Shown: piece by piece, positions 1-64,000 of the stretch | Layout: every line of letters begins with the position of its first letter | Position numbering within the stretch: position 1 is the stretch's first letter | NCBI RefSeq assembly: GCF_003850345.1 | Contig: NZ_CP027707.1 | Location: forward strand, 2,294,001 to 2,358,000 | Reading direction: 5' to 3' | Length of the DNA: 64,000 nucleotides | Source of the DNA: Pseudomonas chlororaphis subsp. piscium | Lineage (GTDB): Bacteria; Pseudomonadota; Gammaproteobacteria; Pseudomonadales; Pseudomonadaceae | The notes under the pieces: generated by a model | Seen by the model: only the letters and a program-made list of their open reading frames with translations | What the model was told of the DNA's origin: nothing | Databases searched by the model: none | Program-made: the position numbers and the translations under genes

Positions 1-152
1 TCGCTGAAGTCCGTCAGATCGTGGATGCGGCAAAAGCACGCAATGACCGTCAGCGGCTGAAGAAGGCCCAGGCTGATCGTGTCGACACTTATCTGCGCAA
101 GCGCAAAGCTCGCGAGGCCATTGCTGCAGTGCAGCGCAAGGAGAGTTTCTGA
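1..152 (+). CDS. phage hypothetical protein, 3' end only
   Basis: Open frame entering from the left edge (codons in phase from base 3) and ending at TGA 150-152. The visible 49 residues are strongly basic and helical, rich in Lys/Arg/Ala/Gln, with no motif I recognise. The stop overlaps the next ATG (TGATG), so it is translationally coupled with the following gene and belongs to the same early phage operon. Function unknown. Confidence 0.55.
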   Translation, partial: AEVRQIVDAAKARNDRQRLKKAQADRVDTYLRKRKAREAIAAVQRKESF

Positions 153-664
153 TGGCTATGAACGAATCCCGGCAAGCCCAAATCCTCGCCGGCCAGTCCT
201 CAATCGCCCAGAAAATTTTTGGCTACGTGCCAATCCAGGCGCTTTGGAGCACCCACGACATCCACGGCGCTGTTCTGGCCGCAAACGCAACAGGTGCATC
301 GGCATATGCCGTTCGCCGCGCACTCGGCGAGCTCAAGGACGCCGGGCTTATTCGTGAACCGGTAGGTGGGAAGTTTCAACGCGATGCAGCCACCCCAAAA
401 CCCAAGAAGGAGCAAGTCATGACCCAGGCAGCCAATCAGACCGTTGTTTCGATCAAGAAGCCCGAGGCCGGCGCCCTAGATGTCCTGGCGGCGCTTTCTG
501 GTGAGGTGGTGAGCCTGTCTGAGGACTTCAGTAAGCGGATGAAAGCTCTGGCTGCTCGCATCGAGGAGGTCGCGTTGTCGGTCGAGGCGGAGCGTGAGAG
601 CAATGCCGAGGCTCTGGGCAAGCTCCGGCAGCTGCAATCCTTGCTGAAGGGAATTTCGGAATGA
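152..664 (+). CDS. phage protein with possible N-terminal winged helix and C-terminal coiled coil
   Basis: 170 residues. Residues about 15-75 look like a winged-helix fold (regular helices, then a segment ending LKDAGLIREP typical of the helix-wing transition), so DNA binding is possible. Residues about 105-168 form a charged heptad-like helix. The start ATG overlaps the upstream stop, and the end overlaps the next ATG by 4 bases, so it sits in a tightly coupled early operon upstream of ninB/ninG-type genes. A replication or recombination accessory role fits the position but is inference. Confidence 0.6.
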   Translation: MAMNESRQAQILAGQSSIAQKIFGYVPIQALWSTHDIHGAVLAANATGASAYAVRRALGELKDAGLIREPVGGKFQRDAATPKPKKEQVMTQAANQTVVSIKKPEAGALDVLAALSGEVVSLSEDFSKRMKALAARIEEVALSVEAERESNAEALGKLRQLQSLLKGISE

Positions 665-1032
665 ATATCGACAAGGAAAAGCTGAAGTCTCTGCTGTGGT
701 CCGTAGTGGCCTCATGGAAGGCTGAGGATGGCGACCTGCAGCGTCACACCGCTGCGCTGGATGAGCTCCTGGGCGACAAGACGGTGGAGGAGGTGGCACT
801 GCAGCTGATCAAAGAGAACGATCGGCTTGAGGTAGAGCGTGACAGCTCGAAGACGTTGCTGAAGGACGCAATCGCGCGTGAGGACCGGCTCAAGGCCGAG
901 AACGAGGCTCTGCGCAAGTCTCTGACTGATCTTCACGAAGCACTGGACCGAGAGTATTGGAGCGAGTACGCAGGACTGGACGAGACTCGCAGCATCCTTG
1001 ACGCCGCCATGAGCAAGGGAGAGCAGCCATGA
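661..1032 (+). CDS. phage coiled-coil protein of unknown function
   Basis: 123 residues, ATG overlapping the previous stop by 4 bases (ATGA). Residues about 45-100 are a continuous charged helix with heptad spacing, predicting a coiled coil; there are no cysteines, signal peptide or membrane segments. Its place between a possible DNA-binding protein and NinB/NinG-like genes suggests an accessory early protein. I do not recognise a named family. Confidence 0.55.
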   Translation: MNIDKEKLKSLLWSVVASWKAEDGDLQRHTAALDELLGDKTVEEVALQLIKENDRLEVERDSSKTLLKDAIAREDRLKAENEALRKSLTDLHEALDREYWSEYAGLDETRSILDAAMSKGEQP

Positions 1033-1499
1033 CCGACAAGATCAGCGTCAACTGCCAGGCCAAGCTCTCAGAAGCGATCACCAAACTCAGTGCCATGTAT
1101 CGGGACAAGAAGTTCGTCGTGGTATCCCTGCGCCCCGGGAAGGACCGTACCCTGGATCAAAACCGGTTGTGGTTCGCCATGTACAAGCGCATCGCCGAGA
1201 TGACCCAGATCGGCGATGAAGCCGACGCTCGCCGGTACTGCAAGCTGCACGTCGGCGTGCAGATCCTGCTGAACGAGGATGCAGGGTTTCAGGCCGAGTG
1301 GTACCGGGTCATGCGCCATCTTCCCTACGAGACGAAGCTCGCCATGATGGGCGGCTGCAAGCTGTTTGGCCCGGATGGGTTCCCCGTCACCAGCCTGTTC
1401 AATCGCGTCCAGGGCGTGGCGTACACCGACCGCATCGTCGCGCGCTTTGCTCCTCAGGGTGTGTACTTCGACGATCTGCTGAGCCAGGAGGCCGCATGA
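1029..1499 (+). CDS. NinB-like phage recombination protein (tentative)
   Basis: 156 residues. The segment around residues 33-50, with RTLDQN followed by LWFAMYKRIAE, resembles the 'QN..lwa.l' signature of lambda NinB (Orf) type proteins, which bind single-stranded DNA and replace RecFOR in phage recombination. The very next gene is a clear NinG homologue, the usual ninB-ninG pairing. Start and stop each overlap a neighbour by 4 bases. Length is close to NinB (about 146). Alternative: an unrelated phage DUF protein in the same slot. Confidence 0.5.
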   Translation: MTDKISVNCQAKLSEAITKLSAMYRDKKFVVVSLRPGKDRTLDQNRLWFAMYKRIAEMTQIGDEADARRYCKLHVGVQILLNEDAGFQAEWYRVMRHLPYETKLAMMGGCKLFGPDGFPVTSLFNRVQGVAYTDRIVARFAPQGVYFDDLLSQEAA

Positions 1500-2095
1500 C
1501 GCGAACTGCGCTCAAGGAGATGAAGGCGCCTAAGCCGAAGAAGTGCAAGAACCCAGCGTGTGGCATCAGCTTCCCGCCGCAGCGCCTGGGGCAGAGAGTG
1601 TGCAGCCCCAAGTGTGCCTTGGCCATCGCACCAACGAACCAGGAAAGAGCGCGCAAGGCGATCCAGCAGCGCGAGCGCCGGGAGATCCGCACAGCCAAGG
1701 AGCGGGTGAAGTCGCGGGCAGATCATATGCGCGAGGCCCAGGCTCTTTTCAATCAGTGGATCCGTCTGCGGGATGCGCACCTTGGCTGCGTGAGCTGCGA
1801 TAAGCCGGCGACCTGGAATGGCCAGTGGCATGCCTCGCACTTCCTCAGTGTCGGGTCATCGCCTGAGCACCGATTCAACCCGCTGAACGTGCACAAGGCC
1901 TGCTCGGTCTGCAACAACCACCTGAGCGGGAACATTCACGGCTACCGGCCAGAGCTTGAGCGCCGTATCGGTATCGAAGCAGTAGAGGCCCTATTCGGGC
2001 CCTGCGAGCCAAAACGCTACACCATCCCGGAGTTGCAAGAGATCAAGGTCGACTGCTGGGCGAAAATCAAAGAGCTGAAGGGGAGAGCAGCATGA
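1496..2095 (+). CDS. ninG: NinG/Rap recombination protein
   Basis: 199 residues. The N-terminus carries a zinc-knuckle-like CKNPACG...CSPKC set (residues about 15-42). The C-terminal half has a second cluster with CVSC, WHASHF, FNPLNVHKACSVCN and LSGN, the HNH-like signature of lambda NinG (Rap), a structure-specific nuclease that resolves recombination intermediates and promotes phage-plasmid exchange. I chose ATG 1496, which overlaps the preceding TGA, over an earlier in-frame start at 1298 that lies inside the ninB-like gene. It ends by overlapping the next ATG by 4 bases. Confidence 0.85.
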   Translation: MTRTALKEMKAPKPKKCKNPACGISFPPQRLGQRVCSPKCALAIAPTNQERARKAIQQRERREIRTAKERVKSRADHMREAQALFNQWIRLRDAHLGCVSCDKPATWNGQWHASHFLSVGSSPEHRFNPLNVHKACSVCNNHLSGNIHGYRPELERRIGIEAVEALFGPCEPKRYTIPELQEIKVDCWAKIKELKGRAA

Positions 2096-2787
2096 TCTAT
2101 CCAGGCGTATTGAACGCAGTTGTTTCGGCCCTCGCTGCCGAAGCTATCGACAACACCAGCAAACAGGCATGGCAGAAGCTGTACAACTCTGCAGACGAGG
2201 AGGAGGGCGGCGACCTGGCGACACTGGTTCGCTCCCGCGGCGCCGACACCATCGATCGCACCCAGGTGGATTGCTGGGTGTCGGCCCGGCTGCATAGCCG
2301 TCTTGACCCGAAGCACTGGAACGCACTGGTGGCGAAGTACAGCACCCACAAGGGGCGTAAGGTGCAGGCCATCTCTGCATTGCAGGCCCTCATTAGCACC
2401 CCGGCCCCCAAGCTGTTCCTGTTCAAGGCGACCACCGCCTGGGCCATCCCGCAGCTCAAAGGTGCGCGGGCGAAGGTGGCCAAGTCCGTATCCGTCGAGA
2501 TTCCACTCGATGCTCCAGAGTGGCGTCGTGAGTCGATGGTGAAGGCGGCGGTGGCAGCCGGCCAGGCCAAGGCCAAGAAGGACGAATCCCGGTCTGCTGA
2601 CATGATCGTGCTGAAGGACAGCTTCTACGACATGAACACCTGGGATAACGACGGTACACCGGAGTCGACTCGGCGCCGGTGGCGGCAGGACATTGGTCGG
2701 GCTGCTGATGATCTGGTGAACGATGCCCTGGCACATGCCGCGGACATTCTGGAGGCTGAAGGTTTGCTGATTGAGCGGGCTGCGTGA
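2092..2787 (+). CDS. phage protein in late-antiterminator position, function unknown
   Basis: 231 residues, last gene of the overlapping early block. It lies directly after NinG and is followed by a terminator, where lambdoid phages place the late antiterminator Q. I see no zinc finger or clear HTH. The sequence is a soluble alpha-helical protein with a basic middle and an acidic C-terminal helix. The Q-like role is inferred from position only. Confidence 0.55.
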   Translation: MIYPGVLNAVVSALAAEAIDNTSKQAWQKLYNSADEEEGGDLATLVRSRGADTIDRTQVDCWVSARLHSRLDPKHWNALVAKYSTHKGRKVQAISALQALISTPAPKLFLFKATTAWAIPQLKGARAKVAKSVSVEIPLDAPEWRRESMVKAAVAAGQAKAKKDESRSADMIVLKDSFYDMNTWDNDGTPESTRRRWRQDIGRAADDLVNDALAHAADILEAEGLLIERAA

Positions 2788-2869
2788 TTGCCTATTGACA
2801 GCAATGAGCGGATGAGCGAAATTAATCCCATCCTGTCATTCCTGCGCGTATCGAGGAGTGCCAAACAAG

Positions 2870-2897
2870 AACCCGGCCACCGCGCCGGGTTTTTTAT
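2870..2897 (+). terminator. intrinsic terminator after the early block
   Basis: An 8-bp perfect stem (AACCCGGC / GCCGGGTT, 2870-2877 and 2884-2891) with a 6-base loop, running into a T6 tract. It closes the early operon and, if the preceding gene is a Q-type protein, could also be a target of antitermination. Confidence 0.8.
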
Positions 2898-2961
2898 TGC
2901 CCTAATGCAGGCGAAAGACCGGAAAGACCCTCCTGCCCAATCGACGTTCGAGGATCTACCG

Positions 2962-3198
2962 ATGCACATCACCCGCTGCAAAATGACTCTCCGCTCCAAA
3001 GGGCCTGTTCAGGGCTCGACCGAATCGCTAACCCGCCTGCACTTCGGTGCTGTGTGGTCTGCAAACCCGGCGGAAGAGGACGCGATCTATGGCAAGTACA
3101 CCCCGTACGGCGAATACGTCGTGAACGTGGCTGCCGATCGCGCCGAGCACTTCGAAGAAGGGAATGACTACTACTTCGATATCTCGCCAGCTTTCTGA
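2962..3198 (+). CDS. small acidic phage protein of unknown function
   Basis: 78 residues, read from ATG 2962; the longer frame back to 2788 crosses the terminator and was rejected. The protein is acidic with several aromatic residues in the C-terminal half (TPYGEYVVNVAAD, DYYFDISPAF). It resembles small conserved cytoplasmic proteins often seen in Pseudomonas prophages near the lysis region. No function can be assigned. Confidence 0.55.
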   Translation: MHITRCKMTLRSKGPVQGSTESLTRLHFGAVWSANPAEEDAIYGKYTPYGEYVVNVAADRAEHFEEGNDYYFDISPAF

Positions 3199-3405
3199 TT
3201 CACCTGTAGCCAGGACAGCCTTCGGGAAGGCCTGGACGTCGATAGCCGGATAGTGCGACGTACGGAAATAGCACCGGCAGCCCGCGGGCCCTGACCTCAC
3301 ATGCTGCAGGGCGGCGCGAAGCTTGAGCGGCGAGACCGATGCAACAGGGTGTCGGCGCAGCGATGGCTACGGCAGACGACGGGAAAGACCGCGCACCTAT
3401 TCAGG

Positions 3406-3430
3406 GCCCCAGCATTCGCTGGGGCTTTTT
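3406..3430 (+). terminator. intrinsic terminator
   Basis: GCCCCAGC (3406-3413), loop ATTC, GCTGGGGC (3418-3425), then TTTTT. It ends transcription from the small gene at 2962. The 200 bases before it (3199-3405) hold no gene I can support. Confidence 0.8.
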
Positions 3431-3448
3431 CGTATTTGGAGCTTTGAT

Positions 3449-3619
3449 ATGGCACTCACGACCCTCCCAGTAGTGGCTGCCAGCACTGCGGCCGGCGCAG
3501 CATGCGGTCGCGGAGATCTAGCTGGGTGGCCAGCTGTTATTTTCTTGGCCGCCGCGGGAGTCGTAATACTTTTCGGCATTGGCGCTCTCATCCATATCGA
3601 GTGGCTTAAGCGCCGCTAA
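3449..3619 (+). CDS. small phage membrane protein
   Basis: 56 residues from ATG 3449. Residues 5-20 are Ala/Gly-rich and hydrophobic; residues about 28-50 form a clear transmembrane helix ending WLKRR, a positive-inside stop. It sits alone between two terminators upstream of the holin genes, so a membrane role near lysis is possible. The ribosome binding site (TTGGAGC) is moderate. No family recognised. Confidence 0.45.
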   Translation: MALTTLPVVAASTAAGAACGRGDLAGWPAVIFLAAAGVVILFGIGALIHIEWLKRR

Positions 3620-3624
3620 TTCTT

Positions 3625-3650
3625 AGCCCCGACACTATCGGGGCTCTTTC
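3625..3650 (+). terminator. intrinsic terminator
   Basis: AGCCCCGA (3625-3632), loop CACTA, TCGGGGCT (3638-3645), followed by CTTTCG, a short U-run. It lies immediately after the small membrane protein gene and 18 bases before the next start codon. Confidence 0.65.
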
Positions 3651-3667
3651 GTTTAAGGATCACAGCA

Positions 3668-4321
3668 ATGCAGAGTCCTGACTTCGTTGAGGGTGTATCT
3701 GGCTGGCGGTTGAGCAAGGATCGCCTCGAGCTGTACGGCATGGCTTCCCCGGTAATCCTGGGCAATCTCGACGCGCCAGAGAGCCGTTCAGCCACTGATC
3801 AACCCAAGCCCTTCATCGTGATCGATGGCGTGACCTACATCAGCCAAGCAGAGATTGAGCGCGCATCGATCACCAACGCGAAGATCGTAGCGGGGCTTGC
3901 GGAGCCAATCCGGCGTGGCTGCTTTTGCTCCGGTGGCTACACCGGCGACGGCCCCGAGAATGGTTCGGGGATTATCGCTTCGGGTGCCGACAGGCTGTCC
4001 GATACCTGGGTGGTGAAGATGGCGTCCACCCCGTCCGGGGAAAGGTACGTCGCCGGCTTTGGCGGTTTCGACTCCCAGTTTCTGGTAGACGCTGACCGCT
4101 GGAAAATCAATGACTCTGCCGGGGATGCCCCGCAGCCTGGTGATGCGCTGAAGGCTGGTGGTGTTGGCTCAATGCTTGACGCCATGGCCAGCACGATCAG
4201 CGAAACATCGCTCGGCAAGGAACTGTTGAGCGAGATCAGCAAGGTTCCAACAATCGCCGACCAGATCCGTGACGTTCTCCGCGCCGAGCTCAAGCCAGGC
4301 GGCATGCTGCACCTCCGCTGA
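3668..4321 (+). CDS. stand-alone tail-tip (gpJ C-terminus-like) module
   Basis: 217 residues. Three short blocks match the C-terminus of the tail tip protein J encoded at 22293-25226: GVSGWRLSKDRLEL (J: AGSTGWRLWFDGTFEI), ASITNAKI (J: GTITNAKI), and WVVKMAS...SQFLVDADRWKI (J: WSVKMET...SQFVVRADTFML). The blocks occur in the reverse order compared with J. It is not with the tail genes but directly upstream of the holins. It may be an accessory fibre or adsorption-modifying protein; this is inference. RBS AAGGATCACAGCA is acceptable. Confidence 0.65.
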   Translation: MQSPDFVEGVSGWRLSKDRLELYGMASPVILGNLDAPESRSATDQPKPFIVIDGVTYISQAEIERASITNAKIVAGLAEPIRRGCFCSGGYTGDGPENGSGIIASGADRLSDTWVVKMASTPSGERYVAGFGGFDSQFLVDADRWKINDSAGDAPQPGDALKAGGVGSMLDAMASTISETSLGKELLSEISKVPTIADQIRDVLRAELKPGGMLHLR

Positions 4322-4353
4322 TCACCCCAACAACTGAAAATGGAGCAAGACCA

Positions 4354-4728
4354 ATGGCCGAACCGAGCGCCGGCGTGATGGCGGGTACGGCCGTTGTGGG
4401 CATGACCACTGCGAGCCTGATCCCGGGTGTAGATGTGAATGCAGTGGTCGGCGCTTTCGCCGGCGCCATGTTCTTCGTGGTGTTCGCCAAAGAGCTTACC
4501 GCCTGGGCCAGGCTTGGTTACTTCATCGCTTCCTGGGTGGCTGGCTACTACGTCGCCATTGAAGTGATGGGCCGGGAGATCGCGAAAGCCTCAGGCCTGG
4601 CTGCCTTCTTCGGTGCCATGTTCTGTGTCGCGATCGGTATCAGCCTGCTGGAGTGGGTCGGTGGTGGAAAGATCCCTGGCTGGCTGCAATGGCTCCTCGA
4701 TCTTCGTGGAGGTCGCCCTAATGGTTGA
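4354..4728 (+). CDS. phage holin-like membrane protein
   Basis: 124 residues with about three hydrophobic segments (residues about 10-25, 30-45 and 60-100), small size and a short charged C-terminus (DLRGGRPNG), all typical of phage holins, which form the inner-membrane lesion that lets the endolysin out. It is followed, overlapping by 8 bases, by a second small membrane protein. The endolysin is far away, beside the spanins at 27460, an arrangement seen in several Pseudomonas prophages. Confidence 0.7.
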   Translation: MAEPSAGVMAGTAVVGMTTASLIPGVDVNAVVGAFAGAMFFVVFAKELTAWARLGYFIASWVAGYYVAIEVMGREIAKASGLAAFFGAMFCVAIGISLLEWVGGGKIPGWLQWLLDLRGGRPNG

Positions 4729-5005
4729 TCCATGGACTTTGATAGCGGGTGCGCTGTGTGGCGCGATCTGCTTCCGCATTGCCGTCTACCGCCGTGATGG
4801 TGCCCGCTACCGAGCTGGCGTGTCCTGGCTGGCCTACCTGCTGGCCGTGGGTACTGGCTGCGAATCGCTGCAAATCACGTTGTCCGCGCTGATGGCCAAG
4901 CCCGCGCCGACGGTGTCGCCGTTCCTGCTGATGGTGCTGATTGTCCTGGTGGTGCTGGTGTACCGCGCCCGGGGCAACGTCGCCCGCATCCTGCGGATGG
5001 ACTGA
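4721..5005 (+). CDS. second holin-like membrane protein
   Basis: 94 residues from ATG 4721, overlapping the preceding holin gene by 8 bases. Transmembrane segments at about residues 3-18, 32-50 and 66-82, with the basic tail RARGNVARILRMD. Paired small membrane proteins at a lysis locus are often holin and antiholin or pinholin; which of the two does what cannot be told from sequence. The earlier in-frame ATG at 4613 lies inside the first holin and was rejected. Confidence 0.65.
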   Translation: MVDPWTLIAGALCGAICFRIAVYRRDGARYRAGVSWLAYLLAVGTGCESLQITLSALMAKPAPTVSPFLLMVLIVLVVLVYRARGNVARILRMD

Positions 5006-5008
5006 GCC

Positions 5009-5305
5009 ATGGATTACGTCATCGGCGGCAATCACTACTCGGCCAGCTACCAGGACCTGCGCGAGGAGCACGCCCGATTCGCGGGGATGACCGACAAGCG
5101 CTTCCTGAAGGAGTTGCCCGCGGCACTGCACTTCGCCGTGTTCGTGTGCTGGTTCAAGGAGCTGCCGTCGAGCCAGGTCCTGTCGGATGAGGGGATCGTC
5201 CACCAGCTGGCCCACCTGATCCACTTGAAGGGCGAGCCTCTGGTGATGACCAGGCTTGGTGAGATTCGCGAGCTGTTCAACAAGCAGCTGCAGCTAGCAG
5301 TGTAG
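5009..5305 (+). CDS. phage hypothetical protein
   Basis: 98 residues beginning 3 bases after the holin stop, so part of the same transcript. A soluble, helical protein with an aromatic-rich middle (residues about 36-52) and no membrane segment. It ends directly at an inverted repeat separating it from a convergent gene. Function unknown. Confidence 0.6.
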   Translation: MDYVIGGNHYSASYQDLREEHARFAGMTDKRFLKELPAALHFAVFVCWFKELPSSQVLSDEGIVHQLAHLIHLKGEPLVMTRLGEIRELFNKQLQLAV

Positions 5306-5347
5306 GTCGCGACACGTTTCGCGAATCAGCAAATTGTGTCGCGACAC
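5306..5347. repeat. inverted repeat with palindromic GTGTCGCGACAC
   Basis: GTCGCGACAC at 5306-5315 is the inverse of GTGTCGCGAC inside the perfect 12-bp palindrome GTGTCGCGACAC at 5336-5347. It lies between convergent genes. A related hairpin with the same GCGACAC / GTGTCGC arms occurs at 10554-10588. It could be a bidirectional transcript end or a protein-binding site. Confidence 0.6.
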
Positions 5348-5351
5348 GCAG

Positions 5352-5606
5352 CTACCCGTTAATCACCGTGACTGTTGCGGTGATCTCATAGGTCGAAAAA
5401 CCCTTTGCCTGGAAATCGTCCCAAACTGTTTGCGGGTCAAAGCCAATGAGCTTTTCGGATGTATCCAGCTCTCTGAATTGCTGAGTGACAGTCGGGCCAA
5501 TCCAGGCGCGAGTTTCTGCGGAAAGATCTTCGAGTGTCTTGTCTTCTGGAATGGCAAGAGCTCGATGCTTCGACTCGTTGAAATATGCCTTCACTTTGAA
5601 CTTCAT
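5352..5606 (-). CDS. small moron protein of unknown function
   Basis: 84 residues from the ATG at 5606, preceded on the minus strand by GGAG eight bases upstream; the longer frame to 5651 has a poorer start. The protein is acidic and soluble, beginning MKFKVKAYFNES and ending in a beta-like TYEITATVTVING. It runs opposite to all surrounding phage genes, which is typical of an autonomously transcribed lysogenic-conversion gene. I do not recognise the family. Confidence 0.5.
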   Translation of the reverse strand: MKFKVKAYFNESKHRALAIPEDKTLEDLSAETRAWIGPTVTQQFRELDTSEKLIGFDPQTVWDDFQAKGFSTYEITATVTVING

Positions 5607-5678
5607 ATCTCTGCTCCGTGAGTGTTGGAGCGTAACCAATACCGGCAACACGCCACTATTTCAAGCTGGAGGTGACCT

Positions 5679-6293
5679 GTGGGCAGGCCATATCCGCCAG
5701 CGTCATTGCTTGAGCTGTCCAGCTTCGGTATTCGCCTGATCCCTGCGCCCGAAGTGTGGGAATGGCTTCAGGCCGAGATCCTTGCCGACACCGGCAGCAT
5801 CCACAACGAAGAACACGCCCATCTGATCGATGCTGACATTCGCGTGATGTGGGCCTCCGCCGCCTTCACGAAGAAAGGGCGCACGGTGGTAGGGCAGGCC
5901 GAACAAGTCGCGTTCCGCGCCGGTGGCTGGCAGAAGGCCCGGATGGAACAGCAGATGCTGGATTGGTTCGGCGATGTGCCGGCCTACATCATCACGCTGG
6001 CTGCCGATTACTGCGCCGACTGTTCCGACGCTGACTTCTGCGCCCTGGTCGAGCATGAGCTCTACCACATAGCGCAGGCGACCGATAAGTACGGACAGCC
6101 AGCGTTCACCCAAGACGGCTTACCCAAGCTTGAGATGCGCGGACACGACGTTGAAGAGTTCGTCGGTGTCGTCCGCCGCTACGGTGCGAGCCCTGACGTT
6201 CAAGCGTTGGTGGACGCTGCAAACAAGCCTGCCGAGGTGGGGAAATTGAATATATCGAGGGCCTGCGGAACCTGTCTGCTCAAGTCGGCCTGA
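5679..6293 (+). CDS. putative phage metallopeptidase
   Basis: 204 residues from GTG 5679, placed 3-4 bases after a near-perfect GGAGGTGA ribosome binding site. Residues about 125-131 read VEHELYH, an HExxH zinc-peptidase motif, preceded by two cysteines (CADCSDADFC). This matches the putative phage metallopeptidase family found next to terminase genes in Pseudomonas and enterobacterial phages. Substrate unknown; prohead or host protein cleavage are possible. Confidence 0.75.
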   Translation: MGRPYPPASLLELSSFGIRLIPAPEVWEWLQAEILADTGSIHNEEHAHLIDADIRVMWASAAFTKKGRTVVGQAEQVAFRAGGWQKARMEQQMLDWFGDVPAYIITLAADYCADCSDADFCALVEHELYHIAQATDKYGQPAFTQDGLPKLEMRGHDVEEFVGVVRRYGASPDVQALVDAANKPAEVGKLNISRACGTCLLKSA

Positions 6294-6324
6294 TTCTAGA
6301 CAGGCTCTAGACGGATGAGACCCT

Positions 6325-6801
6325 ATGGCAACCCTGAAAAATGAGGTGAAGAGCTTCATCGTTCAGGCTCTGGCGTGTTTTGACACACCTTCTCAGGTGG
6401 TCGACTCCGTCAAGAACGAATTTGGGGTGGTGGTGACCCGCCAGCAGGTGGAGACACACGACCCAACCAAGGCCGCGGGTAAGGGGCTCGCGATCAAATG
6501 GCAGACCCTGTTCCACGACACCCGTAAGCGCTTTCGTGAGGACACGGCAGAAATTCCGATCGCCAACCGTGCGTACCGACTGCGCGCCATGAATCGCTTT
6601 GTCGAGCGCGCTGAGGGGATGAAGAACATCTCCCTGGCTATGCAGATCTTGGAGCAGGCTGCCAAGGAGTGCGGCGACGTCTACGTGAATCGCCGCCTTG
6701 AACCAGAAAAGCCGCTTGGGTCCCAGGCTGACCAGCCGCATGCGATCGCTGAGTACACCCTGGAGCCTGACGAGAATGTCCCCGCTACCCCGTACCTATG
6801 A
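6325..6801 (+). CDS. terminase small subunit (DUF2280-type)
   Basis: 158 residues. The N-terminal half reads as a helix-turn-helix (FDTPSQVVDSVKNEFGVVVTRQQVETHD), the pattern of DUF2280 proteins that serve as small terminase and bind the packaging site. The C-terminal part is an acidic tail, usual for the segment contacting the large subunit. It overlaps the large terminase start by 26 bases, the canonical TerS-TerL order. Confidence 0.75.
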   Translation: MATLKNEVKSFIVQALACFDTPSQVVDSVKNEFGVVVTRQQVETHDPTKAAGKGLAIKWQTLFHDTRKRFREDTAEIPIANRAYRLRAMNRFVERAEGMKNISLAMQILEQAAKECGDVYVNRRLEPEKPLGSQADQPHAIAEYTLEPDENVPATPYL

Positions 6802-8095
6802 GGCCCCGGTCAAGCTGACGCCGAAGCAGGCGAACATCTACGTCTGGGGTTACCAGCGGAATGCACGATTCCGTGACGCGGTTTGTGGTCGTCGTTTCGG
6901 CAAGACCTTCCTCGGCAAGGCCGAGATGCGCCGCGCGGCCCGACTGGCCGCGGAGTGGGGGGTAAGCGTCGAGGACGAAATCTGGTACGCCGCCCCGACG
7001 CAGAAGCAGGCCCGCCGCGTTTTCTGGCGCCGGCTGAAGCAGGCCATTCCCCGTGAGTGGCGAGACTGCAAGCCGAATGAGTCGGACATGCTGATCACTC
7101 TCAAGAGTGGGCACCTCATCCGCTGCGTGGGTCTGGAGAACTACGACGATCTGCGAGGCTCCGGTCTTTTCTTTGTCCTGGTGGACGAGTGGGCCGACTG
7201 CAAATGGGCTGCGTGGGAAGAAGTCCTGCGGCCTATGTTGTCCACCTGCGAGTACGTTGTACCTGGTGTTGGCAAGTGTAAGGGCGGCCACGCGCTGCGG
7301 ATCGGCACCCCAAAGGGCTTCAACCACTGCTTCGACACATACCGCGATGGGCAGCCAGGCGGCGAACCTGACCACAAGAGTTGGCTCTACACCTCGCTGC
7401 AGGGCGGCAACGTCCCGGCTGAAGAGCTTGACGCGGCGCGTCGCAAGATGGACCCGCGCACGTTCCGGCAGGAGTACGAGGCCAGCTTCGAGAACTACGC
7501 CGGCGTCGTCTACTACACCTTCAGTCGCAGCGAGAGTCGGACCAGCGAGCGCATCAAGCCCGGAGAGGCGCTGCATATCGGCATGGACTTCAACGTCATG
7601 AAGATGGCCGCAGTTGTCTACGTGGTGCGCGAAGGCCTACCGCTTGCCCTGGATGAGTTCCATTCGGTGCGTGACACGCCAGAGATGATCGAGAAGATCA
7701 AGGCGCGCTTCCCAGGTCATGGCATTGCGGTCTATCCCGACGCCAGCGGCCAGAACACCAGTAGTAAGAATGCCAGCGAATCCGATCTATCCCTGCTGCG
7801 CAAGGCTGGTTTCACGGTGATCGTGGACAGCCAGAATCCGGGCGTAAAAGACCGTGTGAATGCCGTCAATGCCATGTTGCTGAACACATACGGCGAGCGA
7901 CGGCTGAAGGTCAATGCCGACCAATGCCCGCAACTGACGCTATGCCTGGAGCGGCAGACCTATGACAAACACGGCGATCCCGACAAGGACCCCAAAAAGG
8001 GTCACGACCACATGAACGACGCCGCCGGCTACTTCATCGCTAAGCGCTACCCAATCAACGTGGAAATGACCACCAGCCAATCCTTGAGAATGTGA
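6776..8095 (+). CDS. terminase large subunit
   Basis: 439 residues from ATG 6776, which has GGAG ten bases upstream; the frame extends earlier but only through the small subunit gene. The Walker A-like CGRRFGKT is at residues 37-44, the Walker B FFVLVDEWAD at about 132-141, and the nuclease domain begins near HIGMDFN, whose Asp is the expected metal ligand, with a further acidic cluster KKGHDHMNDAAGY close to the C-terminus. The enzyme cuts concatemeric phage DNA and pumps it into the prohead. Confidence 0.9.
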   Translation: MSPLPRTYEAPVKLTPKQANIYVWGYQRNARFRDAVCGRRFGKTFLGKAEMRRAARLAAEWGVSVEDEIWYAAPTQKQARRVFWRRLKQAIPREWRDCKPNESDMLITLKSGHLIRCVGLENYDDLRGSGLFFVLVDEWADCKWAAWEEVLRPMLSTCEYVVPGVGKCKGGHALRIGTPKGFNHCFDTYRDGQPGGEPDHKSWLYTSLQGGNVPAEELDAARRKMDPRTFRQEYEASFENYAGVVYYTFSRSESRTSERIKPGEALHIGMDFNVMKMAAVVYVVREGLPLALDEFHSVRDTPEMIEKIKARFPGHGIAVYPDASGQNTSSKNASESDLSLLRKAGFTVIVDSQNPGVKDRVNAVNAMLLNTYGERRLKVNADQCPQLTLCLERQTYDKHGDPDKDPKKGHDHMNDAAGYFIAKRYPINVEMTTSQSLRM

Positions 8096-9474
8096 CGATG
8101 AACGATAACCCAAGCATCACGCTGCCAGCTGTCAACGCGATGCGTGAATACTGGGGCGTGATTTCTCCGCTCATGGGCGGGACGATGGCGATGCGTGCTG
8201 CGGGCAAGACCCTGTTACCGCAATACCCGGCCGAGGATGACGATTCCTACAAGGAGCGCCTGCGGCTATCCACGCTGCTGCCGGCCTACTCTGAGACGGT
8301 AGGCAACATGACCTCCCGGGTCTTCGCCGAACCTCTACAGGTCGGCGACGATGTTCCAGGGCAGATCGTTGAGATGACTGCTGACATCGACCACTCCGGC
8401 AACGATCTCAACTCGTGGGGTGTTGAGTTCTTCCGCGAAGGGCTGAGTCACGGCCTGTGCCATGCGCTCGTTGACCACTCCCGCACTGAAGGGGTGCGCA
8501 CCCAGGCGGAAGAGATCGCTGCCGGGGTGAGGCCCTATGCAGTGCTGGTGAAGCCTGAGCAGGTGCTGGGCTGGCGGGCCAAGGGCGGACAGGTCACGAT
8601 GTTCCGCTATATCGAGATCGTCGAGGAGGAGGATGGTAAGTTTGGTGCTAAGTGCGTCGAGCAGATCCGTGTTCTCGAGCCTGGCTCGTGGCGGACGTAC
8701 CGCAAGACTGGCAATGGCGGCTGGGAGTTGCATGAAGAGGGTGTCAGCAGTCTGAGCTATATCCCGCTTGTGACCTTCTACACCGGCCGGACCGGCTTCA
8801 TGACGGCCAAGCCGCCGCTGTTGGAGTTGGCCCACCTCAACGTCAAACACTGGCAGAGCCAGAGCGACCAAGACAATATCCTCCATGTCATTCGCGTGCC
8901 GATCCTGGTGCGCATCGGCGTGCAGGCCACATACGACAACCAGGGCAAGCCGGTCCCGCCTGAATTCAAGGTTGGCACCGGCGCGTTGACGGATCTGCCC
9001 AAGGATGGCGACCTAAAGTACGTCGAACACACCGGGGCCGCGGTCAAGGCCGGCAGGGAAGCCCTGCAAGACTTGCTCGACGAGATGCGCATGGCTGGCG
9101 CCAAGCTGCTCACGCCCGAGAAAAGCGCAACAAAGACCGCAACCCAGGTGGATGAGGAGGCGGCACAAGAACTGTCGCCGCTGGCGCGGATGGCAAGCCA
9201 CTTCGCCGACTGTCTGGCCCAGCTACTCCAGATCATGGCCGATTATCGTGGGCTGGGTGATGGTGGTGCAGTCGAGATGCGCGGCAACTTCGACGTGGAC
9301 TACATGCCGGAGGTGTCCCTGCCGACGCTCGTGGCGATGGCGAATGCCGACATGCTGTCCAAGGAGACGCTGTTCGCCGAGATGCAGCGCCGCGGCGTGA
9401 TCAGTGACGAATATGACTGGGCCAAGGAGCTGGCGAAAATCGAAGCCCAGGGCCCCGCGCTCGGTGCGCTGTGA
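8092..9474 (+). CDS. portal protein (DUF4055 type)
   Basis: 460 residues if GTG 8092 is used; ATG 8098, two codons in, is an equally plausible start. Size, order directly after the large terminase, and the segment EYWGVISPLMGGTMAMRAAG with SYKERLRLSTLLPAYSETV identify the DUF4055 portal family. The portal forms the dodecameric gate at the capsid vertex through which DNA enters. The stop overlaps the minor head protein start by 4 bases. Confidence 0.85.
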   Translation: MTMNDNPSITLPAVNAMREYWGVISPLMGGTMAMRAAGKTLLPQYPAEDDDSYKERLRLSTLLPAYSETVGNMTSRVFAEPLQVGDDVPGQIVEMTADIDHSGNDLNSWGVEFFREGLSHGLCHALVDHSRTEGVRTQAEEIAAGVRPYAVLVKPEQVLGWRAKGGQVTMFRYIEIVEEEDGKFGAKCVEQIRVLEPGSWRTYRKTGNGGWELHEEGVSSLSYIPLVTFYTGRTGFMTAKPPLLELAHLNVKHWQSQSDQDNILHVIRVPILVRIGVQATYDNQGKPVPPEFKVGTGALTDLPKDGDLKYVEHTGAAVKAGREALQDLLDEMRMAGAKLLTPEKSATKTATQVDEEAAQELSPLARMASHFADCLAQLLQIMADYRGLGDGGAVEMRGNFDVDYMPEVSLPTLVAMANADMLSKETLFAEMQRRGVISDEYDWAKELAKIEAQGPALGAL

Positions 9475-10547
9475 TGAAGACCGCCAATGAGAAGCTGTTA
9501 GATAAGCTGATTGGGCACGAGGTCGACCTGCAACACCTGAGCAATGCCCAGGTCGTGGCAATCATCAAGATCCTCAACAGCAAGGACGCCGAGTTGCGTG
9601 CGGCGCTGATTGAGGCAATCGACAACCTCGGCGACAACCTGTCGGCGCCCTCGGTGGATGCGGCTCTGTCTGTCGTCCTGCGCCTGAATCAGTCCACTTT
9701 CGTGGAGATCCGCCAGGCGGTGGACCAGGCCACCGACAGCTTGATCGGCTATGAGATTGCCTTCCAGCAGGGGGCGCTTCAGGCGGTGACCCCTGTCGTT
9801 GTGCAGGATGCCTTCCCGGTCGCCGCTGCTCAGTTCAGCCAGGTTAAGGCGATTGCCCAGGCCCGGCCATTCCAGGGGCGACTGCTCAGGGAGTGGATGG
9901 ACGGCATCGAGGCGTCACGCGCGGCCTCGGTTCGCGATGCTGTGCGTGCTGGCGTGGTCGAGGGGCGAACTACTGCCGAGATCGTCCGCAGCATCATGGG
10001 CACCCGGACGGAGAAGTATGCCGACGGCATCCTGCAGAAGTCGCGCAGGGAGATCGAGGCCGTTGTCCGGTCTGCTGTTTCCAGCACCGCCGAGGCTGCC
10101 AGCGACAAGGCCTACGAGGCTAACAGTGACATTATCAGCCATGTCGAGTGGATCAGCACACTGGATACGCGCACCTCGACCACCTGCCGCATCAGGGACC
10201 GGCTGCCGTACACCCTTGGGACCTACCTGCCAATCGGGCACAAGATCCCATGGCTGGCCGGGCCCGGGCGAATCCACTGGTGCTGCCGCTCGACCAAGCT
10301 GCCGATCCTCAAGAGCGCATCGAAGCTTGGCTTCAGCGATGGCGCCACGCGCGCCTCCATGGACGGCCAGGTGCCGCAGTCAACCACCTACGCCGAATGG
10401 CTGGGCCGGCAGTCAGCAGCGCGCCAGGACGAGATCCTGGGGCCTGAGCGCGGAAAGCTGCTAAGACAGGAAAAGCTCAAGCTCGACGACTTCTACAACG
10501 ACAAAGGCAAGTTCCTGACGCTCGACGAGCTGAGGGAGCGCCTGTAA
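9471..10547 (+). CDS. minor head (head morphogenesis) protein
   Basis: 358 residues from GTG 9471 (ATG 9474 follows at once). The region WISTLDTRTSTTCRIRD, then a segment with HWCCRS, is the conserved signature of the SPP1 gp7 / Mu gpF head morphogenesis family, with paired cysteines spaced as in that family. These proteins sit inside the capsid near the portal and aid DNA ejection or prohead assembly. Position directly after the portal agrees. Confidence 0.85.
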   Translation: MMKTANEKLLDKLIGHEVDLQHLSNAQVVAIIKILNSKDAELRAALIEAIDNLGDNLSAPSVDAALSVVLRLNQSTFVEIRQAVDQATDSLIGYEIAFQQGALQAVTPVVVQDAFPVAAAQFSQVKAIAQARPFQGRLLREWMDGIEASRAASVRDAVRAGVVEGRTTAEIVRSIMGTRTEKYADGILQKSRREIEAVVRSAVSSTAEAASDKAYEANSDIISHVEWISTLDTRTSTTCRIRDRLPYTLGTYLPIGHKIPWLAGPGRIHWCCRSTKLPILKSASKLGFSDGATRASMDGQVPQSTTYAEWLGRQSAARQDEILGPERGKLLRQEKLKLDDFYNDKGKFLTLDELRERL

Positions 10548-10553
10548 TTCCCC

Positions 10554-10588
10554 GCGACACGAAATGCCGACATTCGATTTTGTGTCGC
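10554..10588. repeat. inverted repeat, second GCGACAC/GTGTCGC hairpin
   Basis: GCGACACGAAAT (10554-10565) pairs with ATTTTGTGTCGC (10577-10588) with one G-T wobble around an 11-base loop. The arms share GCGACAC/GTGTCGC with the repeat at 5306-5347. It lies just upstream of a conventional terminator. Confidence 0.55.
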
Positions 10589-10595
10589 AACCCAG

Positions 10596-10620
10596 GCCCC
10601 GCCAAGTGCGGGGCTTTTTT
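10596..10620 (+). terminator. intrinsic terminator between minor head and scaffold genes
   Basis: GCCCCGC (10596-10602), loop CAAGT, GCGGGGC (10608-10614), TTTTTT. A strong terminator in the middle of the structural operon implies either read-through by late antitermination or a separate promoter for scaffold and capsid. Confidence 0.85.
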
Positions 10621-10697
10621 CTGCCTGCGGTTCGGATGGACGGGGCGCGACAGGGCCGGATGGCTCACCAACTGGCCGGATGGCCCAGAGAGACGAG

Positions 10698-11444
10698 ATG
10701 AAACTGAAGACTGTTGAAGTGGATGGCAAGCAATACGCTGAGATCCAGGATGGCAAGCCCGTATATGTCGAAGACGACGGTAAAGAGGTCGCCTTTGATG
10801 CGGTGGGCACTCGCAGCACCATCACCCGCCTGAACGCTGAGGCTAAATCTCACCGTGAGCGTGCTGATGGCCTCGAAAAGGTCGCCAAGGCCTTCGAGGG
10901 CATCGACGATGCCGCTGCGGCCAAGAAAGCCCTGGAAACCGTCGCCAACCTCGACGCCAAGAAGCTGGTGGATGCCGGCGAGATCGAGAAGGTGAAGGGC
11001 GAGATCAGCAAGGCCTTCCAAAGTCAGCTGGACGAAGCCAACGGCAAGGCGCAGACCCTCGAGCAGCAACTGTACTCCGAGAAGATCGGTGGCAGCTTCG
11101 CCCGCTCGCAGTTCATCGCCGAGAAGATGGCGATTCCCGCGGACATGGTTCAGGCCGCATTCGGCGGCAACTTCAAGATCGAAGAAGGCAAGGTTGTCGC
11201 TTATGACGGCCAGGGCCAGAAGGTCTTCAGTCGTGCGCGCCCGGGTGAGCTGGCCGACTTCAACGAAGCGCTTGAGACCCTCGTTTCACAGTACCCCCAT
11301 CGTGACCACATCCTCAAGAGCTCCGGCGCCAATGGCGGTGGCGCTCCCAACGGCGGTGGTCAGAACAAATCCACGAAGGGCAACTTCGGCGGCTCCAAGG
11401 CTGAACGCCTGGAAGCCATCAAAGGCCTGACCGCAAGCGAATAA
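10698..11444 (+). CDS. capsid scaffolding protein
   Basis: 248 residues from ATG 10698 with GAGACGAG just upstream; ATG 10680 is an alternative adding six residues. The composition is that of a scaffold: acidic and Ala/Lys/Glu-rich, with long helices at about residues 40-125, then a globular part and a flexible Gly/Asn-rich stretch (GANGGGAPNGGGQNK) before the C-terminal helix. It lies immediately upstream of the capsid gene, the standard location. Scaffolds guide prohead assembly and then leave. Confidence 0.75.
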   Translation: MKLKTVEVDGKQYAEIQDGKPVYVEDDGKEVAFDAVGTRSTITRLNAEAKSHRERADGLEKVAKAFEGIDDAAAAKKALETVANLDAKKLVDAGEIEKVKGEISKAFQSQLDEANGKAQTLEQQLYSEKIGGSFARSQFIAEKMAIPADMVQAAFGGNFKIEEGKVVAYDGQGQKVFSRARPGELADFNEALETLVSQYPHRDHILKSSGANGGGAPNGGGQNKSTKGNFGGSKAERLEAIKGLTASE

Positions 11445-11453
11445 GGAGGCCCA

Positions 11454-12422
11454 ATGGCCCTTTCGAACATGAAGGTGTTCAACGAATACCTCAAGCGCAC
11501 CACCATCGAGACCCTGGCGCAGGACGTTGAAAAATTCAACGCCGCTTCGGCAGGCTCCATCCGCCTGACTACCCAGGGTATCGACGGCGACTTCCTGCAA
11601 GAATCGTTCTGGGCTGGCCTGCACGGCGCCCAGCGTCGCGTTGACCGTTACGCAGCCAATGGCGCCCAAGCCGCCACCCCTCTGGCACAGAAGCAGTACG
11701 ACTCCGTGAAAATCGCGGGCGGCTTCGGCCCCATCCTGTGGGAGCCAGCGCAACTGTCGTGGGTGCAGAAGAACCCGGAAGAAGCGCTGGAGGTCATCAG
11801 CCGCAACCTGTCCGAAGCCATCATGTCGGACCAGCTGAACACTGCCATTGCCGCCCTGGTGGCCGCGATCGGTAATCAGCCGTCCGCAACCAACGACGTG
11901 TCCGCAACCGGTGGCGTGAACTATATCGCCATCAACAACGCCCATGCGCTGTTCGGTGACGCCTCGCAACGCCTGATTGCCCAGGTCATGACTGGGGCCA
12001 TGTACCACAAGCTGCTGGGCCAGAACCTGGCCAACGCCGAAAAGCTGTTCACCTTCAGCGGTGTGCAGGTGGTCGACATCCTCGGTAAGGCGGTGATCAT
12101 CACCGACGCCGCGGCTCTGTACGAGGCCGGCACGCCGAACAAGCAGAAGGTGCTGAGCCTGGCCGACGGTGCTGCGGTGGTGATGGACGGTTCCGACCTG
12201 ATCACCAACATCGAGACCTCCAACGGCAAGGAGCGCATCGAAACCACCATGCAAGCCGACTACACCTTCGGCCTGGGTATGAAGGGCTACACCTGGGACA
12301 CCGCCAACGGCGGCAAGTCGCCAACCAGCGCAGAGCTGGCCACCGGAACCAACTGGGACCTCGTTGCGAACAGCATCAAGGCCTCGGCTGGCGTAATCAC
12401 CATTGGCGACGCCGCCCAGTAA
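11454..12422 (+). CDS. major capsid protein
   Basis: 322 residues with an excellent ribosome binding site (AAGGAGG, 5 bases before ATG). The order after terminase, portal and scaffold, the size and the internal beta-rich pattern (SGVQVVDILGKAVIITDAAAL, then MQADYTFGLGMKGYTWD) fit an HK97-fold coat protein of the kind found in lambdoid Pseudomonas phages. There is no protease-delta domain, in line with a separate scaffold gene. Confidence 0.85.
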   Translation: MALSNMKVFNEYLKRTTIETLAQDVEKFNAASAGSIRLTTQGIDGDFLQESFWAGLHGAQRRVDRYAANGAQAATPLAQKQYDSVKIAGGFGPILWEPAQLSWVQKNPEEALEVISRNLSEAIMSDQLNTAIAALVAAIGNQPSATNDVSATGGVNYIAINNAHALFGDASQRLIAQVMTGAMYHKLLGQNLANAEKLFTFSGVQVVDILGKAVIITDAAALYEAGTPNKQKVLSLADGAAVVMDGSDLITNIETSNGKERIETTMQADYTFGLGMKGYTWDTANGGKSPTSAELATGTNWDLVANSIKASAGVITIGDAAQ

Positions 12423-12463
12423 TCAAACAGCGCCCTTCGGGGCGCAATCCCAGGAGAAGGGTA

Positions 12464-12739
12464 ATGTCCGAAAAAATCGTTTACGAGAAACACCCGGTCA
12501 CCGCTGAGCGAAAGGCTGAACTGCGCCAGAAGGGCTACAAGATAATCGACGCCAAGTTCGCGCCGGATGACTACAAGCACCCGGAGCCGATGAAGAAGGG
12601 CCCCTCTGGTGTCGACAAGCCGTCCAAGGGCCTGAAGGTCGACGAGATTAAGGCGAAGCTGACCGAGAAAGGCATCCCGTTCGACGCCGAAGCCGAGCGG
12701 CCAGCCCTCGCCGAACTGCTCGACAAACCGCAGGAGTAA
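12464..12739 (+). CDS. HeH/LEM-domain head-associated protein
   Basis: 91 residues with a good RBS (GGAGAAGGG). The last 35 residues (GLKVDEIKAKLTEKGIPFD...LAELLD) form a helix-extended loop-helix typical of the phage HeH/LEM domain. The N-terminal part is basic and Lys-rich. Such proteins lie between the coat and connector genes in many siphophages; their role is unclear, perhaps capsid stabilisation or rho-like DNA contact. Confidence 0.65.
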   Translation: MSEKIVYEKHPVTAERKAELRQKGYKIIDAKFAPDDYKHPEPMKKGPSGVDKPSKGLKVDEIKAKLTEKGIPFDAEAERPALAELLDKPQE

Positions 12740-12745
12740 AGCCCC

Positions 12746-13114
12746 GTGACGACCTACATCACCGTGGCGGACGTGGATGCCCTGCTGGGCGCGACATGGA
12801 CGACCGAAGAGAAGAAGCCGCGCGCGGTGCTGATGGCGAACACCTGGCTTACCAACCTGCACTTGCCTGAGTTCGATCCGGTTCCGGAAGACGTGATCCA
12901 GGCAGGCGCCGAGGTGGCCAGGGAGGCCGCGGCCGGCAATTTGTACGGGGCCAAGGAAACTGGCGTGACGGCTAAGTCCGTCAGTGCAGGGAGTGTTTCG
13001 AGTAGCAAGTCGTTCTCCGAGTCATCCAGCACCATCAGCGCTGGCGAGTCTTTCGCCTTGGCGTTGTTGGCCCATTACCTTGGCTCAGGCCAGGTCAAAG
13101 TCGTGAGGTGCTGA
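12746..13114 (+). CDS. head-tail connector protein (DnaT-like family)
   Basis: 122 residues from GTG 12746. The start MTTYITVADVDALLG and the pattern RAVLMANTWLTN match the phage family annotated as DnaT-like or head-tail connector, which forms the ring under the portal. A Ser-rich segment (GSVSSSKSFSESSS) precedes the C-terminal helix. It is in the correct slot between coat protein and head closure gene. Confidence 0.65.
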   Translation: MTTYITVADVDALLGATWTTEEKKPRAVLMANTWLTNLHLPEFDPVPEDVIQAGAEVAREAAAGNLYGAKETGVTAKSVSAGSVSSSKSFSESSSTISAGESFALALLAHYLGSGQVKVVRC

Positions 13115-13115
13115 T

Positions 13116-13499
13116 ATGGGCCTTCGCGATGACATCCAGATCGACTTGGCCGAGGCTTTCGACAACGAACTTGCCGACGCGGTGCAGGCGTTCACCGGAA
13201 CTTACATGGGGCCCGGCGTGTGGGATCCGGTCAGCGAGACGACCACCGCCCAGCCTGTCACCTACACCGGGCGCGGCGTACTCGACAGCTACGACAGCCG
13301 ACGCATCGACGGCCTCAATATTCTGGTGGGCGACGTTCTGTTGATCTGCCTGGCCAACGAGGTCACGGACAGGCCTGCGGTGGGGCACCAGATCACGGTC
13401 GAAGACCTGCTCACCGGACAGCAGGCCACGTATCGCATCATCAGTCCGGGCATCGACCCGGCCAAGGCCCATTACGAGATCCAGTTGAGGAAAGTCTGA
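13116..13499 (+). CDS. head closure / head-tail joining protein
   Basis: 127 residues, starting 1 base after the connector stop. A small beta-rich protein (TYTGRGVLDSYDSRRIDG, VGHQITVEDLLTGQQATYRI) with the size and position of gpFII/gp16-like head closure proteins, which seal the head after packaging and offer the tail docking face. Homologues are sometimes mislabelled in databases. The stop overlaps the next ATG. Confidence 0.65.
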   Translation: MGLRDDIQIDLAEAFDNELADAVQAFTGTYMGPGVWDPVSETTTAQPVTYTGRGVLDSYDSRRIDGLNILVGDVLLICLANEVTDRPAVGHQITVEDLLTGQQATYRIISPGIDPAKAHYEIQLRKV

Positions 13500-13879
13500 T
13501 GGCGAAAGGATGGAGTACATCACCGACGTTATTTGCTGATCAGATCGAGCAGGATATGGCTCGGCAAGTTCGAGTGATTGCTATGGCGATGCTCAACGAA
13601 ATCGTGCTTCGGTCGCCGGTCGACACTGGACGTTTCCGTGGCAATAACATCGTAAGCATTGGATCTCCTGTTTACATCAACACCACAGAGGTCGATCCGA
13701 GTGGTGGCGAGACTATCAACCGCGGACTGTCCGCGGTAAGTGGTCTAAAGCCATTCACAGTGGTTTACATCCAGAACAATCTGCCATACGCCGAACGACT
13801 AGAAGACGGCTGGTCCGATCAAGCACCTGGCGGGATCTACGAGCTCGCCTTCATCAGTGTTTCCGAGGCCTACAAATGA
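13499..13879 (+). CDS. HK97 gp10-like tail completion protein
   Basis: 126 residues from ATG 13499, which overlaps the preceding TGA. The motif VLRSPVDTGRFRGNN, where paired residues precede 'PVDTG', and the C-terminal 'PYAERLEDGWSDQAPGGIYE' are the hallmark of the HK97 gp10 / minor tail (Z-like) family that joins tail to head. It overlaps the tail terminator gene by 4 bases. Confidence 0.75.
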   Translation: MAKGWSTSPTLFADQIEQDMARQVRVIAMAMLNEIVLRSPVDTGRFRGNNIVSIGSPVYINTTEVDPSGGETINRGLSAVSGLKPFTVVYIQNNLPYAERLEDGWSDQAPGGIYELAFISVSEAYK

Positions 13880-14271
13880 CCTTTGAGCAAATCCGGGCCT
13901 TGATCACTGCCCACATGGTCGCCTTCACCGGCATTGAGCAGGACAGGATCGATTACCCGAACCAGCCAGCGGTTTTCACGCCGCCAGCCGCGGGTCTGTG
14001 GTGTCGCCTGAACATCCAGCACGCCATGGCGTTCATGGCCGGCATGGCTGATCGTCCGCACACCCGCAAGCCCGGGCAGATCAGCATTCAATGCTTCGCC
14101 CGGACGCATACCGGGCTGAAGGCCCTGAACGAACTGGCCGACGCTCTGGAGTCCCACTTCGCCTACTGGCAGTCGGGTGACCTGGAGTGCATGGAGGCCA
14201 GCCAGGTGGTAGCCGGCGAGTTCGAGGGCTTCTACCAGATCAAGGTCAACATCCGGTTCAGGGCTGGTTAA
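13876..14271 (+). CDS. tail terminator protein (DUF4128, gpU-like)
   Basis: 131 residues. The order after the gp10-like protein and before the tube gene, the size and the alternating helix/strand pattern (residues 1-18 helix; then WCRLNIQHA, GQISIQCFARTHTGLKALNELADALE) match the DUF4128/gpU tail terminator, the hexamer that stops tube growth and binds the head. The last 4 bases overlap a convergent moron gene, so an insertion separates it from the tail tube gene. Confidence 0.75.
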   Translation: MTFEQIRALITAHMVAFTGIEQDRIDYPNQPAVFTPPAAGLWCRLNIQHAMAFMAGMADRPHTRKPGQISIQCFARTHTGLKALNELADALESHFAYWQSGDLECMEASQVVAGEFEGFYQIKVNIRFRAG

Positions 14272-14834
14272 AGACGGCCGCAATATTGACGGAGATTGAA
14301 CCATCTCATATGAATCCCTAATTGCTCATATGCATCATCAGCTGTTTTGTATTTCGCTAATGGATCAGTTTTTCCTTCGGGCCAAGTGGCAAAGGAATGG
14401 ATGATTATTGCAGACGTTTTCTGTATTTCGAGGCCGCCATTTCTCGCAGAGAAATAGTTTGCAGGTCCTTCAGAGATCAGCTCAAGTCGCAGAGAGAACT
14501 GATGCCGCCAATGCTCTTCATGGCTTTCGCATTCGCGCAGGGTGAGGGCATCTTTAATCATGCTTTTTGCTGATTTGTACTCCTCGATGAGTCTCGCGCA
14601 GGTGAGCCATGCTAGTCGATCTGATGCCGGTGGTTCTCCGGCAGCAGTTCCTTCGCACAAAGCCTGAAAAGCGCGCTCAAGGCTCGATTTAGCATGGTTC
14701 AGGAGGTGGGTGTTCTTCCTCTCCTTCGAAGCTTTTCTGATAGCCCATCCAGCAAATACCGCCGATGCAGCGCCGGCAAACGCGGCAGCAGCCTGAGAGA
14801 TATTAACGATCAAAGTCCAGGTTACCGACTCCAT
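14268..14834 (-). CDS. moron: N-terminally membrane-anchored protein of unknown function
   Basis: 188 residues transcribed against the structural operon, between tail terminator and tube genes. Residues about 5-35 form one transmembrane helix rich in Ala; the rest is a charged cytoplasmic helical domain with several Trp and His (HEEHWRHQF). The DNA is visibly more AT-rich than its neighbours, and the gene has its own terminator environment. Single-helix membrane morons in this slot often mediate superinfection exclusion or other phage defence; here that is inference. I do not recognise a named domain. Confidence 0.65.
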   Translation of the reverse strand: MESVTWTLIVNISQAAAAFAGAASAVFAGWAIRKASKERKNTHLLNHAKSSLERAFQALCEGTAAGEPPASDRLAWLTCARLIEEYKSAKSMIKDALTLRECESHEEHWRHQFSLRLELISEGPANYFSARNGGLEIQKTSAIIIHSFATWPEGKTDPLAKYKTADDAYEQLGIHMRWFNLRQYCGRL

Positions 14835-14897
14835 TCTTCGTGCGTCCCTTGGGTCTTAAAGACCGGATGCTAAGCGAAGCTGCCTCACTCAATCCAT

Positions 14898-14927
14898 AAC
14901 CCGCCCCGCCTTGAGCGGGTTTTTTTT
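14898..14927 (+). terminator. intrinsic terminator before tail tube gene
   Basis: AACCCGC (14898-14904) pairs with GCGGGTT (14915-14921) and runs into eight T. It stands 22 bases before the tube gene start, so the tube gene needs read-through or an own promoter. Confidence 0.7.
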
Positions 14928-14948
14928 GCCCGCGAAAAGGAGGCTCCA

Positions 14949-16112
14949 ATGAGCTCTGGCGCACAAGTCGTTTCTCACATCATTGCGGAGGTGACGCCTG
15001 GCGTTACCCCGGCCGGCACCTGGGACACCCTGCGGTTGACCGGCAACACACTCACTCCAACGGTAAACACCCAGGTCAGTGACGAGATCACCGACAGTCG
15101 ACTCAGCCAGGGATCCGTAGCTACCAGCATCGATATCGGCGGGGATCTGACCGCGGAATTCTCGTTCGGCTCGTTCGATCAGTTACTGGAAGCGGCTTTC
15201 TACGGCGCCTGGACTGGCGATGTGCTTGCCGTGGGCGATACTCGCCATACTTTCAGCATCGCCAAGGGTTACAACGACGTCGACGTCTATGGCGTGTTCA
15301 AGGGCGCCCATGTGTCGACCTTCGCACTGGATATCCCATCCGACGGCAAGATCACCGCCACCTTCAACATGGCATGCCTGGACTACACCGACGGCGACAC
15401 CCCGATTGTGGTTTCGCCGAACGCGCCGACCACCACGCCATTTCTGTCGAACAACAACGTCGGCACCATCCTGGTCGACGGCCAGTCGTTGGAAGGTGTG
15501 GCCTGTGTGTCCGCTATGACCGTGAGCCTGGACAACAGTCTGCAAACTCAGCGGTGCCTGGGGTCTGATCGGCTTGGCCCGGGCGCTCATATCGCCACTG
15601 AGGCGGCTATCACCGGCAGCATCACCCTGGCCTGGTCGAAGCGCGCCTGGGAGATCTGGAAAAACACCTTTACCCGCGCGCCGATTGGCGTGGTGTTCCC
15701 GATCACTGACAGCCTGGGCAACAAGTACACCTTCAACTTCCCGGCGGTGGAGGTGGACGGAGAGCTGCCGAACGGCGGCAAGCGCGACCTGATCGAGGTG
15801 ACCCTGAACTACACCGTGGCTAAGGTCAGTCCGACCATTACCCGCGAAGCAGCGCCAATCGTCGTAACTGGCGTCTCCGTCACCCCGGCAACCGCCTCGA
15901 TCGCGGTAGCAGCAACCCGCCAGATGGCCGCAACCGTGGCACCGGCCGGCGCAAGCCAGGCTGTGACCTGGTCCAGCGGCACGCCTGGCGTGGCAACGGT
16001 CAACTCGGCCGGCCTGGTCACCGGCGTGTCGGCCGGCACCTCGGTCATCACTGCCACCAGCGTGGCCGATGGCACCAAGGCTGGTACCGCGGCCATCACA
16101 GTCACTGCGTAA
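14949..16112 (+). CDS. major tail tube protein with C-terminal Ig-like (Big_2) domain
   Basis: 387 residues, strong RBS (AAGGAGG). Residues 1-about 295 are a phage tail tube fold (gpV/TTP-like, beta-rich, with repeated Thr/Ser). Residues about 303-387 are a bacterial Ig-like group 2 domain: VTGVSVTPATASIAVAATR, then VTWSSGTPGVATVNSAGLV and GTSVITATS are its hallmarks. Such decoration domains project from the tube surface and are thought to give weak adhesion to carbohydrates. The first part is by far the longest phage-like segment without enzymatic motifs. Confidence 0.85.
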   Translation: MSSGAQVVSHIIAEVTPGVTPAGTWDTLRLTGNTLTPTVNTQVSDEITDSRLSQGSVATSIDIGGDLTAEFSFGSFDQLLEAAFYGAWTGDVLAVGDTRHTFSIAKGYNDVDVYGVFKGAHVSTFALDIPSDGKITATFNMACLDYTDGDTPIVVSPNAPTTTPFLSNNNVGTILVDGQSLEGVACVSAMTVSLDNSLQTQRCLGSDRLGPGAHIATEAAITGSITLAWSKRAWEIWKNTFTRAPIGVVFPITDSLGNKYTFNFPAVEVDGELPNGGKRDLIEVTLNYTVAKVSPTITREAAPIVVTGVSVTPATASIAVAATRQMAATVAPAGASQAVTWSSGTPGVATVNSAGLVTGVSAGTSVITATSVADGTKAGTAAITVTA

Positions 16113-16192
16113 CCCTGTACCACTCTTTGGCCGTCCCGGCAGTAACGCCGCCCGGGGCGGTCCTTTTATCGGCGTGGCGTTGAGGAATCTCC

Positions 16193-16678
16193 ATGGCTTT
16201 GCAACTGACCAAGAAAGACCCAGTCACCAAGGGTGAGCGCTGGGCGAAGTTTGACGACGACACGAAGGTGCTCCTCGCCAGCATCGACAATGCCGAGTAC
16301 CAGGTGGCGCTCGAGCGCATGCGCCGCCGGATTCAGCGGAATGACGCCCGGTTTGAAGAGGGCCAGGTGGGCGTGGTCGCCGGCGAGAAGACCGAGCACC
16401 AGAACCATGCCATGTTGCTGAGCCATTTCATCGTGAAAGGCTGGGAAGGCGTGCTGGATGCAGAGGGCAATCCGCTCAAGTACAGCCCAGCCATCGCAGC
16501 CGAGCTTTTGGAAACCAACATCGAGTTCTTCGTCTTCGTCCTGCGCGAAGGTGCGGCCGCCGCCAATGACTCCGCAGAAGAGCGGGCAGAGACGGTGGGA
16601 AAGCCGTCTCCCGCTTCGAGTGGGAGCAAGAGTGGGGCGGGGAAAGCGAAAAGCGGCGGGCGGTCTACGCGCGCCTGA
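16193..16678 (+). CDS. tail assembly chaperone G
   Basis: 161 residues. It has the size and place of lambda gpG, between tube and tape measure. The body is helical (residues 1-115), followed by an Ala/Ser/Gly/Lys-rich low-complexity tail that is out of place in a folded protein and marks the region where ribosomes normally shift frame. Codons 136-137 (GGA AAG, part of GGGAAAG at 16597-16603) provide the slip site giving the GT product. The chaperone coats the tape measure during tail assembly. Confidence 0.8.
   Translation: MALQLTKKDPVTKGERWAKFDDDTKVLLASIDNAEYQVALERMRRRIQRNDARFEEGQVGVVAGEKTEHQNHAMLLSHFIVKGWEGVLDAEGNPLKYSPAIAAELLETNIEFFVFVLREGAAAANDSAEERAETVGKPSPASSGSKSGAGKAKSGGRSTRA
16597..16603 (+). 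promoter_or_regulatory. -1 ribosomal frameshift slippery heptamer GGGAAAG
   Basis: G GGA AAG in the G frame (codons at 16598 and 16601). A -1 slip re-pairs both tRNAs as GGG AAA. The same heptamer is used by lambda G/GT. After the slip, reading continues in the -1 frame without a stop to 16920. Confidence 0.85.
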
Positions 16679-16920
16679 GACTGGCCGTTCCGGACGAACC
16701 GGAGAACGACCCGATCACGGCCTACCTGTTGAACCTGTTCCGCAACGTCTGCCGCGGGCGCCGATACATCACAAGCATGGCTGGCGCCTTCCCGCTGCCG
16801 CTGTCGGCCAGGGAGATCTCTGACTGGCTGGAGTCGCATCCATCGCCTCTGGCGCGCGATGAAGTCGATGAGGTGATGTTCGCTCTGGATGCGGTGTGCC
16901 TTGCGGGTGATGACGACTGA
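16603..16920 (+). CDS. tail assembly chaperone T extension (made only as GT fusion)
   Basis: Read in the -1 frame after the slip site this gives about 105 further residues: a linker (AVSRFEWEQEWGGESEKRR), then an aromatic helical domain with AYLLNLFRNVCRGRRYI and LSAREISDWLESHP, ending GDDD. It has no start codon or ribosome binding site of its own near the beginning, and the frame is closed upstream by TGA 16567, just before the slip site. The GT fusion would be about 242 residues. In lambda the T part binds the tail tube protein. Confidence 0.8.
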   Translation, partial: AVSRFEWEQEWGGESEKRRAVYARLRLAVPDEPENDPITAYLLNLFRNVCRGRRYITSMAGAFPLPLSAREISDWLESHPSPLARDEVDEVMFALDAVCLAGDDD

Positions 16921-16978
16921 TTTTGTCGAGGCCCTCCAGTTGGTGCTAGATTCCTCTCTCGCACAGGGAGGGTTAGGC

Positions 16979-17419
16979 TTGAAACCACATTTCGTGTTTT
17001 TGATAGCGTTATCATTGTTGGCTGGGTGTGAGACAACGCGTGTCGCGCCAGAGAACGCATCTCAGGTGCCGGCAGAGGATGTATATGCTTTCGGACGGCC
17101 GAGCTCTGCTGATGACGCGCGCATCGTTTTCACTCAAGACTCTGGCGCGATGAGTTGCTTCGGAGCTGGTATGCAAGTGTTTCTGAACGAGCGGCTTGCA
17201 GCCGAAACCAGTAGCGGCAAATCAGTGAAGCTGTACCACAAGCCCGGCCCTGTACAGCTGAGCATCAAGAATAATGCGGCATGCGCCGGTGGCGATCTGC
17301 GAGGCCTCTTGCTGGATCTGAAGCCTGGGTACTCGTATTCAGTCAGAGGATACCGGGGCATGTGGGATAAGGCTGAGCCACTGTTAACAGCACCAGAACC
17401 GTATCAGTACAGGAAGTAG
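16979..17419 (+). CDS. prophage lipoprotein (moron)
   Basis: 146 residues from TTG 16979, chosen because GGGAGGG lies 7 bases upstream and it places a perfect lipoprotein signal at the N-terminus: basic start, hydrophobic core, and lipobox LLAGC (Cys at about residue 18). The mature part has four more cysteines (SCFG, ACAGG) and is beta-rich. It interrupts the usual G/T-to-tape-measure order, together with the next gene. Outer membrane lipoproteins of lambdoid phages often block receptors against superinfection; that role is inference here. Confidence 0.65.
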   Translation: MKPHFVFLIALSLLAGCETTRVAPENASQVPAEDVYAFGRPSSADDARIVFTQDSGAMSCFGAGMQVFLNERLAAETSSGKSVKLYHKPGPVQLSIKNNAACAGGDLRGLLLDLKPGYSYSVRGYRGMWDKAEPLLTAPEPYQYRK

Positions 17420-17428
17420 CGAGGACGC

Positions 17429-17728
17429 ATGAAATCAATTTTCTTGGTAGGTATTGCGATCTTGACGGCCGCGGCAACATCGGCACATGCGGATGACAGT
17501 TCCTGTAAGAAGATCTCCGCTTTGGCCGGGCAGGCTATGACAGCACGCCAAAATGGGGAGTTGCTTGAGGATGCGCTCGATAAAATCGGGGATGGCAGCA
17601 AGTTTGCCAGAGGCATGATTCTCAGGGCTTATAAGCGTCCAGTAGCGATGGTCGATACCTTGAAGGAAGACTCCGTGAAGGAGTTCCAGAACGAAGCGTT
17701 TCGCGAGTGCTTGGACGCCAACGGATAA
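17429..17728 (+). CDS. prophage periplasmic protein (moron)
   Basis: 99 residues with a clear cleavable signal peptide (residues 1-21, ending AHA-DD). The mature part is about 78 residues, helical, with two cysteines (SSCKK and FRECLD) likely forming a disulfide. It lies 9 bases after the lipoprotein gene and is followed by its own terminator, so the two form a small expressed unit inside the tail operon. Function unknown; interaction with the envelope or the lipoprotein is possible. Confidence 0.6.
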
Positions 17729-17742
17729 AGAAATCGAATTTA

Positions 17743-17766
17743 AAACCCGCTCCGGCGGGTTTTTTT
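17743..17766 (+). terminator. intrinsic terminator of the moron pair
   Basis: AAACCCGC (17743-17750), loop TCCG, GCGGGTTT (17755-17762), continuing into T. It separates the two exported-protein genes from the tape measure gene. Confidence 0.8.
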
Positions 17767-17783
17767 ATGCCTGGAGAAAAGCA

Positions 17784-20690
17784 ATGGCTCAGACATCCCG
17801 TCTGGTTCTGGAGATCGATAGCCGGGACGCCGAGCAAAAGGCCGCTGACACCCGCAAGGCTCTCGAGGCCTTGGAAAGCGCAGGGCTTCGAGTCAAGCCT
17901 GCAATGGATAAGGCCGGGGCCGGCATGGATAGCGCAGGCCAAAGCGCTGAGAGAGCCGGAAAGTCATATGGATACTACAGCGATGAGGTCGAACAACTAC
18001 TTGGCCGACTGGATCCACTTCGGAAGAAGCAACAGGATCTTGCCAGAAGCCAGTCCGAACTGGCGGCAGCATTCAAGCGCGGAGACATTGGCGAGTCTAG
18101 CTACAAAGAGTTTTCCGGTGTTATCCGCGGGCAGGCTGAAGCAATTAAGACTCAGCGTGCCGCGCTGACAAGCTTAAACGGTGATCTGAACAAAACCGGC
18201 ATGACGGCGAAAGCGACGGCTGCAGCCTTGCGTGGTGTGCCAGCACAATTTACTGATATCGCGGTATCTCTCCAGGGCGGACAGGCGCCCCTCACAGTTT
18301 TCCTCCAGCAAGGTGGCCAGCTCAAGGATATGTTTGGTGGTGTAGCGCCGGCGGCAAAAGCCTTGGGTGGGTACATCCTTGGACTGGTCAACCCATTCAC
18401 TGTTGCTGCTGCTGCGGTTGGCGTGCTTGGCCTGGCCTACTACCAGGGATCGAAAGAGCAGGATGCTTACCGGCTTTCGCTGGTGACTACAGGCAATGCC
18501 GCGGGCACGACCACGATCGCCCTCGCTGAGATGGCCAAGCGTGTCAGCGGCACCGTCGGTACCACGGCAGATGCTGCCGCGGCGCTGGCACAGCTCGCCG
18601 GCACCGGAAAAATCGCCAGCTCCAGCTTCGAGCAGATCGCCACTTCGGCAATCGCGTACGAGAAAGCGACCGGTAAGGCCGTGTCGGAAACCATCGCCGA
18701 ATTTGTGCGGCTGGCGGACGACCCGGTAAAGGCAGTCGCTGAACTGAACAACAAGTACAACTTCCTGACTGCTTCGGTCTATGAGCAGGTCCGTGCTGCG
18801 CAGGAAATGGGCGAGAAGGAGGCAGCAGCAGCCATCGCGCAAGAGGCGTATGCCAAAGCACTTAGCGAGCGCTCGGCGACGATGAAGGCCAACCTGGGCA
18901 CTCTCGAAAAGGCCTGGAACGATCTAGCTGGCGCCGCGAAGAGTGGTTGGGACGCAATCCTCGGTATCGGGCGCGAGTCAAATAGTGGTCCGGACGTGAA
19001 GGCGATTCAGCAGAAGATCAACTACCTGAAATCTACCCTTGATACTGGTTACGAGGACGACAACGCAAGAGAGCGTATCGCTTCGCTTCAGGCTGAACTG
19101 GATGCCTACGACAAGAAGTCGAAAGCCGAACAGAAGGCTGCTGACGATACCGCGCGAGCGGCTCAGGTTCAGCGTGATGGGCAAGTGGCGTACGAAGCAT
19201 TTGAAAAGAGCCTTGAGCAGAACTTCACCAAGCGTCAAAAAATGAACAAGGCGCTTGAGGACGAAGAAAAGCGCATCAGTGCTGCTCGCGCAGCTGGATA
19301 CACGATTACTGCTGAGCAGGAGGCTGCGGCGCTCAAGGCCATACGCGAGAACTCTATCTACAAGGAGGCGGCCGAGAAGAAGCCTAAGGCCTACACCGAA
19401 AACGCCGGCATGAAGGCGCTGGACCAGGCCCGCCAGCAGTACGCCGTGTTGCAGCAGCAGAACGCGCTCATCGGCGTACAGAAGGGAGAGGTCGACAAGC
19501 TCGGCGCCTCCGGCCAGGCCCTGGTGAAGTGGGAGCAGGAGCTCGCCGACATCAAGGGTAAGCAGACCCTGACCGCCGACCAGAAGTCCTTGCTAGCCAA
19601 CCAGGAGCTGATCACTGCTCAGCTGAAAAAGAATGCTGCACTGGAGCGCGAGAACCAGTTGCGCAAGATAGCCACCGAGGAAACTCAGAAGCTGGCCGCC
19701 TTCCAGTCGAACCTGGCCAGCCAGTTGGCCAATGCCCAGACCGGACTCGATAACAATCTGGCTGGCATGGGGCTGGGCGATCAAGCTCGGCAGCGCCTGC
19801 AAGAGCAGTTGAGCATTCAGCAGCAGTACCAATCGCAACTGGATGGCCTGGTGCAGCAGCGCAACGAGGGGCGAATCAGCGAAAGCCTGTATAGCAAGGA
19901 GACGGAAGCCCTGCGTGCCGCGCTCCAGGCTCGCCTGGCGATGCAGCAGCAGTACTACACGGAAGTGGATAAGGCCCAATCTGACTGGTCGCTCGGCGCC
20001 TCTTCGGCGTTCCAGACCTATGCCGAAAAAGCCGCTGACGTCGCCGGCCAAACCCGCAATCTCTTCACCAACGCCTTCAGCAACATGGAGGATGGCATCG
20101 TCCAGTTCGTGAAGACCGGCAAGCTGTCCTTCAAGGATCTGGCCGACGGCATCATTGCCGACCTTGTGCGTATCCAGGTGCGGAAGGCTGCGGTAGGCAT
20201 TTTCGGATCACTGTTCGGCGGGTTTGCAGGTGCTGGAGCTTCCTCGGCTGGCAGCGGCACCATGACCGGATTTAGCGAGACGATATCGCGCAGTGGGTTT
20301 TCCTCTGGCGGCTACACCGGCGACGGTGGCAAGTATGAGCCGAAGGGCGTTGTGCACGGCGGCGAGTTCGTTGTCCGCAAGGAGGTGGTGAGCCAGCCGG
20401 GCGCCCGGGAGTTCCTCGAGCGAATGAACGCGAACTCCAAGGGTTATGCGGATGGTGGTTACGTCGGGCCTTCAACTGCGGCCGCGACCACGAACGTCGT
20501 CCAAAGCACCTCGTCCAGCGCCCAGGCGCCAATCATCCAGCAGCAGTTCAGCTTCCAGGGCACGCCAGACGAAGCGACCGTGAACATGGTCAGGGAGGCG
20601 GCGCAGCAGGGGGCCAAGGGCGGCTATGAACTGGTCGTACGCGACTTAAAAATGAACGGAACCATCCGCCAGCTGATCGCGCGGCGCTAA
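17784..20690 (+). CDS. tail tape measure protein
   Basis: 968 residues, the longest structural gene apart from J. Residues about 1-140 and 440-750 are long charged helices with Gln-rich repeats; residues about 170-225 contain a hydrophobic segment ([24 protein letters not shown]). The C-terminus has the common segment with [25 protein letters not shown] and REFLERMN. At roughly 0.15 nm per residue this predicts a tail of about 145 nm, a siphovirus with a flexible tail. The protein sets tail length and is ejected with DNA. Confidence 0.9.
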
Positions 20691-20708
20691 GCCTTTAAGG
20701 AGTACCGC

Positions 20709-21293
20709 ATGGCTCTCACGTGGCCTGCTTCGCTGCGCCCGTCAGAAATGACCTGGGGCATCGTCAACAACAGCCGGGCGTTCACGTCCATGCTGTCGAA
20801 CGCTCAGCAGATCGTTGGCTACCCGGGCGCCTACTGGCAGTGCACGCTGACCTTCGGTTTGCTGGAAAGGTGGCAGGAACGCGAGCTTTCTGCCTTCCTC
20901 GGGCGTCTGGATGGGATGTTCGGCACCTTCAATCTTCCTGCCTTCACCCGCACGCGGGTCGACAATGTGGGCTCGCTGGTGGTGGTCACTGGCAATGCCC
21001 AGGCGCGCAGCATGCTAATCGCCGGGGCGACGCCGAGCACGCCCATCTTCGCGATGGGCGATTACATCACCGTGGCGGGCGAGATGTTCGAGGTGACCGA
21101 CCTGGTCTCGTCGAATGCCCAGGGCCAGGCCACGGTCCCGCTCAACAAGAGGATTCGCAAGGCGCTGACCGCCGGCGCCGCCATTGAATACCGAAACCCC
21201 TATTCGGAGATGCGCATGACCTCTGACACTTGGTCTATGTCGGTTCGTCCGGTGGTGGCCAACGGTAGCTATCAGTTCAGGGAGGCCTTCTGA
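20709..21293 (+). CDS. minor tail protein, distal tail (gpM-like)
   Basis: 194 residues, first gene after the tape measure, where lambda has gpM. It begins MALTWPASLRPSEMTWG, with a Trp-rich beta fold (AYWQCTLTFGLLERWQ) and ends NGSYQFREAF. These features are shared by distal tail proteins in Pseudomonas siphophages such as those with a lambda-like M-L-K-J order. The stop overlaps the next start. Confidence 0.7.
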   Translation: MALTWPASLRPSEMTWGIVNNSRAFTSMLSNAQQIVGYPGAYWQCTLTFGLLERWQERELSAFLGRLDGMFGTFNLPAFTRTRVDNVGSLVVVTGNAQARSMLIAGATPSTPIFAMGDYITVAGEMFEVTDLVSSNAQGQATVPLNKRIRKALTAGAAIEYRNPYSEMRMTSDTWSMSVRPVVANGSYQFREAF

Positions 21294-21895
21294 TGCCCTC
21301 AGCATTCCCGTTCAGCCAGAGCGTTGTGAACATCATCGCCACCGGCAAGTTCTTGGCCGTGTATGCCGTGCAGCTCGACTTCATCGACGGCATGGTCTTC
21401 GCGCACACCGGCACCGGTCAGCTGGTGATCGACGGCATCACCTACGAAGGGGTGGGAAATTTCGGCCAGGTCAGCCAGTCGCAGGAGAGCGACAACTCGA
21501 ACTCGCCGATGTCAGTCGAGCTGTCCCTCAATGGTCTGGATTCCTACATCGTGGCGGAGACCAACGTGCGCGGCTGCCGCGGACGGTCGGCGAAGGTCAT
21601 GTTCGTGGTGTTCGACGAGGCCGGCAACTACGCGGCCGACATCCTGTTCTCGGGCCGCATGGACGCCGCCAAGTTCTCCTACGCCGGCAACGGCCAGGAC
21701 GGCAACAGCATCACGGTGCCGGTGATCGATCGCATGGCCGAGTGGAGTCGCACCGGAACCGAGCGCTTCACCGACGAGAACCACCGGGCCCGCCACCAGG
21801 ATGACCGGTTCTTCTACGCCATCGCCCAAATGTCCGAGTGGCCCATTTACTGGGGCTCGAAGAAGGACGCCCCAACATTCAATTACGGAAGCTAG
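21293..21895 (+). CDS. minor tail protein (gpL-like)
   Basis: 200 residues, ATG overlapping the preceding stop. The pattern is beta-rich (AVYAVQLDFIDGMVFAHTG, DGITYEGVGNFGQVS) with one central Cys (RGCRGRSAK). In position it is equivalent to lambda gpL, a tail-tip iron-sulfur protein, but the clustered cysteines of lambda L are not visible here, so it may lack the metal centre. It lies directly ahead of the K-like and J genes. Confidence 0.65.
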   Translation: MPSAFPFSQSVVNIIATGKFLAVYAVQLDFIDGMVFAHTGTGQLVIDGITYEGVGNFGQVSQSQESDNSNSPMSVELSLNGLDSYIVAETNVRGCRGRSAKVMFVVFDEAGNYAADILFSGRMDAAKFSYAGNGQDGNSITVPVIDRMAEWSRTGTERFTDENHRARHQDDRFFYAIAQMSEWPIYWGSKKDAPTFNYGS

Positions 21896-21897
21896 TC

Positions 21898-22296
21898 ATG
21901 CGCTATCGAGATTGGACCACGCGTTTAAACGACGTGATCAAGGCCGCCCAAGGGCGGCCTTTTTCATGGGGCGAGTTTGACTGCTGTCTGTTCGCCGCCG
22001 ACTGCACCGCGGCGGTGTGCGGGGTCGATCCGGCCGAGCAGTACCGCGGTAAGTACAAGACCGAGGCCGGCGCGAAGCGGCAACTGAAAAAGCAGCACGG
22101 CAGCTTGGAAGCGGCGTGGGACGCCTGCTTTTCTCGGGTGGCCCTGTCCTTCATCCAGCGCGGTGACGTGGTGCTGTACGACGCCCCGGGCGGCCGGAGC
22201 ATGGCGGTGTTCTGGGCAGGTGATTACTGGTCGACGACCGAAGACGGCGTTTGCCGCATTGAGTGCGAGCCTCTGGCCGCGTGGAGGGTTGAATGA
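21898..22296 (+). CDS. gpK-like tail tip peptidase-fold protein (DUF6950)
   Basis: 132 residues. GRPFSWGEFDCCLFAAD gives the Cys nucleophile region of an NlpC/P60-like fold (WGxxDC), and GDVVLYDAPGGRSMAVFWAGDYW supplies the later strands of this fold. Only the peptidase half is present, without the JAB domain of lambda gpK. Such proteins sit at the tail tip and may open peptidoglycan during DNA injection. The stop overlaps the J start by 4 bases. Confidence 0.7.
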   Translation: MRYRDWTTRLNDVIKAAQGRPFSWGEFDCCLFAADCTAAVCGVDPAEQYRGKYKTEAGAKRQLKKQHGSLEAAWDACFSRVALSFIQRGDVVLYDAPGGRSMAVFWAGDYWSTTEDGVCRIECEPLAAWRVE

Positions 22297-25226
22297 GCGG
22301 CGGCGTCAAGAAACTCGCCCAGGTGGTGGTCGGTGCTGTAGTTGGTTTTGCCCAGGGCGGCCCATGGGGTGCTGTCGCTGGCGCAGCGCTGGCCTTCTAC
22401 GCCGCCGAGCAGCAGGAGAAGCTGAACACCAAGTCGCCACTGCGCGACAACGAGCCATCGGCGCAGACCGTGCGATCATCGAAGGCACCGGTTCGTTTCA
22501 TCCTCGGCCGCGTGGCCACCGGTGGCGTGCTTGTGTGGGCCCAGGAGCAGGCCAGCGGCCAGACCGAAGGCGAATGGCTGCACCTGGTCTATGTGCTGAG
22601 CGAGGGCGCCGTCGATGCCGTTGAAAACATCTACCTGGGCGAGGAGGAGATCGGTTCGTTCGGCGAATTCGCCAGCTATGAGCTGATCGTCAACCCGACT
22701 CAGGTGAACGCTTTCCTGAAGGCCAACTGCCCGGACTGGAAAGACAGTCAGATCGGCCGCGGCCTGTCGTTCGTGCGTGTGTCATTGAAGTACAGCGCGG
22801 AGAAGTTCCCATCCGGCATCCCGGATACCCGCTTCGTGGTCCGCGGCCGCAACGACATCTACGACCCGCGCACCGGCAACACCGGGTACAGCGCCAATAC
22901 CGCGTTGCACATGCTGTGGTACCTGCGGACGCGCTGCGGTGTGCCTGACGATGAGATCGTGTTCGAGACCTTTGCCAGCGCGGCCAACGTCTGCGACGAG
23001 ACCATCACCAATGCCGACGGATCGGTCAGCCAGCGCTACCGGACGGCCTGCGTTATCGGCGCCGACGAGCAGCGCACCGGCGTGCTGCAGAAGCTGGAAG
23101 CGGCGTGCGCGGGCAAACTGATCCGCGTCGGCGGTCGCTGGATGCTCCAGGCCGGGGCCTACTACGGCCCGTATGACTTCGAGATCACCGAGGATATGGT
23201 GATCGGCACCGTTACTGGCAGCACCGAACCGACCAACGATTCAGCCATCAATACCGTGCGTGGCACCTTCATTGACCCGTCGCAGTCCTGGACCGAGACG
23301 GACTATCCGGAGGTCAGTGTTGCCGAGTGGATCGTTGAGGACGGCGGAGAGGCGGCGGAGACCCTGACCTTTTCCTACGTCACGGACCCATACCAGGCCC
23401 AGCGCTTGGCCAACATCGAGCTTCGCCGCCGGCGCGCGGGCGGCGCGATCAGCATCCCCATGAACTTTGCCGGCTACAACTGCCGGCCGGGCCGGGTGGT
23501 GCGGGTCAACCTGCCATCGCTGAACATGCTGGGCGAGTTCATCGTCAGCGACTGGTCGATGGGCGACAGCGAAGGCTGCACCGTGCAGGTCAAGCAGTAC
23601 GAGGCGGCGATCTTCGATGACGCCGTGGGCGAGCCTTACAACCCGCTCGGCTTCATCAGCCTGCCGGCCGGCGGCCTGGGCTCTCCTACTGGGCTGACCT
23701 GGACGCAGAACACCGGCGCGGAGGTGGTGCAGGGCGTCCTGTCCTGGACGCCGCCTGCCGGGATTGTGTCGTCCTACGTCGTCATTGTCCGCCAGGGCGC
23801 GACCGCTGTTCAGTCGCACTCCATCCCGGCAACCTCGACGCAGTGCGCAATCAACGGTTTGCCGTCGGGCAACTACACGATGAGCGTGGCGGCGGTGGGC
23901 CCTATGGCACGCTCCGGTGAGGCGACCATCGCGGTCAGCATTATGGGGCCGCCGATCCCAGAGTCATGTGCGGTACAGTCCTCGATCGACAGCATCGTGC
24001 TGATTCCGCAGAACACGCTGCACGGCCTCAACGGCGGCACCTACGAGTATTTCTTCAGCACGTCGCCGACGGCCACTGCGGATGATGCGGATTATCTGGG
24101 GCAGGGTCTGTCCTTCACGCACACCGGACTTGGGTTCTACACGAACTATTACTACTTCGTGCGTTCGTCGAACGCCTATGGGAAGAGTGCGTTCCTGTAT
24201 GTGCCGGCCGCCACCTCCAACGACGTCTCGGCGTACCTGGCGGCCCTGGCTGGCAAGGTCACCCGCACGGAGCTGGGTCAGGACCTGATCTCGGAGATCG
24301 ACGGGCTGCAGGACCAGATCGACGCGCTCGATGACATCCTGCTCTATGACCCTGCCAAGACCTATGTGAAAAATGACATCGTCCGTCAAGGCCAGCGGCT
24401 GTATCAAGCATTGTCGGCCGTGCCAGCGAACATGCCTCCGCCGAATGCTACTTACTGGAAAGACGTTGGTCAGTCGATCGAGACGGCCAACGGCCTGGCC
24501 CAGCAGGTGGCGACCAACACCGCCGATATCACCGAGCTGGACGGCGTGGTAACGGCGCAGGCGAACTCAACCAACACGCTCCGCGCGTCCTGGCGGGAAG
24601 ATGATGGCGCCGGCGACCTGGCCGATGCCATGAAGGGTTGGGACAACACCGCGGCGATTGTTACCGAGGAGAAGGTCCGGGCTACCGCGATTGAGGCCGA
24701 GGCCACGCAGCGGATTCAACTGCAAGCCACTGTTGGCCAAAACACGGCAGCAATCCAGCAAACGTCTTCAGCCCTGGCGAACACCAACGGCCAACTGTCC
24801 ACGATCTGGTCGGTGAAAATGGAGACCACCGCCGGCGGCCAGAAGTACGCAGCCTCGTTTGGTCTGGGCCTACAAGTTGATCCTTCCGGGGTTTCGTCGC
24901 AGTTCGTTGTGCGCGCTGACACCTTCATGTTGCTGAACCTGGCCAACGGCACGCCGGTGTCGCCGTTTGCGGTAACCGGCGGCCAGACGTTCATCAATTC
25001 GGCGTTCATCCAGGACGGCACGATCACCAACGCCAAGATCGGCAACTACATCCAGTCGAACAACTACGTCGCCGGCAGCACCGGGTGGCGGCTGTGGTTT
25101 GACGGCACGTTCGAGATCAACAGCGCCCTGGGAGCCGGCGCTCGCCAGATTATCAACAACAACGGCGGCAAGGTGTTCGATGAGAACGGCATGAAGCGCT
25201 ATCAATGGGGGAACTTAGCCGCATGA
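22293..25226 (+). CDS. tail tip host-specificity protein J
   Basis: 977 residues. The first 60 residues hold a Gly-rich hydrophobic segment (VVVGAVVGFAQGGPWGAVAG); the centre is the conserved phage J hub region, and fibronectin type III-like segments follow at about residues 465-640 (GLTWTQNTGAEVVQGVLSWTPP). The C-terminal part has helical linkers and a DUF1983-type module near residues 830-977 with WSVKMETTAGGQKYAASFG, GTITNAKI and TGWRLWFDGTFEI. J forms the tail tip and contacts the receptor, so its C-terminus likely decides host range. Confidence 0.9.
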   Translation: MSGGVKKLAQVVVGAVVGFAQGGPWGAVAGAALAFYAAEQQEKLNTKSPLRDNEPSAQTVRSSKAPVRFILGRVATGGVLVWAQEQASGQTEGEWLHLVYVLSEGAVDAVENIYLGEEEIGSFGEFASYELIVNPTQVNAFLKANCPDWKDSQIGRGLSFVRVSLKYSAEKFPSGIPDTRFVVRGRNDIYDPRTGNTGYSANTALHMLWYLRTRCGVPDDEIVFETFASAANVCDETITNADGSVSQRYRTACVIGADEQRTGVLQKLEAACAGKLIRVGGRWMLQAGAYYGPYDFEITEDMVIGTVTGSTEPTNDSAINTVRGTFIDPSQSWTETDYPEVSVAEWIVEDGGEAAETLTFSYVTDPYQAQRLANIELRRRRAGGAISIPMNFAGYNCRPGRVVRVNLPSLNMLGEFIVSDWSMGDSEGCTVQVKQYEAAIFDDAVGEPYNPLGFISLPAGGLGSPTGLTWTQNTGAEVVQGVLSWTPPAGIVSSYVVIVRQGATAVQSHSIPATSTQCAINGLPSGNYTMSVAAVGPMARSGEATIAVSIMGPPIPESCAVQSSIDSIVLIPQNTLHGLNGGTYEYFFSTSPTATADDADYLGQGLSFTHTGLGFYTNYYYFVRSSNAYGKSAFLYVPAATSNDVSAYLAALAGKVTRTELGQDLISEIDGLQDQIDALDDILLYDPAKTYVKNDIVRQGQRLYQALSAVPANMPPPNATYWKDVGQSIETANGLAQQVATNTADITELDGVVTAQANSTNTLRASWREDDGAGDLADAMKGWDNTAAIVTEEKVRATAIEAEATQRIQLQATVGQNTAAIQQTSSALANTNGQLSTIWSVKMETTAGGQKYAASFGLGLQVDPSGVSSQFVVRADTFMLLNLANGTPVSPFAVTGGQTFINSAFIQDGTITNAKIGNYIQSNNYVAGSTGWRLWFDGTFEINSALGAGARQIINNNGGKVFDENGMKRYQWGNLAA

Positions 25227-25546
25227 GCTACGGAATCAGGATCTGGGGCGCCGACGGCGCGCTCCAGGTCGACGAGAACTCATTCACGATTCGTGTGGTG
25301 TTGTCGACGCTGGTTACATTCGCCGTCGGGGCCGGCAAGAGCAATCAAGACTTCGCGGTCCCCGGTGTTGGGCCTGGCAATGGTACGGCAGTTGCCATTC
25401 CTATTGGCACTTACGACAACAACAGCCGGCAGTTTGAAACCGAAGTGCTAGATGGGGTTGTTCGGGTCTACAACCATACGCGCACCTTTGCCGCCAGTAC
25501 GACATCGTCTGGGACTATGCGATTGATCGTAATGAGGTGGAGCTAA
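25223..25546 (+). CDS. small tail-tip-associated protein, paralogue A
   Basis: 107 residues from ATG 25223, overlapping the J stop by 4 bases. It begins MSYGIRIWGADGALQVDENS, the same framework (MSYG + 'past the end' beta hairpin + D.NSF..RVV) as the N-terminus of the next gene. A short beta-rich protein without the C-terminal domain of its paralogue. Probably a minor fibre-like or fibre attachment part of the tail tip. Confidence 0.6.
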   Translation: MSYGIRIWGADGALQVDENSFTIRVVLSTLVTFAVGAGKSNQDFAVPGVGPGNGTAVAIPIGTYDNNSRQFETEVLDGVVRVYNHTRTFAASTTSSGTMRLIVMRWS

Positions 25547-26226
25547 TGAGCTACGGAATGCAGTTCACGAATAACGGAAATGTCGTGACGCTCGACTCGG
25601 AGTTTGCTCGGTTGGTGGTAATTTCGACCGGGCGCTATGCCCCAACGGGGGAGAATGGGCTCGGCTCTACCACCACATTTGCCAGGCCGGTGACCTCTCA
25701 GGAACCGCCGTTGGTGTTTATTCGGCCAGATACAGTCAATGGAGTAGCAGGCCTGTGTTTCATGCGTCTGATTGGTTCGGCCGGCAACTGGACGGGGTTT
25801 TATGTTCGCGCTTACAACGTAAACACTGCACAGCCTAATGGGCGCTACTTTGTTGCGGCGTTCGAAGCTCAGCCGGTGGCTCAGTATGGGGCTCGCCTGT
25901 GGGATGGCACCGGGAAACTGCTGTTCGACTCTGGCACCTCGGCGGCGAACTTTACTCGAGCTTTCCAGAACTGGAGCTACGTCAAGGACGACAAAGACCC
26001 GCAGGGCCTGACACGGATCTACTACACCGTGCCATTCAACTTCCCGCAGGACGAGTTTTTGCTGTTGAACAACTTCGGTATGGACATGAACTCGGGAAGC
26101 GGCATGGGGCGACAGCTGTACTGCTGGTGGGATTTTCCCAACAACAAGCTTTATGCGATCACGATTGCAGTAGCAAATCCGTACGCATTCTTCCTTCCGG
26201 CTGTCTTCGCCAAGATGAACAGCTGA
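25546..26226 (+). CDS. tail-tip-associated protein, paralogue B
   Basis: 226 residues from ATG 25546, overlapping the previous stop by 1 base. The first 40 residues parallel those of the preceding gene, and the pattern recurs near residue 115 (VAQYGARLWDGTGKLLFDSG), so the protein itself seems to contain two copies of the module. Rich in aromatic residues and Asn, as fibre proteins are. Likely part of the adsorption apparatus. The DNA is slightly more AT-rich than J. Confidence 0.6.
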   Translation: MSYGMQFTNNGNVVTLDSEFARLVVISTGRYAPTGENGLGSTTTFARPVTSQEPPLVFIRPDTVNGVAGLCFMRLIGSAGNWTGFYVRAYNVNTAQPNGRYFVAAFEAQPVAQYGARLWDGTGKLLFDSGTSAANFTRAFQNWSYVKDDKDPQGLTRIYYTVPFNFPQDEFLLLNNFGMDMNSGSGMGRQLYCWWDFPNNKLYAITIAVANPYAFFLPAVFAKMNS

Positions 26227-26244
26227 GCAACACGAACCCTCACA

Positions 26245-26267
26245 GCCCGCCATGAGCGGGTTTTTTT
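26245..26267 (+). terminator. intrinsic terminator
   Basis: CCCGC (26246-26250), loop CATGA, GCGGG (26256-26260), T7. It separates the tip genes from the side fibre gene. Confidence 0.65.
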
Positions 26268-26288
26268 GCCCAACAAAAGGATAAACCC

Positions 26289-27056
26289 ATGGCTTGGATT
26301 CGAGCAGGGACCGTGGCCGTCACGAACGGCTCAACGACTGTGACTGGCACCGGTTCTGGCTTTGCTGCAAATACCCGGGTAGGGGATGCGTTCATCGGCC
26401 CTGATGGCCGTCAGTATGAATTGGGAAACGTCGCGAGTGACACTGTGATCTCGATCATTCCGGCTTACCAGGGGGCAACAGCGTCGGGTGCGTCCTACGC
26501 GATTATGCCGGTCCAGGGTTACCAGAAAAGTCTGGCCGATCAGGTCCGGTCCTGGGTGAACACTTACGGCGCCAAGATGGCCGCCCTGGGCACTACCGGC
26601 AACTACGACACCCTTCCGGTCACGAAAGGGGGCACAGGCGGTACTGATCAGGCTACAGCAAGGTCTGGCCTTGGCCTGGGCAGTGCTGCCACAGCAAGCA
26701 TTACTGTTGGTGCCGATGACGCTACGCTCGGAAGACTGCTGAAAGTTGGGGACCGAGGCATCGGTCAGTATTTGACTGAGCGCCGCCCAACGAGTGCACT
26801 GGATGAGCGCCGTAACTATGGTGGTTTCGATTTCTCGTATTCCGGGTCCGCGACTGATATTCCCGCCGGGATGACAGCTGCCTCAGTTCTCACAATGTCC
26901 TACAGCAACGCTTTCTCCAATCAGCTAATGATCGACTACAACAGCAACACGATGTGGATCCGGAGCACCGCCAACGGTGCATGGTCGAGCTGGGACAAGG
27001 TTTACACAACAAAAAATACTAGCCGTGCTTCCGACGGCACTTTGAAGGCGATCTGA
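26289..27056 (+). CDS. tail fibre protein
   Basis: 255 residues with a good RBS. The N-terminus (MAWIRAGTVAVTNGSTTVTGTG) and the following segment up to MPVQGYQKSLADQVRSWVNTYG are shared by Pseudomonas phage side fibres. The centre has the fibre motif LPVTKGGTGGTD, and the C-terminus carries NTMWIRSTANGAWSSWDKVY, the knob-type repeat found in R-pyocin and phage fibres. Together with the next gene it should determine secondary receptor binding. Confidence 0.75.
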   Translation: MAWIRAGTVAVTNGSTTVTGTGSGFAANTRVGDAFIGPDGRQYELGNVASDTVISIIPAYQGATASGASYAIMPVQGYQKSLADQVRSWVNTYGAKMAALGTTGNYDTLPVTKGGTGGTDQATARSGLGLGSAATASITVGADDATLGRLLKVGDRGIGQYLTERRPTSALDERRNYGGFDFSYSGSATDIPAGMTAASVLTMSYSNAFSNQLMIDYNSNTMWIRSTANGAWSSWDKVYTTKNTSRASDGTLKAI

Positions 27057-27057
27057 A

Positions 27058-27402
27058 ATGGCAAGAGCAGCAATCAACATCCTCGGCGCGACCGGCGAGA
27101 CCTACGACCTGGTGTCGTTGGGCTCATACGACGTTACATCAGCTCGTGCAGCAGTTGGCGTTTATACCGTCACTGGCGCGCTCGGCATGGTGCCATTTCC
27201 ACCGGTAGATGTGGGTTGGGGCTACACGATCAACCAGGTGGACGGCCGCGCCGAAATTGAGATCGAGTTCGCCGACGGCGTGCTGACTGTGACCGTGACC
27301 AAGGACGGTCAGCCCTACGATCTCAAGCACATGATCACCTTGCACATCCTCGTCCCCGACGATCCAGAAATGGAGATGCCTCAGCAAAGCATCGAAGCCT
27401 GA
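27058..27402 (+). CDS. phage protein after fibre gene, possible fibre partner
   Basis: 114 residues, starting 1 base after the fibre stop, so translated with it. All-beta prediction with alternating hydrophobic residues (AEIEIEFADGVLTVTVTKDG). In this slot phages usually encode a fibre chaperone or a small fibre-associated protein. The usual helical signature of tail fibre assembly proteins (Caudo_TAP) is absent, so it may be structural. Function uncertain. Confidence 0.55.
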   Translation: MARAAINILGATGETYDLVSLGSYDVTSARAAVGVYTVTGALGMVPFPPVDVGWGYTINQVDGRAEIEIEFADGVLTVTVTKDGQPYDLKHMITLHILVPDDPEMEMPQQSIEA

Positions 27403-27422
27403 TAGCCGCCTGAACACCAATG

Positions 27423-27442
27423 CCGCCTTGAGCGGTTTTTTT
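27423..27442 (+). terminator. weak intrinsic terminator before lysis genes
   Basis: CCGC, loop CTTGA, GCGG, followed by eight T. The stem is only 4 bp, so efficiency is doubtful. Confidence 0.45.
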
Positions 27443-27459
27443 TCGCCTGGAGAAAAGTT

Positions 27460-27885
27460 ATGACTGCAACCGAAAGAGACTGCGACATCCTCGCGAGGAC
27501 GCTGTGGGGTGAGGCTCGCGGGGAGGGCCTGGTCGGCCAGATCGCTGTGGCCTGGACCATTCGCAACCGTGTCAACGATGGCAAGGCCAGGTCCTGGTGG
27601 GGGGAGGGGTACGCTGGCGTGTGCCAGGCGCCGTACCAGTTCAGCTGCTGGAACAAGAACGACCCGAACTATCCGTTCCTCAGCGGCGCCAAGCCGATCC
27701 CGACCGGCCAGTTCGCCCAGGCCCAGCGCGCAGCTGATCAGGTGATCGCCGGTGCCGCGCCAGATCCAACTGGTGGCGCCACGCACTACTACGCGACCAC
27801 CATGTCCAAGGCCCCAGCCTGGGCGGCGAAGGCCAAGCAGACGGTGCGAATCGGGCAACACGCCTTCTTCAAGGACGTGCCGTGA
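27460..27885 (+). CDS. endolysin, SleB-type cell wall hydrolase
   Basis: 141 residues. LARTLWGEARGE (residues about 11-22), with the catalytic Glu expected in EARGE, AVAWTIRNRVND, then CQAPYQFSCW and TGGATHYY identify the SleB/Hydrolase_2 lytic transglycosylase-like family. It has no signal peptide, so release depends on the holins at 4354-5005. The stop overlaps the Rz start, giving an endolysin-spanin cassette. A truncated relative is found at 31681. Confidence 0.85.
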   Translation: MTATERDCDILARTLWGEARGEGLVGQIAVAWTIRNRVNDGKARSWWGEGYAGVCQAPYQFSCWNKNDPNYPFLSGAKPIPTGQFAQAQRAADQVIAGAAPDPTGGATHYYATTMSKAPAWAAKAKQTVRIGQHAFFKDVP

Positions 27886-28409
27886 TGACGCCGGTGCAGA
27901 AGCTGATCGGCTGGCTGGTGCTGGCCGGCCTGCTGATCTCCGGCGGCGCGGGCGTCGCCTGGAAGGTGCAGGACTGGCGCTACGGCAGTCAGCTGGCCGA
28001 GCAGGCACAGCTTCACCAGGATGACCTGGCCGCTATCAGTAGCGCGGCAGCAGCTCAGCAGCGCGCCGACCAGGATAAGCGCCTTGCGCTTGAGCAGCGC
28101 CTGGCCACCGCCGACCAATCCCACCACCAGGAACTGACCAATGCTCAGAAAAACCAAGCTCGCCTGCGCGATCGCCTTGCTACTGCCGATCTACGGTTGT
28201 CAGTCCTTGTCGACGCCGCGGATACAGCCAGTGGCTGCGCAGTGCCTGCCACCACCGCCACCGTCGGCCTGGTTCATGGAGCCCCGCACGCCCGACTTGA
28301 CCCGGCGCATGCTCAACGAATTGTCGGCATCACCGACGACGGCGACCAAGGACTGATTGCGCTGCAGGCGTGTCAGGGCTATGTGCGAGAGGTTACGAAG
28401 CGGAAATAG
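27882..28409 (+). CDS. i-spanin Rz
   Basis: 175 residues. One N-terminal transmembrane helix (residues about 8-27), then a long periplasmic coiled coil (about 35-110) rich in Gln/Ala, then a short globular end with two cysteines. This is the classical type II inner membrane spanin, which with Rz1 fuses inner and outer membrane at the end of lysis. The Rz1 gene is nested inside in another frame. Confidence 0.85.
   Translation: MMTPVQKLIGWLVLAGLLISGGAGVAWKVQDWRYGSQLAEQAQLHQDDLAAISSAAAAQQRADQDKRLALEQRLATADQSHHQELTNAQKNQARLRDRLATADLRLSVLVDAADTASGCAVPATTATVGLVHGAPHARLDPAHAQRIVGITDDGDQGLIALQACQGYVREVTKRK
28141..28356 (+). CDS. o-spanin Rz1, nested within Rz
   Basis: 71 residues in a different frame, entirely inside the Rz gene as in lambda. 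A basic start (MLRKTKLA), hydrophobic core and lipobox LPIYGC give an outer membrane lipoprotein with Cys at residue 20; a proline run CLPPPPPSAW is typical of Rz1. It partners with Rz to span the periplasm. Confidence 0.85.
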   Translation: MLRKTKLACAIALLLPIYGCQSLSTPRIQPVAAQCLPPPPPSAWFMEPRTPDLTRRMLNELSASPTTATKD

Positions 28410-28426
28410 TTGCTCTGAATTTTTTA

Positions 28427-29026
28427 CTAATGATAGTCCGGGTACGCAGAGATAATGTACTTATTGTCGTTACCGCTGAGTATCACTTTTAAGTTGAAGC
28501 TCCCGCCGCTGCTGATGCTGGTGCAGTAATCTCCGGACTTGTCGTTGAAGGGCCCAGACCGCCCACATCGCTCATTTGGACTATTGCTGATACAGGCCCC
28601 CATCATAGATGTCGCGTATTCTATGCTGGCAATAACCTGATCCCCGGTGCAAGTATCTGGAAACATAGTTGATGTGGGCTTTGTCATCCAAGGACTTTGA
28701 ACGTCGTTGCGAATTCCAAATTTTTCGTACTTGTATATGTCTGTAGAGCCAGGGATGGAGGTTTTTGTAGTTGCATTCACTGTCGACGGGTTAATACCGC
28801 CAGGTGCTGAGTGAAACCCTTCCGCATTATTACTTGTGGTCACCTGTCCACAAAAAATATGCTTTGTATTTACGGTGTAGGCATTGTTGGAGATCTTAAT
28901 GTCGGCTGGAAAGGGGCAGCCGTAGGCGGTGGCTGCGGCAGCTGTAACCGATGGTTGATCATTGCTGCATGATGAAAGTAATGTGGCGGCTGTGAGAATT
29001 ACTGTAAGCTCTATGAGGTTTTTCAT
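28427..29026 (-). CDS. prophage lipoprotein with EndoU-like nuclease domain
   Basis: 199 residues on the minus strand, convergent with Rz, with RBS AAGGAAG. Residues 1-20 are a lipoprotein signal ending LLSSC. The remainder matches the bacterial EndoU ribonuclease fold: HIFCG (residues about 57-61), EGFHSAPGGIN (second His), STMFPDTCTGDQVIASIEYA, and a C-terminal YIISAYP strand in the place of the conserved EndoU ending. Bacterial EndoU domains are normally toxin tips of contact-dependent systems; here it is a stand-alone exported protein. The DNA is clearly AT-rich against the phage genes, suggesting recent acquisition. Confidence 0.7.
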   Translation of the reverse strand: MKNLIELTVILTAATLLSSCSNDQPSVTAAAATAYGCPFPADIKISNNAYTVNTKHIFCGQVTTSNNAEGFHSAPGGINPSTVNATTKTSIPGSTDIYKYEKFGIRNDVQSPWMTKPTSTMFPDTCTGDQVIASIEYATSMMGACISNSPNERCGRSGPFNDKSGDYCTSISSGGSFNLKVILSGNDNKYIISAYPDYH

Positions 29027-29381
29027 TGTTCTTCCTTGAGGTTTTTTTGGCGTGACTATCTCAATATTAGAGCGCTTGCCGGATTTGCATGTTGATACTT
29101 TGTAAGCTTCATCCTAAGTCTGCGTAGGAGAAAGTCGAGTTTCTGCTGGATAACACTGCTGATAGAAAAAGTACTAGCAGCGGATCGGGTACAAGCGGGA
29201 ACTTGTTGCCGCAGTTGGTGCCTGTAGGTAGCTCAAAAAAAGCTGTCTAGAACTAGCTCAACGTATCCCGGTTTTGCTGGCTTAAAATCGCCTCAAATGA
29301 CACAAGAGTTTTAGGCGGTAAGTTGCTGGAAGCCACGTAATATGTGGCGTATGCACGATTCAAGCCCATACCGCTGCAGTA
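29027..29381. other. intergenic gap at right end of prophage late region
   Basis: 355 bases without a supported gene. The part next to 29026 must hold the promoter of the EndoU-like gene. The rest is AT-rich with short A-tracts (GCTCAAAAAAAGC at about 29231-29243 is a small hairpin). I see no repeat or att site in it. Confidence 0.5.
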
Positions 29382-30089
29382 TCAGCCGTTATTCACGAAC
29401 GCCCCGCCATGGATCTCGCCTATAGGGTCGATCAAGTGCGCCCCCTGGTTCTTTGTGTTGCCCGCGGCGCGGTCGACCTTGAACCACTCGAACACTTCGG
29501 ACGGTTCGCCCTGGTGCATCAGCATCAGCTCGGCCCGCTCCTTGGGTGTCGCAGGATCCAGCCATTCCCGGGCCAGCTCAGGCGTCAGGACCACTGGCCG
29601 TCGGTCGTGAATGTCGACCATGCCGCCGGCGGAGTCCGCGGTGATGATCACGAAGCCGTCATGCTCCCGAGGGGGCTCATCAGAATGCGGCCAATGGCCA
29701 ATTGACGCGCACAGGCTGGGTAGGCCATCACGTCGCCGGATGTAGTAGGGCTGTTTTCCAGTTTCATCCGCGAGCCATTCAAACCATCCGTCTATTGGTG
29801 TGATCGCTCGATTTGGCCAGGCTGCCCGGTAATAGGGGTTGCGCGCGACCTTTTCGGAGCGGGCAATGGGTTCGGCTCGATTGGTTGCCCAATGCGGTTT
29901 CCAAGACCACCTGAGCAGGTCGGCATGTAGCGCGCCATTCTCCAGGTGGAGCAGGGCGACCTGAGTTGTCGGCGGCACGTTGTACCGCCCCAACGGCAGA
30001 TCGCCGACGGTATTGACCAAGGCCCCGGGCATGCTGAGCACCGCAACAAAGTCGTGAATGCCGCGGTACTGTGAAATTCTTCCGCACAT
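29382..30089 (-). CDS. yedK: SOS response-associated (SRAP/HMCES) protein YedK
   Basis: 235 residues. It starts MCGR, with Cys2 as the catalytic residue after Met removal; RYNVPPTTQV, ARSEKVARNPYYR, ITPIDGWFEW and the conserved His of DIHDRRPVVL complete the SRAP set. The protein forms a thiazolidine DNA-protein crosslink with abasic sites in single-stranded DNA and protects them from error-prone processing. It is 30 bases downstream of a small coiled-coil gene headed by a LexA box, so it is very probably SOS induced. Confidence 0.9.
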   Translation of the reverse strand: MCGRISQYRGIHDFVAVLSMPGALVNTVGDLPLGRYNVPPTTQVALLHLENGALHADLLRWSWKPHWATNRAEPIARSEKVARNPYYRAAWPNRAITPIDGWFEWLADETGKQPYYIRRRDGLPSLCASIGHWPHSDEPPREHDGFVIITADSAGGMVDIHDRRPVVLTPELAREWLDPATPKERAELMLMHQGEPSEVFEWFKVDRAAGNTKNQGAHLIDPIGEIHGGAFVNNG

Positions 30090-30119
30090 AGCCGATCCTC
30101 ACTTTGAGGTTTGGCATAG

Positions 30120-30431
30120 CTATCGATAACGGCGTGTGCCGCTCACCCTTCGCAACTGGCGCTCCTGTTCCTCCAGGCGTGCTTCCAGCCTTTCATTCTC
30201 CGCTCGAAAATCTGTAAGCAGAAGTCTTTCTTTGGCTAGGGCAGCACGGGTGTACGCTCTGTCACGTTCGGCCGCCTCATACATCTCAACCAGCGTAGCG
30301 ATGTCCTTCTTGGCCTTTGCCAAAGCCTCAATCGTTGTTTCATATTCCGCTTGTAGCAGCAAAATGTGTTGTTCCAGCATTTCAACGGGCGTAGGGATGC
30401 CCAGCGTAAATTCACTGTCGTCGATGTCCAC
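30120..30431 (-). CDS. coiled-coil protein co-transcribed with yedK
   Basis: 103 residues from GTG 30431, with GAGG nine bases upstream. Almost the whole protein is one acidic/basic heptad helix (residues about 15-95) ending in a basic tail. Its start codon is 23 bases from a perfect LexA-type palindrome, and yedK follows after 30 bases, so the two form an SOS operon. Function unknown. Confidence 0.6.
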   Translation of the reverse strand: MDIDDSEFTLGIPTPVEMLEQHILLLQAEYETTIEALAKAKKDIATLVEMYEAAERDRAYTRAALAKERLLLTDFRAENERLEARLEEQERQLRRVSGTRRYR

Positions 30432-30453
30432 GGTACTGCCTCACGCTTTGTTG

Positions 30454-30469
30454 CTGTATGTGCATACAG
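30454..30469. promoter_or_regulatory. LexA box between divergent genes
   Basis: CTGTATGTGCATACAG: perfect CTG-N10-CAG, palindromic apart from the central bases, and matching the gamma-proteobacterial LexA consensus. It lies 23 bases upstream of the minus-strand operon and 44 bases upstream of the plus-strand gene, so it may control both. Confidence 0.85.
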
Positions 30470-30512
30470 TAATCGAGGCTTGGAAGGTGAGCGATTTGAG
30501 GCGACGAACAGT

Positions 30513-30770
30513 ATGAGATGGGGGAGGAGGGCAGGAAGCTCAGCGACTTTGTACTGGCCGGCCGGGGAGCCTGAGGTGTGCATTGTGCGGGTAGGGGTTC
30601 CGGTGCAGATTCCTTGCCGGGCACCGGAAGTATCGGCACCGGATTTCGCTGCGGCAGGATTGAAGGGGGCGGATTCGCTTGAGGTAAAAGTCAGGGCATT
30701 GCTGGCTGAGCGGCGACAACGGTCTGGTTACGAGCGAGAGCTCGTAGCCGCAGTACGGGCCTGCCAATGA
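30513..30770 (+). CDS. small SOS-associated protein of unknown function
   Basis: 85 residues from ATG 30513; other in-frame starts lie further upstream across the LexA box and are less likely. The N-terminal half is beta-rich with Cys (EVCIVRVGVPVQIPCRAPEV), the C-terminal half a basic helix. It is divergent from the yedK operon and shares the LexA box region. I do not recognise the family. Confidence 0.5.
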   Translation: MRWGRRAGSSATLYWPAGEPEVCIVRVGVPVQIPCRAPEVSAPDFAAAGLKGADSLEVKVRALLAERRQRSGYERELVAAVRACQ

Positions 30771-30777
30771 CCTAGGA

Positions 30778-30993
30778 TTAATTCTGTTTTCGCTCTAAAA
30801 CCGACTCCTTGAATCCGTATATTTTCAATCTTTCTGTATCAAGCTCGCCCGTGTACTGGGTGGCTGCGACATATCCGATCACCACGACAACGGCCAGAAT
30901 CAACCAACCCTTCCAGGTTAATTTTCTCTCAGGCGGCGGATCCGGCAGATCTTCATAGCCGCCATTGGTGTTCTTATCATCCTTATCCTTCAT
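30778..30993 (-). CDS. small single-pass membrane protein
   Basis: 71 residues. A charged Asp/Lys-rich, Pro-containing N-terminus (residues 1-27), one transmembrane helix (about 29-45, WLILAVVVVIGYVAA), then a 25-residue charged end. RBS AAGGAGA precedes the start. It converges with the gene at 30513. Role unknown. Confidence 0.55.
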   Translation of the reverse strand: MKDKDDKNTNGGYEDLPDPPPERKLTWKGWLILAVVVVIGYVAATQYTGELDTERLKIYGFKESVLERKQN

Positions 30994-31350
30994 GCATGAT
31001 GCTCTCCTTGTTGGCGGGTGATGTTACCAGTTCTATTTGAGAAATTCTCTCAATGGATCCAATTCACGGCCGTCAGAGTGTGTCTATATATGAGAGAGAG
31101 GGGTGTAGCTCGACCTCAGAAAGAAATCCGTTTTGCGGTGCCGCTCCGTGACGACATCAACGTGAACAATGAATTGTGCCGGCAGCTGAACAGGACCAGT
31201 TGTGCTCGGTCGGCAGGACGCCGGAGGAGGGGAAAAGCAGCTCAGTGACTTTCCAAGTGACTTTGTTATTCGCTGTTCTTCTCTGTTGGGCATCGTTGCA
31301 GCGAGCGCCCAGCGCGAAGCCTTGTGTTTAGCGGCCTGTAGTGAGATCCG
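30994..31350. other. gap before the tRNA remnant
   Basis: 357 bases without a gene I can support. Bases 31330-31350 (AGCGGCCTGTAGTGAG...) weakly resemble a decayed tRNA D-arm ahead of the tRNA-Pro 3' segment, but the acceptor 5' strand CGGGACG is absent. Confidence 0.4.
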
Positions 31351-31400
31351 CTTGCATGGGGTGCTAGGGGTCGAGTGTTCGAATCACTCCGTCCCGACCA
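31351..31400 (+). other. tRNA-Pro(GGG) 3' segment, likely attachment site
   Basis: From the anticodon arm to CCA: stem CTTGC, loop ATGGGGT with anticodon GGG, GCTAG (one mismatch), variable loop, T-arm GAGTG-TTCGAAT-CACTC, acceptor strand CGTCCCG, discriminator A and CCA. The 5' half of a tRNA is missing. This is the usual product of phage integration into the 3' end of a tRNA gene, here presumably attR of the prophage to its left. The complete tRNA should lie to the left of the window. Confidence 0.75.
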
Positions 31401-31410
31401 TATTCCTAAG

Positions 31411-31444
31411 AGAGATCAAGCACTAGCGGCTTGATCTCTTTTTT
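31411..31444 (+). terminator. strong terminator after the tRNA segment
   Basis: An 11-bp perfect stem (AGAGATCAAGC at 31411-31421 with GCTTGATCTCT at 31429-31439) and T5. This was probably the native terminator of the tRNA gene and is nearly palindromic, so integration junctions often retain it. Confidence 0.85.
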
Positions 31445-31475
31445 CGTTTAGGGGCTGCGCAATACTCGCGCAAAA

Positions 31476-31665
31476 CTAGCCAGTGATTTCACTGATATTC
31501 AGGTCGGGAATTGCCTCTGGCCAGATGATCTCGGCGTGGTCGCGCTGGTAGTTTTTGTCATTGCCTCACTCGCGTGCCCCGCGATCTTCTGCCCGTCTTT
31601 CCGGCCTTCTGGTACAGATGCAGCGACAGCGCCCTGACTTCGTGAAAGCCTGGCATCTCTTCCTC
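31476..31665 (-). pseudogene. tyrosine integrase, C-terminal remnant with frameshifts
   Basis: Three pieces in different frames on the minus strand join to an integrase C-terminus: EEMPGFHEVRALSLHLYQK (box II-like HExR), then GQKIAGHASEAMTK (the GH of the active site), then YQRDHAEIIWPEAIP with the catalytic Tyr, ending at TAG 31476-31478. At least two single-base losses break it, one near GGCAGAAG and one in the A-run of ATGACAAAAACTACC. It faces the tRNA segment 75 bases away, the normal integrase-att arrangement. Confidence 0.75.
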
Positions 31666-31680
31666 CCTCCCTCCTGTGTA

Positions 31681-32082
31681 CTTGCCCGAACCCTGTGGGG
31701 CGAGGCGCGTGGCGAAAGCCCAGGCGGCCAAGTGACCGTGGCCTGGACAATTCGCAATCGTGTGAACGATGGAAAGACGAGTTCATGGTGGGGCGAAGGC
31801 TACGCCGGCGTGTGCCAGAAACCGTGCCAGTTCAACTGCTGGAACAAAAACAATCTGAACTTTCCGTACTTGAGCAGCGCGGAGCAGATCCTGTTCCGTG
31901 AGCTGGCTCAGGCACGGATTGCCGTTGATCAGGTGATTGATGACAAGGTGCCGGATCCCCTTGGCGGAGCCACGCACTATCACGCGATCGCGATGAAGAC
32001 ACCGCCGAGCTCGGCTGCTCCGCGCTGCTCAACCCAAAGTGTCAGCTCCATGATGGCGGCCTTCAGCGCGAGTTGGTTTTAA
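31681..32082 (+). pseudogene. second SleB-type endolysin, truncated at both ends
   Basis: Residues equivalent to 11-106 of the endolysin at 27460 are present: LARTLWGEARGES, TVAWTIRNRVNDGK, SSWWGEGYAGVCQKPCQ, VPDPLGGATHYHA. The ten N-terminal residues are replaced by the sequence joining the integrase remnant, and homology stops near 32010, after which the frame runs on with unrelated sequence. There is no credible start codon. This is the debris of another prophage fused to its integrase end by internal deletion. Confidence 0.7.
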
Positions 32083-32330
32083 TTGATTTGAATAACAGGG
32101 AAGGGAGCCGATCTGAGTTTTGCATGGCGAACCCTCCGCGAAGAGGTATTACAGAGCAGGGATCGTTGCTTGATTTTTCGAATTATACGGGTGTCCAACT
32201 CACTGTTTTGGCTTGGATTTTGCAAATTTCGCCTGTTGCCGTCAAAAAAATGAACCGCCAGCAGATTGTGCTCAGAAATTTGAATCTTGTAGTTACGGAT
32301 GTGGCATCAACCTAAGGAGTGCTTTCCATA
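32083..32330. other. junction between prophage debris and radical SAM gene
   Basis: AT-rich. A 63-codon frame (32124-32315) beginning MANPPRRGITEQGSL ends 15 bases before the radical SAM start but lacks a ribosome binding site; I do not annotate it as a gene. The RBS of the next gene (TAAGGAG) is at 32313-32319. Confidence 0.4.
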
Positions 32331-33473
32331 ATGAACATGTTTATCGATATCGTTGGAGCTTGTAATTTAAGTTGCCCTTCCTGTCCCATGGGAAATTCTG
32401 AAAATAATAATTTCAAGAAATCCATGCAGCTCGAGATGTTTAGCAAGATCGTTGAAAAAGCCAAACTTGAGGGGGTTCACTCGATTCACCTTTATAATTG
32501 GACTGAGCCTCTGATTCATCCGCGCATTGGCGAGTTTATTCAGGTGGTTAACGCGGCAGGCTTGAATAGCGGAATAAGTTCTAACTTGAATATAGCCAAG
32601 AACATGGAAAAAGCCTTAATGGCTGAGCCCACGTTTTTTCGAGTGTCGCTTTCCGGCTTTCACCAGGAAACCTACAAATTAGGGCATGTGGGGGGGGATA
32701 TCGAAGTTGTTAAAGGGAATATGATTAAACTGCATGATATCAAGCAGCAGTACAATCTCAAGACAGAAGTCGAAATTTACTATCATCGTTACCTGGATAA
32801 CCTGGAAGAAGAAGGGTTGATGCGTGAGTTTGGCGAGCAGCTAGGCTTCAAATTTACCACCGGTTATTCGGTGATGATGCCGCTTGAGAAAACCCTTGCA
32901 ATCATCGAGCGTGATCCTTCCGTCACAGACACAGACCACGAAACACTCGAAAGGCTCGCATTACCACCTTATGACGATCTGGTGAATTTACTCAAGCACT
33001 ACCCGAAACATGCGTGCAGTCTAAAGAACAACATGTTGGTACTCGACTGTAACGGAAATGCTGTTCTTTGTTGTTCTGTTTTCAATCAGGCCGAGTACCA
33101 CGTTGGCAAATATCTGGAACTTCCGCTTGAGCAACTGAGCAATCTTAAGAGTACCCAGAAAAACTGTGTCGATATGTGCAATCGGTGCGTAAAAAATGGT
33201 CTGCATTCTTATGCGACTGCACCTAACCACGGGCCGATGGAACGCCATGCCGTCAATCGCATCATGGACTTTCAACGTCGAAATATTCTGGGTCTTCCTA
33301 TTGTCAGTGAGGATCTTGGGCGGGACGGTGAAGTCAGTGCTCAAGACTTTGATGAAATTCAATATCTTCAGGAGAATCAGGATGTAAGAGATGCGGTTGC
33401 CAATGGTGCTTTTTCCAGTGGCTATCAGCATTACCTGTTCTTTGGCCGTGTTGAAGGCAGGGTGGGGGGCTAG
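32331..33473 (+). CDS. orphan radical SAM protein with SPASM-like cysteines and a YLxxNxDV tail repeat
   Basis: 380 residues from ATG 32331. CNLSCPSC (Cys 11, 15, 18) is the radical SAM 4Fe-4S motif at the very N-terminus. HLYNWTEPLIHP follows where GGEP-type motifs sit. A second cysteine set (CSLKNN...LDCNGNAVLCC, and CVDMCNRCVKNG) suggests an auxiliary SPASM/twitch cluster. The last 35 residues (EIQYLQENQDVRDAVANG, then SGYQHYLFFGRVEGR) are one copy of a repeat known from bacterial glycosyltransferases, methyltransferases and surface proteins. Low GC marks transfer. The substrate is unknown; no precursor gene is obvious. Confidence 0.75.
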   Translation: MNMFIDIVGACNLSCPSCPMGNSENNNFKKSMQLEMFSKIVEKAKLEGVHSIHLYNWTEPLIHPRIGEFIQVVNAAGLNSGISSNLNIAKNMEKALMAEPTFFRVSLSGFHQETYKLGHVGGDIEVVKGNMIKLHDIKQQYNLKTEVEIYYHRYLDNLEEEGLMREFGEQLGFKFTTGYSVMMPLEKTLAIIERDPSVTDTDHETLERLALPPYDDLVNLLKHYPKHACSLKNNMLVLDCNGNAVLCCSVFNQAEYHVGKYLELPLEQLSNLKSTQKNCVDMCNRCVKNGLHSYATAPNHGPMERHAVNRIMDFQRRNILGLPIVSEDLGRDGEVSAQDFDEIQYLQENQDVRDAVANGAFSSGYQHYLFFGRVEGRVGG

Positions 33474-34074
33474 TTCTTCCTTTGTGTATTGTGAAGGCAG
33501 CAGGATGCTTGTAAAAGATTGAGCTCGGCTTGCAGAAAATACCTTGCCAGCCGATGCAGCAACCCAGCTCGCATTACTTTGAGTGGATGGACCTGTGTTG
33601 CTTTTACCCTCGAGTATGTCGGGCATCAGGCTTTTCCACGTTCATATTCACTTACGGATGTTCGATTTCGCCGAAGTCGCGGATATAGATCTTTCGATCT
33701 TGCATGAAACCTCCTGAGTGGGCGAATCATATCGCCCTTAAGAGGTGTCCGAGATTATCAGGCCAGTTCAGATATGTGGATTGAAGCCTGGTTCTTCACT
33801 TCAAGGAGGAAGCCGGGCGCCACCACCCTCCACGTCCTTACCCGTCGAATACCATAACCGCGGCTGCCATCGACTCGGCACAGGCGCTGCTGTGGTCAAG
33901 AAAGCCCGGGCACGGCGTTTGCTGAATGCCGTCCTGCTGAACACTGCAAAGGCTGAGCTTCCTGACCTGACCTCAGCCAAGCGCGTTAAGGCTCAACACT
34001 TGGTGATCCTGGCTCTGCAATCGTACAAAGGGGGGATGTAACTGACTTGCCCGGCGAAGAATCAGCAGAATAGA
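33474..34074. other. 600-bp gap, probably degraded sequence
   Basis: No gene can be supported. A 17-codon minus-strand frame (33652-33705, MQDRKIYIRDFGEIEHP) has a perfect GGAGG at the right distance and a hairpin GGGCGA-ATCATA-TCGCCC at 33720-33737 upstream; it may be a leader peptide or the start of a decayed gene. A plus-strand frame at 33745-34041 has no clear start or family. Confidence 0.4.
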
Positions 34075-34103
34075 AAAGGGCCCACCGAAAGGTGGGCCTT
34101 TTT
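34075..34103. terminator. bidirectional terminator downstream of the lipase
   Basis: GGCCCACC (34079-34086), loop GAAA, GGTGGGCC (34091-34098), with A4 on the left and T5 on the right, so it can work in both directions. It ends the minus-strand lipase transcript. Confidence 0.8.
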
Positions 34104-34169
34104 GTTTCTGTGGTGACTAGGCCGGTCAGGGCACACCCCTGTATGAGCGGAGGGTGTGCCCATCGAACG

Positions 34170-35978
34170 TCAGACCAGGCTGATCATATCCGCGCTCAGT
34201 TGCGCGGGGTTGAACCCTACCAGGGTGATGCTGCTGTCTCCCGCCACGATCAGGCTGTCGCTGCCTTGCTGGCTGGTGGCGCTGATGACGGCGGCTGCGG
34301 AGGCGAACAGGGATTTGGAGAACACCAACTGATCGAACCCGTTCTGGTGAACGTTGAAGTCGCTGATCAGGTCATGGCCGAAGCCGCCCTGGTCGAAGAC
34401 AAACAGATCGCTGCCCACGCCACCACTGAGTGTGTCGTTGCCCAGGCCGCCCACCAGGATGTCGTTGTGGGCGCCACCATAGAGGGCGTCGTTGCCACTG
34501 CCGCCGAGCAGGGTGTCGTTGCCACTTCCACCGTGCAGCAGATCATTGCCCGCGCCGCCTTCAATAAGATCGTCACCGCCCTGGCCGAAGATCAGGTCGC
34601 GGCCGGCGGTACCCTTCAGGAGGTCTGCCAGCTGCGTGCCTTCGGTGGCCTTGGCGTAGCTCTTGTTCGATCCGAACAGGCCTTCGTAGTCGAGCTTGCT
34701 GCTGGTCACGGTAAAGGCCGGGGTCAAGGTCTGGCCCAAGAGGCCTTCGAACTCGACATGCTCGACGTCGTGCAGCTCCTTGAGGCCGTAACGTCCGCTG
34801 GTGTCGTTGAGAAACAGGCTGCCATCGCTCAGGCGCACGGCTTCGTAGCTGGAGACCGTACCCTGCAGGAAGACTTTGTCGTCGCCCACCCCGCCCGCGA
34901 CTATGTCGGTGCCCGTGCTGACCCTGAAGCTGTCGTTGCCGGCGAAGCCGTCCAGGAAGTCATCGTTGCGGCCGTCCTGCAACTTGTCGTTGCTGTCCGT
35001 GCCGAGGAGAAAGGCCGGGGTGCCGAAGTGGTTGGAGGTGGCGGACGCTTTGTCGTGGACCCAGGTGAAGCCGCGGCTGATCGGGTCGAGGTTGCTGATG
35101 ATGATGGTGCTGTCGCGCTCGATGTAGTCGTAGAACGTCGACTGGCCGATGCGCTGGATGGGATTGATGAAGATGCCTTCGAGGTGCGCCACCCAGCCGC
35201 TGGGATTGACCACGGAGAAGGGGCCGTTGGGCCAGGTGGGCAGGGCGTAGACCGTGTCGAACAGCACGATGTTGTCGGTGGTCGAGGTGTAGCTGGCGTC
35301 ACTGCCTTTGAGGGCCGCGAGAATGGCGCCGCTCAGGTCGGTCTGTTCGCCGATGAGCCGATGCACGATGTCGTTTTCGAAGCCGAAGTTGAAGATGCCG
35401 TCGCTGTTGCTGGCCTTTGGCGAGGCCATGCCGAAGTAGTCCGAATCCTTGAAAAAGCCGTCGGCCAGGGTGTCCTTGCCCAGGTACATGCTGTTGGTCA
35501 CGGAGCCGCCCTGGCTGTAGCCGGTGACCAGTACATCCTTGCCCGTCAGGTTATGGCTGGTGGCGTAGTTCTTGATCGAGTCGAGCAGGTAGTCGTAGCC
35601 GCGGATATAGGAGTTGTCGATCATCGCCGGATAACCCAGCAGGTCCATCGGCGAGTTGGTGCCGGCAATCGAAAAGCCCATTTTGACCAGCTTGCCACTC
35701 TCGTCGTACTGGCCGAACACCTTGGCCTGGGAGCCGGATACGTTCTCGCCCTTGAAGCTGCCCGTCAGGTCGAGGTGACTGCTGTCGATGTTCAGGTCGC
35801 TGGCGCTGATTTCGCGCCAGCCCTTGGGCAGGGCAAAGGTGTTGCCTTCGCCCAGGACCGCCCCGGGTAGGTTGTAGAGTGCCCCTACCGTCGCTACACC
35901 ACTGGTGTAGGTGGCAAGGTTCCAGGCATCTGAAATGAGCACGCGGCCGTCTTGGCCCTTGTAGTCGAATATCGCCAT
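34170..35978 (-). CDS. pueA: RTX lipase/polyurethanase of family I.3, type I secreted
   Basis: 602 residues, RBS GAGGGAA. The catalytic serine is Ser155 in GYSQGG. About residues 320-350 and 455-545 hold glycine-rich nonapeptide RTX repeats (GGAGNDLLHGGSGNDTL and variants) forming calcium-bound beta rolls. There is no N-terminal signal; the C-terminus is the uncleaved type I secretion signal with a hydrophobic ending (ADMISLV). The length is close to PueA (about 617) rather than TliA (about 476). The AprDEF-type exporter it would need is not in this window. It hydrolyses triglycerides and polyester polyurethanes outside the cell. Confidence 0.85.
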   Translation of the reverse strand: MAIFDYKGQDGRVLISDAWNLATYTSGVATVGALYNLPGAVLGEGNTFALPKGWREISASDLNIDSSHLDLTGSFKGENVSGSQAKVFGQYDESGKLVKMGFSIAGTNSPMDLLGYPAMIDNSYIRGYDYLLDSIKNYATSHNLTGKDVLVTGYSQGGSVTNSMYLGKDTLADGFFKDSDYFGMASPKASNSDGIFNFGFENDIVHRLIGEQTDLSGAILAALKGSDASYTSTTDNIVLFDTVYALPTWPNGPFSVVNPSGWVAHLEGIFINPIQRIGQSTFYDYIERDSTIIISNLDPISRGFTWVHDKASATSNHFGTPAFLLGTDSNDKLQDGRNDDFLDGFAGNDSFRVSTGTDIVAGGVGDDKVFLQGTVSSYEAVRLSDGSLFLNDTSGRYGLKELHDVEHVEFEGLLGQTLTPAFTVTSSKLDYEGLFGSNKSYAKATEGTQLADLLKGTAGRDLIFGQGGDDLIEGGAGNDLLHGGSGNDTLLGGSGNDALYGGAHNDILVGGLGNDTLSGGVGSDLFVFDQGGFGHDLISDFNVHQNGFDQLVFSKSLFASAAAVISATSQQGSDSLIVAGDSSITLVGFNPAQLSADMISLV

Positions 35979-36011
35979 GGTTCGTTTTCCCTCACAAACT
36001 AAAAAGTCATG

Positions 36012-36041
36012 AAAAAAAACAAGAGCTGAAGTCTTCTTGTT
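36012..36041 (-). terminator. terminator-like hairpin in the leader of the lipase gene
   Basis: On the minus strand AACAAGA (36041-36035) pairs with TCTTGTT (36024-36018) and is followed by six T. It lies 33 bases before the lipase start codon and more than 200 bases after the cytochrome b561 gene, so it either ends read-through from upstream or attenuates the lipase mRNA. Confidence 0.5.
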
Positions 36042-36258
36042 CTTCTTCGCTCGGATTTCGGAGCCTGGTGACTGCGTGCTCCGGAATCTGCGCCCAAGCT
36101 ACTCATTCATTTGGAGGGTGTGGGTCGGGTAATGGGGTGTTGGCACGATCGTCCTAGTAAAAGCCCGATCCAGCCGCTATAAAATCAGCGTCATTACACT
36201 TTGGTTATCTCGAGGCTGATCCGCAGCCGCCCATCTTCCCTACCTTTGAGACCGGGTA

Positions 36259-36813
36259 TCAGCCGCGCCGGCGAACCTTGGGCAACATGCGCGCAAGAAT
36301 GTCGTCCTTGTCGAAGAAGTGATGCTTGAGCGCCGCCAGCACGTGGATCAGGATCAAGGCGCCGGCGCCCCAGGACAGCAGGCGATGTATCCACATGGCC
36401 AGGTCGTAGCGGGACTGATCCACCGGCGCTATGGGTGGCAGGTTGAACAGGCTCAGCAGCGGGATTGGATGACCGGCGACCGAACTCCAGTACCAGCCCG
36501 AAAGCGGCACGGCGAGCATGGCGACCAGGTAGAGCAGGGCGTGGGCGATATGGGCGATGCCGGACATCGCCCTGGAGACGCTGCTGGGCATGGCCGGGTA
36601 GCGGTGGGTCAAGCGATAGCAGAGCCGGGCGAGCAGCAGGAATAGCACGGTGCTGGCAATCGCCTTGTGCACGAAGACCGCTGGGCCGCCCCTGGGCACA
36701 TCGCCACGCAGGTTGGCGGAGTAAAAGCCGATCAGCCAGACGCCGATGATGATCAGCGCCATGCTCCAGTGGAAAAGCCGCGCTGCCAGACTGTAGGAAG
36801 AGGAAGCATTCAT
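36259..36813 (-). CDS. cytochrome b561
   Basis: 184 residues with four transmembrane helices (about 15-32, 50-68, 88-108, 145-165). His residues suitable for heme b are in RLFHWSM (H14), VHKAIAS, WIHRLLS and LIHVLAALKHH, in the pattern of the bacterial CybB/b561 family, which moves electrons between quinol and periplasmic acceptors. It is divergent from a MarR gene, with paired palindromes in between, so MarR control is likely. Confidence 0.8.
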   Translation of the reverse strand: MNASSSYSLAARLFHWSMALIIIGVWLIGFYSANLRGDVPRGGPAVFVHKAIASTVLFLLLARLCYRLTHRYPAMPSSVSRAMSGIAHIAHALLYLVAMLAVPLSGWYWSSVAGHPIPLLSLFNLPPIAPVDQSRYDLAMWIHRLLSWGAGALILIHVLAALKHHFFDKDDILARMLPKVRRRG

Positions 36814-36953
36814 AAGGACAATCTGCCGTTTTGAAAGGTGGAAGGGCTCCGGGTTGCCGTCGGTTGAGTCAACCGGGTGTCGCCTCCTTGGCTCGGTACG
36901 CGATGGCGGCCTTGGGTCGAGGGCGATCGCGGAAGGAGTATTTCAATCTATAT

Positions 36954-36980
36954 TTGCATTTGCAAGTGTTGCATTTGCAA
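36954..36980. promoter_or_regulatory. two identical TTGCATTTGCAA dyads, MarR-type operators
   Basis: TTGCATTTGCAA occurs at 36954-36965 and again at 36969-36980, 15 bases apart from start to start. Each is a TTGCA-TT-TGCAA dyad. They lie between the cytochrome b561 gene and the divergent MarR gene, as expected for autoregulated operators. Confidence 0.7.
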
Positions 36981-37123
36981 TAGTTGTAAGTGCATGTTTG
37001 CCACCACCCCTTCCCGGGCAGCGTCGAATGGAAGGGACAGGCGCATTTCACCGGATCAGCTCAACGACGTAACATGCCCCCCGCGCAGAGCCGTCTCAGC
37101 AATGGATACCGAGGTCTGAATCT

Positions 37124-37579
37124 TTGAACAGTTACTGTTTTTCCACCGCCGTCCCATACCTGGTCACCCGTGTCGGGGTGCGCATGGGCGAGTGCTTTTC
37201 CCAGGAGCTTGGCGAGCATGGCCTGACGCTGGTCATGTACCGGGTGCTCGCGGTGCTTCGGGAACAGGGCGGGCTCAGTCTTGGCGAGCTGGGCGGGCGG
37301 GTCTCGGCGGAGATCTCCACCTTGTCGCGGCAAGTGACCAATATGCAGAAGCTGGGGCTGATCCTGCGCGAACGGCAGGACGCCAATGGCCGCCAGGTCT
37401 GCATCAGCCTGACGCCCGCGGGGCTGGCCCTGGTGGAGTCGCTGGTGCCACGGGCGATGCATTGGGAGGAGGTGGCCATCCAGGGTTTCAGCGAGGCGGA
37501 AGTGGAGCAGCTCAAAGCCATGCTGATGCGCATGCACGGCAACCTGGCGAAGGTGCCGGACATGTCGACAGCCGACTGA
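37124..37579 (+). CDS. MarR family transcriptional regulator
   Basis: 151 residues from TTG 37124, with GAGG nine bases upstream. Winged helix: LGELGGRVSAEISTLSRQVTNMQKLGLILRERQ gives the recognition helix and the wing, with DANGRQVCISLTPAGLALV closing it. It is a likely dimeric repressor responding to small ligands or oxidation; Cys5 and one further Cys are present. The target is probably the divergent cytochrome b561 gene and itself. Confidence 0.85.
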   Translation: MNSYCFSTAVPYLVTRVGVRMGECFSQELGEHGLTLVMYRVLAVLREQGGLSLGELGGRVSAEISTLSRQVTNMQKLGLILRERQDANGRQVCISLTPAGLALVESLVPRAMHWEEVAIQGFSEAEVEQLKAMLMRMHGNLAKVPDMSTAD

Positions 37580-37670
37580 AAGTATTCAGTTGCACGGGGC
37601 TGACCGGGCACATTGAGGCTCCAGCGAACCCGCACTGAAACCACCCCATGCCCGGCGAACAATCCCTGCC

Positions 37671-38939
37671 TTACACCCAGCGCCGGAACAGCACGCTGGC
37701 ATTCACCCCGCCAAACCCGAAGCCGTTGGACAAGGCATATTCCATCGCCAGCGGTTGCGCCTGGCCACGAATCAGGTTGAGGCCTTCCGCGCCGGCATCC
37801 GGGTTTTCCAGGTTGAGGGTGGCGGGGGCGATCTGGTCGCGTAGCGCCAGGATGGTGAAGATCGCTTCGATCCCGCCGGCAGCACCCAGCAGGTGGCCGG
37901 TGGCCGATTTGGTCGAGGCGATGGCCAGCTCGCTGTGGTTGCCAAACACGCTCTTGATCGCCGCCAGTTCGCCTTTGTCGCCCACCGGGGTCGAGGTGGC
38001 GTGGGCGTTCAGGTGCTGGACCTGGGACGGCTCGACGCCGGCCTGACGCAACGCCTGTTGCATGGCGCGACGGGCACCGTCGCCATCTTCTGGCCCGGCG
38101 GTCATGTGATAGGCGTCGGCGCTGGTGCCGTAACCCACCAGCTCGGCGATCGGCGTGGCGCCCCGGGCCAGGGCGTGTTCCAGCTCCTCGATCACCAGCA
38201 GGCCGGCGCCTTCACCCATCACGAAGCCGTCGCGGGCCTGGTCGAAGGGCCGCGAAGCGCGTTCCGGAGTGTCGTTGAAATCACTCGACAGGGCGCGCGC
38301 GGCAGCGAAACCGGCAAGGCTGACCCGGTGAATCGTGGCTTCCGTGCCGCCGCAGACCGCGACGTCGATCTCCCCGGCGCGAATCATCCGCGCGGCGTCA
38401 CCGATGGCCTGGACACCCGCGGCACAGGCCGTCACCGGCGTGCCCAGCGGTCCCTTCAGGCCATGCTGAATCGACACATGACCGGCGGCCATATTGCTGA
38501 GGAAGGATGGAATGGTGAACGGCGAAAGGCGGCGCGGCCCCTTGCTGTCGGTGGTGCGCACGGCGTCGGCAATGGCCGGGAAACCACCCACGCCCGAAGC
38601 GATGATGGTGGCGGTACGTTCCTGCGCCTCCGCGGTCTGCGGTGCCCAGCCGGCCTGGGTCAGTGCCTCCCGGGCGGCGGCGAGGGCGAACAGGATGAAG
38701 CGGTCCATCTTGCGCTGTTCCTTGGGCGCCAGCAGCGCGTCCGGATCGAAGCCGGCCTGCGGGTCCTGGAGGCGGTCGGGAACCTGGCCGCCGATGCTGA
38801 TCGGCAGGTCGCCGATCAGTTCTTCCGGTAGCCGGCGGATACCCGATTGCCCGGCCAGCAGGCGTTGCCAGACCTGTTCGACGCCGCAGCCCAGCGGGGT
38901 CAATGCGCCCATGCCGGTGACGACAATGCGTTTGTTCAT
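37671..38939 (-). CDS. beta-ketoacyl-ACP synthase II (FabF-like)
   Basis: 422 residues. Nucleophile Cys172 is in TPVTACAAG, and the two catalytic His are in LNAHATSTPVGD and ATGHLLGAAGG. Ends NGFGFGGVNASVLFRR, the usual KAS II ending. It condenses malonyl-ACP with acyl-ACP. It stands alone rather than in the fab cluster and is divergent from an HxlR regulator, so it is probably a conditional paralogue of FabF. RBS AAGGAGC. Confidence 0.9.
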   Translation of the reverse strand: MNKRIVVTGMGALTPLGCGVEQVWQRLLAGQSGIRRLPEELIGDLPISIGGQVPDRLQDPQAGFDPDALLAPKEQRKMDRFILFALAAAREALTQAGWAPQTAEAQERTATIIASGVGGFPAIADAVRTTDSKGPRRLSPFTIPSFLSNMAAGHVSIQHGLKGPLGTPVTACAAGVQAIGDAARMIRAGEIDVAVCGGTEATIHRVSLAGFAAARALSSDFNDTPERASRPFDQARDGFVMGEGAGLLVIEELEHALARGATPIAELVGYGTSADAYHMTAGPEDGDGARRAMQQALRQAGVEPSQVQHLNAHATSTPVGDKGELAAIKSVFGNHSELAIASTKSATGHLLGAAGGIEAIFTILALRDQIAPATLNLENPDAGAEGLNLIRGQAQPLAMEYALSNGFGFGGVNASVLFRRWV

Positions 38940-39054
38940 GACCTTTGTGCTCCTTCATCTCGAGTGGGGTGTGTCGCTCTATGGACGTCACTATCATCAT
39001 GAAAGTAACATGCCCGGACCACAAATACGCAACCACGAAATCCGAGGAACCGCC

Positions 39055-39561
39055 ATGCAACGCAAGACCCTCCTTCACGAAGAATGTCCGATTGCCCGCA
39101 GTCTGGAACGGGTGGGCGAGTGGTGGAGCATCCTGATCATGCGCGACGCCCTGCATGGCCTGCGGCGTTTCGAGGAGTTTTCCCGCAGCCTGGAGATCGC
39201 CCCCAACATGCTCACCCGCCGCTTGAATTCGCTGGTCGAGGCCGGCTTGCTGGAGCGCCAGGCCTACAGTCAGCGGCCGCTGCGCTACCAATATGTGCCG
39301 ACGGCCCGGGGCGAGGATTTTCGTGTGGTGCTGATGGCGTTCGTCGCCTGGGGCAATCGCCATTACGCGCCGGAAGGGGAAAGCGTGCAGATTGTCGAGC
39401 GCGCCAGCGGCCGGCCGGTGCGGCCAATGATGGCGGACCTGGTCGATGGTCGTCCGGTGCCGCTGGAAGAGTGCACGGTCCAGGTCGGGCCGATGGCCAG
39501 CGAAGGCATGCGTCAGCGGCTGGGGGGCATGCAGGCGATGGCGGCCAAGCGCGAGGCCTGA
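39055..39561 (+). CDS. HxlR family transcriptional regulator
   Basis: 168 residues from ATG 39055 with GAGGAAC upstream. CPIARSLERVGEWWSILIMRDAL and FEEFSRSLEIAPNMLTRRLNSLVEAGLLER are the complete HxlR winged helix, with Cys11 in the conserved redox position. The C-terminal 60 residues extend beyond a minimal HxlR. It is divergent from the FabF-like gene with 115 bases between, which contain ATGAAAGTAACAT, so it likely regulates the synthase. Confidence 0.85.
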   Translation: MQRKTLLHEECPIARSLERVGEWWSILIMRDALHGLRRFEEFSRSLEIAPNMLTRRLNSLVEAGLLERQAYSQRPLRYQYVPTARGEDFRVVLMAFVAWGNRHYAPEGESVQIVERASGRPVRPMMADLVDGRPVPLEECTVQVGPMASEGMRQRLGGMQAMAAKREA

Positions 39562-39594
39562 GGTACCGCGGATCGCCGCGGCGACAGGCGCCTG

Positions 39595-40008
39595 TCACTG
39601 GCCCTTTTCGCAGTTGACCATCCACGAGGCGCCGAAGCGGTCGACCAGCATGCCGAAGCGCGCCGCCCAGAAGGTGGCCTCCAACGGCATCTGGACAGTG
39701 CCCTGGTCCGCCAGCGCGGCGAACACCCGCTCGGCCTCGGCGATGCTGTCGACATTCAGCGATATCGAGCAGCCATGGATACCCGAGTAAGGACGATCGG
39801 GCGTGCTGTCCGAGCCCATGATGGCCTGGTCGCCCACCAGCAGGCGGGTGTGGATGATCAGGTTGTGATACTCGGCGGGAATATGCTCGCAGGCGGGGCT
39901 TTCGCCGAAGGTCATCATCATTTCGAGGGTGCCTTGCAGGCACTGGGCGTAGAACTTGAAGGCGGCTGCGCAATCGCCGTTGAAGATCAGGTAGGGATTG
40001 ATTTTCAT
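39595..40008 (-). CDS. VOC superfamily protein (PhnB/YjdN-like)
   Basis: 137 residues from ATG 40008. MKINPYLIFNGDCAAAFKFY begins the betaalphabetabetabeta VOC module and TFWAARFGMLVDRFGASWMVN ends it, the PhnB/YjdN (3-demethylubiquinone-9 3-methyltransferase-like) subgroup. It has no catalytic annotation with certainty; family members lack a full metal triad. Convergent with the HxlR gene. Confidence 0.8.
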   Translation of the reverse strand: MKINPYLIFNGDCAAAFKFYAQCLQGTLEMMMTFGESPACEHIPAEYHNLIIHTRLLVGDQAIMGSDSTPDRPYSGIHGCSISLNVDSIAEAERVFAALADQGTVQMPLEATFWAARFGMLVDRFGASWMVNCEKGQ

Positions 40009-40216
40009 GGTGGGGCTCCCGGATAGGCAGGGGCAGCGGGCGCGTCTGCCCGCTGGCAAAAGCTGATGGGTGGGACCTCCACTAGCAAAGCCCAAACCTG
40101 TGTGGCAGTGGGCTCGTTTTTAGACGGTTTTCTCATGGGGCAGTGGCGGGTTATCGCCCTTGGTGCACCCCTCCTGTCAGGCCCGCCGCCTGGTCGGCGG
40201 CGAGCCTTGGGTGGAG

Positions 40217-41680
40217 CTACACCAGCCGGGTCTGGGGCATGCCCAGCAGGCCGGTCAGGCGGTCCATGATCGCCTGCTGCCGGGCGCGGTCGGCCAGGTA
40301 GTCGGCCTCGGCGCTGGCCACATCGGCCGAGCAGTGCGGGCAGGTGGTTTCGTGGGCATGGATGTACTGCCAGCAGCCGCGGCACAGGGCCAGTCGGGTG
40401 GGCAGGCGTCCCTCCTCGGGGGATTTCTGCCCCTGGTTGATCCACGCCAGCTTGATCACCTGGCCGCTGTCGCTGACGCTGCTGACCGTCTCGCCGGTGT
40501 CGATGCGTTCGGTGATCAGGTCGAAGCGACCGACCGCGAACGACGCCTTGGCGGCGTCCTCAAGCTTGACGATGCGTTCGCGCAGGCCCTTTTTCTGCAG
40601 GTCCAGGGCGCGGTAGTGGCAGTACGGATTGTTGCCCGGCTTGCCCAGCAGCGAGTGCGAGGTCCAGGTGCAGCCGCCGCGGCACACGTCGTTGTAGTAG
40701 CAACTGCGGCAATAACCCCAGAGGTCGTCGACCGAGCGCAGGCGGCCAAAATGCATGCCTTCGCTGTAGTGCCAGATGTCGTGCAGGCTCATGTCGCGCA
40801 CATTGCCGCCGGAGAACCCCACCGTCGCCAGCGAAGGACAGCCCTTCACCGTGCCGTCGGCTTCCAGGGCCAGCACCGTTTGCCCGGCGGCGCAGCCGCT
40901 CCAGTGCACGCGCTCGTCGCCGAAGCCGCGCCACATATGTTCGTAAGGGCCGTAGTAACCGATGTTGTTGCCGATGTTCATCAGCAGGCCGCGTTCCAGG
41001 CCTTCGCGGTAGAGGCGCGCGAGCAGCGGCATGACTTCCAGCAGTTGATAGGGTTGCAGCAAGAGTTCCGGGTGATCCACTGCGTTGCCCATGGCCACCG
41101 TCAGCTGGATCTGCCAATGGGTGGCGCCCAGTTCGATGATCAGGTTCATCAACTGCGGCAAGTCGGGCAGGGTGGCCGCGCCGATCTGCGTGTTGACGCT
41201 GACCGCGAGTCCGGCCTGCTTGGCCCGGCGCAGGGTGTCCACGGCCTTGTCGAAGGAGCCCGGGACGTTGCGCACGGCGTCATGCAAGGGTGCCAGGCCG
41301 TCCAGCGAAACCCCCACGCCGTTGAGCCCGGCATCCACCGCGGCCTGCATTTTCGCCGGGGTGAGGTTGCGCCCGCCGGTCTGGATCGCGCAGTAGATGC
41401 CGTGGTCGTGGATGGCCTGGATCAGGCGAGTCCAGTCCTTGCGCAAATAGGCTTCGCCGCCGATCAGGGTGACTTCCCGCGTGCCGAGGGCGGCGAGGGC
41501 GTCTATCACGTCGAGGCATTCCTGGGTGTTCAATTCATTGGGGCGTCGGTGGCCGGCGCGCGAGCCGCAATGCAGGCATTTGAGGTCGCAGGCAAGGGTG
41601 ATTTCCCAGACCACATGCACTGGTACGTAACGCTTGAGGTCGGTTTCGCTGAGGTAGCGGGCGGGGCGATTGGCTGACAT
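40217..41680 (-). CDS. radical SAM/SPASM maturase of the GDL-motif peptide system
   Basis: 487 residues from ATG 41680. CDLKCLHC (Cys 31, 35, 38) binds the SAM cluster; the GGE-like motif is IGGEAYLRKD. The SPASM part holds CAAGQTVLAL, a Cys in VKGCPSL, and CRSCYYNDVCRGGC, enough for two auxiliary 4Fe-4S clusters. The C-terminus adds a zinc-ribbon CRGCWQYIHAHETTCPHC. It is the last gene of an operon whose three upstream genes share a (G)DL motif; I recall the family being annotated as GDL motif peptide-associated maturase. The reaction on the substrates is unknown. Confidence 0.8.
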   Translation of the reverse strand: MSANRPARYLSETDLKRYVPVHVVWEITLACDLKCLHCGSRAGHRRPNELNTQECLDVIDALAALGTREVTLIGGEAYLRKDWTRLIQAIHDHGIYCAIQTGGRNLTPAKMQAAVDAGLNGVGVSLDGLAPLHDAVRNVPGSFDKAVDTLRRAKQAGLAVSVNTQIGAATLPDLPQLMNLIIELGATHWQIQLTVAMGNAVDHPELLLQPYQLLEVMPLLARLYREGLERGLLMNIGNNIGYYGPYEHMWRGFGDERVHWSGCAAGQTVLALEADGTVKGCPSLATVGFSGGNVRDMSLHDIWHYSEGMHFGRLRSVDDLWGYCRSCYYNDVCRGGCTWTSHSLLGKPGNNPYCHYRALDLQKKGLRERIVKLEDAAKASFAVGRFDLITERIDTGETVSSVSDSGQVIKLAWINQGQKSPEEGRLPTRLALCRGCWQYIHAHETTCPHCSADVASAEADYLADRARQQAIMDRLTGLLGMPQTRLV

Positions 41681-41786
41681 GGACAGTCCTTTGGGCGCAC
41701 ACAGGCGCGCGGCACGAACCTGGCGGATGTCCGCGCCGTCCCTGGCGATGCCGGCCCGAGCGGACATAGGGTTTGCCAGTGGTAAA

Positions 41787-41822
41787 CCGGGCCTGGCCCT
41801 GGGGAAGGAAGGCCAGGCCCGG
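41787..41822 (-). terminator. strong hairpin between substrate and maturase genes
   Basis: A 12-bp perfect stem (CCGGGCCTGGCC at 41787-41798 and GGCCAGGCCCGG at 41811-41822), followed on the minus strand by only TTTACC. It is 10 bases beyond the last substrate gene and about 106 bases before the maturase start. It may be a partial terminator or an mRNA-stabilising hairpin that lowers the amount of maturase relative to substrate. Confidence 0.6.
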
Positions 41823-41832
41823 ACGCCACCTT

Positions 41833-42414
41833 TCAGCGAGCTTCGAGGCGGGCGATCTCGGCGTTCAACTGCTGCAAGGCGCTGCGCAGCGCATCGCTGC
41901 TGGCCAGCTGCTGTTCGCCCTGGCGGACCACCGCCTTGAGTTGCGCCAGGTCACCGCTGGCCTGGGCATGCTGCACCGCCACGGCATACAGCGGGATGGG
42001 GTGATGCGGCACGGGTTCGGGGTGCGGGATCGACGCCTGGCTGACGGTGCCGTGCTGCACGTCCTGCCAGCTGCCCTGGTAGTAGTACCGGTAGCTGGCG
42101 GAACCGCTGGCCCAGTCGAGCCCGAGAATCCCCCGCAGGTGGAAGGTCTCGGCGATCTGGCTGGTCGGACCGCTGGGGTTGCCGTCGAGCTTTAGAATGA
42201 TGTGGCCTTCGGTCGAGGGGTCCAGGTGGAGCTGGGAATACTCACCCCACACGTCGGCGAAGAAGTTCACCGGCGGATAAGTGCTCTTGAACACGCGGGC
42301 CACGCCGCTGACTTTTTTCTGCGGTGTGTTGACCAGAAGGTCGAGGGTCAGAACCGGGGCCCCCAGCAGCGCCGTGGTGACGTGGAGGCGGGTGTGGAAC
42401 AGTCCAGTTTGCAT
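41833..42414 (-). CDS. DUF1842-DUF1843 protein, candidate substrate with GDL motif
   Basis: 193 residues, RBS AAGGAG. Residues about 1-125 are the beta-rich DUF1842 domain (LLVNTPQKKVSGVARVF, DVWGEYSQL); residues about 135-193 the helical DUF1843 domain (PIPLYAVAVQHAQASGDLAQLK, and LNAEIARLEAR at the end). The SGDLAQLK block is the motif shared by all three small genes of the operon. The domain arrangement is the same as in the next gene; they are paralogues. No signal peptide or Cys is present. Likely modified by the radical SAM enzyme; inferred from context. Confidence 0.75.
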   Translation of the reverse strand: MQTGLFHTRLHVTTALLGAPVLTLDLLVNTPQKKVSGVARVFKSTYPPVNFFADVWGEYSQLHLDPSTEGHIILKLDGNPSGPTSQIAETFHLRGILGLDWASGSASYRYYYQGSWQDVQHGTVSQASIPHPEPVPHHPIPLYAVAVQHAQASGDLAQLKAVVRQGEQQLASSDALRSALQQLNAEIARLEAR

Positions 42415-42466
42415 GGTGCAACTCCTTGTTCGTATTCAGGGAAGTCGGGTCAGGGGCGAGCGGCGG

Positions 42467-43102
42467 TCAGCGGCGCTCGAGCTTGCCGATTTCGTCCTTG
42501 GCTGCATCCAGCGCGTTGCGCAGTTGTGGCAACTGCTCCAGTTGCTGCGTGGCCTGGCTGGCCAGGGTTTTCATCTGGGCCAGGTCGCCGCTGGCGATGG
42601 CGCCATGGATTGGCGCGGCATACAGCGGATGGATTGGTGGATACGCCTGCAGGGCCGGAGCGGTTTCCTGGTGCGTTTGCAGGGTGTAGGAGGGCACCGG
42701 CCCGACCAGATGGGCCGGAACGTTTTCGACCGATACCCATTGATGGCCGTTGTAGTACTGGTAGTTGGCGACGCCGCTTTGCCAGTCTTCGTCCACCACC
42801 AACTGGATCTTGAAGGTGACGATCGAGTTGGAGCTCGGTCCGCCCTGATTGCCCTGGGCGGTCACCAGGATCTTGCTCGTGCTGGGCGGCATGACGGTCA
42901 GGTAGGTGTATTGCCCCCACACATCGGACGGCAATTCCAGGGGAGGATTGACGGCCTGGGTGATGAGCGAGGTGCCGCGCACAGTCTGGTCGGGGGTGTA
43001 GACCAACAGGTTGAGAGCAAGGCTCGGCGCGCCCGGGATCGGATTGCCGATCCGGTAGCTGAGGGGAAACAGGCCAACAGGGGACGTAGTGGAACCGGAC
43101 AT
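42467..43102 (-). CDS. DUF1842-DUF1843 protein, candidate substrate with GDL motif
   Basis: 211 residues, RBS GGAGG. DUF1842 at about residues 8-135 (LLVYTPDQTVRGTSLITQAV, DVWGQYTYL), then a Pro-rich linker, then DUF1843 at about 155-211 (HPLYAAPIHGAIASGDLAQMK, ending DEIGKLERR). A clear paralogue of the gene at 41833 but with a different linker. It is separated by 52 bases from that gene and 34 bases from the small gene upstream, so they are one transcript. Confidence 0.75.
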   Translation of the reverse strand: MSGSTTSPVGLFPLSYRIGNPIPGAPSLALNLLVYTPDQTVRGTSLITQAVNPPLELPSDVWGQYTYLTVMPPSTSKILVTAQGNQGGPSSNSIVTFKIQLVVDEDWQSGVANYQYYNGHQWVSVENVPAHLVGPVPSYTLQTHQETAPALQAYPPIHPLYAAPIHGAIASGDLAQMKTLASQATQQLEQLPQLRNALDAAKDEIGKLERR

Positions 43103-43136
43103 GATTGCCTCCAGTGCATTAGAAAATGGAACAGCC

Positions 43137-43325
43137 TTAGTGCCGTTCCAGACGGGCGACTTCCTGTGCCAACTGCTCGTAAGCGCTGCTCAGATCCTTG
43201 GATTCTTTCTGGGATTTATCGCGCTGTTTGAGCAGGGACTTCATCTGCGGCAGGTTGCCGAGGGAGATTGCTTTCTGAATCGCCACTCCATAGGGCGGAA
43301 TGACATGTTGCGAGGATGAACTCAT
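43137..43325 (-). CDS. stand-alone DUF1843 peptide with GNL variant motif
   Basis: 62 residues, first gene of the operon, RBS GGAAGG. It has only the DUF1843 domain: IPPYGVAIQKAISLGNLPQMK, ending LAQEVARLERH. The motif has Asn in place of Asp (GNL), unlike its two long paralogues. Its size is that of a RiPP precursor. It could be a substrate, or a carrier for the other two. Confidence 0.7.
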   Translation of the reverse strand: MSSSSQHVIPPYGVAIQKAISLGNLPQMKSLLKQRDKSQKESKDLSSAYEQLAQEVARLERH

Positions 43326-43600
43326 GGCGTTGCCTTCCGTGGGAGGTTGTAGAGACTGCGCTATCCGGCAGCTTTTGCAGTTAAGCAGGCCGGGCACGGG
43401 GCAAACGCAAGGGCCACCGAATAACTTCGAATAGCCGTTATCGGGAAAAAATATATTCAGGCGGGACAAGCAACTGGCGCGGCGACATAGCGCGTTTGGC
43501 AATCAGCAGGACGCGGCTTACGAAGAATAGATACAAGCGGCGGGGGGTACTTCGACTCCCGGGAGTGGGCGGAAAAGGGCAGGATCGCCCCGGCCCGGCA

Positions 43601-44197
43601 TCAGGCCACGGCACTCTGCGGCGCGCTGTGCAACAGCCGCTCCAGGGCGCCGCTGAGCAGGTGTTCCAGCAGGGTTTCGCGCTCGTGTTCGGCCAAGGGC
43701 TGTTCGGCCAGCCAGCCGGGCGCACTGTTGAGCAGGCTGGCGATGGCATGCCCGGTGGCCAGCAGCGCCGCGTCGCCGAGCCGCGGCAGCGGGCCGAGGA
43801 GCATCAGCAAACGGTGTTCATATTGCTCGCGCAACTGGCGCACGCGTTGCTGCTGGTCCTGGTTCAGGCAACCGCTGTCGCGCTCCACCAGGCGAAAATG
43901 CCGGGGCAGTTCCCGGTACAGCTTCAGGTGGGCGCGGATCAGGGTGCGCAGGCGATCGTCCGGCGCCTTGAGCCGCCGTTCGATGCGCCCCAGGGTGTCG
44001 AGCAGCTCGTCGTAGAACTCTTCGATCAAGTCCAGCAGCAGGTGCTGCTTGCTCGGGTAATGGTGATATAGCGAGCCCGGGGTCAGCCCCAGATGGCTCG
44101 CCAGCTCGCGCATGCCGACCTGGCCGAAGCCCTTGCTGGCGAACAGCTCCAGGGCCTTGTCGCGGCTTTCGGCGAAACGCGAGCAACGCTCAGCCAT
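43601..44197 (-). CDS. TetR family transcriptional regulator
   Basis: 198 residues from ATG 44197. The helix-turn-helix ALELFASKGFGQVGMRELASHLGLTPGSLYHHYPSKQHLL is complete. The C-terminal ligand domain is helical with several Leu-rich turns. The start overlaps the end of the 3-hydroxyacyl-CoA dehydrogenase gene by 8 bases, so it is transcribed with it, and a fatty acyl-CoA type ligand is plausible. Confidence 0.85.
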   Translation of the reverse strand: MAERCSRFAESRDKALELFASKGFGQVGMRELASHLGLTPGSLYHHYPSKQHLLLDLIEEFYDELLDTLGRIERRLKAPDDRLRTLIRAHLKLYRELPRHFRLVERDSGCLNQDQQQRVRQLREQYEHRLLMLLGPLPRLGDAALLATGHAIASLLNSAPGWLAEQPLAEHERETLLEHLLSGALERLLHSAPQSAVA

Positions 44198-45041
44198 AGC
44201 GGTGGAAACCACGTTCGGTCTTGCGCCCCAGGTAACCGGCGGCGACCATTTCCTTGAGCAGCGGCGCGGGCCGGTATTTGCTGTCGTTGAAGCCATCGTA
44301 GAGGGCCGCAAGGATCGCCAGCAGGGTGTCCAGGCCAATCAGGTCGGCCAGGGCCAGCGGGCCGATCGGCTGGTTGCAGCCCAGGCGCATGCCGGCGTCG
44401 ATGTCCTCGGCGCTGGCCAGGCCTTCCTGCAACACCAGGATCGCCTCGTTGATCATCGGAACCAGGATGCGGTTGACCACGAAGCCCGGGCGGTTACCGG
44501 CGGTGATCGCGACCTTGCCCAGGCGGGTGGCCATGTCCAGGGCCAGGGTGTGGGTCGCGTCGCTGGTCTGCAGGCCGCAAATCACTTCGATCAGGCCCAT
44601 CACCGGCACCGGGTTGAAGAAGTGCAGGCCGATAAAGCGCTCGGGCGCGCTGACGCTGGCGGCGAGCTGGGTGATCGACAGCGACGAGGTGTTGGAGGCG
44701 ATGACACAGGTGCTGGCAACCTGGGCGGCGATCTGTTGCAGCACCCGCAGTTTCAGCTCGAGGTTTTCCGTGGCGGCCTCGATCACCAGCTGCGCATCGA
44801 CCAGGCTGGCGTAGTCGGTGCTGGTGCGGATGCGCCCCAGAATCGCCTGTTTCTGCGCTTCGTCCAGGCCACCCTTGGCGATCTGCCGGTCGAGGTTTTT
44901 GCCCACCGTGGCCACGGCCTTTTGCAGGGCGCTGTCGCTGATGTCCAGCAAGGTCACTTCGAACCCGGCCTGGGCACAGACCTGAGCGATACCGTTACCC
45001 ATGGTGCCGGCGCCGATCACGCCGATATTCTGCAGATTCAT
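44190..45041 (-). CDS. 3-hydroxybutyryl-CoA dehydrogenase
   Basis: 283 residues from ATG 45041. The Rossmann motif GAGTMGNGIAQ (residues about 9-19), SNTSSLSI, and catalytic His in GLHFFNPVPVM followed by GNRPGFVVNRIL define the short-chain 3-hydroxyacyl-CoA dehydrogenase (Hbd/PaaH) family. It oxidises (S)-3-hydroxybutyryl-CoA with NAD(P). It is stand-alone, without a crotonase domain. The next gene in the transcript is a TetR regulator; an AraC regulator is divergent upstream. Confidence 0.9.
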   Translation of the reverse strand: MNLQNIGVIGAGTMGNGIAQVCAQAGFEVTLLDISDSALQKAVATVGKNLDRQIAKGGLDEAQKQAILGRIRTSTDYASLVDAQLVIEAATENLELKLRVLQQIAAQVASTCVIASNTSSLSITQLAASVSAPERFIGLHFFNPVPVMGLIEVICGLQTSDATHTLALDMATRLGKVAITAGNRPGFVVNRILVPMINEAILVLQEGLASAEDIDAGMRLGCNQPIGPLALADLIGLDTLLAILAALYDGFNDSKYRPAPLLKEMVAAGYLGRKTERGFHRYG

Positions 45042-45182
45042 CTTGGCTTCTCTTTCTTCGTCCGGGCGTGTCGCAGAGCAGCGCGAACGCGTCTTGCAAT
45101 GCAACCTTCGAGGCGCGAGTCTAGTGCCCGCGCCGACCCCGGCCTATGCCAAAAGCGCTCAGCCGCGCTGGCGTTTTTTGCC

Positions 45183-46226
45183 ATGTCCACAGCCACAGAG
45201 AGCAGTCATTCCATGCGGGAAAAGGATTCGGTCGCGGTCTACTTCGTGCAGGTCATGGTCCACGCCTTGCGCGAGGAGCCCGAGCGCCTGGCCGCGGTGC
45301 TGGCCGAGGCGGGCATCGATCCGGCCTTGCTCGGCCAGCCCGAGGCGCGGGTGCCGGCCAGCGCGTTCGCGGCCCTGTGGCTGATCCAGATCCGCGAGCT
45401 GCGGGACGAGTTTTTCCAGCTTGATTCCCACGGCCTGCCACCGGGGGCTTTTGCCCTGATCTGCCGTGGGCTGATCCAGGAGCCGACCCTGGAAAAAGCC
45501 CTGCGCCAGTGCCTGGCCAACTTCGGCCTGTTCCTGCGCGACTTTCGCGGCAGCCTCAGTGTGCGTGGCAAGCGCGCGGTGCTGAGCCTCGACAGCCATC
45601 CCCGCGATGAAGCCGCCGGGCGTTTTGGCGAAGAGACCTTCCTGGTGCTGATGATCAGCCTGCTGTGCTGGCTCGGCGGGCGGCGCATTCCTATCGACCG
45701 CGCCGACTTCCGTTATCCGCGCCTGTCCCTGAGCGACGATGCCTTGCTCTGGGGGCCGAACCTGACCTTCGGCGCCGAGCGCACCGAAATCGAGTTCGCC
45801 AGCCGCTTTCTGCGCCTGCCGGTGGTCCAGGACCTGGCCGCACTCAAGGTCTTTCTGCGCAGCGCGCCGCAGTGGCTGGTGATCCGTTTTCGCAACCAGC
45901 ACGGCCTGGCGACCCAGGTCTATCAACGCCTGCGCCGCAGTGATTACAGCCAATGGCCGACCCTGGAAGCCTTCGCCAGCGAAGCCGGGATCAGCCCCAG
46001 CACCCTGCGCCGGCGCCTGGAGCGCGAGGGCGTGTCCTACCAGGAAATCAAGGACGAAGTGCGCCGCGGCATGGCCGTCGAACTGCTGCGCCAGAGCCGC
46101 GCGAGCATCGGCGAAATCGCCGAACGCACCGGCTTCCAGGAGCCCAGCGCCTTCCACCGCGCATTCAAGAAATGGACCGGCGAAAGCCCCGGCCGCTACC
46201 GCGCGCGATTCCAGCCTGCGAGCTGA
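45183..46226 (+). CDS. AraC family regulator with Arabinose_bd-type N-terminus
   Basis: 347 residues from ATG 45183; the frame is open far upstream, through antisense of the dehydrogenase, and those starts were rejected. Residues about 20-210 belong to the AraC subfamily with a PF12625-like effector domain (as in OruR and related regulators); residues about 255-345 hold two HTHs, WPTLEAFASEAGISPSTLRRRL and SIGEIAERTGFQEPSAFHRAFKKWTG. It is divergent from the 3-hydroxybutyryl-CoA dehydrogenase gene and likely activates it. Confidence 0.85.
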   Translation: MSTATESSHSMREKDSVAVYFVQVMVHALREEPERLAAVLAEAGIDPALLGQPEARVPASAFAALWLIQIRELRDEFFQLDSHGLPPGAFALICRGLIQEPTLEKALRQCLANFGLFLRDFRGSLSVRGKRAVLSLDSHPRDEAAGRFGEETFLVLMISLLCWLGGRRIPIDRADFRYPRLSLSDDALLWGPNLTFGAERTEIEFASRFLRLPVVQDLAALKVFLRSAPQWLVIRFRNQHGLATQVYQRLRRSDYSQWPTLEAFASEAGISPSTLRRRLEREGVSYQEIKDEVRRGMAVELLRQSRASIGEIAERTGFQEPSAFHRAFKKWTGESPGRYRARFQPAS

Positions 46227-46249
46227 CAGGCTGGCGCGCCCACCTCAGT

Positions 46250-46873
46250 TCAAACCGTCAATCCCAACGTCTGCAACTGCCGCCGGGTCTCAGCCGCGGA
46301 CTGGTGGTGAATCGCATTCCAGCCCAGGGCCTTGGCGGCGACGATATTCGGCGCGTGATCGTCGATGAACACCAACTCCTGAGGCGCCACCTCCGGCAGG
46401 TGCGCGCGAATGCGCTGCAGGGTGGTGTGGTAGATCTCGGCATCAGGCTTGATCTGCCGCTCCTGCCCGGATACCACTATGTCGCGAAAGCGCCGCAGGA
46501 ACGGATAGTTGTCCCAGGCATAGGGGAAGGTCTCCTGGGACCAGTTGGTCAGCCCGAACAGCGGCATTTGCGACTGGTTCAGGTCTTCCAGCAAGGCCAC
46601 GCCTTCATCCAGCTGGCCGCGGAGCATCTCCGGCCAGCGTCCGTAATAGGCCTCGATCAGGGGCGCATGTTCCGGGTGTTCGGCCACCAGGCTGCGGGTC
46701 GCTTCGGCCAGCGTTCGCCCGGCGTCCTGCTGGGTATTCCAGGCCTGGGTGCAAATGGTGTCGAGGAACCATTGGCGGCGGGCATCGTCAGGGATCAGTT
46801 GGCGGTACAGATGGTGCGGATTCCAGTCGAACAGCACGCCACCAAAATCGAAAACCACAGCACGAATTGTCAT
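46250..46873 (-). CDS. HAD family hydrolase
   Basis: 207 residues from ATG 46873. Motif I is VVFDFGGVLFDW, lacking the second Asp (DxG rather than DxD), as in several HAD-IA members including YihX-type phosphatases. Motif II is FGLTNWS, motif III has Lys in RQIKPD, and motif IV is LVFIDDHAPNI. It probably acts on a sugar phosphate or related small phosphate ester. Convergent with the AraC gene. Confidence 0.8.
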   Translation of the reverse strand: MTIRAVVFDFGGVLFDWNPHHLYRQLIPDDARRQWFLDTICTQAWNTQQDAGRTLAEATRSLVAEHPEHAPLIEAYYGRWPEMLRGQLDEGVALLEDLNQSQMPLFGLTNWSQETFPYAWDNYPFLRRFRDIVVSGQERQIKPDAEIYHTTLQRIRAHLPEVAPQELVFIDDHAPNIVAAKALGWNAIHHQSAAETRRQLQTLGLTV

Positions 46874-47020
46874 GAACACGTCCTTTTGAGCGGTTGTGGG
46901 TCAGGGCGACATCCTGCGACGGCGTGCGGCGCAATGCAATTTATCGGCGGCCCAGGCCCGGTTTCCGGCGAACCGACATGCGCTGGTCGCGGCTTTTGGT
47001 GTCAGGGCCACAGCCATCCT

Positions 47021-47635
47021 TCAGTCGACAATCACCTGCTCGTTCGGGTCATCGCCCAGGCACACCGTCAGCTGTTGCCCGGCCTTGTTGAACGCACAGT
47101 TGGGCAGGGCCTGCTGCCTGATGGAGTTCAGTGGCGGGAGGATGAACAGGCTGGCCAGGATCAGCGCGCCGACGGTCTGGAGAAACAGCACATCCGTGCT
47201 AGTGGCGGCTGGCCGAGGCTTGAGACGCCCGCGCCGATACCAGTGCAGCCCGCTGAAGATAAAGCCGCAGCCGATCGCCATGGCGTAGTCCAGCTCCCAG
47301 GCTTGTGGGCTGAAGATCAGGTTGCCGTCGGCATCGTCCGGGTAATTGATCCGCCACCAAGCACCCAGCAGCAGCGGCACCAGGCCGGCGACGATCCAGG
47401 CCAGGCGAGCGCCGGGCATGCGGGTCAGCAGGGCCAGGGTCAGGCCGAGGGCGCAGAGGAGCCAGATTCCGAGGTACAGCTGAAAGCCCATGGCCCCGCC
47501 GAACAGCGTGCCGCTGACGTCCCGGGGGACGACCAGTTGCAGGTCGGCGAATACCATCAGCGCCAGCGGGGCCGCCACGGCGATTCCGCTCAGGAGGGCA
47601 TTGATCCATAACCACAGGGTGAACAGGCGACGCAT
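47021..47635 (-). CDS. integral membrane protein of unknown function
   Basis: 204 residues from ATG 47635. Four or five transmembrane helices are seen at about residues 8-30, 50-70, 75-92, 118-135 and 150-170. The C-terminus has two Cys (NCAFNKAGQQLTVCLGDD) in a likely periplasmic tail. No family recognised. The frame can extend to 47689 but the ATG chosen begins the hydrophobic domain. Confidence 0.6.
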   Translation of the reverse strand: MRRLFTLWLWINALLSGIAVAAPLALMVFADLQLVVPRDVSGTLFGGAMGFQLYLGIWLLCALGLTLALLTRMPGARLAWIVAGLVPLLLGAWWRINYPDDADGNLIFSPQAWELDYAMAIGCGFIFSGLHWYRRGRLKPRPAATSTDVLFLQTVGALILASLFILPPLNSIRQQALPNCAFNKAGQQLTVCLGDDPNEQVIVD

Positions 47636-47946
47636 GGGAGTACTCGACAAAGACAGGGAAGGGGATGGCACGGGGCGTGCCGGATTCAAGGGAATAGCAA
47701 GCCGCTGCCGATGGCGGACAGGGCCGCGTCACCAGGCTGGAATAGGCGAGTAGCTAAGGTGTCGATCAGGTGCGCAGTGCCGGGCAGCAGCATGGCTGGA
47801 CGGGCAATGATCGGGGCAGGCGCCAACACGTTTCTTCCTTGGGCGGTGTTCGGGGCGCGAAGTATGCAAGGCCGCCGCCGGTTTTGCACCAGCTGTCGTA
47901 CAGTGTCGGGCAGCAGGGCGGGGCACAGAGGCCCCGCCCGAGGGGG

Positions 47947-49719
47947 TTAGAACTGCTCCGCTTCCAGGCCGAACAGCGAGGAGCTGCCGGCGCGGATGCT
48001 CTGTTCCAGGCTGAGGATGCGCGGCAGCAGGCGGCTGAAGTAGAAGCGCGCCGTGGCCAGCTTGGCGCCGTAGAAGCTTTCGTCCTCGGCGTGCTTGTGT
48101 TCGGCCACCTGGGCCATGCGCGCCCACAGGTAGGCGTAGGCCACGTAGCCGAACAGGTGCAGGTACTCGACGCAGGCGCTGCCCACCGCGTTGGGGTTCT
48201 GCACCGCCTGCTCCCGTAGCCAGTCGCTGAGGTCTTCCAGGCGCTGCACCGCGTCCAGCAGCTCGGCGGCGTAGGCGGCGCCGGGCAGGTAGGCGTAGTC
48301 GCGGATCTCGCCGGTGAACAGGCGCAGGGCCACGCCACCGTTGCCCACCACCTTGCGGCCCAGCAGGTCGAGGGCCTGGATGCCGTTGGTGCCTTCGTAG
48401 ATCTGCGCGATGCGCACATCCCGCACCAGTTGCTCCTGGCCCCATTCGCGGATATAGCCGTGGCCGCCGAAGATCTGCTGGCCAAGGATGCAACTGTCCA
48501 GCCCGGTGTCGGTGAAGAATGCCTTGGCCACCGGGGTCAGCAGTGCCACCAGGGCCTCGGCGTTGTGCCGCTCGTGGGGCTGGTCGGCGAACTTGGCCAG
48601 GTCCAACTGCTGGCCGACGTAACTGGCGAAGGCCCGGCCGCCCTCGGTCATGGCTTTCATGGACAGCAGCATGCGCCGCACATCGGGGTGGACGATGATC
48701 GGGTCGGCGATCTTGTCCTTGGCCACCGGGCCTGCGGGCGAGCGGCTCTGGATGCGCTCGCGGGCATAGGTGCGGGCGTTCTGGTAGGCGTTCTCGGCGC
48801 AGCCGATGCCCTGGATGCCGATGGACAGGCGCTCGTAGTTCATCATGGTGAACATCGCCGCCAGGCCCTTGTTGGCCTCGCCGATCAGCCAGCCGGTGGC
48901 GCCGTCGAAGTTCAGCACGCAGGTGGCCGAGGCCTTGATCCCCATCTTGTGCTCGATGGAACCGCAGCTCACTGCGTTGGCCTGGCCCAGGTTGCCCTGG
49001 GCGTCGACCTGGATCTTCGGCACCAGGAACAGCGAGATGCCCTTGGGCCCGGCCGGGGCGTCCGGCAGCTTGGCCAGCACCAGGTGGATGATGTTTTCGG
49101 TCAGGTCCTGCTCGCCGCCGGTGATGAAGATCTTGCTGCCGCTGATCCGGTAGCTGCCATCGGCCTGGGGTTCGGCGCGGGTGCGGATGATCCCCAGGTC
49201 GGTGCCGGCATGGGCCTCGGTGAGGCACATGGAGCCGGCCCAGCGGCCTTCGTACATGGGCGGCAGGTACAGCGCCTTGAGCGCCTCGCTGGCGTGGGCG
49301 TCGATGGCCAGGCAGGCGCCGGAACTCAGGGCCGAATACAGGGCGAAACTGGAATTGGCGGCGTAGAGCATCTCTTCGAACTGCACCGCGAGCATCTTCG
49401 GCATGCCCATGCCGCCGTAGGCCGGGTTGCCGCTCAGGCCGACCCAGCCGCCCTGGATATAGGTGCCGTAGGCCTCCTTGAAACCGGCCGGGGTGCGCAC
49501 CTGGCCGTTGTCCCAGGTGGCGCCTTCCTCGTCGCCGCTGCGGTTGAGCGGGGCGATCAGCTGGCCGGTGACCTTGGCCGCTTCTTCGAGAATCGCGTCG
49601 GCGGTATCGGCATCCACCGTCTCCGCCAGGGCCGGCAGCCGGGCCCAGAGCCTGGGTGCGTTGAACACTTCATGCAGGACAAAGCGCATGTCGCGCAGGG
49701 GGGCGTTGAATTCGGGCAT
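47947..49719 (-). CDS. acyl-CoA dehydrogenase (DmdC/FadE-like, long form)
   Basis: 590 residues from ATG 49719, RBS GAGG. An N-terminal extension, the MCLTEAHAGTDLG substrate/flavin loop, KIFITGGEQD, and the C-terminal IYEGTNGIQALDLLGRK are the signature of the 600-residue acyl-CoA dehydrogenases related to 3-methylmercaptopropionyl-CoA dehydrogenase. It introduces the trans-2 double bond of acyl-CoA with FAD. It follows the acyl-CoA synthetase gene in the same direction after 123 bases, so activation and first oxidation are encoded together. Confidence 0.85.
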   Translation of the reverse strand: MPEFNAPLRDMRFVLHEVFNAPRLWARLPALAETVDADTADAILEEAAKVTGQLIAPLNRSGDEEGATWDNGQVRTPAGFKEAYGTYIQGGWVGLSGNPAYGGMGMPKMLAVQFEEMLYAANSSFALYSALSSGACLAIDAHASEALKALYLPPMYEGRWAGSMCLTEAHAGTDLGIIRTRAEPQADGSYRISGSKIFITGGEQDLTENIIHLVLAKLPDAPAGPKGISLFLVPKIQVDAQGNLGQANAVSCGSIEHKMGIKASATCVLNFDGATGWLIGEANKGLAAMFTMMNYERLSIGIQGIGCAENAYQNARTYARERIQSRSPAGPVAKDKIADPIIVHPDVRRMLLSMKAMTEGGRAFASYVGQQLDLAKFADQPHERHNAEALVALLTPVAKAFFTDTGLDSCILGQQIFGGHGYIREWGQEQLVRDVRIAQIYEGTNGIQALDLLGRKVVGNGGVALRLFTGEIRDYAYLPGAAYAAELLDAVQRLEDLSDWLREQAVQNPNAVGSACVEYLHLFGYVAYAYLWARMAQVAEHKHAEDESFYGAKLATARFYFSRLLPRILSLEQSIRAGSSSLFGLEAEQF

Positions 49720-49842
49720 TGCAGGAACCTCGTGCAAAAGTGGAGGTTGAACGGCCGGGGCCGGGTGATTCAAAAAGGCTAGACCCCGCCATGCCGACTC
49801 CCAGCAGGGCAACGGCGTGCGCGGGGTTTCTGTCTATTCAAG

Positions 49843-51465
49843 CTAGAGGTTTTTCGCCATGTCGCGCAGGACGAACTTCTGGATCTTGCCGGTGGAGGTC
49901 TTGGGCAGCTGGCTGAACACCACGGTGCGCGGCACCTTGAAGCCCGCCAGGTGTTCCCGACAGAAGGCGATGATCTGCGCCTCGCTGACCTGCTGGTGGT
50001 CGGCCTTGAGGGTGATGAAGGCGCAGGGCGTCTCGCCCCATTTCTCGTCGGGGCGGGCCACCACCGCGGCTTCCAGCACCGCCGGGTGGCGATAGAGCAC
50101 GCCCTCCAGCTCGATGGTGGAGATGTTCTCGCCGCCGGAAATGATGATGTCCTTGAGCCGGTCGCGGATCTCCACATAACCGTCCGGGTGGGTCACCCCC
50201 AGGTCGCCGGTGTGGAACCAGCCGCCCTCGAAGGCCTCGGCGGTGGCGCTGGGGTTCTTCAGGTAGCCCTTCATCACGGTGTTGCCGCGCATGAAGATCT
50301 CGCCGATGGTCTGGCCGTCGCGGGGCGTGGGTTCGAGGGTTTTCGGGTCGGCCACCATCACCCCCTCCAGGGTCGGGTAACGCACGCCCTGGCGCGACTT
50401 GATCTGCGCCCGCTGTTCCAGGGGCAACTCGTCCCAGGCGGCGTGCCAGGCGCACAGGGTCACCGGGCCGTAGACCTCGGTCAGGCCGTAGACGTGGGTC
50501 ACCTTGATACCCATTTCCTCCACCGCGCCAATCACCTTGGCCGGTGGCGCGGCCCCGGCGACCATGGCGTCGACCGGGTGATCAATGGCGGCCTTGGCCG
50601 AGTCCGGCATGTTCACCAGGGCATTGAGCACGATGGGCGCGCCGCACAGGTGCGTGACCTGGTGCTCGCGGATCAGGTTGAGGATCTTCTGCGGGTCGAC
50701 CCGGCGCAGGAATACATGCACCCCGGCCAGGGCGGTGACGGTCCAGGGGTAGCACCAGCCGTTGCAGTGGAACATCGGCAGGGTCCATAGGTACACCGGG
50801 TGGTTGCCCATGGCCCAGGTCATCTGGTTGCCCAGGGAATTGAGGTAGGCGCCGCGGTGGTGATAGACCACGCCCTTGGGGTTGCCGGTGGTGCCCGAGG
50901 TGTAGTTCAGGGCGATGGCCTGCCATTCGTCATCCGGCCACTGCCAGGCGAATTCCGGGTCGCCCTCGGCGAGGAAGGCCTCGTAGTCCAGCTCGCTGAC
51001 CGGCTGGCCTTCGCCGTACTCGGGGTCGTCGAGGTCGATCACCAGGGGCGGCTGGTCGAGCATGGCGACGGCGGCGTGGATCACTTCATGGAACTCGCGG
51101 TCGGCGATCAGCACCTTGGCCTCGCCGTGGGCCAGCATGAAGGCGATGGCCTCGGCGTCCAGGCGCACGTTGAGGGCGTTGAGCACGGCGCCGATCATCG
51201 GCACGCCGAAGTGGGCTTCGAGCATGGCCGGGATGTTCGGCAGCATCACCGCCACCGTGTCGTTCTTGCCGATCCCGCGCCCGGCCAGGGCCGAGGCCAG
51301 GCGTCGGCAGCGGCTGTAGGTCTGGGCCCAGGTGCGGCGGATCGAACCGTGGATCACCGCCGGGTAATCGGGGTAAACGGCGGCGGTGCGCTCGATGAAG
51401 CTCAAGGGGGACAGGGCGATATGGTTGACGGCCGTCGGCACGAGGCCTTGCTCGTAGATGGACAT
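49843..51465 (-). CDS. acyl-CoA synthetase (AMP-binding, DmdB-like)
   Basis: 540 residues from ATG 51465. The P-loop-like NYTSGTTGNPKG, the VYGLTEVYGP motif, FHTGDLGV, and the C-terminal lysine in KTSTGKIQK are intact. The enzyme adenylates a carboxylic acid and transfers it to CoA; sequence and neighbourhood fit the group including medium-chain and 3-methylmercaptopropionate CoA ligases. It is divergent from a sensor kinase/response regulator pair. Confidence 0.85.
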   Translation of the reverse strand: MSIYEQGLVPTAVNHIALSPLSFIERTAAVYPDYPAVIHGSIRRTWAQTYSRCRRLASALAGRGIGKNDTVAVMLPNIPAMLEAHFGVPMIGAVLNALNVRLDAEAIAFMLAHGEAKVLIADREFHEVIHAAVAMLDQPPLVIDLDDPEYGEGQPVSELDYEAFLAEGDPEFAWQWPDDEWQAIALNYTSGTTGNPKGVVYHHRGAYLNSLGNQMTWAMGNHPVYLWTLPMFHCNGWCYPWTVTALAGVHVFLRRVDPQKILNLIREHQVTHLCGAPIVLNALVNMPDSAKAAIDHPVDAMVAGAAPPAKVIGAVEEMGIKVTHVYGLTEVYGPVTLCAWHAAWDELPLEQRAQIKSRQGVRYPTLEGVMVADPKTLEPTPRDGQTIGEIFMRGNTVMKGYLKNPSATAEAFEGGWFHTGDLGVTHPDGYVEIRDRLKDIIISGGENISTIELEGVLYRHPAVLEAAVVARPDEKWGETPCAFITLKADHQQVSEAQIIAFCREHLAGFKVPRTVVFSQLPKTSTGKIQKFVLRDMAKNL

Positions 51466-51590
51466 GGTTCGGGTACCCGGTGGCTGATTGTTAGCTCTAT
51501 TGGCCGAGGCCATTTTTGCGGCACTCGGTGACTTATCCGGGAGCTTTTATATACTGCTTGGCAATGGATATGGAAGTACTACCTGAGTTG

Positions 51591-51608
51591 TATAGTATTT
51601 CTACTATA
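51591..51608. promoter_or_regulatory. inverted repeat TATAGTA-N4-TACTATA in divergent promoter region
   Basis: TATAGTA (51591-51597) and TACTATA (51602-51608) are perfect inverse copies around TTTC. A further AGTACT palindrome lies at 51575-51580. The region between the acyl-CoA synthetase and sensor kinase genes is AT-rich and must contain both promoters; the repeat is a candidate binding site for the response regulator. Confidence 0.5.
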
Positions 51609-51646
51609 TTAATAATTCGCTGATCCGGCCCGCAGGTTTATCGACG

Positions 51647-53536
51647 ATGCCCACCTCCACCCACTTGAACCGCTGGCTGCGCCTGCAGCGTGAAGGCCGG
51701 CTGCCGGACTCGCCCTGGCTCGGCCATGATCCGCAACCCAGCCTGCTGCTGGATGCCGAGGCGCGGCCCGTAGACCTGAACCCGGCGCTCTTGCAATGGC
51801 TGGATAGCGAGGCGCCGAGCGAGGTCGCGGCGCTGCTGCCGGTCAATCACCCGGCCCTGGTCCGGGCGTGCCTGGAGCAACAGCGGGCCATCGAAGAGGT
51901 CGAGGCCCAGTGGGGCGAGCGGGTGCTGCTCTGGAGCTTTATCCCCGACCCGCACGGGCAGCGGGTCCTGGCCCGCTGCCGCGAAGCCACGGCGCAGATC
52001 CTCGCCGAGCGCGAGTCGGCCACGGCCCGGCGCCTGTACCGGCTGATCACCGAAAACACCACCGACCTGATTTCCCGGCATACCCCGGACGGCACCTTTC
52101 TCGACGCTTCGCCAGCCTCCTGGACCCTGCTCGGCTACTGGCCCGAAGAGCTGCGCGGGCGCCTGGCCCGCAGCCTGTTCCACAGCCAGGACCTGGCCGG
52201 GCTGACGCAGCGCGCCCGGGACGCCCTGGAGCAGGACGGCTACCACACCATGACCTACCGCATCCGCCATCGCGACGGCCATTACCTGTGGTTCGAAACC
52301 GCCTGCCGGGCGATCCGCGAAACCTACACCGGGGCGGTGGTGGAAGTGGTGGCGGTGTCCCGGGACATCACCTCCCGGGTCCAGGCCGAAGAGAACAAGC
52401 GGCGCCTGGCGGAAGTGGTGGAGGCCAACCCCGACCCGGTGCTGTTCATCCAGCCGGGCGGCGCGGTGACCTACCTCAACCCGGCGGCCCGGCGCACCCT
52501 GGGCCTGGAGGCCGGGCAGCCGATGCCGGACCTGGCAAGCATCCTCACCCAGGAAGTGCTGGACAGCCTGCAACGCGAAGGCTGGCACCACGCCGAACAC
52601 AGCGGCCGCTGGAGCATCGAGGCACGTCTGCAACCGCCGGCCGGCGGCGCGTCGGTGCCGGTGTCACTGATGCTGCTGGCCCATCGCGCGGCCAGTGGCG
52701 AACGCTTCTATTCCCTGGTGGCCCACGACCAGAGCGAACGGGAATTGCGCGAGGCCCAGCAGCGCCATCACCAGGACGAACTGGCCCACACCGCGCGCCT
52801 GGTGACCCTGGGCGAACTGGCCTCGGGCATCGCCCATGAGATCAATCAGCCGCTGGCGGCGGTGGTCAATTACGCCAATGCCAGCCAGCGTTATCTGCAA
52901 GCCCTCGACACTCAGCCCGAGGCCGCCCGCAAGGTCGCCCAGGGCCTGGAGCGGATCGCCGAACAGGCCACCCACGCCGCCGAAGTGATCAAGCGCTTGC
53001 GGGCTTTCCTGCGCAAGGGCGGGCGCCGGGTCCAGGCCCTGGACCTTGCCGAAGTGGCCCGGGAAACGGTGCGCCTGTGCGCCTGGGAGGCGCAGGCCTG
53101 CCAGGTGACGATCGAGCTGCGCCTGGCGGATAATCTGCCGCCGGTGTACGCCGACCGGATCTTGCTCGAGCAGGTGCTGTTGAACCTGTTGCGCAACGCC
53201 ATCGAGGCTAATCGCGAGGTGCATCCGCAGCAGGGCTCGCGGATCGTCCTCGGCGCCCAGGTCAGTAGCGAAGGCGGGGTCGAGGTCAGCGTCAGCGACC
53301 AGGGCCCGGGCGTCTCCGCCGAGCAGCTGGCACAGTTGTTTACCCCGTTCTACACCAGCAAGGCCAACGGCCTGGGGCTCGGGCTGTCCATGAGCCGCAG
53401 CATCGTCGAAGGCTTCGGCGGCGACTTGCAGGCCCAGCCCCAGAGCCATGGCTTGAAGATGTGCTGCCACTTGCCGGCGACGGCCCCGGCGCAAGCCGAT
53501 TCACCCACCCAACCGACAACAGGAGCAAGGCAATGA
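51647..53536 (+). CDS. PAS-domain sensor histidine kinase (FixL-like)
   Basis: 629 residues, soluble, no transmembrane helix. Residues about 20-110 are an N-terminal domain of PAS type, 128-250 a PAS with PAC (GHYLWFETACRAIRE), 262-370 a further PAS. The phospho-accepting His is H397 in GIAHEINQP. The ATPase domain shows NLLRNAIEAN, SDQGPGV and GLGLGLSMSRSIV. The start could be later. The gene overlaps the response regulator by 4 bases. A cytoplasmic signal, possibly a metabolite or redox state, is expected. Confidence 0.85.
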   Translation: MPTSTHLNRWLRLQREGRLPDSPWLGHDPQPSLLLDAEARPVDLNPALLQWLDSEAPSEVAALLPVNHPALVRACLEQQRAIEEVEAQWGERVLLWSFIPDPHGQRVLARCREATAQILAERESATARRLYRLITENTTDLISRHTPDGTFLDASPASWTLLGYWPEELRGRLARSLFHSQDLAGLTQRARDALEQDGYHTMTYRIRHRDGHYLWFETACRAIRETYTGAVVEVVAVSRDITSRVQAEENKRRLAEVVEANPDPVLFIQPGGAVTYLNPAARRTLGLEAGQPMPDLASILTQEVLDSLQREGWHHAEHSGRWSIEARLQPPAGGASVPVSLMLLAHRAASGERFYSLVAHDQSERELREAQQRHHQDELAHTARLVTLGELASGIAHEINQPLAAVVNYANASQRYLQALDTQPEAARKVAQGLERIAEQATHAAEVIKRLRAFLRKGGRRVQALDLAEVARETVRLCAWEAQACQVTIELRLADNLPPVYADRILLEQVLLNLLRNAIEANREVHPQQGSRIVLGAQVSSEGGVEVSVSDQGPGVSAEQLAQLFTPFYTSKANGLGLGLSMSRSIVEGFGGDLQAQPQSHGLKMCCHLPATAPAQADSPTQPTTGARQ

Positions 53537-54168
53537 CGAGTGCGGCGCAGCAGCTGGTGTATGTGGTCGACGACGACCCGGGCATGCTCGACTCCACCGT
53601 CTGGCTGCTGGAGTCGGTGGGCCTCAAGGCGGTGCCCTTCACCAGCGGCCGGGAGTTCCTCGAACACTGCGACCCCAGCCTCGACGCCTGCGTGTTGCTG
53701 GATGTGCGCATGCCCGGCATGGGCGGGCTCAACGTCCAGGAAGAGCTACGCCAGCGGGATATCCACCTGCCGCTGATCTTCGTCAGCGGCCACGCCGATG
53801 TGCCGATCGTGGTGCGGGCGTTCAAGGCCGGCGCCGTGGACTTCATCGAGAAGCCCTACAACGAACAGCTGCTGCTGGACAGCGTGCAGCAGGCCCTGAG
53901 CCGCGCCGACGACCGCCACGGCCGCAACGCCGGGCAGGCCCGGGTCGAAGCGCGCCTGGAGAGCCTCACGCCGCGGGAGAAGGACGTGTTGCTGCCGTTG
54001 GTGCAGGGCTACAGCAATCGCGAGATCGCTGAGCAGCTGGGGGTCAGCGTCAAGACCATCGACCTGTATCGATCACGGGTGATGAAGCGCATGCAGGCCG
54101 AACACCTGCCGGAACTGGTGGGCATGGCCATCGCCGTCGGGCTGGTGGACCCGCTGCAATTGCGCTGA
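53533..54168 (+). CDS. FixJ/LuxR-type response regulator
   Basis: 211 residues from ATG 53533 (ATGA overlap with the kinase stop). The receiver has acidic pocket VDDDPG, phospho-Asp57 in LLDVRMPG, and Lys107 in EKPYN. The output domain is LuxR type: LTPREKDVLLPLVQGYSNREIAEQLGVSVKTIDLYRSRVMKRM. The pair likely controls the divergent fatty acid genes, as similar systems do for acetyl/acyl-CoA metabolism in Pseudomonas. Confidence 0.9.
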   Translation: MTSAAQQLVYVVDDDPGMLDSTVWLLESVGLKAVPFTSGREFLEHCDPSLDACVLLDVRMPGMGGLNVQEELRQRDIHLPLIFVSGHADVPIVVRAFKAGAVDFIEKPYNEQLLLDSVQQALSRADDRHGRNAGQARVEARLESLTPREKDVLLPLVQGYSNREIAEQLGVSVKTIDLYRSRVMKRMQAEHLPELVGMAIAVGLVDPLQLR

Positions 54169-54260
54169 GGTTCGGCCGCCGCACTTTTTGCGTTTTTGCG
54201 GTTCTACTCCTGGCCAGGCCGCGCCGATTCCCCGCGCGGCCAGAGTCCAGAACGGTGCCG

Positions 54261-55010
54261 ATGGTTTATCCGCTTTCTCGTTGTTTTCTGCATGTGTTGC
54301 GCCAGCCGCTGTGGTTGGCTGCTGTCTTGATGGCCTGCGCCAGTGGCTGCAGCCAGCAGCAAGGGCGTGACATGGTCCACCAGTTCAGCAATGGCAAGCC
54401 CCAGGAATTCTTCCAGACCAGTGTCGACCGCATGGCCACCCTGAGCATGCGCGACAACCTGCAAAGCCTTTACCTGCTGATGAACAAGCTCTACCTGCGC
54501 AACCCCAACCAGTGGCGCGAGTGGGGGTATACCGATGCCACCAGCGCCACGCGGGATATCCGCCAGGCCATCGAACAGCAGAAGGCCTTGCCGGCCCTGG
54601 GCAATCGCCGCGACCTGGCGGCGTTGAGTTATGCCTTGAGCCCGGAGTTTCGTGGCGACCGGGTCGGGGCCTTTATCTATGCGATCGGCAGCATGCTGGT
54701 GACCGCCTATGGCGGGCGCACTGAGTTTTTTATGACCGACACTATCGATCCGCAGTTTGTCAGCAATGCGGCGCGCAATATCGAGAAGGCCACTTGGATG
54801 CTTGGCCAGCGCCAGGGCGCTGACGGTGAGTTGCTGCTGTTTTCCAATGAGATTTCGGAGGAGGGGAGCAATCTGAGCTTTGCGGTGGAGTTTGGGAAGA
54901 TTGTGGCGCGCCTCGACCTGCTGACTCAGATGCTTGACGAGCGCTACCGGCGGATTGGGTTGAACTATGCGCAAAGCCTGTTGCTGATGAATTTCTTGCC
55001 GGTGCAGTGA
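54261..55010 (+). CDS. lipoprotein of unknown function
   Basis: 249 residues from ATG 54261 (GTG 54255 is an alternative). A signal with hydrophobic core LWLAAVLMAC and a lipobox CASGC place the lipidated Cys near residue 30. The mature protein is helical, with LSMRDNLQSLYLLMNKLYLRNPNQW and SYALSPEFRGDRVGAFIYAIGSML. It resembles conserved Pseudomonas lipoproteins without known function. A separate transcript after the response regulator is likely. Confidence 0.65.
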   Translation: MVYPLSRCFLHVLRQPLWLAAVLMACASGCSQQQGRDMVHQFSNGKPQEFFQTSVDRMATLSMRDNLQSLYLLMNKLYLRNPNQWREWGYTDATSATRDIRQAIEQQKALPALGNRRDLAALSYALSPEFRGDRVGAFIYAIGSMLVTAYGGRTEFFMTDTIDPQFVSNAARNIEKATWMLGQRQGADGELLLFSNEISEEGSNLSFAVEFGKIVARLDLLTQMLDERYRRIGLNYAQSLLLMNFLPVQ

Positions 55011-55064
55011 GAAGGGCTTTAGGTCGCGATCTTCTTGTGTGCAATCCGTTGCTGCGGGGGCTTC

Positions 55065-55455
55065 TGTAGGAGCGAAGCTTGCTCGCGATGGCGTCGGCTC
55101 TGACACTGCATTTCTTGGACGGTGTACATATCCATTCCTGCGGTAACGGCCACTTAGGGTTTCGCCCTTACGGCGAGTCACTTTGGAAAAGCGCCAAAGT
55201 AACCAAAACGCTTCGCCCCCCACTCGGTGCCTCGCCTAGGCTCGGCATGCCCGAACGAAGGCATTGATCCGTGGGCCGCCGCCACAGGCCATCCATGGCC
55301 TGGGGCGGCTAACCCGGCATCCCTGCCGGGTTACCCACGGCTCAATACCTGCGTTCGGCCATCGTGGTTAACGGGGCGTTCAGATCAAAAGCCAAAGCAA
55401 GAGCAAGACGGCGGCCTACCGGCCGGCCTGGGTTTGGGCTGGGTGTGGGAAGCTT
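55065..55455. repeat. REP element and long Pseudomonas intergenic repeat
   Basis: 55065-55093 is a typical Pseudomonas REP (starts TGTAGGAGCGAAGCTTGC). From about 55145 to 55455 follows a sequence I know as recurrent in Pseudomonas genomes, with CTTTGGAAAAGCGCCAAAG, CCAAAACGCTTCGCCCC and a GCCGGG hairpin. It has no gene; short frames through it are not credible. Confidence 0.65.
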
Positions 55456-55461
55456 TGGTTT

Positions 55462-55863
55462 TTAACGCCCCAGCTTTTCCATCGCCGCATCCGCCAGGAA
55501 AGACGACCGGCTCTTGATGTTGTGCTCCCGCACAAAACGGTCGATTCGTTGAATCACGTAACCCGGCAGGGTCACATTGACCTTTTCGGTTTTGCCCAGG
55601 TAAGGCGTGATATCGATATCCAGCATGCCCCAGCCCATCCCCTCGAAGTCGGGGTTGGCGCGGTGTATGCCGGTGGGCGAGGGCAGGGGAATGGCTTGCC
55701 CCTCACGGGCCAGTTCTTCGAGCATGACGTGGGCGATCTCGATGGCGGCGCTGTACGCGGCCTCGAAGGTGTCGCCGGCGGTGACCGCGCCCGGAATGTC
55801 AGGAATCTGGATGCCGGTGGCAGTGTGCTCGTCGCCCCACTCGATGCAGATGGGATATTGCAC
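55462..55863 (-). CDS. hicB: HicB antitoxin
   Basis: 133 residues. The N-terminal half is the HicB fold (YPICIEWGDEHTATGIQIPDIPG..AGDTFEAAYSAA..), the C-terminal half a ribbon-helix-helix (VNVTLPGYVIQRIDRFVREHNIKSRSSFLADAAMEKL), so it neutralises HicA and binds DNA for autoregulation. It is downstream of hicA after 35 bases. Confidence 0.9.
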   Translation of the reverse strand: MQYPICIEWGDEHTATGIQIPDIPGAVTAGDTFEAAYSAAIEIAHVMLEELAREGQAIPLPSPTGIHRANPDFEGMGWGMLDIDITPYLGKTEKVNVTLPGYVIQRIDRFVREHNIKSRSSFLADAAMEKLGR

Positions 55864-55898
55864 GGGAATCTCCTCAAAAGGTGCGAAGGCTGAAGGGG

Positions 55899-56087
55899 CT
55901 ATAACAGCCCGGCCAGTTTCTGGATGGCCCTGACCGTCCCCCGTGGCAGATCCTTCTTCGGGTGAGGCACCGGAACGGTCTCGGGCCGGTAGGGATGCTT
56001 GAACAGATGATGGCTGCCGGTAACGCGCTCCAGCACCCAGCCTGCGGCTTCAAGCTCCTTGATCAACTGTCTGCTTTGCACCTCCAT
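55899..56087 (-). CDS. hicA: HicA toxin (mRNA interferase)
   Basis: 62 residues. A dsRBD-like HicA fold: LIKELEAAGWVLERVTGSHHLFKHP, with the catalytic His in GSHH, then VPVPHPKKDLPRGTVRAIQKLAG. It cleaves mRNA in cells when HicB is lost. All key residues are present, so the module looks functional. RBS GGAG. Confidence 0.9.
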   Translation of the reverse strand: MEVQSRQLIKELEAAGWVLERVTGSHHLFKHPYRPETVPVPHPKKDLPRGTVRAIQKLAGLL

Positions 56088-56213
56088 CTCCTTATCGGGG
56101 CGAGAGGTGCTTTATAACTCCAGGCGCATAGTAGCGCAGGTTGAATTGTGTGTCTGGAGTTATGTATCAGGGAGTGTCGTTCAGAGCGCACGTCACTATG
56201 GGATCGACGCTCC

Positions 56214-56372
56214 TGTAGCCGCTGCCGAAGAATGAGGCTGCGATCGGCTGCGCAGCAGACGCAAGTCCTACTTCCCGGATTTACCTGTTACACCGCGTTG
56301 CCAGGTTTGGCGGGTGCTTCGTCGGAATGCCGCCCAACCCGATCGCAGCCTCATTCTTCGGCAGCGGCTACA
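56214..56372. repeat. REPIN: perfect 34-bp inverted REP pair
   Basis: 56214-56247 and 56339-56372 are exact reverse complements over 34 bases (both contain GCCGCTGCCGAAGAATGAGG or its complement). Such REP doublets (REPINs) are moved by RAYT transposases in Pseudomonas. No gene is present in 56088-56458. Confidence 0.8.
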
Positions 56373-56458
56373 AACAGCATTTCAGGTTTGATCAGAGACT
56401 CAAATGTCGGGGCCGCTGCGTGCCCCGACCAAGTTTCCTCGCCACAGCTCAATAGCGC

Positions 56459-56740
56459 TCAGGGCTCCTGCGCCGTACGCCACTGAATCACCTCCAACAC
56501 CGCACACCCTTCCCGGGTCAGCAGATGCACCCCTCGGGTCACCCGCGTCAGATCACAGTCGGAAATGTCTTTCAGGTTAAGCGTGGACAGGCTGTCCATC
56601 AGGTCGCGCACCACGGTGAAACGATGGGCTGCGCAAGCCGCCAGATCGCTCAAGGGCGCGTCGGTATCGAGGTAGAAAACGGGAGCGTCGGCGTCGTGGG
56701 TATCGACGGGGGTGAAGCGGGAAGTTTGATGGTCAATCAT
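56459..56740 (-). CDS. DUF6124 family protein, copy 1
   Basis: 93 residues from ATG 56740. The protein is PVDTHDADAPVFYLDTDAPLSDLAACAAHRF followed by a helix and GVHLLTREGCAVLEVIQW. It is the widespread, multi-copy Pseudomonas DUF6124 (formerly DUF3077-like) type. Another copy with a near-identical protein is at 58023. Function unknown. A long conserved leader precedes the start. Confidence 0.75.
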   Translation of the reverse strand: MIDHQTSRFTPVDTHDADAPVFYLDTDAPLSDLAACAAHRFTVVRDLMDSLSTLNLKDISDCDLTRVTRGVHLLTREGCAVLEVIQWRTAQEP

Positions 56741-57040
56741 CGGTGCAGCTCCTATGAATAGAGCAACCACCTTTCGCGGCCAAGCGAATAAGGGTGGCAG
56801 CTGTACGCGGGTTGGCCGACCGGGCATAGGACACCGGCACACCCGAAGGTGTCCCACGCACAGCCGCCATGACACAAAATCGCAGGCACAAAAAAAGCGC
56901 CTGCAATGGTGTTTGGACGCTGAAGCGTTCCTATGCTCGACCGGCCAAGGTCGTTCGCGGATTTTGCCGCGAGCGCGAACTATAGGGGCGGCGCCTGAAC
57001 GGTGCAACTGTGTATTGGAGGGGATGTTTGAGTGGTTGTG
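56741..57040 (-). promoter_or_regulatory. conserved leader of DUF6124 copy 1
   Basis: About 270 bases before the DUF6124 start are highly similar to the leader of the second copy (58305-58610), including a GACACC...GGTGTCC hairpin region and GCAGGC (56882-56887) / GCCTGC (56899-56904) around a run of seven A. Such conservation in non-coding DNA suggests an RNA structure or regulatory region. The in-frame extension of the gene into it to 57007 is not credible. Confidence 0.55.
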
Positions 57041-57157
57041 TCGGAGCGTTAGCAGGGACGGTGGTGGGGCGTAATCACATTGATTTGACGCCCCCTGTTG
57101 GTGTCGACCCTTTTTTATTTCTGTTGTCGATCATGCGCAAATGTCAGTTCACCGACC

Positions 57158-57514
57158 TCAAAGCCTGCAAGCAATTTCCTTCCACATGTAGTCGTAGTTG
57201 TACTTCAGCCATAGAACCAACCCTTTATCAAATTGCCTGCGTAACCAATTACGCTTCCGCGCCGCCAGCCTTTCCTCGATCCTGGCTCTGAGCCAGTCGG
57301 GGTCAAAGCCTGTCCAGACAGAGGGCAAGACTGCTGCAAGGTTGGAGAAGCACACAGGCGCCACTTCTGAATAAAAGATTTCGTAGAGTACGTCAGGATC
57401 GACGCCTTTGACCTGTCGTGCGATGTAGTCGTAATCGGTCGGAAAATAGTTGAATGGCTCAGACAGTGCGGTTCTGACTTCTGTCAGTTGTGGCTCGGTC
57501 AGAAAATGTCCCAA
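57158..57514 (-). CDS. DUF7079 family protein, possible immunity protein
   Basis: 118 residues. EPFNYFPTDYDYIARQVKG, VDPDVLYEIFYSEVAPVCFSNLAAVLPSVWTGFD and the basic ending fit the DUF7079 family, small cytoplasmic proteins typically encoded immediately after polymorphic toxin genes. It overlaps the end of a toxin-like remnant by 16 bases. An immunity role is inference. Confidence 0.65.
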   Translation of the reverse strand: MGHFLTEPQLTEVRTALSEPFNYFPTDYDYIARQVKGVDPDVLYEIFYSEVAPVCFSNLAAVLPSVWTGFDPDWLRARIEERLAARKRNWLRRQFDKGLVLWLKYNYDYMWKEIACRL

Positions 57515-57795
57515 TGCGAAAACTCCTCCAGTTCCTCATCAAGCGAGTCCGCGACCACGCCGCCTGCGGCGCCACCAACCACTGATCCCGCCAAGACGAC
57601 CGCAATTGCGCAGATCGGAGCTCCAGGGCCACACAACGCACTGACGCCCATCCCAGCTAGTACGCCGCCTAACGCACCTCCTCCGACGAGGATGCCTTGT
57701 CGGGCCGTTTCTTTTGGTTTGTTTTCAGCATTCAGGATTTGATAAGTCGCCAGCGCAGCGGTCACGAGAACACCGAGTTTGCCCATGATCAGCAT
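57499..57795 (-). pseudogene. C-terminal remnant of a glycine-zipper toxin-like protein
   Basis: Up to 98 residues of a hydrophobic, Gly-rich sequence (GGGALGGVLAGMGVSALCG, VLAGSVVGGAAGGVVADSLDE) ending EEFSHWDIF. This looks like the membrane-inserting tail of a larger effector. The frame continues upstream for some residues, then enters a REP-containing intergenic segment, so the N-terminal part of the gene is lost. It may still be expressed from ATG 57795 or 57786, but a functional toxin is doubtful. Confidence 0.55.
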
Positions 57796-57969
57796 TTTTT
57801 TAGTGCCTTTCGTGAACTTAACATCGTTCCGGCCAGCAGCTTCCAAAATGATGTAGTGCTGCCGAAGGCTGCTATCGGGCTCGGCGGCACTCTGACGAAG
57901 CGCACGCCAAACCCGGTCACGCGGTGTAACAGGTAAAGCCGGGAGGCAGGATTTGCGCCTGCTGCGCAG

Positions 57970-57997
57970 CCGATCGCAGCCTTCGGCAGCGGCTACA
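57970..57997. repeat. REP element
   Basis: CCGATCGCAGCC, then TTCGGCAGCGGCTACA: the same REP family as the pair at 56214-56372, but lacking the central AATGAGG extension. A degenerate partial partner lies at about 57858-57880. Confidence 0.6.
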
Positions 57998-58022
57998 AAC
58001 AGCCTCCCAGGCTCAATAGCGC

Positions 58023-58304
58023 TTAGGGCTCCTGCGCCGTGCGCCACTGAATCACCTCCAGTACCGCACACCCTTCCCGGGTCAGCAGATGTACCCCACG
58101 GGTCACCCGCGCCAGATCGCAGTCGGAAATGTCTTTCAGGTTAAGCGTGGACAGGCTGTCCATCAGGTCGCGCACCACGGTGAAACGATGGGCTGCGCAA
58201 GCCGCCAGATCGCTCAAGGGCGCGTCGCTATCGAGGTAGAAAACGGGAGCGTCGGCGTCGTGGGTATCGACGGGGGTGAAGCGGGAAATCGATTGATCGT
58301 CCAT
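58023..58304 (-). CDS. DUF6124 family protein, copy 2
   Basis: 93 residues from ATG 58304. Differs from copy 1 (56459) at few positions, mainly at the N-terminus (MDDQSISRFTP versus MIDHQTSRFTP), one Thr/Ser and one Thr/Ala change. Both are followed by the same ending. The two copies with leaders form a direct duplication about 1.56 kb apart that brackets the toxin remnant and DUF7079 gene. Confidence 0.75.
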   Translation of the reverse strand: MDDQSISRFTPVDTHDADAPVFYLDSDAPLSDLAACAAHRFTVVRDLMDSLSTLNLKDISDCDLARVTRGVHLLTREGCAVLEVIQWRTAQEP

Positions 58305-59018
58305 GGTCGTTACTCGTTGTAGAGCTTCCACCCTTTGCGGCCAAGCAAATTGAGGGTGGCAGCTGTGTGAGGGTTGGCCGACCGGTTTACAACGACACCG
58401 GCACACCCGAAGGTGTCCCGCACACAGCCGCCATAACACAGAATCGCAGGCACAAAAAAAGCGTCTGCAATGGTGTTTTGGACGCTGATGCGTCGTTGTA
58501 ATTCGACCGGCCAAGGTCGTTCGCGGATTTTGCCGCGAGGGCGAACTATAGGGGCCGCGCTTGAGCGGCGCAACCGCGTATTGGTGGGGATGTTTGAGGG
58601 GGTGTGTCGGAGCGTTGGCGGCGACAGTGATGGGTGAGTAATTACCCTGACTTGGCACACTCGTTTGTGTCGGACTACCACCAGTCGAGACTTTCTATTA
58701 CGAATGAGGTTTATAACTCAGCAGCTTAGAAACTGAATCAAATTTGGTTTACGGGTATATATGAGAGGCCGTTTTTGGCCGAAAGAACTGTTCATGAGGG
58801 GGCGGCTTACGGCCAGAAGCTGACGCTCACACCCTACAGACGCAGGGGCATTTCCCAACGGGACATGCCAAGAAGCTAATTATTCGTCTAGAGATTATCT
58901 CAACTGCGTAAATCATTATGCCCTGGGACGAAAATAGCTAGCAAAGGGCCATGTCATACTCTAAAGTCATACGAGAAACTATCATGTTAGTTTGGTTTGG
59001 ATGAACTGGAGAGGCAGG
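58305..59018. other. second DUF6124 leader and AT-rich gap before the defence pair
   Basis: 58305-58610 repeats the leader of copy 1 in the minus sense. From 58650 to 59018 the sequence turns AT-rich with no supported gene; the promoter of the AAA/DUF4435 genes must be there. TATATATGAGAG at about 58757 and short inverted repeats are visible, without a definite -35/-10 pair. Confidence 0.45.
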
Positions 59019-60311
59019 ATGCGCTTAAATAACTTTAGAATATCAGGCTTTAAGTCTAAAACACGCAATGCTGAAGTAACTTTTTCAAACGGTAATGTCA
59101 CTGTTATTTTTGGTGACAATGGATGTGGAAAAACAACTTTTCTTAAGGCTATAAACTCGTTTTTATCTCAAGATGATGCCGCATTGGCGGCAATGGAAAT
59201 TGACGCTATTAGCTGCGCAGTTACGGAAGGTGACATCTCTAGAACTATAATTATAAAAAAAGAAGAGGGTGGCTACAACTGGGGGGATTTTGAGTCTTGC
59301 TTCCTTGGCAACTCTCGATCACTGTCCCTCGGTGTAGAGCGTGGTGTTAGCACTCAAGCCATGAAAGTAGATCCTGAAATTTTAATTGATTTCTTCACTC
59401 ACTCAAAACGAGCAGGATTAATTTTCAACGAAGATAGATCACCATCCTCAGTGTATCAGCGCCGGCGAATAATAGAACTCTCAGAGGATTTGTCTCTTTT
59501 TTTGCGTAGAAGAAACGTTGCTAGATACAGCAGAATCAGGCGCCCTGAGATAGAATATGAAAAACCTCATCTGTACTTACAAAGCATAAAAATTGAGAAT
59601 ATTGAAGAGTTATTAACTCGGCGTTATAGAATCGCAAGATTCATGGCAACGAAGAAAATTCAAAGCGCATTATTCGACACCCTTTCCATTGCAATCGATA
59701 TCGACAACAAACCTTCACAAGGGTCCACTGAGTCAATAGAGGACTTCTCCGCTCGTTTATTTGAAAACCGCGAACGAATAAAGGAAGCACTTGACGACGG
59801 TGAAGACAATAACTTTAAAAACAGAATCATTAACATCCTGAGCTCAATCGATCACGCAGAAGAGCTGACCAAGGTTCTAGAGCACTCTTTGCTAAGTCAG
59901 CTATTCAGAAACATGATCGATGAGCTCGAAGTAGAAAAATTAGTGCTTAGCTCGATAAATCTTTTAGTAGACAAATTTAACAGCTACCTGATAGACGATA
60001 AAAAGCTTGTTGTAAATGGGGAAGAAGTCTACATAGAAATCGATGGAAGTAAACACTCGCTCAATGATCTATCGAGTGGGGAGCGCCATATTTTGACCTT
60101 CCTAGCACTTGTTTTATTTGAAGGTCAAGGTAGAAACTTCCTCATCATCGACGAGCCGGAAATTTCTCTTAATATCAAATGGCAAAGGGAGTTGATGTCC
60201 ATATTCTCCGAATTGCTACCTTCAACACAGATAATTGTGGCTTCACATTCGCCAGCACTGGCGAAACGCAACCCAAGCTTTTTGTCTGAATTGAAAGTTT
60301 GGAGAGACTGA
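59019..60311 (+). CDS. AAA ATPase, AriA-like subunit of a PARIS-type defence system
   Basis: 430 residues from ATG 59019, RBS GGAGAGGCAGG. Walker A is GDNGCGKTT (Lys38), the ABC-like signature LNDLSSGERHIL, Walker B FLIIDEPEISL, and the His switch VASHSPAL; it is an SMC/ABC-type AAA ATPase without a nuclease domain. Next is a DUF4435 gene, 2 bases away. In PARIS, AriA senses phage anti-restriction proteins such as Ocr and holds AriB. Length and Lys position agree with AriA (Lys39). Low GC differs strongly from the host. Confidence 0.7.
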   Translation: MRLNNFRISGFKSKTRNAEVTFSNGNVTVIFGDNGCGKTTFLKAINSFLSQDDAALAAMEIDAISCAVTEGDISRTIIIKKEEGGYNWGDFESCFLGNSRSLSLGVERGVSTQAMKVDPEILIDFFTHSKRAGLIFNEDRSPSSVYQRRRIIELSEDLSLFLRRRNVARYSRIRRPEIEYEKPHLYLQSIKIENIEELLTRRYRIARFMATKKIQSALFDTLSIAIDIDNKPSQGSTESIEDFSARLFENRERIKEALDDGEDNNFKNRIINILSSIDHAEELTKVLEHSLLSQLFRNMIDELEVEKLVLSSINLLVDKFNSYLIDDKKLVVNGEEVYIEIDGSKHSLNDLSSGERHILTFLALVLFEGQGRNFLIIDEPEISLNIKWQRELMSIFSELLPSTQIIVASHSPALAKRNPSFLSELKVWRD

Positions 60312-60313
60312 CT

Positions 60314-61237
60314 ATGCCAGGGATTTTCTTTGAGGTTGATGAAGTACTAAACGAGTCAATCATGACTGGTGTACCTTCTTTAATAGTAGAGGGCATAGAT
60401 GACATTGAAATATATATCAACTTAACCAGGCGAGTCCCATTTGACGTTGAAGTATATGCAGTTGAACACATAGAAGGTTATGGGCAAGGGTGCGGAGAAG
60501 TTATAAAGGCTATTGCTGCATTAGAAAATATCCCACAAACCCAGTACAAGTTACCGTCTCACATCCTTGGAGTAATCGATAAAGATGTAAGGGATTATAG
60601 AGGAGAACTCCCAACTTCCCCAGCTATACTAGTGCTAAAATATTACTCAATCGAAAGCCATTTCATCTCTAAAGCAATCATAGCAAACACATTAAGACTC
60701 TGTACTAAAACCTCACAAGACATGATTACCGAAGAGCTGTGCGATTTAATTATGTCAGAAATAGAAGTAAAGCTTTTAGATCTTTACTACCATTCTTTAG
60801 AAGCGTTGAAGAATGCTACTCAAGCCGGCTACGCGGCAGATTTCGCGTACTCATTCACTCCCGGGCGTATAAAGGATGTTCAGGCCAAAGCGTTGATAGA
60901 AGCCAAAAGGTCAGAACTCGATCAATTTGCAGACAGCCTGAACATAACCAGAAGTATAGATTCAGTAAAGTGCATAGCGCGCGGAAAATGGTTGATCGAT
61001 GTGTTTTCTGATGAGCTTGTTTATTGCATTGAACGCCTTCAAAACCTTTGCCGCGCACATACAATAAACAGCTGCCTTTCATGTATTACCAACGCCTACG
61101 ACAAGTGCTTATATCGCATGAAAGATGGCTTTAACAAAAATACAATAAAGAGCTTAGCCGCATCACATGTGGCAGGAGTAGAGTTTGATTATATCGTAAA
61201 CAGAATCTTTGAGTTTCGTCCCGAAAAAAGAGCTTAA
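60314..61237 (+). CDS. DUF4435 protein with TOPRIM-like motifs, AriB-like effector
   Basis: 307 residues from ATG 60314, RBS GGAGAG. SLIVEGIDDIEIY, with Glu26, and GVIDKDVRDYRGE match the TOPRIM-type metal-binding residues of DUF4435; I recall Glu26 as the catalytic residue mutated in AriB. AriB released from AriA acts as a nuclease on host tRNA-Lys and stops growth. The C-terminal half is helical with several Cys. The gene is AT-rich like its partner. PARIS identity is a strong suggestion; other AAA/DUF4435 systems exist. Confidence 0.7.
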   Translation: MPGIFFEVDEVLNESIMTGVPSLIVEGIDDIEIYINLTRRVPFDVEVYAVEHIEGYGQGCGEVIKAIAALENIPQTQYKLPSHILGVIDKDVRDYRGELPTSPAILVLKYYSIESHFISKAIIANTLRLCTKTSQDMITEELCDLIMSEIEVKLLDLYYHSLEALKNATQAGYAADFAYSFTPGRIKDVQAKALIEAKRSELDQFADSLNITRSIDSVKCIARGKWLIDVFSDELVYCIERLQNLCRAHTINSCLSCITNAYDKCLYRMKDGFNKNTIKSLAASHVAGVEFDYIVNRIFEFRPEKRA

Positions 61238-61483
61238 GTCGGACGAAACATATATCTCGTGTGCGACATTTCCTCACGTGAGACACTGAATCGCCCCAGT
61301 TTCGCAGACGCTTCAAATGACTGCTTGTGGCCGTTTGCTGCCGATTATGATCATTGCCGCATGTGGACCATTTTGTGTTTTGGCTCCTATGGCGACTTCA
61401 TGCATTAGAAAGATCTCCATGATTTGGCGAAAATTCATGGAGATCTATTACCGAGTACAGAAGAGCTCGACCCACCACCGGAC

Positions 61484-62032
61484 CTACAAAATCCGCAACA
61501 TCCACAGCACACCAACGTAAACCGCCCCTATCCCCACCGGCAGCACACAAAGCAGTCGAACCTGCGAAAAGAACGAAGGCACGGCTTCCACCGGAGTCGA
61601 CTCCTCCAGTTGCTGCAACGTCATGACCGCGACACCTTCTTCTGCTGGGGCGTTGAGCTTGGCCTGGATCAGCGGTTCGACTTCTTCGACTTTGCGCATC
61701 AGGGTTCGGCCCCAAGTAAACAGTGCCGCGCCGACGAAGATCAGCAGGTAGATCACCAGGAATTTCCAGTGGGGCGGGGTGCTCAGGTGGATGAAGTCGG
61801 GGGTTGGGCTGTTGTCCCAGAACCACTCCAGGGGCTGGGTGTTGTTGTAGACCATGGACACAAAGTCCTTGACCTGGCGGTTGAGGAGCGCCGCGGCGTC
61901 GCTGTAGCTGTTCATGCGCCAGTTGAGCATTTTCAGGGTGGAAAACAGGGTGGAGATCAAGGCGCCGGTAAACAGCAGTGCGCCTGCGGCGATGGACAGC
62001 CGGTATTTCAGTTGGGCCTGGGTGTAATTCAT
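61484..62032 (-). CDS. YniB family membrane protein
   Basis: 182 residues with three or four transmembrane helices (about 12-35, 88-106, 148-180), a YniB-like pattern (SDAAALLNRQVKDFVSMVYNNTQPLEWFWDNSP) and a size close to E. coli YniB (178). Function unknown. The gene is GC-rich as the host, so it marks the right edge of the accessory block. Bases 61238-61483 before it hold no gene. Confidence 0.75.
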   Translation of the reverse strand: MNYTQAQLKYRLSIAAGALLFTGALISTLFSTLKMLNWRMNSYSDAAALLNRQVKDFVSMVYNNTQPLEWFWDNSPTPDFIHLSTPPHWKFLVIYLLIFVGAALFTWGRTLMRKVEEVEPLIQAKLNAPAEEGVAVMTLQQLEESTPVEAVPSFFSQVRLLCVLPVGIGAVYVGVLWMLRIL

Positions 62033-62184
62033 CTTTGCGTCCTGCGATGAAGAAAAAGGGGCGCAATACTATAGTTCGTCGCCCGTGGTCGATAGGGGCG
62101 GCCTTGGTTCATGGGCTGCCTTAGGGCCTCGAAGGTTTCAGCCGACCCGCCTGCGACCCTCGCTATTCCATCTTCGGCTGGACG

Positions 62185-62288
62185 AGCCAGCCCATGCAGC
62201 ACGTGCAAGACGTCTTTAAACGCTACGCCCCAGGGCCCGTTGACGGTGTTGCAGGGGGTAACCTGCATCTGGAGCAGGGCAGTAACCT
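62185..62288 (+). pseudogene. broken copy of the 5' end of the ABC transporter ATPase gene
   Basis: From the ATG at 62194 the bases follow the start of the ABC ATPase gene at 63388 closely: CCAGGGCCCGTTGACGG and GTTGCAGGGGG in the copy versus CCAGGGACCGTTGACGG and GTTGCAGGGTG in the gene, then CATCTGGAGCAGGGC versus CAGCTGGAGCAGGGC. Small deletions change the frame, and similarity ends near 62288, before the Walker A motif. It is a short, degenerated duplicate. Confidence 0.7.
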
Positions 62289-62292
62289 ACAA

Positions 62293-62324
62293 AGCCCGGC
62301 AGCGCAACACTGCTGGGCTTTTTT
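62293..62324 (+). terminator. intrinsic terminator upstream of peroxiredoxin gene
   Basis: AGCCCGGCAG (62293-62302) pairs with CTGCTGGGCT (62310-62319) with one mismatch, followed by T5-6. It isolates the peroxiredoxin promoter from upstream transcription. Confidence 0.7.
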
Positions 62325-62459
62325 GTCTGCGCTCACCCGGCCCTGGCGCGTCTCCTATACTGATTCGCGCCGACAGGTTCACGGCGTACCCGAACGCCGC
62401 CGCAACAGCCGTCAGTTCCCTGACAACTACCCCTCTCAGTCACTGCAAGGAGACCAACC

Positions 62460-63113
62460 ATGGCAATCCGCATTGGCGACGAAGCACCCGATTTCACTGC
62501 CGACACGACCGAAGGTCCGCTGCACTTCCACGAGTGGATCGGCGACAAGTGGGCGATCCTGTTTTCCCATCCGAAGGACTTCACCCCGGTGTGCACCACC
62601 GAGCTCGGTTACATGGCCAGGCTCAAGCCGGAGTTCGACAAACGCAACACCAGGATTGTCGGGCTCAGTATCGACCCGGTCAGCGACCACCATGCCTGGG
62701 TCGGTGACATCCAGGAAACCCAGGGGCATGCGGTCAACTACCCGATGATCGGCGACGAAAACCTGGTGGTGGCCAAGCTTTACGACATGATCCACCCCAA
62801 TGCCGGCGGAGGCGCGCGCACCGCGGTGGACAACGCCACCGTGCGTTCGGTGTTCATCATCGGCCCGGACAAGAAGGTCAAGGCCATGCTGGTCTACCCG
62901 ATGAGCGCCGGGCGCAACTTCGATGAAGTGCTGCGCCTGCTCGATTCCCTGCAACTGAATGCCAAGCACACCGTCGCCACCCCGGTGAACTGGCGCCCGG
63001 GCGAGGATGTGATCATTCCTACCTCGGTATCCGACGAGGACGCCCGGAAGAAATATCCGCAAGGCTTCAAGACACTGAAGCCCTATCTGCGTACCGTGGA
63101 GCAACCGAAGTAA
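62460..63113 (+). CDS. 1-Cys peroxiredoxin (Prx6 type)
   Basis: 217 residues, RBS AAGGAGA. The peroxidatic Cys45 is in FTPVCTTELG; the long C-terminal domain (TPVNWRPGEDVIIPT, KKYPQGFKTLKPYLR) is that of Prx6/AhpC-like 1-Cys enzymes. It reduces hydrogen peroxide and organic hydroperoxides. No resolving Cys is present. It lies on a single transcript between a terminator and a REP-like gap. Confidence 0.9.
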   Translation: MAIRIGDEAPDFTADTTEGPLHFHEWIGDKWAILFSHPKDFTPVCTTELGYMARLKPEFDKRNTRIVGLSIDPVSDHHAWVGDIQETQGHAVNYPMIGDENLVVAKLYDMIHPNAGGGARTAVDNATVRSVFIIGPDKKVKAMLVYPMSAGRNFDEVLRLLDSLQLNAKHTVATPVNWRPGEDVIIPTSVSDEDARKKYPQGFKTLKPYLRTVEQPK

Positions 63114-63387
63114 CCACCACCGACAAGGGCTTGCTCGCGGAGCAGGCCTGCGGGAGCGACGCTACACCGGACGCTAGGGTTCACCCGGCAGACCGCTGCG
63201 GCGCGGCAGTCACTTCCATAGGTGCGCTTTCAGCCAGGATGGGCAGCAACTGCCCATCCGCGGTTCGAACAGTCCGAATCAATACCGCTGAGCGCAGGTT
63301 GAGCCCTGGGCGGAGTTGTGCGCCGCGAACCCTCGTGCTCCGACAAGCGCTATCCTTGAGCCTGCCCTCCGTTGCCAGAGCCCACCC
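63114..63387. other. intergenic gap with REP-like sequence
   Basis: TTGCTCGCGGAGCAGGCCTG at about 63129 is a degenerate REP-like hairpin. I see no other feature in the remaining 200 bases, which must contain the promoter of the ABC transporter gene. Confidence 0.4.
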
Positions 63388-64000
63388 ATGCTCGATGTAC
63401 AAGCCGTCTGCAAAAGCTACGCCACGCCCCAGGGACCGTTGACGGTGTTGCAGGGTGTCGACCTGCAGCTGGAGCAGGGCGGTAGCCTGGCGCTGATGGG
63501 CGAGTCGGGTAGCGGCAAGAGCACCTTGCTGCATTTGATCGCCGGCCTGGACAAGGTCGATCGCGGCAGCATCCGCATTGGTGATCACCAACTGGAGCGG
63601 ATGAACGAAAACCAGTTGGCCAACTGGCGGCGGACCGAAGTCGGGCTGGTGTTCCAGCAGTTCAACCTGATCGGCAGCCTGCGGGTGGAGGACAACCTGG
63701 GGTTCCAGGCGCGGCTGGCCGGGCGTTTCGATGAGCGCTGGCAGGCGCAGTTGGTGGAGCGCCTGGGCCTGGGGGATCTGCTGCGGCGCTACCCGGAACA
63801 GCTGTCCGGCGGCCAGCAACAGCGGGTGGCCCTGGGCCGCGCCCTGGCCGGGAAACCGCGGCTGCTGCTGGCCGACGAACCCACCGGCAGCCTTGACGAA
63901 GCCACCAGCGACGACGTGCTGCAGCTGTTGCTGGAGCTATTGGCCGATACCCCCACCAGCCTCTTGATGGTCACCCACAGCCAGCGTGTCGCCGGCCGCC
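63388..64000 (+). CDS. ABC transporter ATP-binding protein (LolD/MacB-like), 3' end cut off
   Basis: The first 204 residues are visible from ATG 63388. Walker A GESGSGKST (residues about 38-46), Q-loop FQQFNLI, signature LSGGQQQRVALGRAL, Walker B LLLADEPTGSLDE and the switch His in VTHSQ are complete, in the pattern of the LolD/MacB group that drives lipoprotein or macrolide/peptide export. The partner permease should follow beyond the window edge. Its 5' end is duplicated at 62185. Confidence 0.85.
   Translation, partial: MLDVQAVCKSYATPQGPLTVLQGVDLQLEQGGSLALMGESGSGKSTLLHLIAGLDKVDRGSIRIGDHQLERMNENQLANWRRTEVGLVFQQFNLIGSLRVEDNLGFQARLAGRFDERWQAQLVERLGLGDLLRRYPEQLSGGQQQRVALGRALAGKPRLLLADEPTGSLDEATSDDVLQLLLELLADTPTSLLMVTHSQRVAGR

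Follow-up and report, generated by a model that had tools for sequence, protein, structure and literature searches.

What does a radical SAM enzyme do to the three small proteins encoded beside it, and which residue is its target? This question is raised by a four-gene operon in a 64,000-nucleotide stretch of Pseudomonas chlororaphis subsp. piscium DNA, which is referred to below as the window. A preliminary description of this DNA had read the operon as a RiPP-like peptide modification system for which no reaction was known.

Organization of the operon

The four genes are all on the minus strand, in the order and common direction previously described. The first gene (positions 43137..43325) encodes a 62-amino-acid peptide with a DUF1843 domain (PF08898, 49.4 bits). 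It is followed by genes for two paralogous DUF1842-DUF1843 proteins. One product has 211 amino acids (42467..43102; PF08896, 127.5 bits; PF08898, 57.9 bits) and is further described by a solved homologue, 8t0b, and a model; the other has 193 amino acids (41833..42414; PF08896, 115.3 bits; PF08898, 67.0 bits). All of these scores exceed the Pfam cut-offs (23.3 bits for DUF1843 and 23 bits for DUF1842), which agrees with the domains named in the preliminary description, and the blocks ASGDLAQLK, ASGDLAQMK, and SLGNLPQMK are found as it wrote them. By Pfam, a leader domain of the Nif11 or nitrile hydratase type is absent from all three proteins.

The fourth gene (40217..41680) encodes a TIGR03913 radical SAM/SPASM enzyme, with a match of 1036.6 bits over residues 33-508 and a curated cut-off of 591.75. 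The enzyme has 487 amino acids, or 516 amino acids if translation starts at 41767. The start at 41680 is more likely because AAAGGA precedes this ATG and most aligned homologues begin near the equivalent methionine. The enzyme was said to combine radical SAM and SPASM cysteines with an added zinc ribbon, and all of these cysteines are invariant in 15 aligned homologues. In the 516-amino-acid numbering, they comprise C60, C64, and C67 of the radical SAM CxxxCxxC motif (41567..41590; PF04055), seven residues in the SPASM region (C292, C310, C353, C356, C362, C366, and C383; 40619..40894; PF13186), and C462, C465, C476, and C479 of the C-terminal CxxC-CxxC zinc ribbon (40331..40384). Many records carry the family label “Y-X(10)_GDL-associated radical SAM protein.” TIGR03913 is also called rad_SAM_trio, and the window has the same trio of small proteins as the family. 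Radical SAM peptide systems were reportedly surveyed in 2011.

A scan of positions 39500-44300 revealed no sigma-70-like promoter. A hairpin at 43127-43150 was considered as an attenuator between genes 1 and 2 and was dropped because it is scarce in relatives. Of 43 Pseudomonas relatives, 3 have a hairpin with a T tail 3′ of the first gene, and the one at locus L025 alone is similar.

Co-occurrence of the enzyme and DUF1843

The expectation that enzyme and DUF1843 genes occur together is borne out. DUF1843 genes lie just upstream of the enzyme gene in all 80 loci examined, and among 298 Pseudomonas genomes both families are present in the same 22. Most of the 80 operons contain three paralogues. 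In three Chromobacterium loci, no separate PYG peptide was found by profile; instead, a PPYG segment is located at the N-terminus of a barrel protein.

Weak partial matches aside, DUF1843 always occurred together with the enzyme in the genomes examined. The partial matches lie in frames of 742-774 amino acids and span only positions 13-50 or 14-50, leaving the tyrosine region discussed below uncovered. The match in genome G752 exceeds the Pfam cut-off (27.2 bits), and those in G351, G407, G783, and G761 fall below it; no TIGR03913 match was found in G752 at an E-value of 1e-80, or in G351 and G407 at 1e-150. We provisionally treat these frames as a different protein.

These distributions bear on the idea that DUF1842 and DUF1843 proteins are self-assembling, shell-like proteins or general stress proteins, with the enzyme being incidental. 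Structural workers drew this idea from the repeated paralogues in operons (PMC10994174), and an orphan DUF1842 gene at locus L175 adjoins iron/manganese superoxide dismutase and redoxin genes. However, that study describes the protein as monomeric and without assembly, DUF1843 accompanied the enzyme in the genomes examined, except for the weak partial matches noted above, and a DUF1843 tail is present in none of four orphan DUF1842 frames. We therefore give this explanation almost no weight.

Neighboring genes were compared at 26 of the 80 loci, representing 20 genus labels, using frames of at least 100 amino acids and the best 14 clusters. Most of these clusters are the enzyme, the barrel proteins, or their out-of-frame shadows. 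Conserved neighbors beyond the operon were rejected. Two other clusters have four labels each. One consists of mixed ABC ATP-binding frames, located some kilobases off, and is the sole transporter-like cluster. The other is a methyltransferase-like frame whose score exceeds a Pfam cut-off in L103 and falls just short of it in L100, L095, and L087. RiPP precursors are cleaved to give a modified core that is usually exported; no shared protease is among the 14 clusters.

An invariant tyrosine ahead of the GDL block

All 221 DUF1843 domains have the motif [L/P/M]-Y-[G/A/M] ten residues ahead of the GDL block. With the tyrosine motif in 221 of 221 domains and the gene neighborhood in 80 of 80 loci, both features are far beyond chance. 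The tyrosine is the single fully invariant column among 53 in the domain profile, and an alignment of 25 proteins shows Y161 of the 211-amino-acid protein as the sole invariant position of its linker and DUF1843 domain. GDL itself is kept in 150 of the 221 domains and is replaced elsewhere by GNL, GDV, GKL, DNL, and other variants. Thus, the shared block noted in the preliminary description is present, but the best-conserved feature is the upstream tyrosine. Modification within the GDL block was rejected as the first choice because GDL is variable, whereas the tyrosine is never replaced in these domains. The layout of one maturase and three substrate-like proteins with a common short motif is supported, with the likely target moved to the tyrosine. 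The term RiPP-like fits the short stand-alone DUF1843 proteins, which have 56-80 amino acids (n = 54); one of the 54 lacks a tyrosine at the site. One relative carries VYD there.

In the window, the predicted sites are P11-Y12-G13 in the 62-amino-acid peptide (Tyr12 codon at 43290..43292), L160-Y161-A162 in the 211-amino-acid protein (Tyr161 codon at 42620..42622), and L142-Y143-A144 in its paralogue (Tyr143 codon at 41986..41988). By eye, the spacing in these proteins is Y-X(10)-GNL, Y-X(10)-GDL, and Y-X(10)-GDL, respectively. In the model, the site in the 211-amino-acid protein is where the linker meets the helix, and Tyr161 borders a disordered linker. The structures 8t0b, 8t1m, and 8t1n are of a DUF1842-DUF1843 protein in which the DUF1843 part is invisible, and proteolysis immediately ahead of DUF1843 was suspected (PMC10994174). 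This protein was presumably unmodified, since it was produced recombinantly in E. coli and the excerpts of the paper do not mention the enzyme.

A role for DUF1843 as a binding partner or carrier of the enzyme would make the tyrosine a contact or structural residue and would place the true substrate elsewhere. Separate small proteins do help maturases in other systems, an example being PlpY, which assists its own maturase (PMC11002830). The occurrence of three paralogues in most operons, the complete invariance of the tyrosine, and its location beside a disordered linker in the model all speak instead for substrates, which makes a mere partner role quite improbable.

Relation to PlpX and the proposed reaction

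Among the best 25 of 72 NCBIfam matches to the enzyme, the second is TIGR04103 (434.5 bits, 3.1e-130), and the next scores 164 bits. The enzyme falls under the TIGR04103 cut-off of 725 bits. We take TIGR04103 (“nif11-class peptide radical SAM maturase 3”) to be the PlpX splicease family, IPR026482. In a tree, TIGR03913, TIGR04103, and a small third group are on one side of a branch and 18 other radical SAM proteins are on the opposite side (100/99), whereas TIGR03913 and TIGR04103 as sisters without the third group are weakly supported (93/69); the tool warns of long outgroup branches. The same residue is at least 95% conserved in both families at 105 columns, and for 56 of these columns it is seen in no more than 25% of the 18 outgroup rows. 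An XYE radical SAM system, composed of an XYE-type maturase, a peptide, and a partner, has been suggested for the Chromobacterium operon (PMC12114271). The two best models for the window enzyme among those 25 matches are TIGR03913 and TIGR04103.

Genes adjoining TIGR04103-clade enzymes encode X-Y-G at all 14 loci when inspected by eye, and a scripted search for the strict motif upstream found it at 12 of 14 such loci versus 2 of 18 outgroup loci. Eleven of the loci are cyanobacterial and have LYGV, MYGV, or LYGG, with a Nif11 domain in all five precursors tested. The three others have tandem repeats of PVYG, QPKYG, and APMYG. No Pfam match was obtained for the repeat-type substrates encoded at L005, L134, and L135, and a leader may thus be dispensable in this clade.

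The PlpXY spliceotide system is reported to remove the tyramine part of tyrosine and to join the tyrosine carbonyl to the preceding residue. Both MYG and LYG sites are processed, as are proteins bearing a short tag, and spliced glycine sites can undergo tetrazine ligation (PMC10533398). Like PlpX, the window enzyme is a radical SAM/SPASM protein, and its TIGR04103 relatives carry the same signature residues and have hydrophobic-Tyr-Gly substrates encoded nearby. There are also differences. The window substrates lack a Nif11 domain, two are protein-sized (211 and 193 amino acids), and the presumed recognition helices follow the site. The zinc ribbon is an addition of the TIGR03913 enzymes, as its pattern is present in 25 of 25 rows versus 0 of 14 TIGR04103-clade rows. 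PlpX uses X-Y-G. The first window peptide has this form with proline at X (PYG), both larger proteins have LYA, and alanine is frequent after the tyrosine in DUF1843 domains generally (114 alanines and 105 glycines among 221). The presence of LYA at two of the three predicted sites counts against splicing.

Small-gene searches at the loci covered DUF1843 and presumed PlpY. A profile of 11 small frames adjoining TIGR04103 genes, presumed to be PlpY by position and size (two were tested and had no Pfam match), gave no significant match at any of the 80 loci (best E-value 1.2). This also counts against splicing, as the characterized PlpX works with PlpY. The possibility that PlpY is hidden in the C-terminus of the enzyme was rejected by a negative profile comparison (probability 0.2%).

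Because its nearest relatives read as PlpX-type spliceases, a reaction can now be proposed for the enzyme. The earlier statement that none is known holds for the literature found, in that no reaction is assigned to TIGR03913 or DUF1843 among the matches listed in open-licence PMC full text; the splicing idea may already be present in Scott et al. 2022 (Chem 8:2659) or Richter et al. 2024 (Chem Sci). By analogy with PlpXY, the operon probably encodes a protein-splicing system in which the tyramine part of a tyrosine is excised from three partners. The enzyme would cleave SAM to yield a 5′-deoxyadenosyl radical, bind each partner at its C-terminal helical DUF1843 domain, and act on the invariant tyrosine immediately ahead of this domain (X-Y-G or X-Y-A). 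The tyramine part (C8H9NO, −135.07 Da) would be removed and the tyrosine carbonyl joined to the preceding residue, giving a reactive alpha-keto-beta-amino residue from Pro11, Leu160, or Leu142. All three small proteins would be substrates, with Tyr12, Tyr161, and Tyr143 as the most likely sites. The “uncharacterised maturase” is thereby replaced by a specific prediction, a loss of 135.07 Da at each of three named tyrosines.

SPASM enzymes are chemically diverse, and the same tyrosine or adjoining residues could be altered without tyramine excision, for example by oxidative decarboxylation, cross-linking, epimerization, or C-C or C-S bond formation. The long TIGR03913 branch (1.39), the zinc ribbon peculiar to the family, and the near-equal use of alanine and glycine after the tyrosine, unlike the XYG of PlpX, are consistent with such chemistry. 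However, the conserved columns common to the splicease-like family and rare in the outgroup, the X-Y-G present in both substrate sets, and the lack of a conserved cysteine near the tyrosine in the domain profile argue against it, and we regard it as rather unlikely.

If splicing does occur, then it is a natural tyrosine backbone splicing of two-domain proteins of 190-210 residues, beyond peptide precursors, and bears on a solved structure with an unexplained tail domain. The splicease would seemingly be independent of a PlpY-like partner and may accept X-Y-A, which would be useful for protein labeling. The residues ahead of the tyrosine are exactly one proline and two leucines or methionines in 66 of the 80 loci. 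A tentative and rather improbable reading is that a fixed set of backbone-spliced proteins, each functioning as an intact protein, is produced by bacteria of several phyla, namely one with a proline-derived and two with leucine- or methionine-derived alpha-ketoamides. If this reading is true, the products would be protein-borne electrophiles carried on a small barrel, such as covalent protease inhibitors that differ in P1 preference. Covalent protease inhibition is possibly the role of the spliced proteins. DUF1842/DUF1843 genes are among those strongly induced in stationary phase in Burkholderia thailandensis and by quorum sensing in Chromobacterium subtsugae (PMC12322963, PMC12114271, PMC10197875), and the product may therefore be of consequence for these bacteria.

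Linkage of the enzyme to DUF1843

The four genes of the operon lie on the minus strand: a 62-aa DUF1843 peptide (43325-43137), a 211-aa DUF1842-DUF1843 protein (43102-42467), its 193-aa paralogue (42414-41833), and last the radical SAM/SPASM enzyme, whose gene ends at 40217. Gaps of 34, 52, and about 150 bases separate them, as expected for a single operon. The host genome (a single contig of 7.07 Mb) has three DUF1843 matches, all inside this operon. The closest relatives are from Pseudomonas, and many records of the enzyme's family, TIGR03913, bear the name 'Y-X(10)_GDL-associated radical SAM protein'.

Genome contigs were searched with an alignment of 15 enzymes, and the best 80 of 460 relatives were kept. 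These loci span Pseudomonas, Chromobacterium, Burkholderiaceae, Alphaproteobacteria, Acidobacteriota, Cyanobacteriota, one myxobacterium, and one Saprospiraceae bacterium. The preliminary description had set co-occurrence of the enzyme with DUF1843 as a test beforehand, and the expectation holds in both sets of data. DUF1843 is present at 80/80 loci, with all 221 domains encoded on the same strand as the enzyme and at most 1841 bases upstream. The enzyme was found in 22 of 298 Pseudomonas genomes, and the identical 22 have DUF1843 above the cut-off, with three domains per genome.

Sampling of 398 genomes from Pseudomonadota and 297 from Acidobacteriota showed full-length DUF1843, beyond that of the window, in four (G426, G973, G1306, and G145). 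Each also has the enzyme, that of G973 scoring 497 bits, below the TIGR03913 cut-off. G426 is also one of the 22 enzyme-bearing Pseudomonas genomes, and G145 is the genome of locus L081. A weak partial DUF1843 match was seen within a 753-aa frame of genome G752, where no enzyme was found at E 1e-80. Similar matches below the cut-off occur in G783 and G761 of the 398-genome sample, and all three span only positions 13-50 or 14-50.

The DUF1842 profile detects the barrel in 59 of the 80 loci, 58 of which have two copies; the other 21 have DUF1843 proteins only (18 by a first BLAST pass). Ten genomes were searched for orphan DUF1842 genes away from the operon, and four were found: one in Chromobacterium (L175, 1369-1935, plus strand), between the genes for an iron/manganese superoxide dismutase and a redoxin, and three others (L172, 1429-2016, minus; L177, 1429-2019, minus; L178, 1408-1881, plus). 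None of the four proteins has a DUF1843 tail. Barrel-free loci and tailless orphans together support the view that DUF1843, not the barrel, is the element tied to the enzyme. A C. violaceum DUF1842 gene is described as lying beside sodB, with an inferred role in stress (PMC4216352).

An invariant tyrosine

The single invariant column among the 53 of the DUF1843 profile is a tyrosine, present in 221/221 domains. It is preceded by Leu (143), Pro (72), or Met (6) and followed by Ala (114), Gly (105), or Met (2). Across a hand-chosen set of 25 aligned two-domain proteins, no residue of the linker and DUF1843 domain other than Y161 is invariant. A separate search yielded 54 stand-alone DUF1843 proteins, of which 50 fit the strict pattern Y-X(9-11)-G[DNEK][LIMV]; the tyrosine is residue 6 or 7 in 34 of these 50. 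Three of the four that depart from the pattern keep PYG or LYA with an altered GDL motif, and one stand-alone protein, P0249, lacks the tyrosine.

The set of residues before the tyrosine is strikingly fixed across the 80 loci: 62 have one Pro and two Leu, and 4 have Pro, Leu, and Met once each. The remaining 14 have Leu alone (7), LLPP (2), LP (2), Met alone (2), or LL (1). Three Chromobacterium loci, in each of which the profile found one domain, are counted under Leu or Met alone; in these loci, a barrel protein has an N-terminal PPYG segment. The 66 loci with Pro and two Leu/Met are not 66 independent events, because most are close relatives; the pattern is also seen in Alphaproteobacteria, Acidobacteriota, and Bacteroidota.

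The 211-aa protein, as modeled (mean pLDDT 73.1, pTM 0.58), has eight strands over residues 12 to 132, pLDDT below 50 at residues 137-162 and 164-168, and a first DUF1843 helix beginning at 162. The low values over 137-162 and the start of the helix would place the tyrosine, with low confidence, between a flexible linker and the helix. In a solved DUF1842-DUF1843 structure, the barrel alone is visible, and its authors suspected cleavage just before the DUF1843 part (PMC10994174). That protein was produced in E. coli (PMC10994174), presumably without the enzyme, and hence is presumably unmodified; its site is M-Y-G.

A DUF1843 peptide at L154 (5401-5628, plus strand) has V-Y-D rather than X-Y-G/A and adjoins a divergent enzyme (497 bits), a naturally occurring test case for the site rule. 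At L155 (5790-6173, minus strand), two tandem DUF1843 domains (LYG, LYG) share one frame next to a third (PYG).

Relationship to the TIGR04103 clade

The second-best family for the window enzyme is TIGR04103 (434.5 bits, 3.1e-130); the third-best scores 164 bits. In the cyanobacterial phylum, 18 of the 194 genomes searched have TIGR04103-like matches at E 1e-60, 11 above the cut-off, and one of the 18 is the TIGR03913 enzyme of Symploca itself. L005, a relative from the window's own class, scores 703 bits against TIGR04103. In the 14 loci of this clade (the SPL set), inspection by eye found X-Y-G in the gene adjoining the enzyme at all 14. Precursors at the eleven cyanobacterial loci have LYGV, MYGV, or LYGG, and all five tested contain a Nif11 domain.

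We take TIGR04103 to be IPR026482, the family of PlpX. Support comes from the Nif11 precursors with LYG or MYG, from a small gene that follows the enzyme gene in 11/11 cyanobacterial loci and is presumed, by position and size, to be PlpY, and from the NCBI name of TIGR04103 homologues, 'nif11-class peptide radical SAM maturase 3'.

An alignment was made of 25 TIGR03913 enzymes (that of the window and 24 hand-picked from the 80 loci), 14 SPL enzymes, two of a third group, and an outgroup of 18 other radical SAM proteins. With the third group left out of the count, 105 columns are ≥95% conserved with the same residue shared by TIGR03913 and SPL; for 56 of them, that residue occurs in ≤25% of the outgroup. 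The window enzyme is 39-45% identical to SPL versus 23-34% to the outgroup. In a maximum-likelihood tree, rooted at midpoint and with long outgroup branches flagged by the tree tool, each family forms one group (100/100 and 100/99), and both families with the third group are separated from the outgroup (100/99). The sister relation of TIGR03913 and SPL is weak (93/69). The third-group enzymes, L136 (3020-4267, minus) and L137 (5764-7020, minus), fall outside both families. A frame of 112 aa upstream of the former (4264-4602) starts like a zinc ribbon and contains an ACYGAPP stretch.

In a scripted scan of frames on the enzyme's strand whose ends lie no more than 900 bases upstream of it, the strict motif was found at 12/14 SPL, 28/39 TIGR03913, and 2/18 outgroup loci; the 39 are part of the 80, and many of the rest carry YA. 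At the three SPL loci other than the eleven cyanobacterial ones, the adjacent proteins have repeats and no Pfam match. A 160-aa protein with four PVYG repeats (L005, 2711-3193, minus), which adjoins the TIGR04103-like enzyme, is a candidate repeat-type splicease substrate. The protein with QPKYG repeats encoded downstream of the L134 enzyme (636-1241, minus) and that with repeated APMYG beside the L135 enzyme (3400-4224, minus), both of the TIGR04103 clade, could have about five or more spliced sites each.

Comparison with PlpX and published context

PlpX (IPR026482), together with PlpY, cuts tyramine out of Xaa-Tyr-Gly and rejoins the chain (PMC11002830). The natural PlpXY sites are MYG and LYG, the mass lost is printed as 135.0757 Da (C8H9NO), and short-tagged proteins are also accepted (PMC10533398). 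For the window system, we observed the gene content, co-occurrence, tyrosine invariance, and family relationship, and we infer the reaction, recognition, and function; it may be a variant of the known splicease kind. There are several differences. PlpX works with PlpY, whereas no gene like the presumed PlpY was found in the 80 TIGR03913 loci. The zinc ribbon is present in 25/25 TIGR03913 rows of the alignment versus 0/14 SPL rows, and the predicted window substrates carry DUF1843 where PlpX substrates carry a Nif11 leader. After the tyrosine, DUF1843 proteins have Ala as often as Gly, in contrast to the Xaa-Tyr-Gly site of PlpX. Unlike PlpX sites, the first window peptide has Pro before the tyrosine.

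Among the matches listed from open-licence PMC literature, none gives a reaction for the TIGR03913 family. Judging from its title, a paper by Scott et al. may already cover such protein substrates, and novelty is thus claimed only with that caveat.

DUF1842/DUF1843 genes are reported to be among the most raised transcripts in stationary-phase B. thailandensis (PMC12322963) and, in C. subtsugae, to increase in expression with quorum sensing (PMC12114271, PMC10197875). The operon is placed in an 'XYE' system by PMC12114271; the TIGR03913 and TIGR04103 scores would favor a splicease relation instead.

A methyltransferase-like frame, possibly for a second modification, lies close to the operon at L100 (11455-12165, plus), L095 (11487-12179, plus), L103 (3381-4076, plus), and L087 (8362-9213, minus). 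The hosts are two cyanobacteria, a Saprospiraceae bacterium, and Caulobacter, and the frame scores above the Pfam cut-off only in L103.
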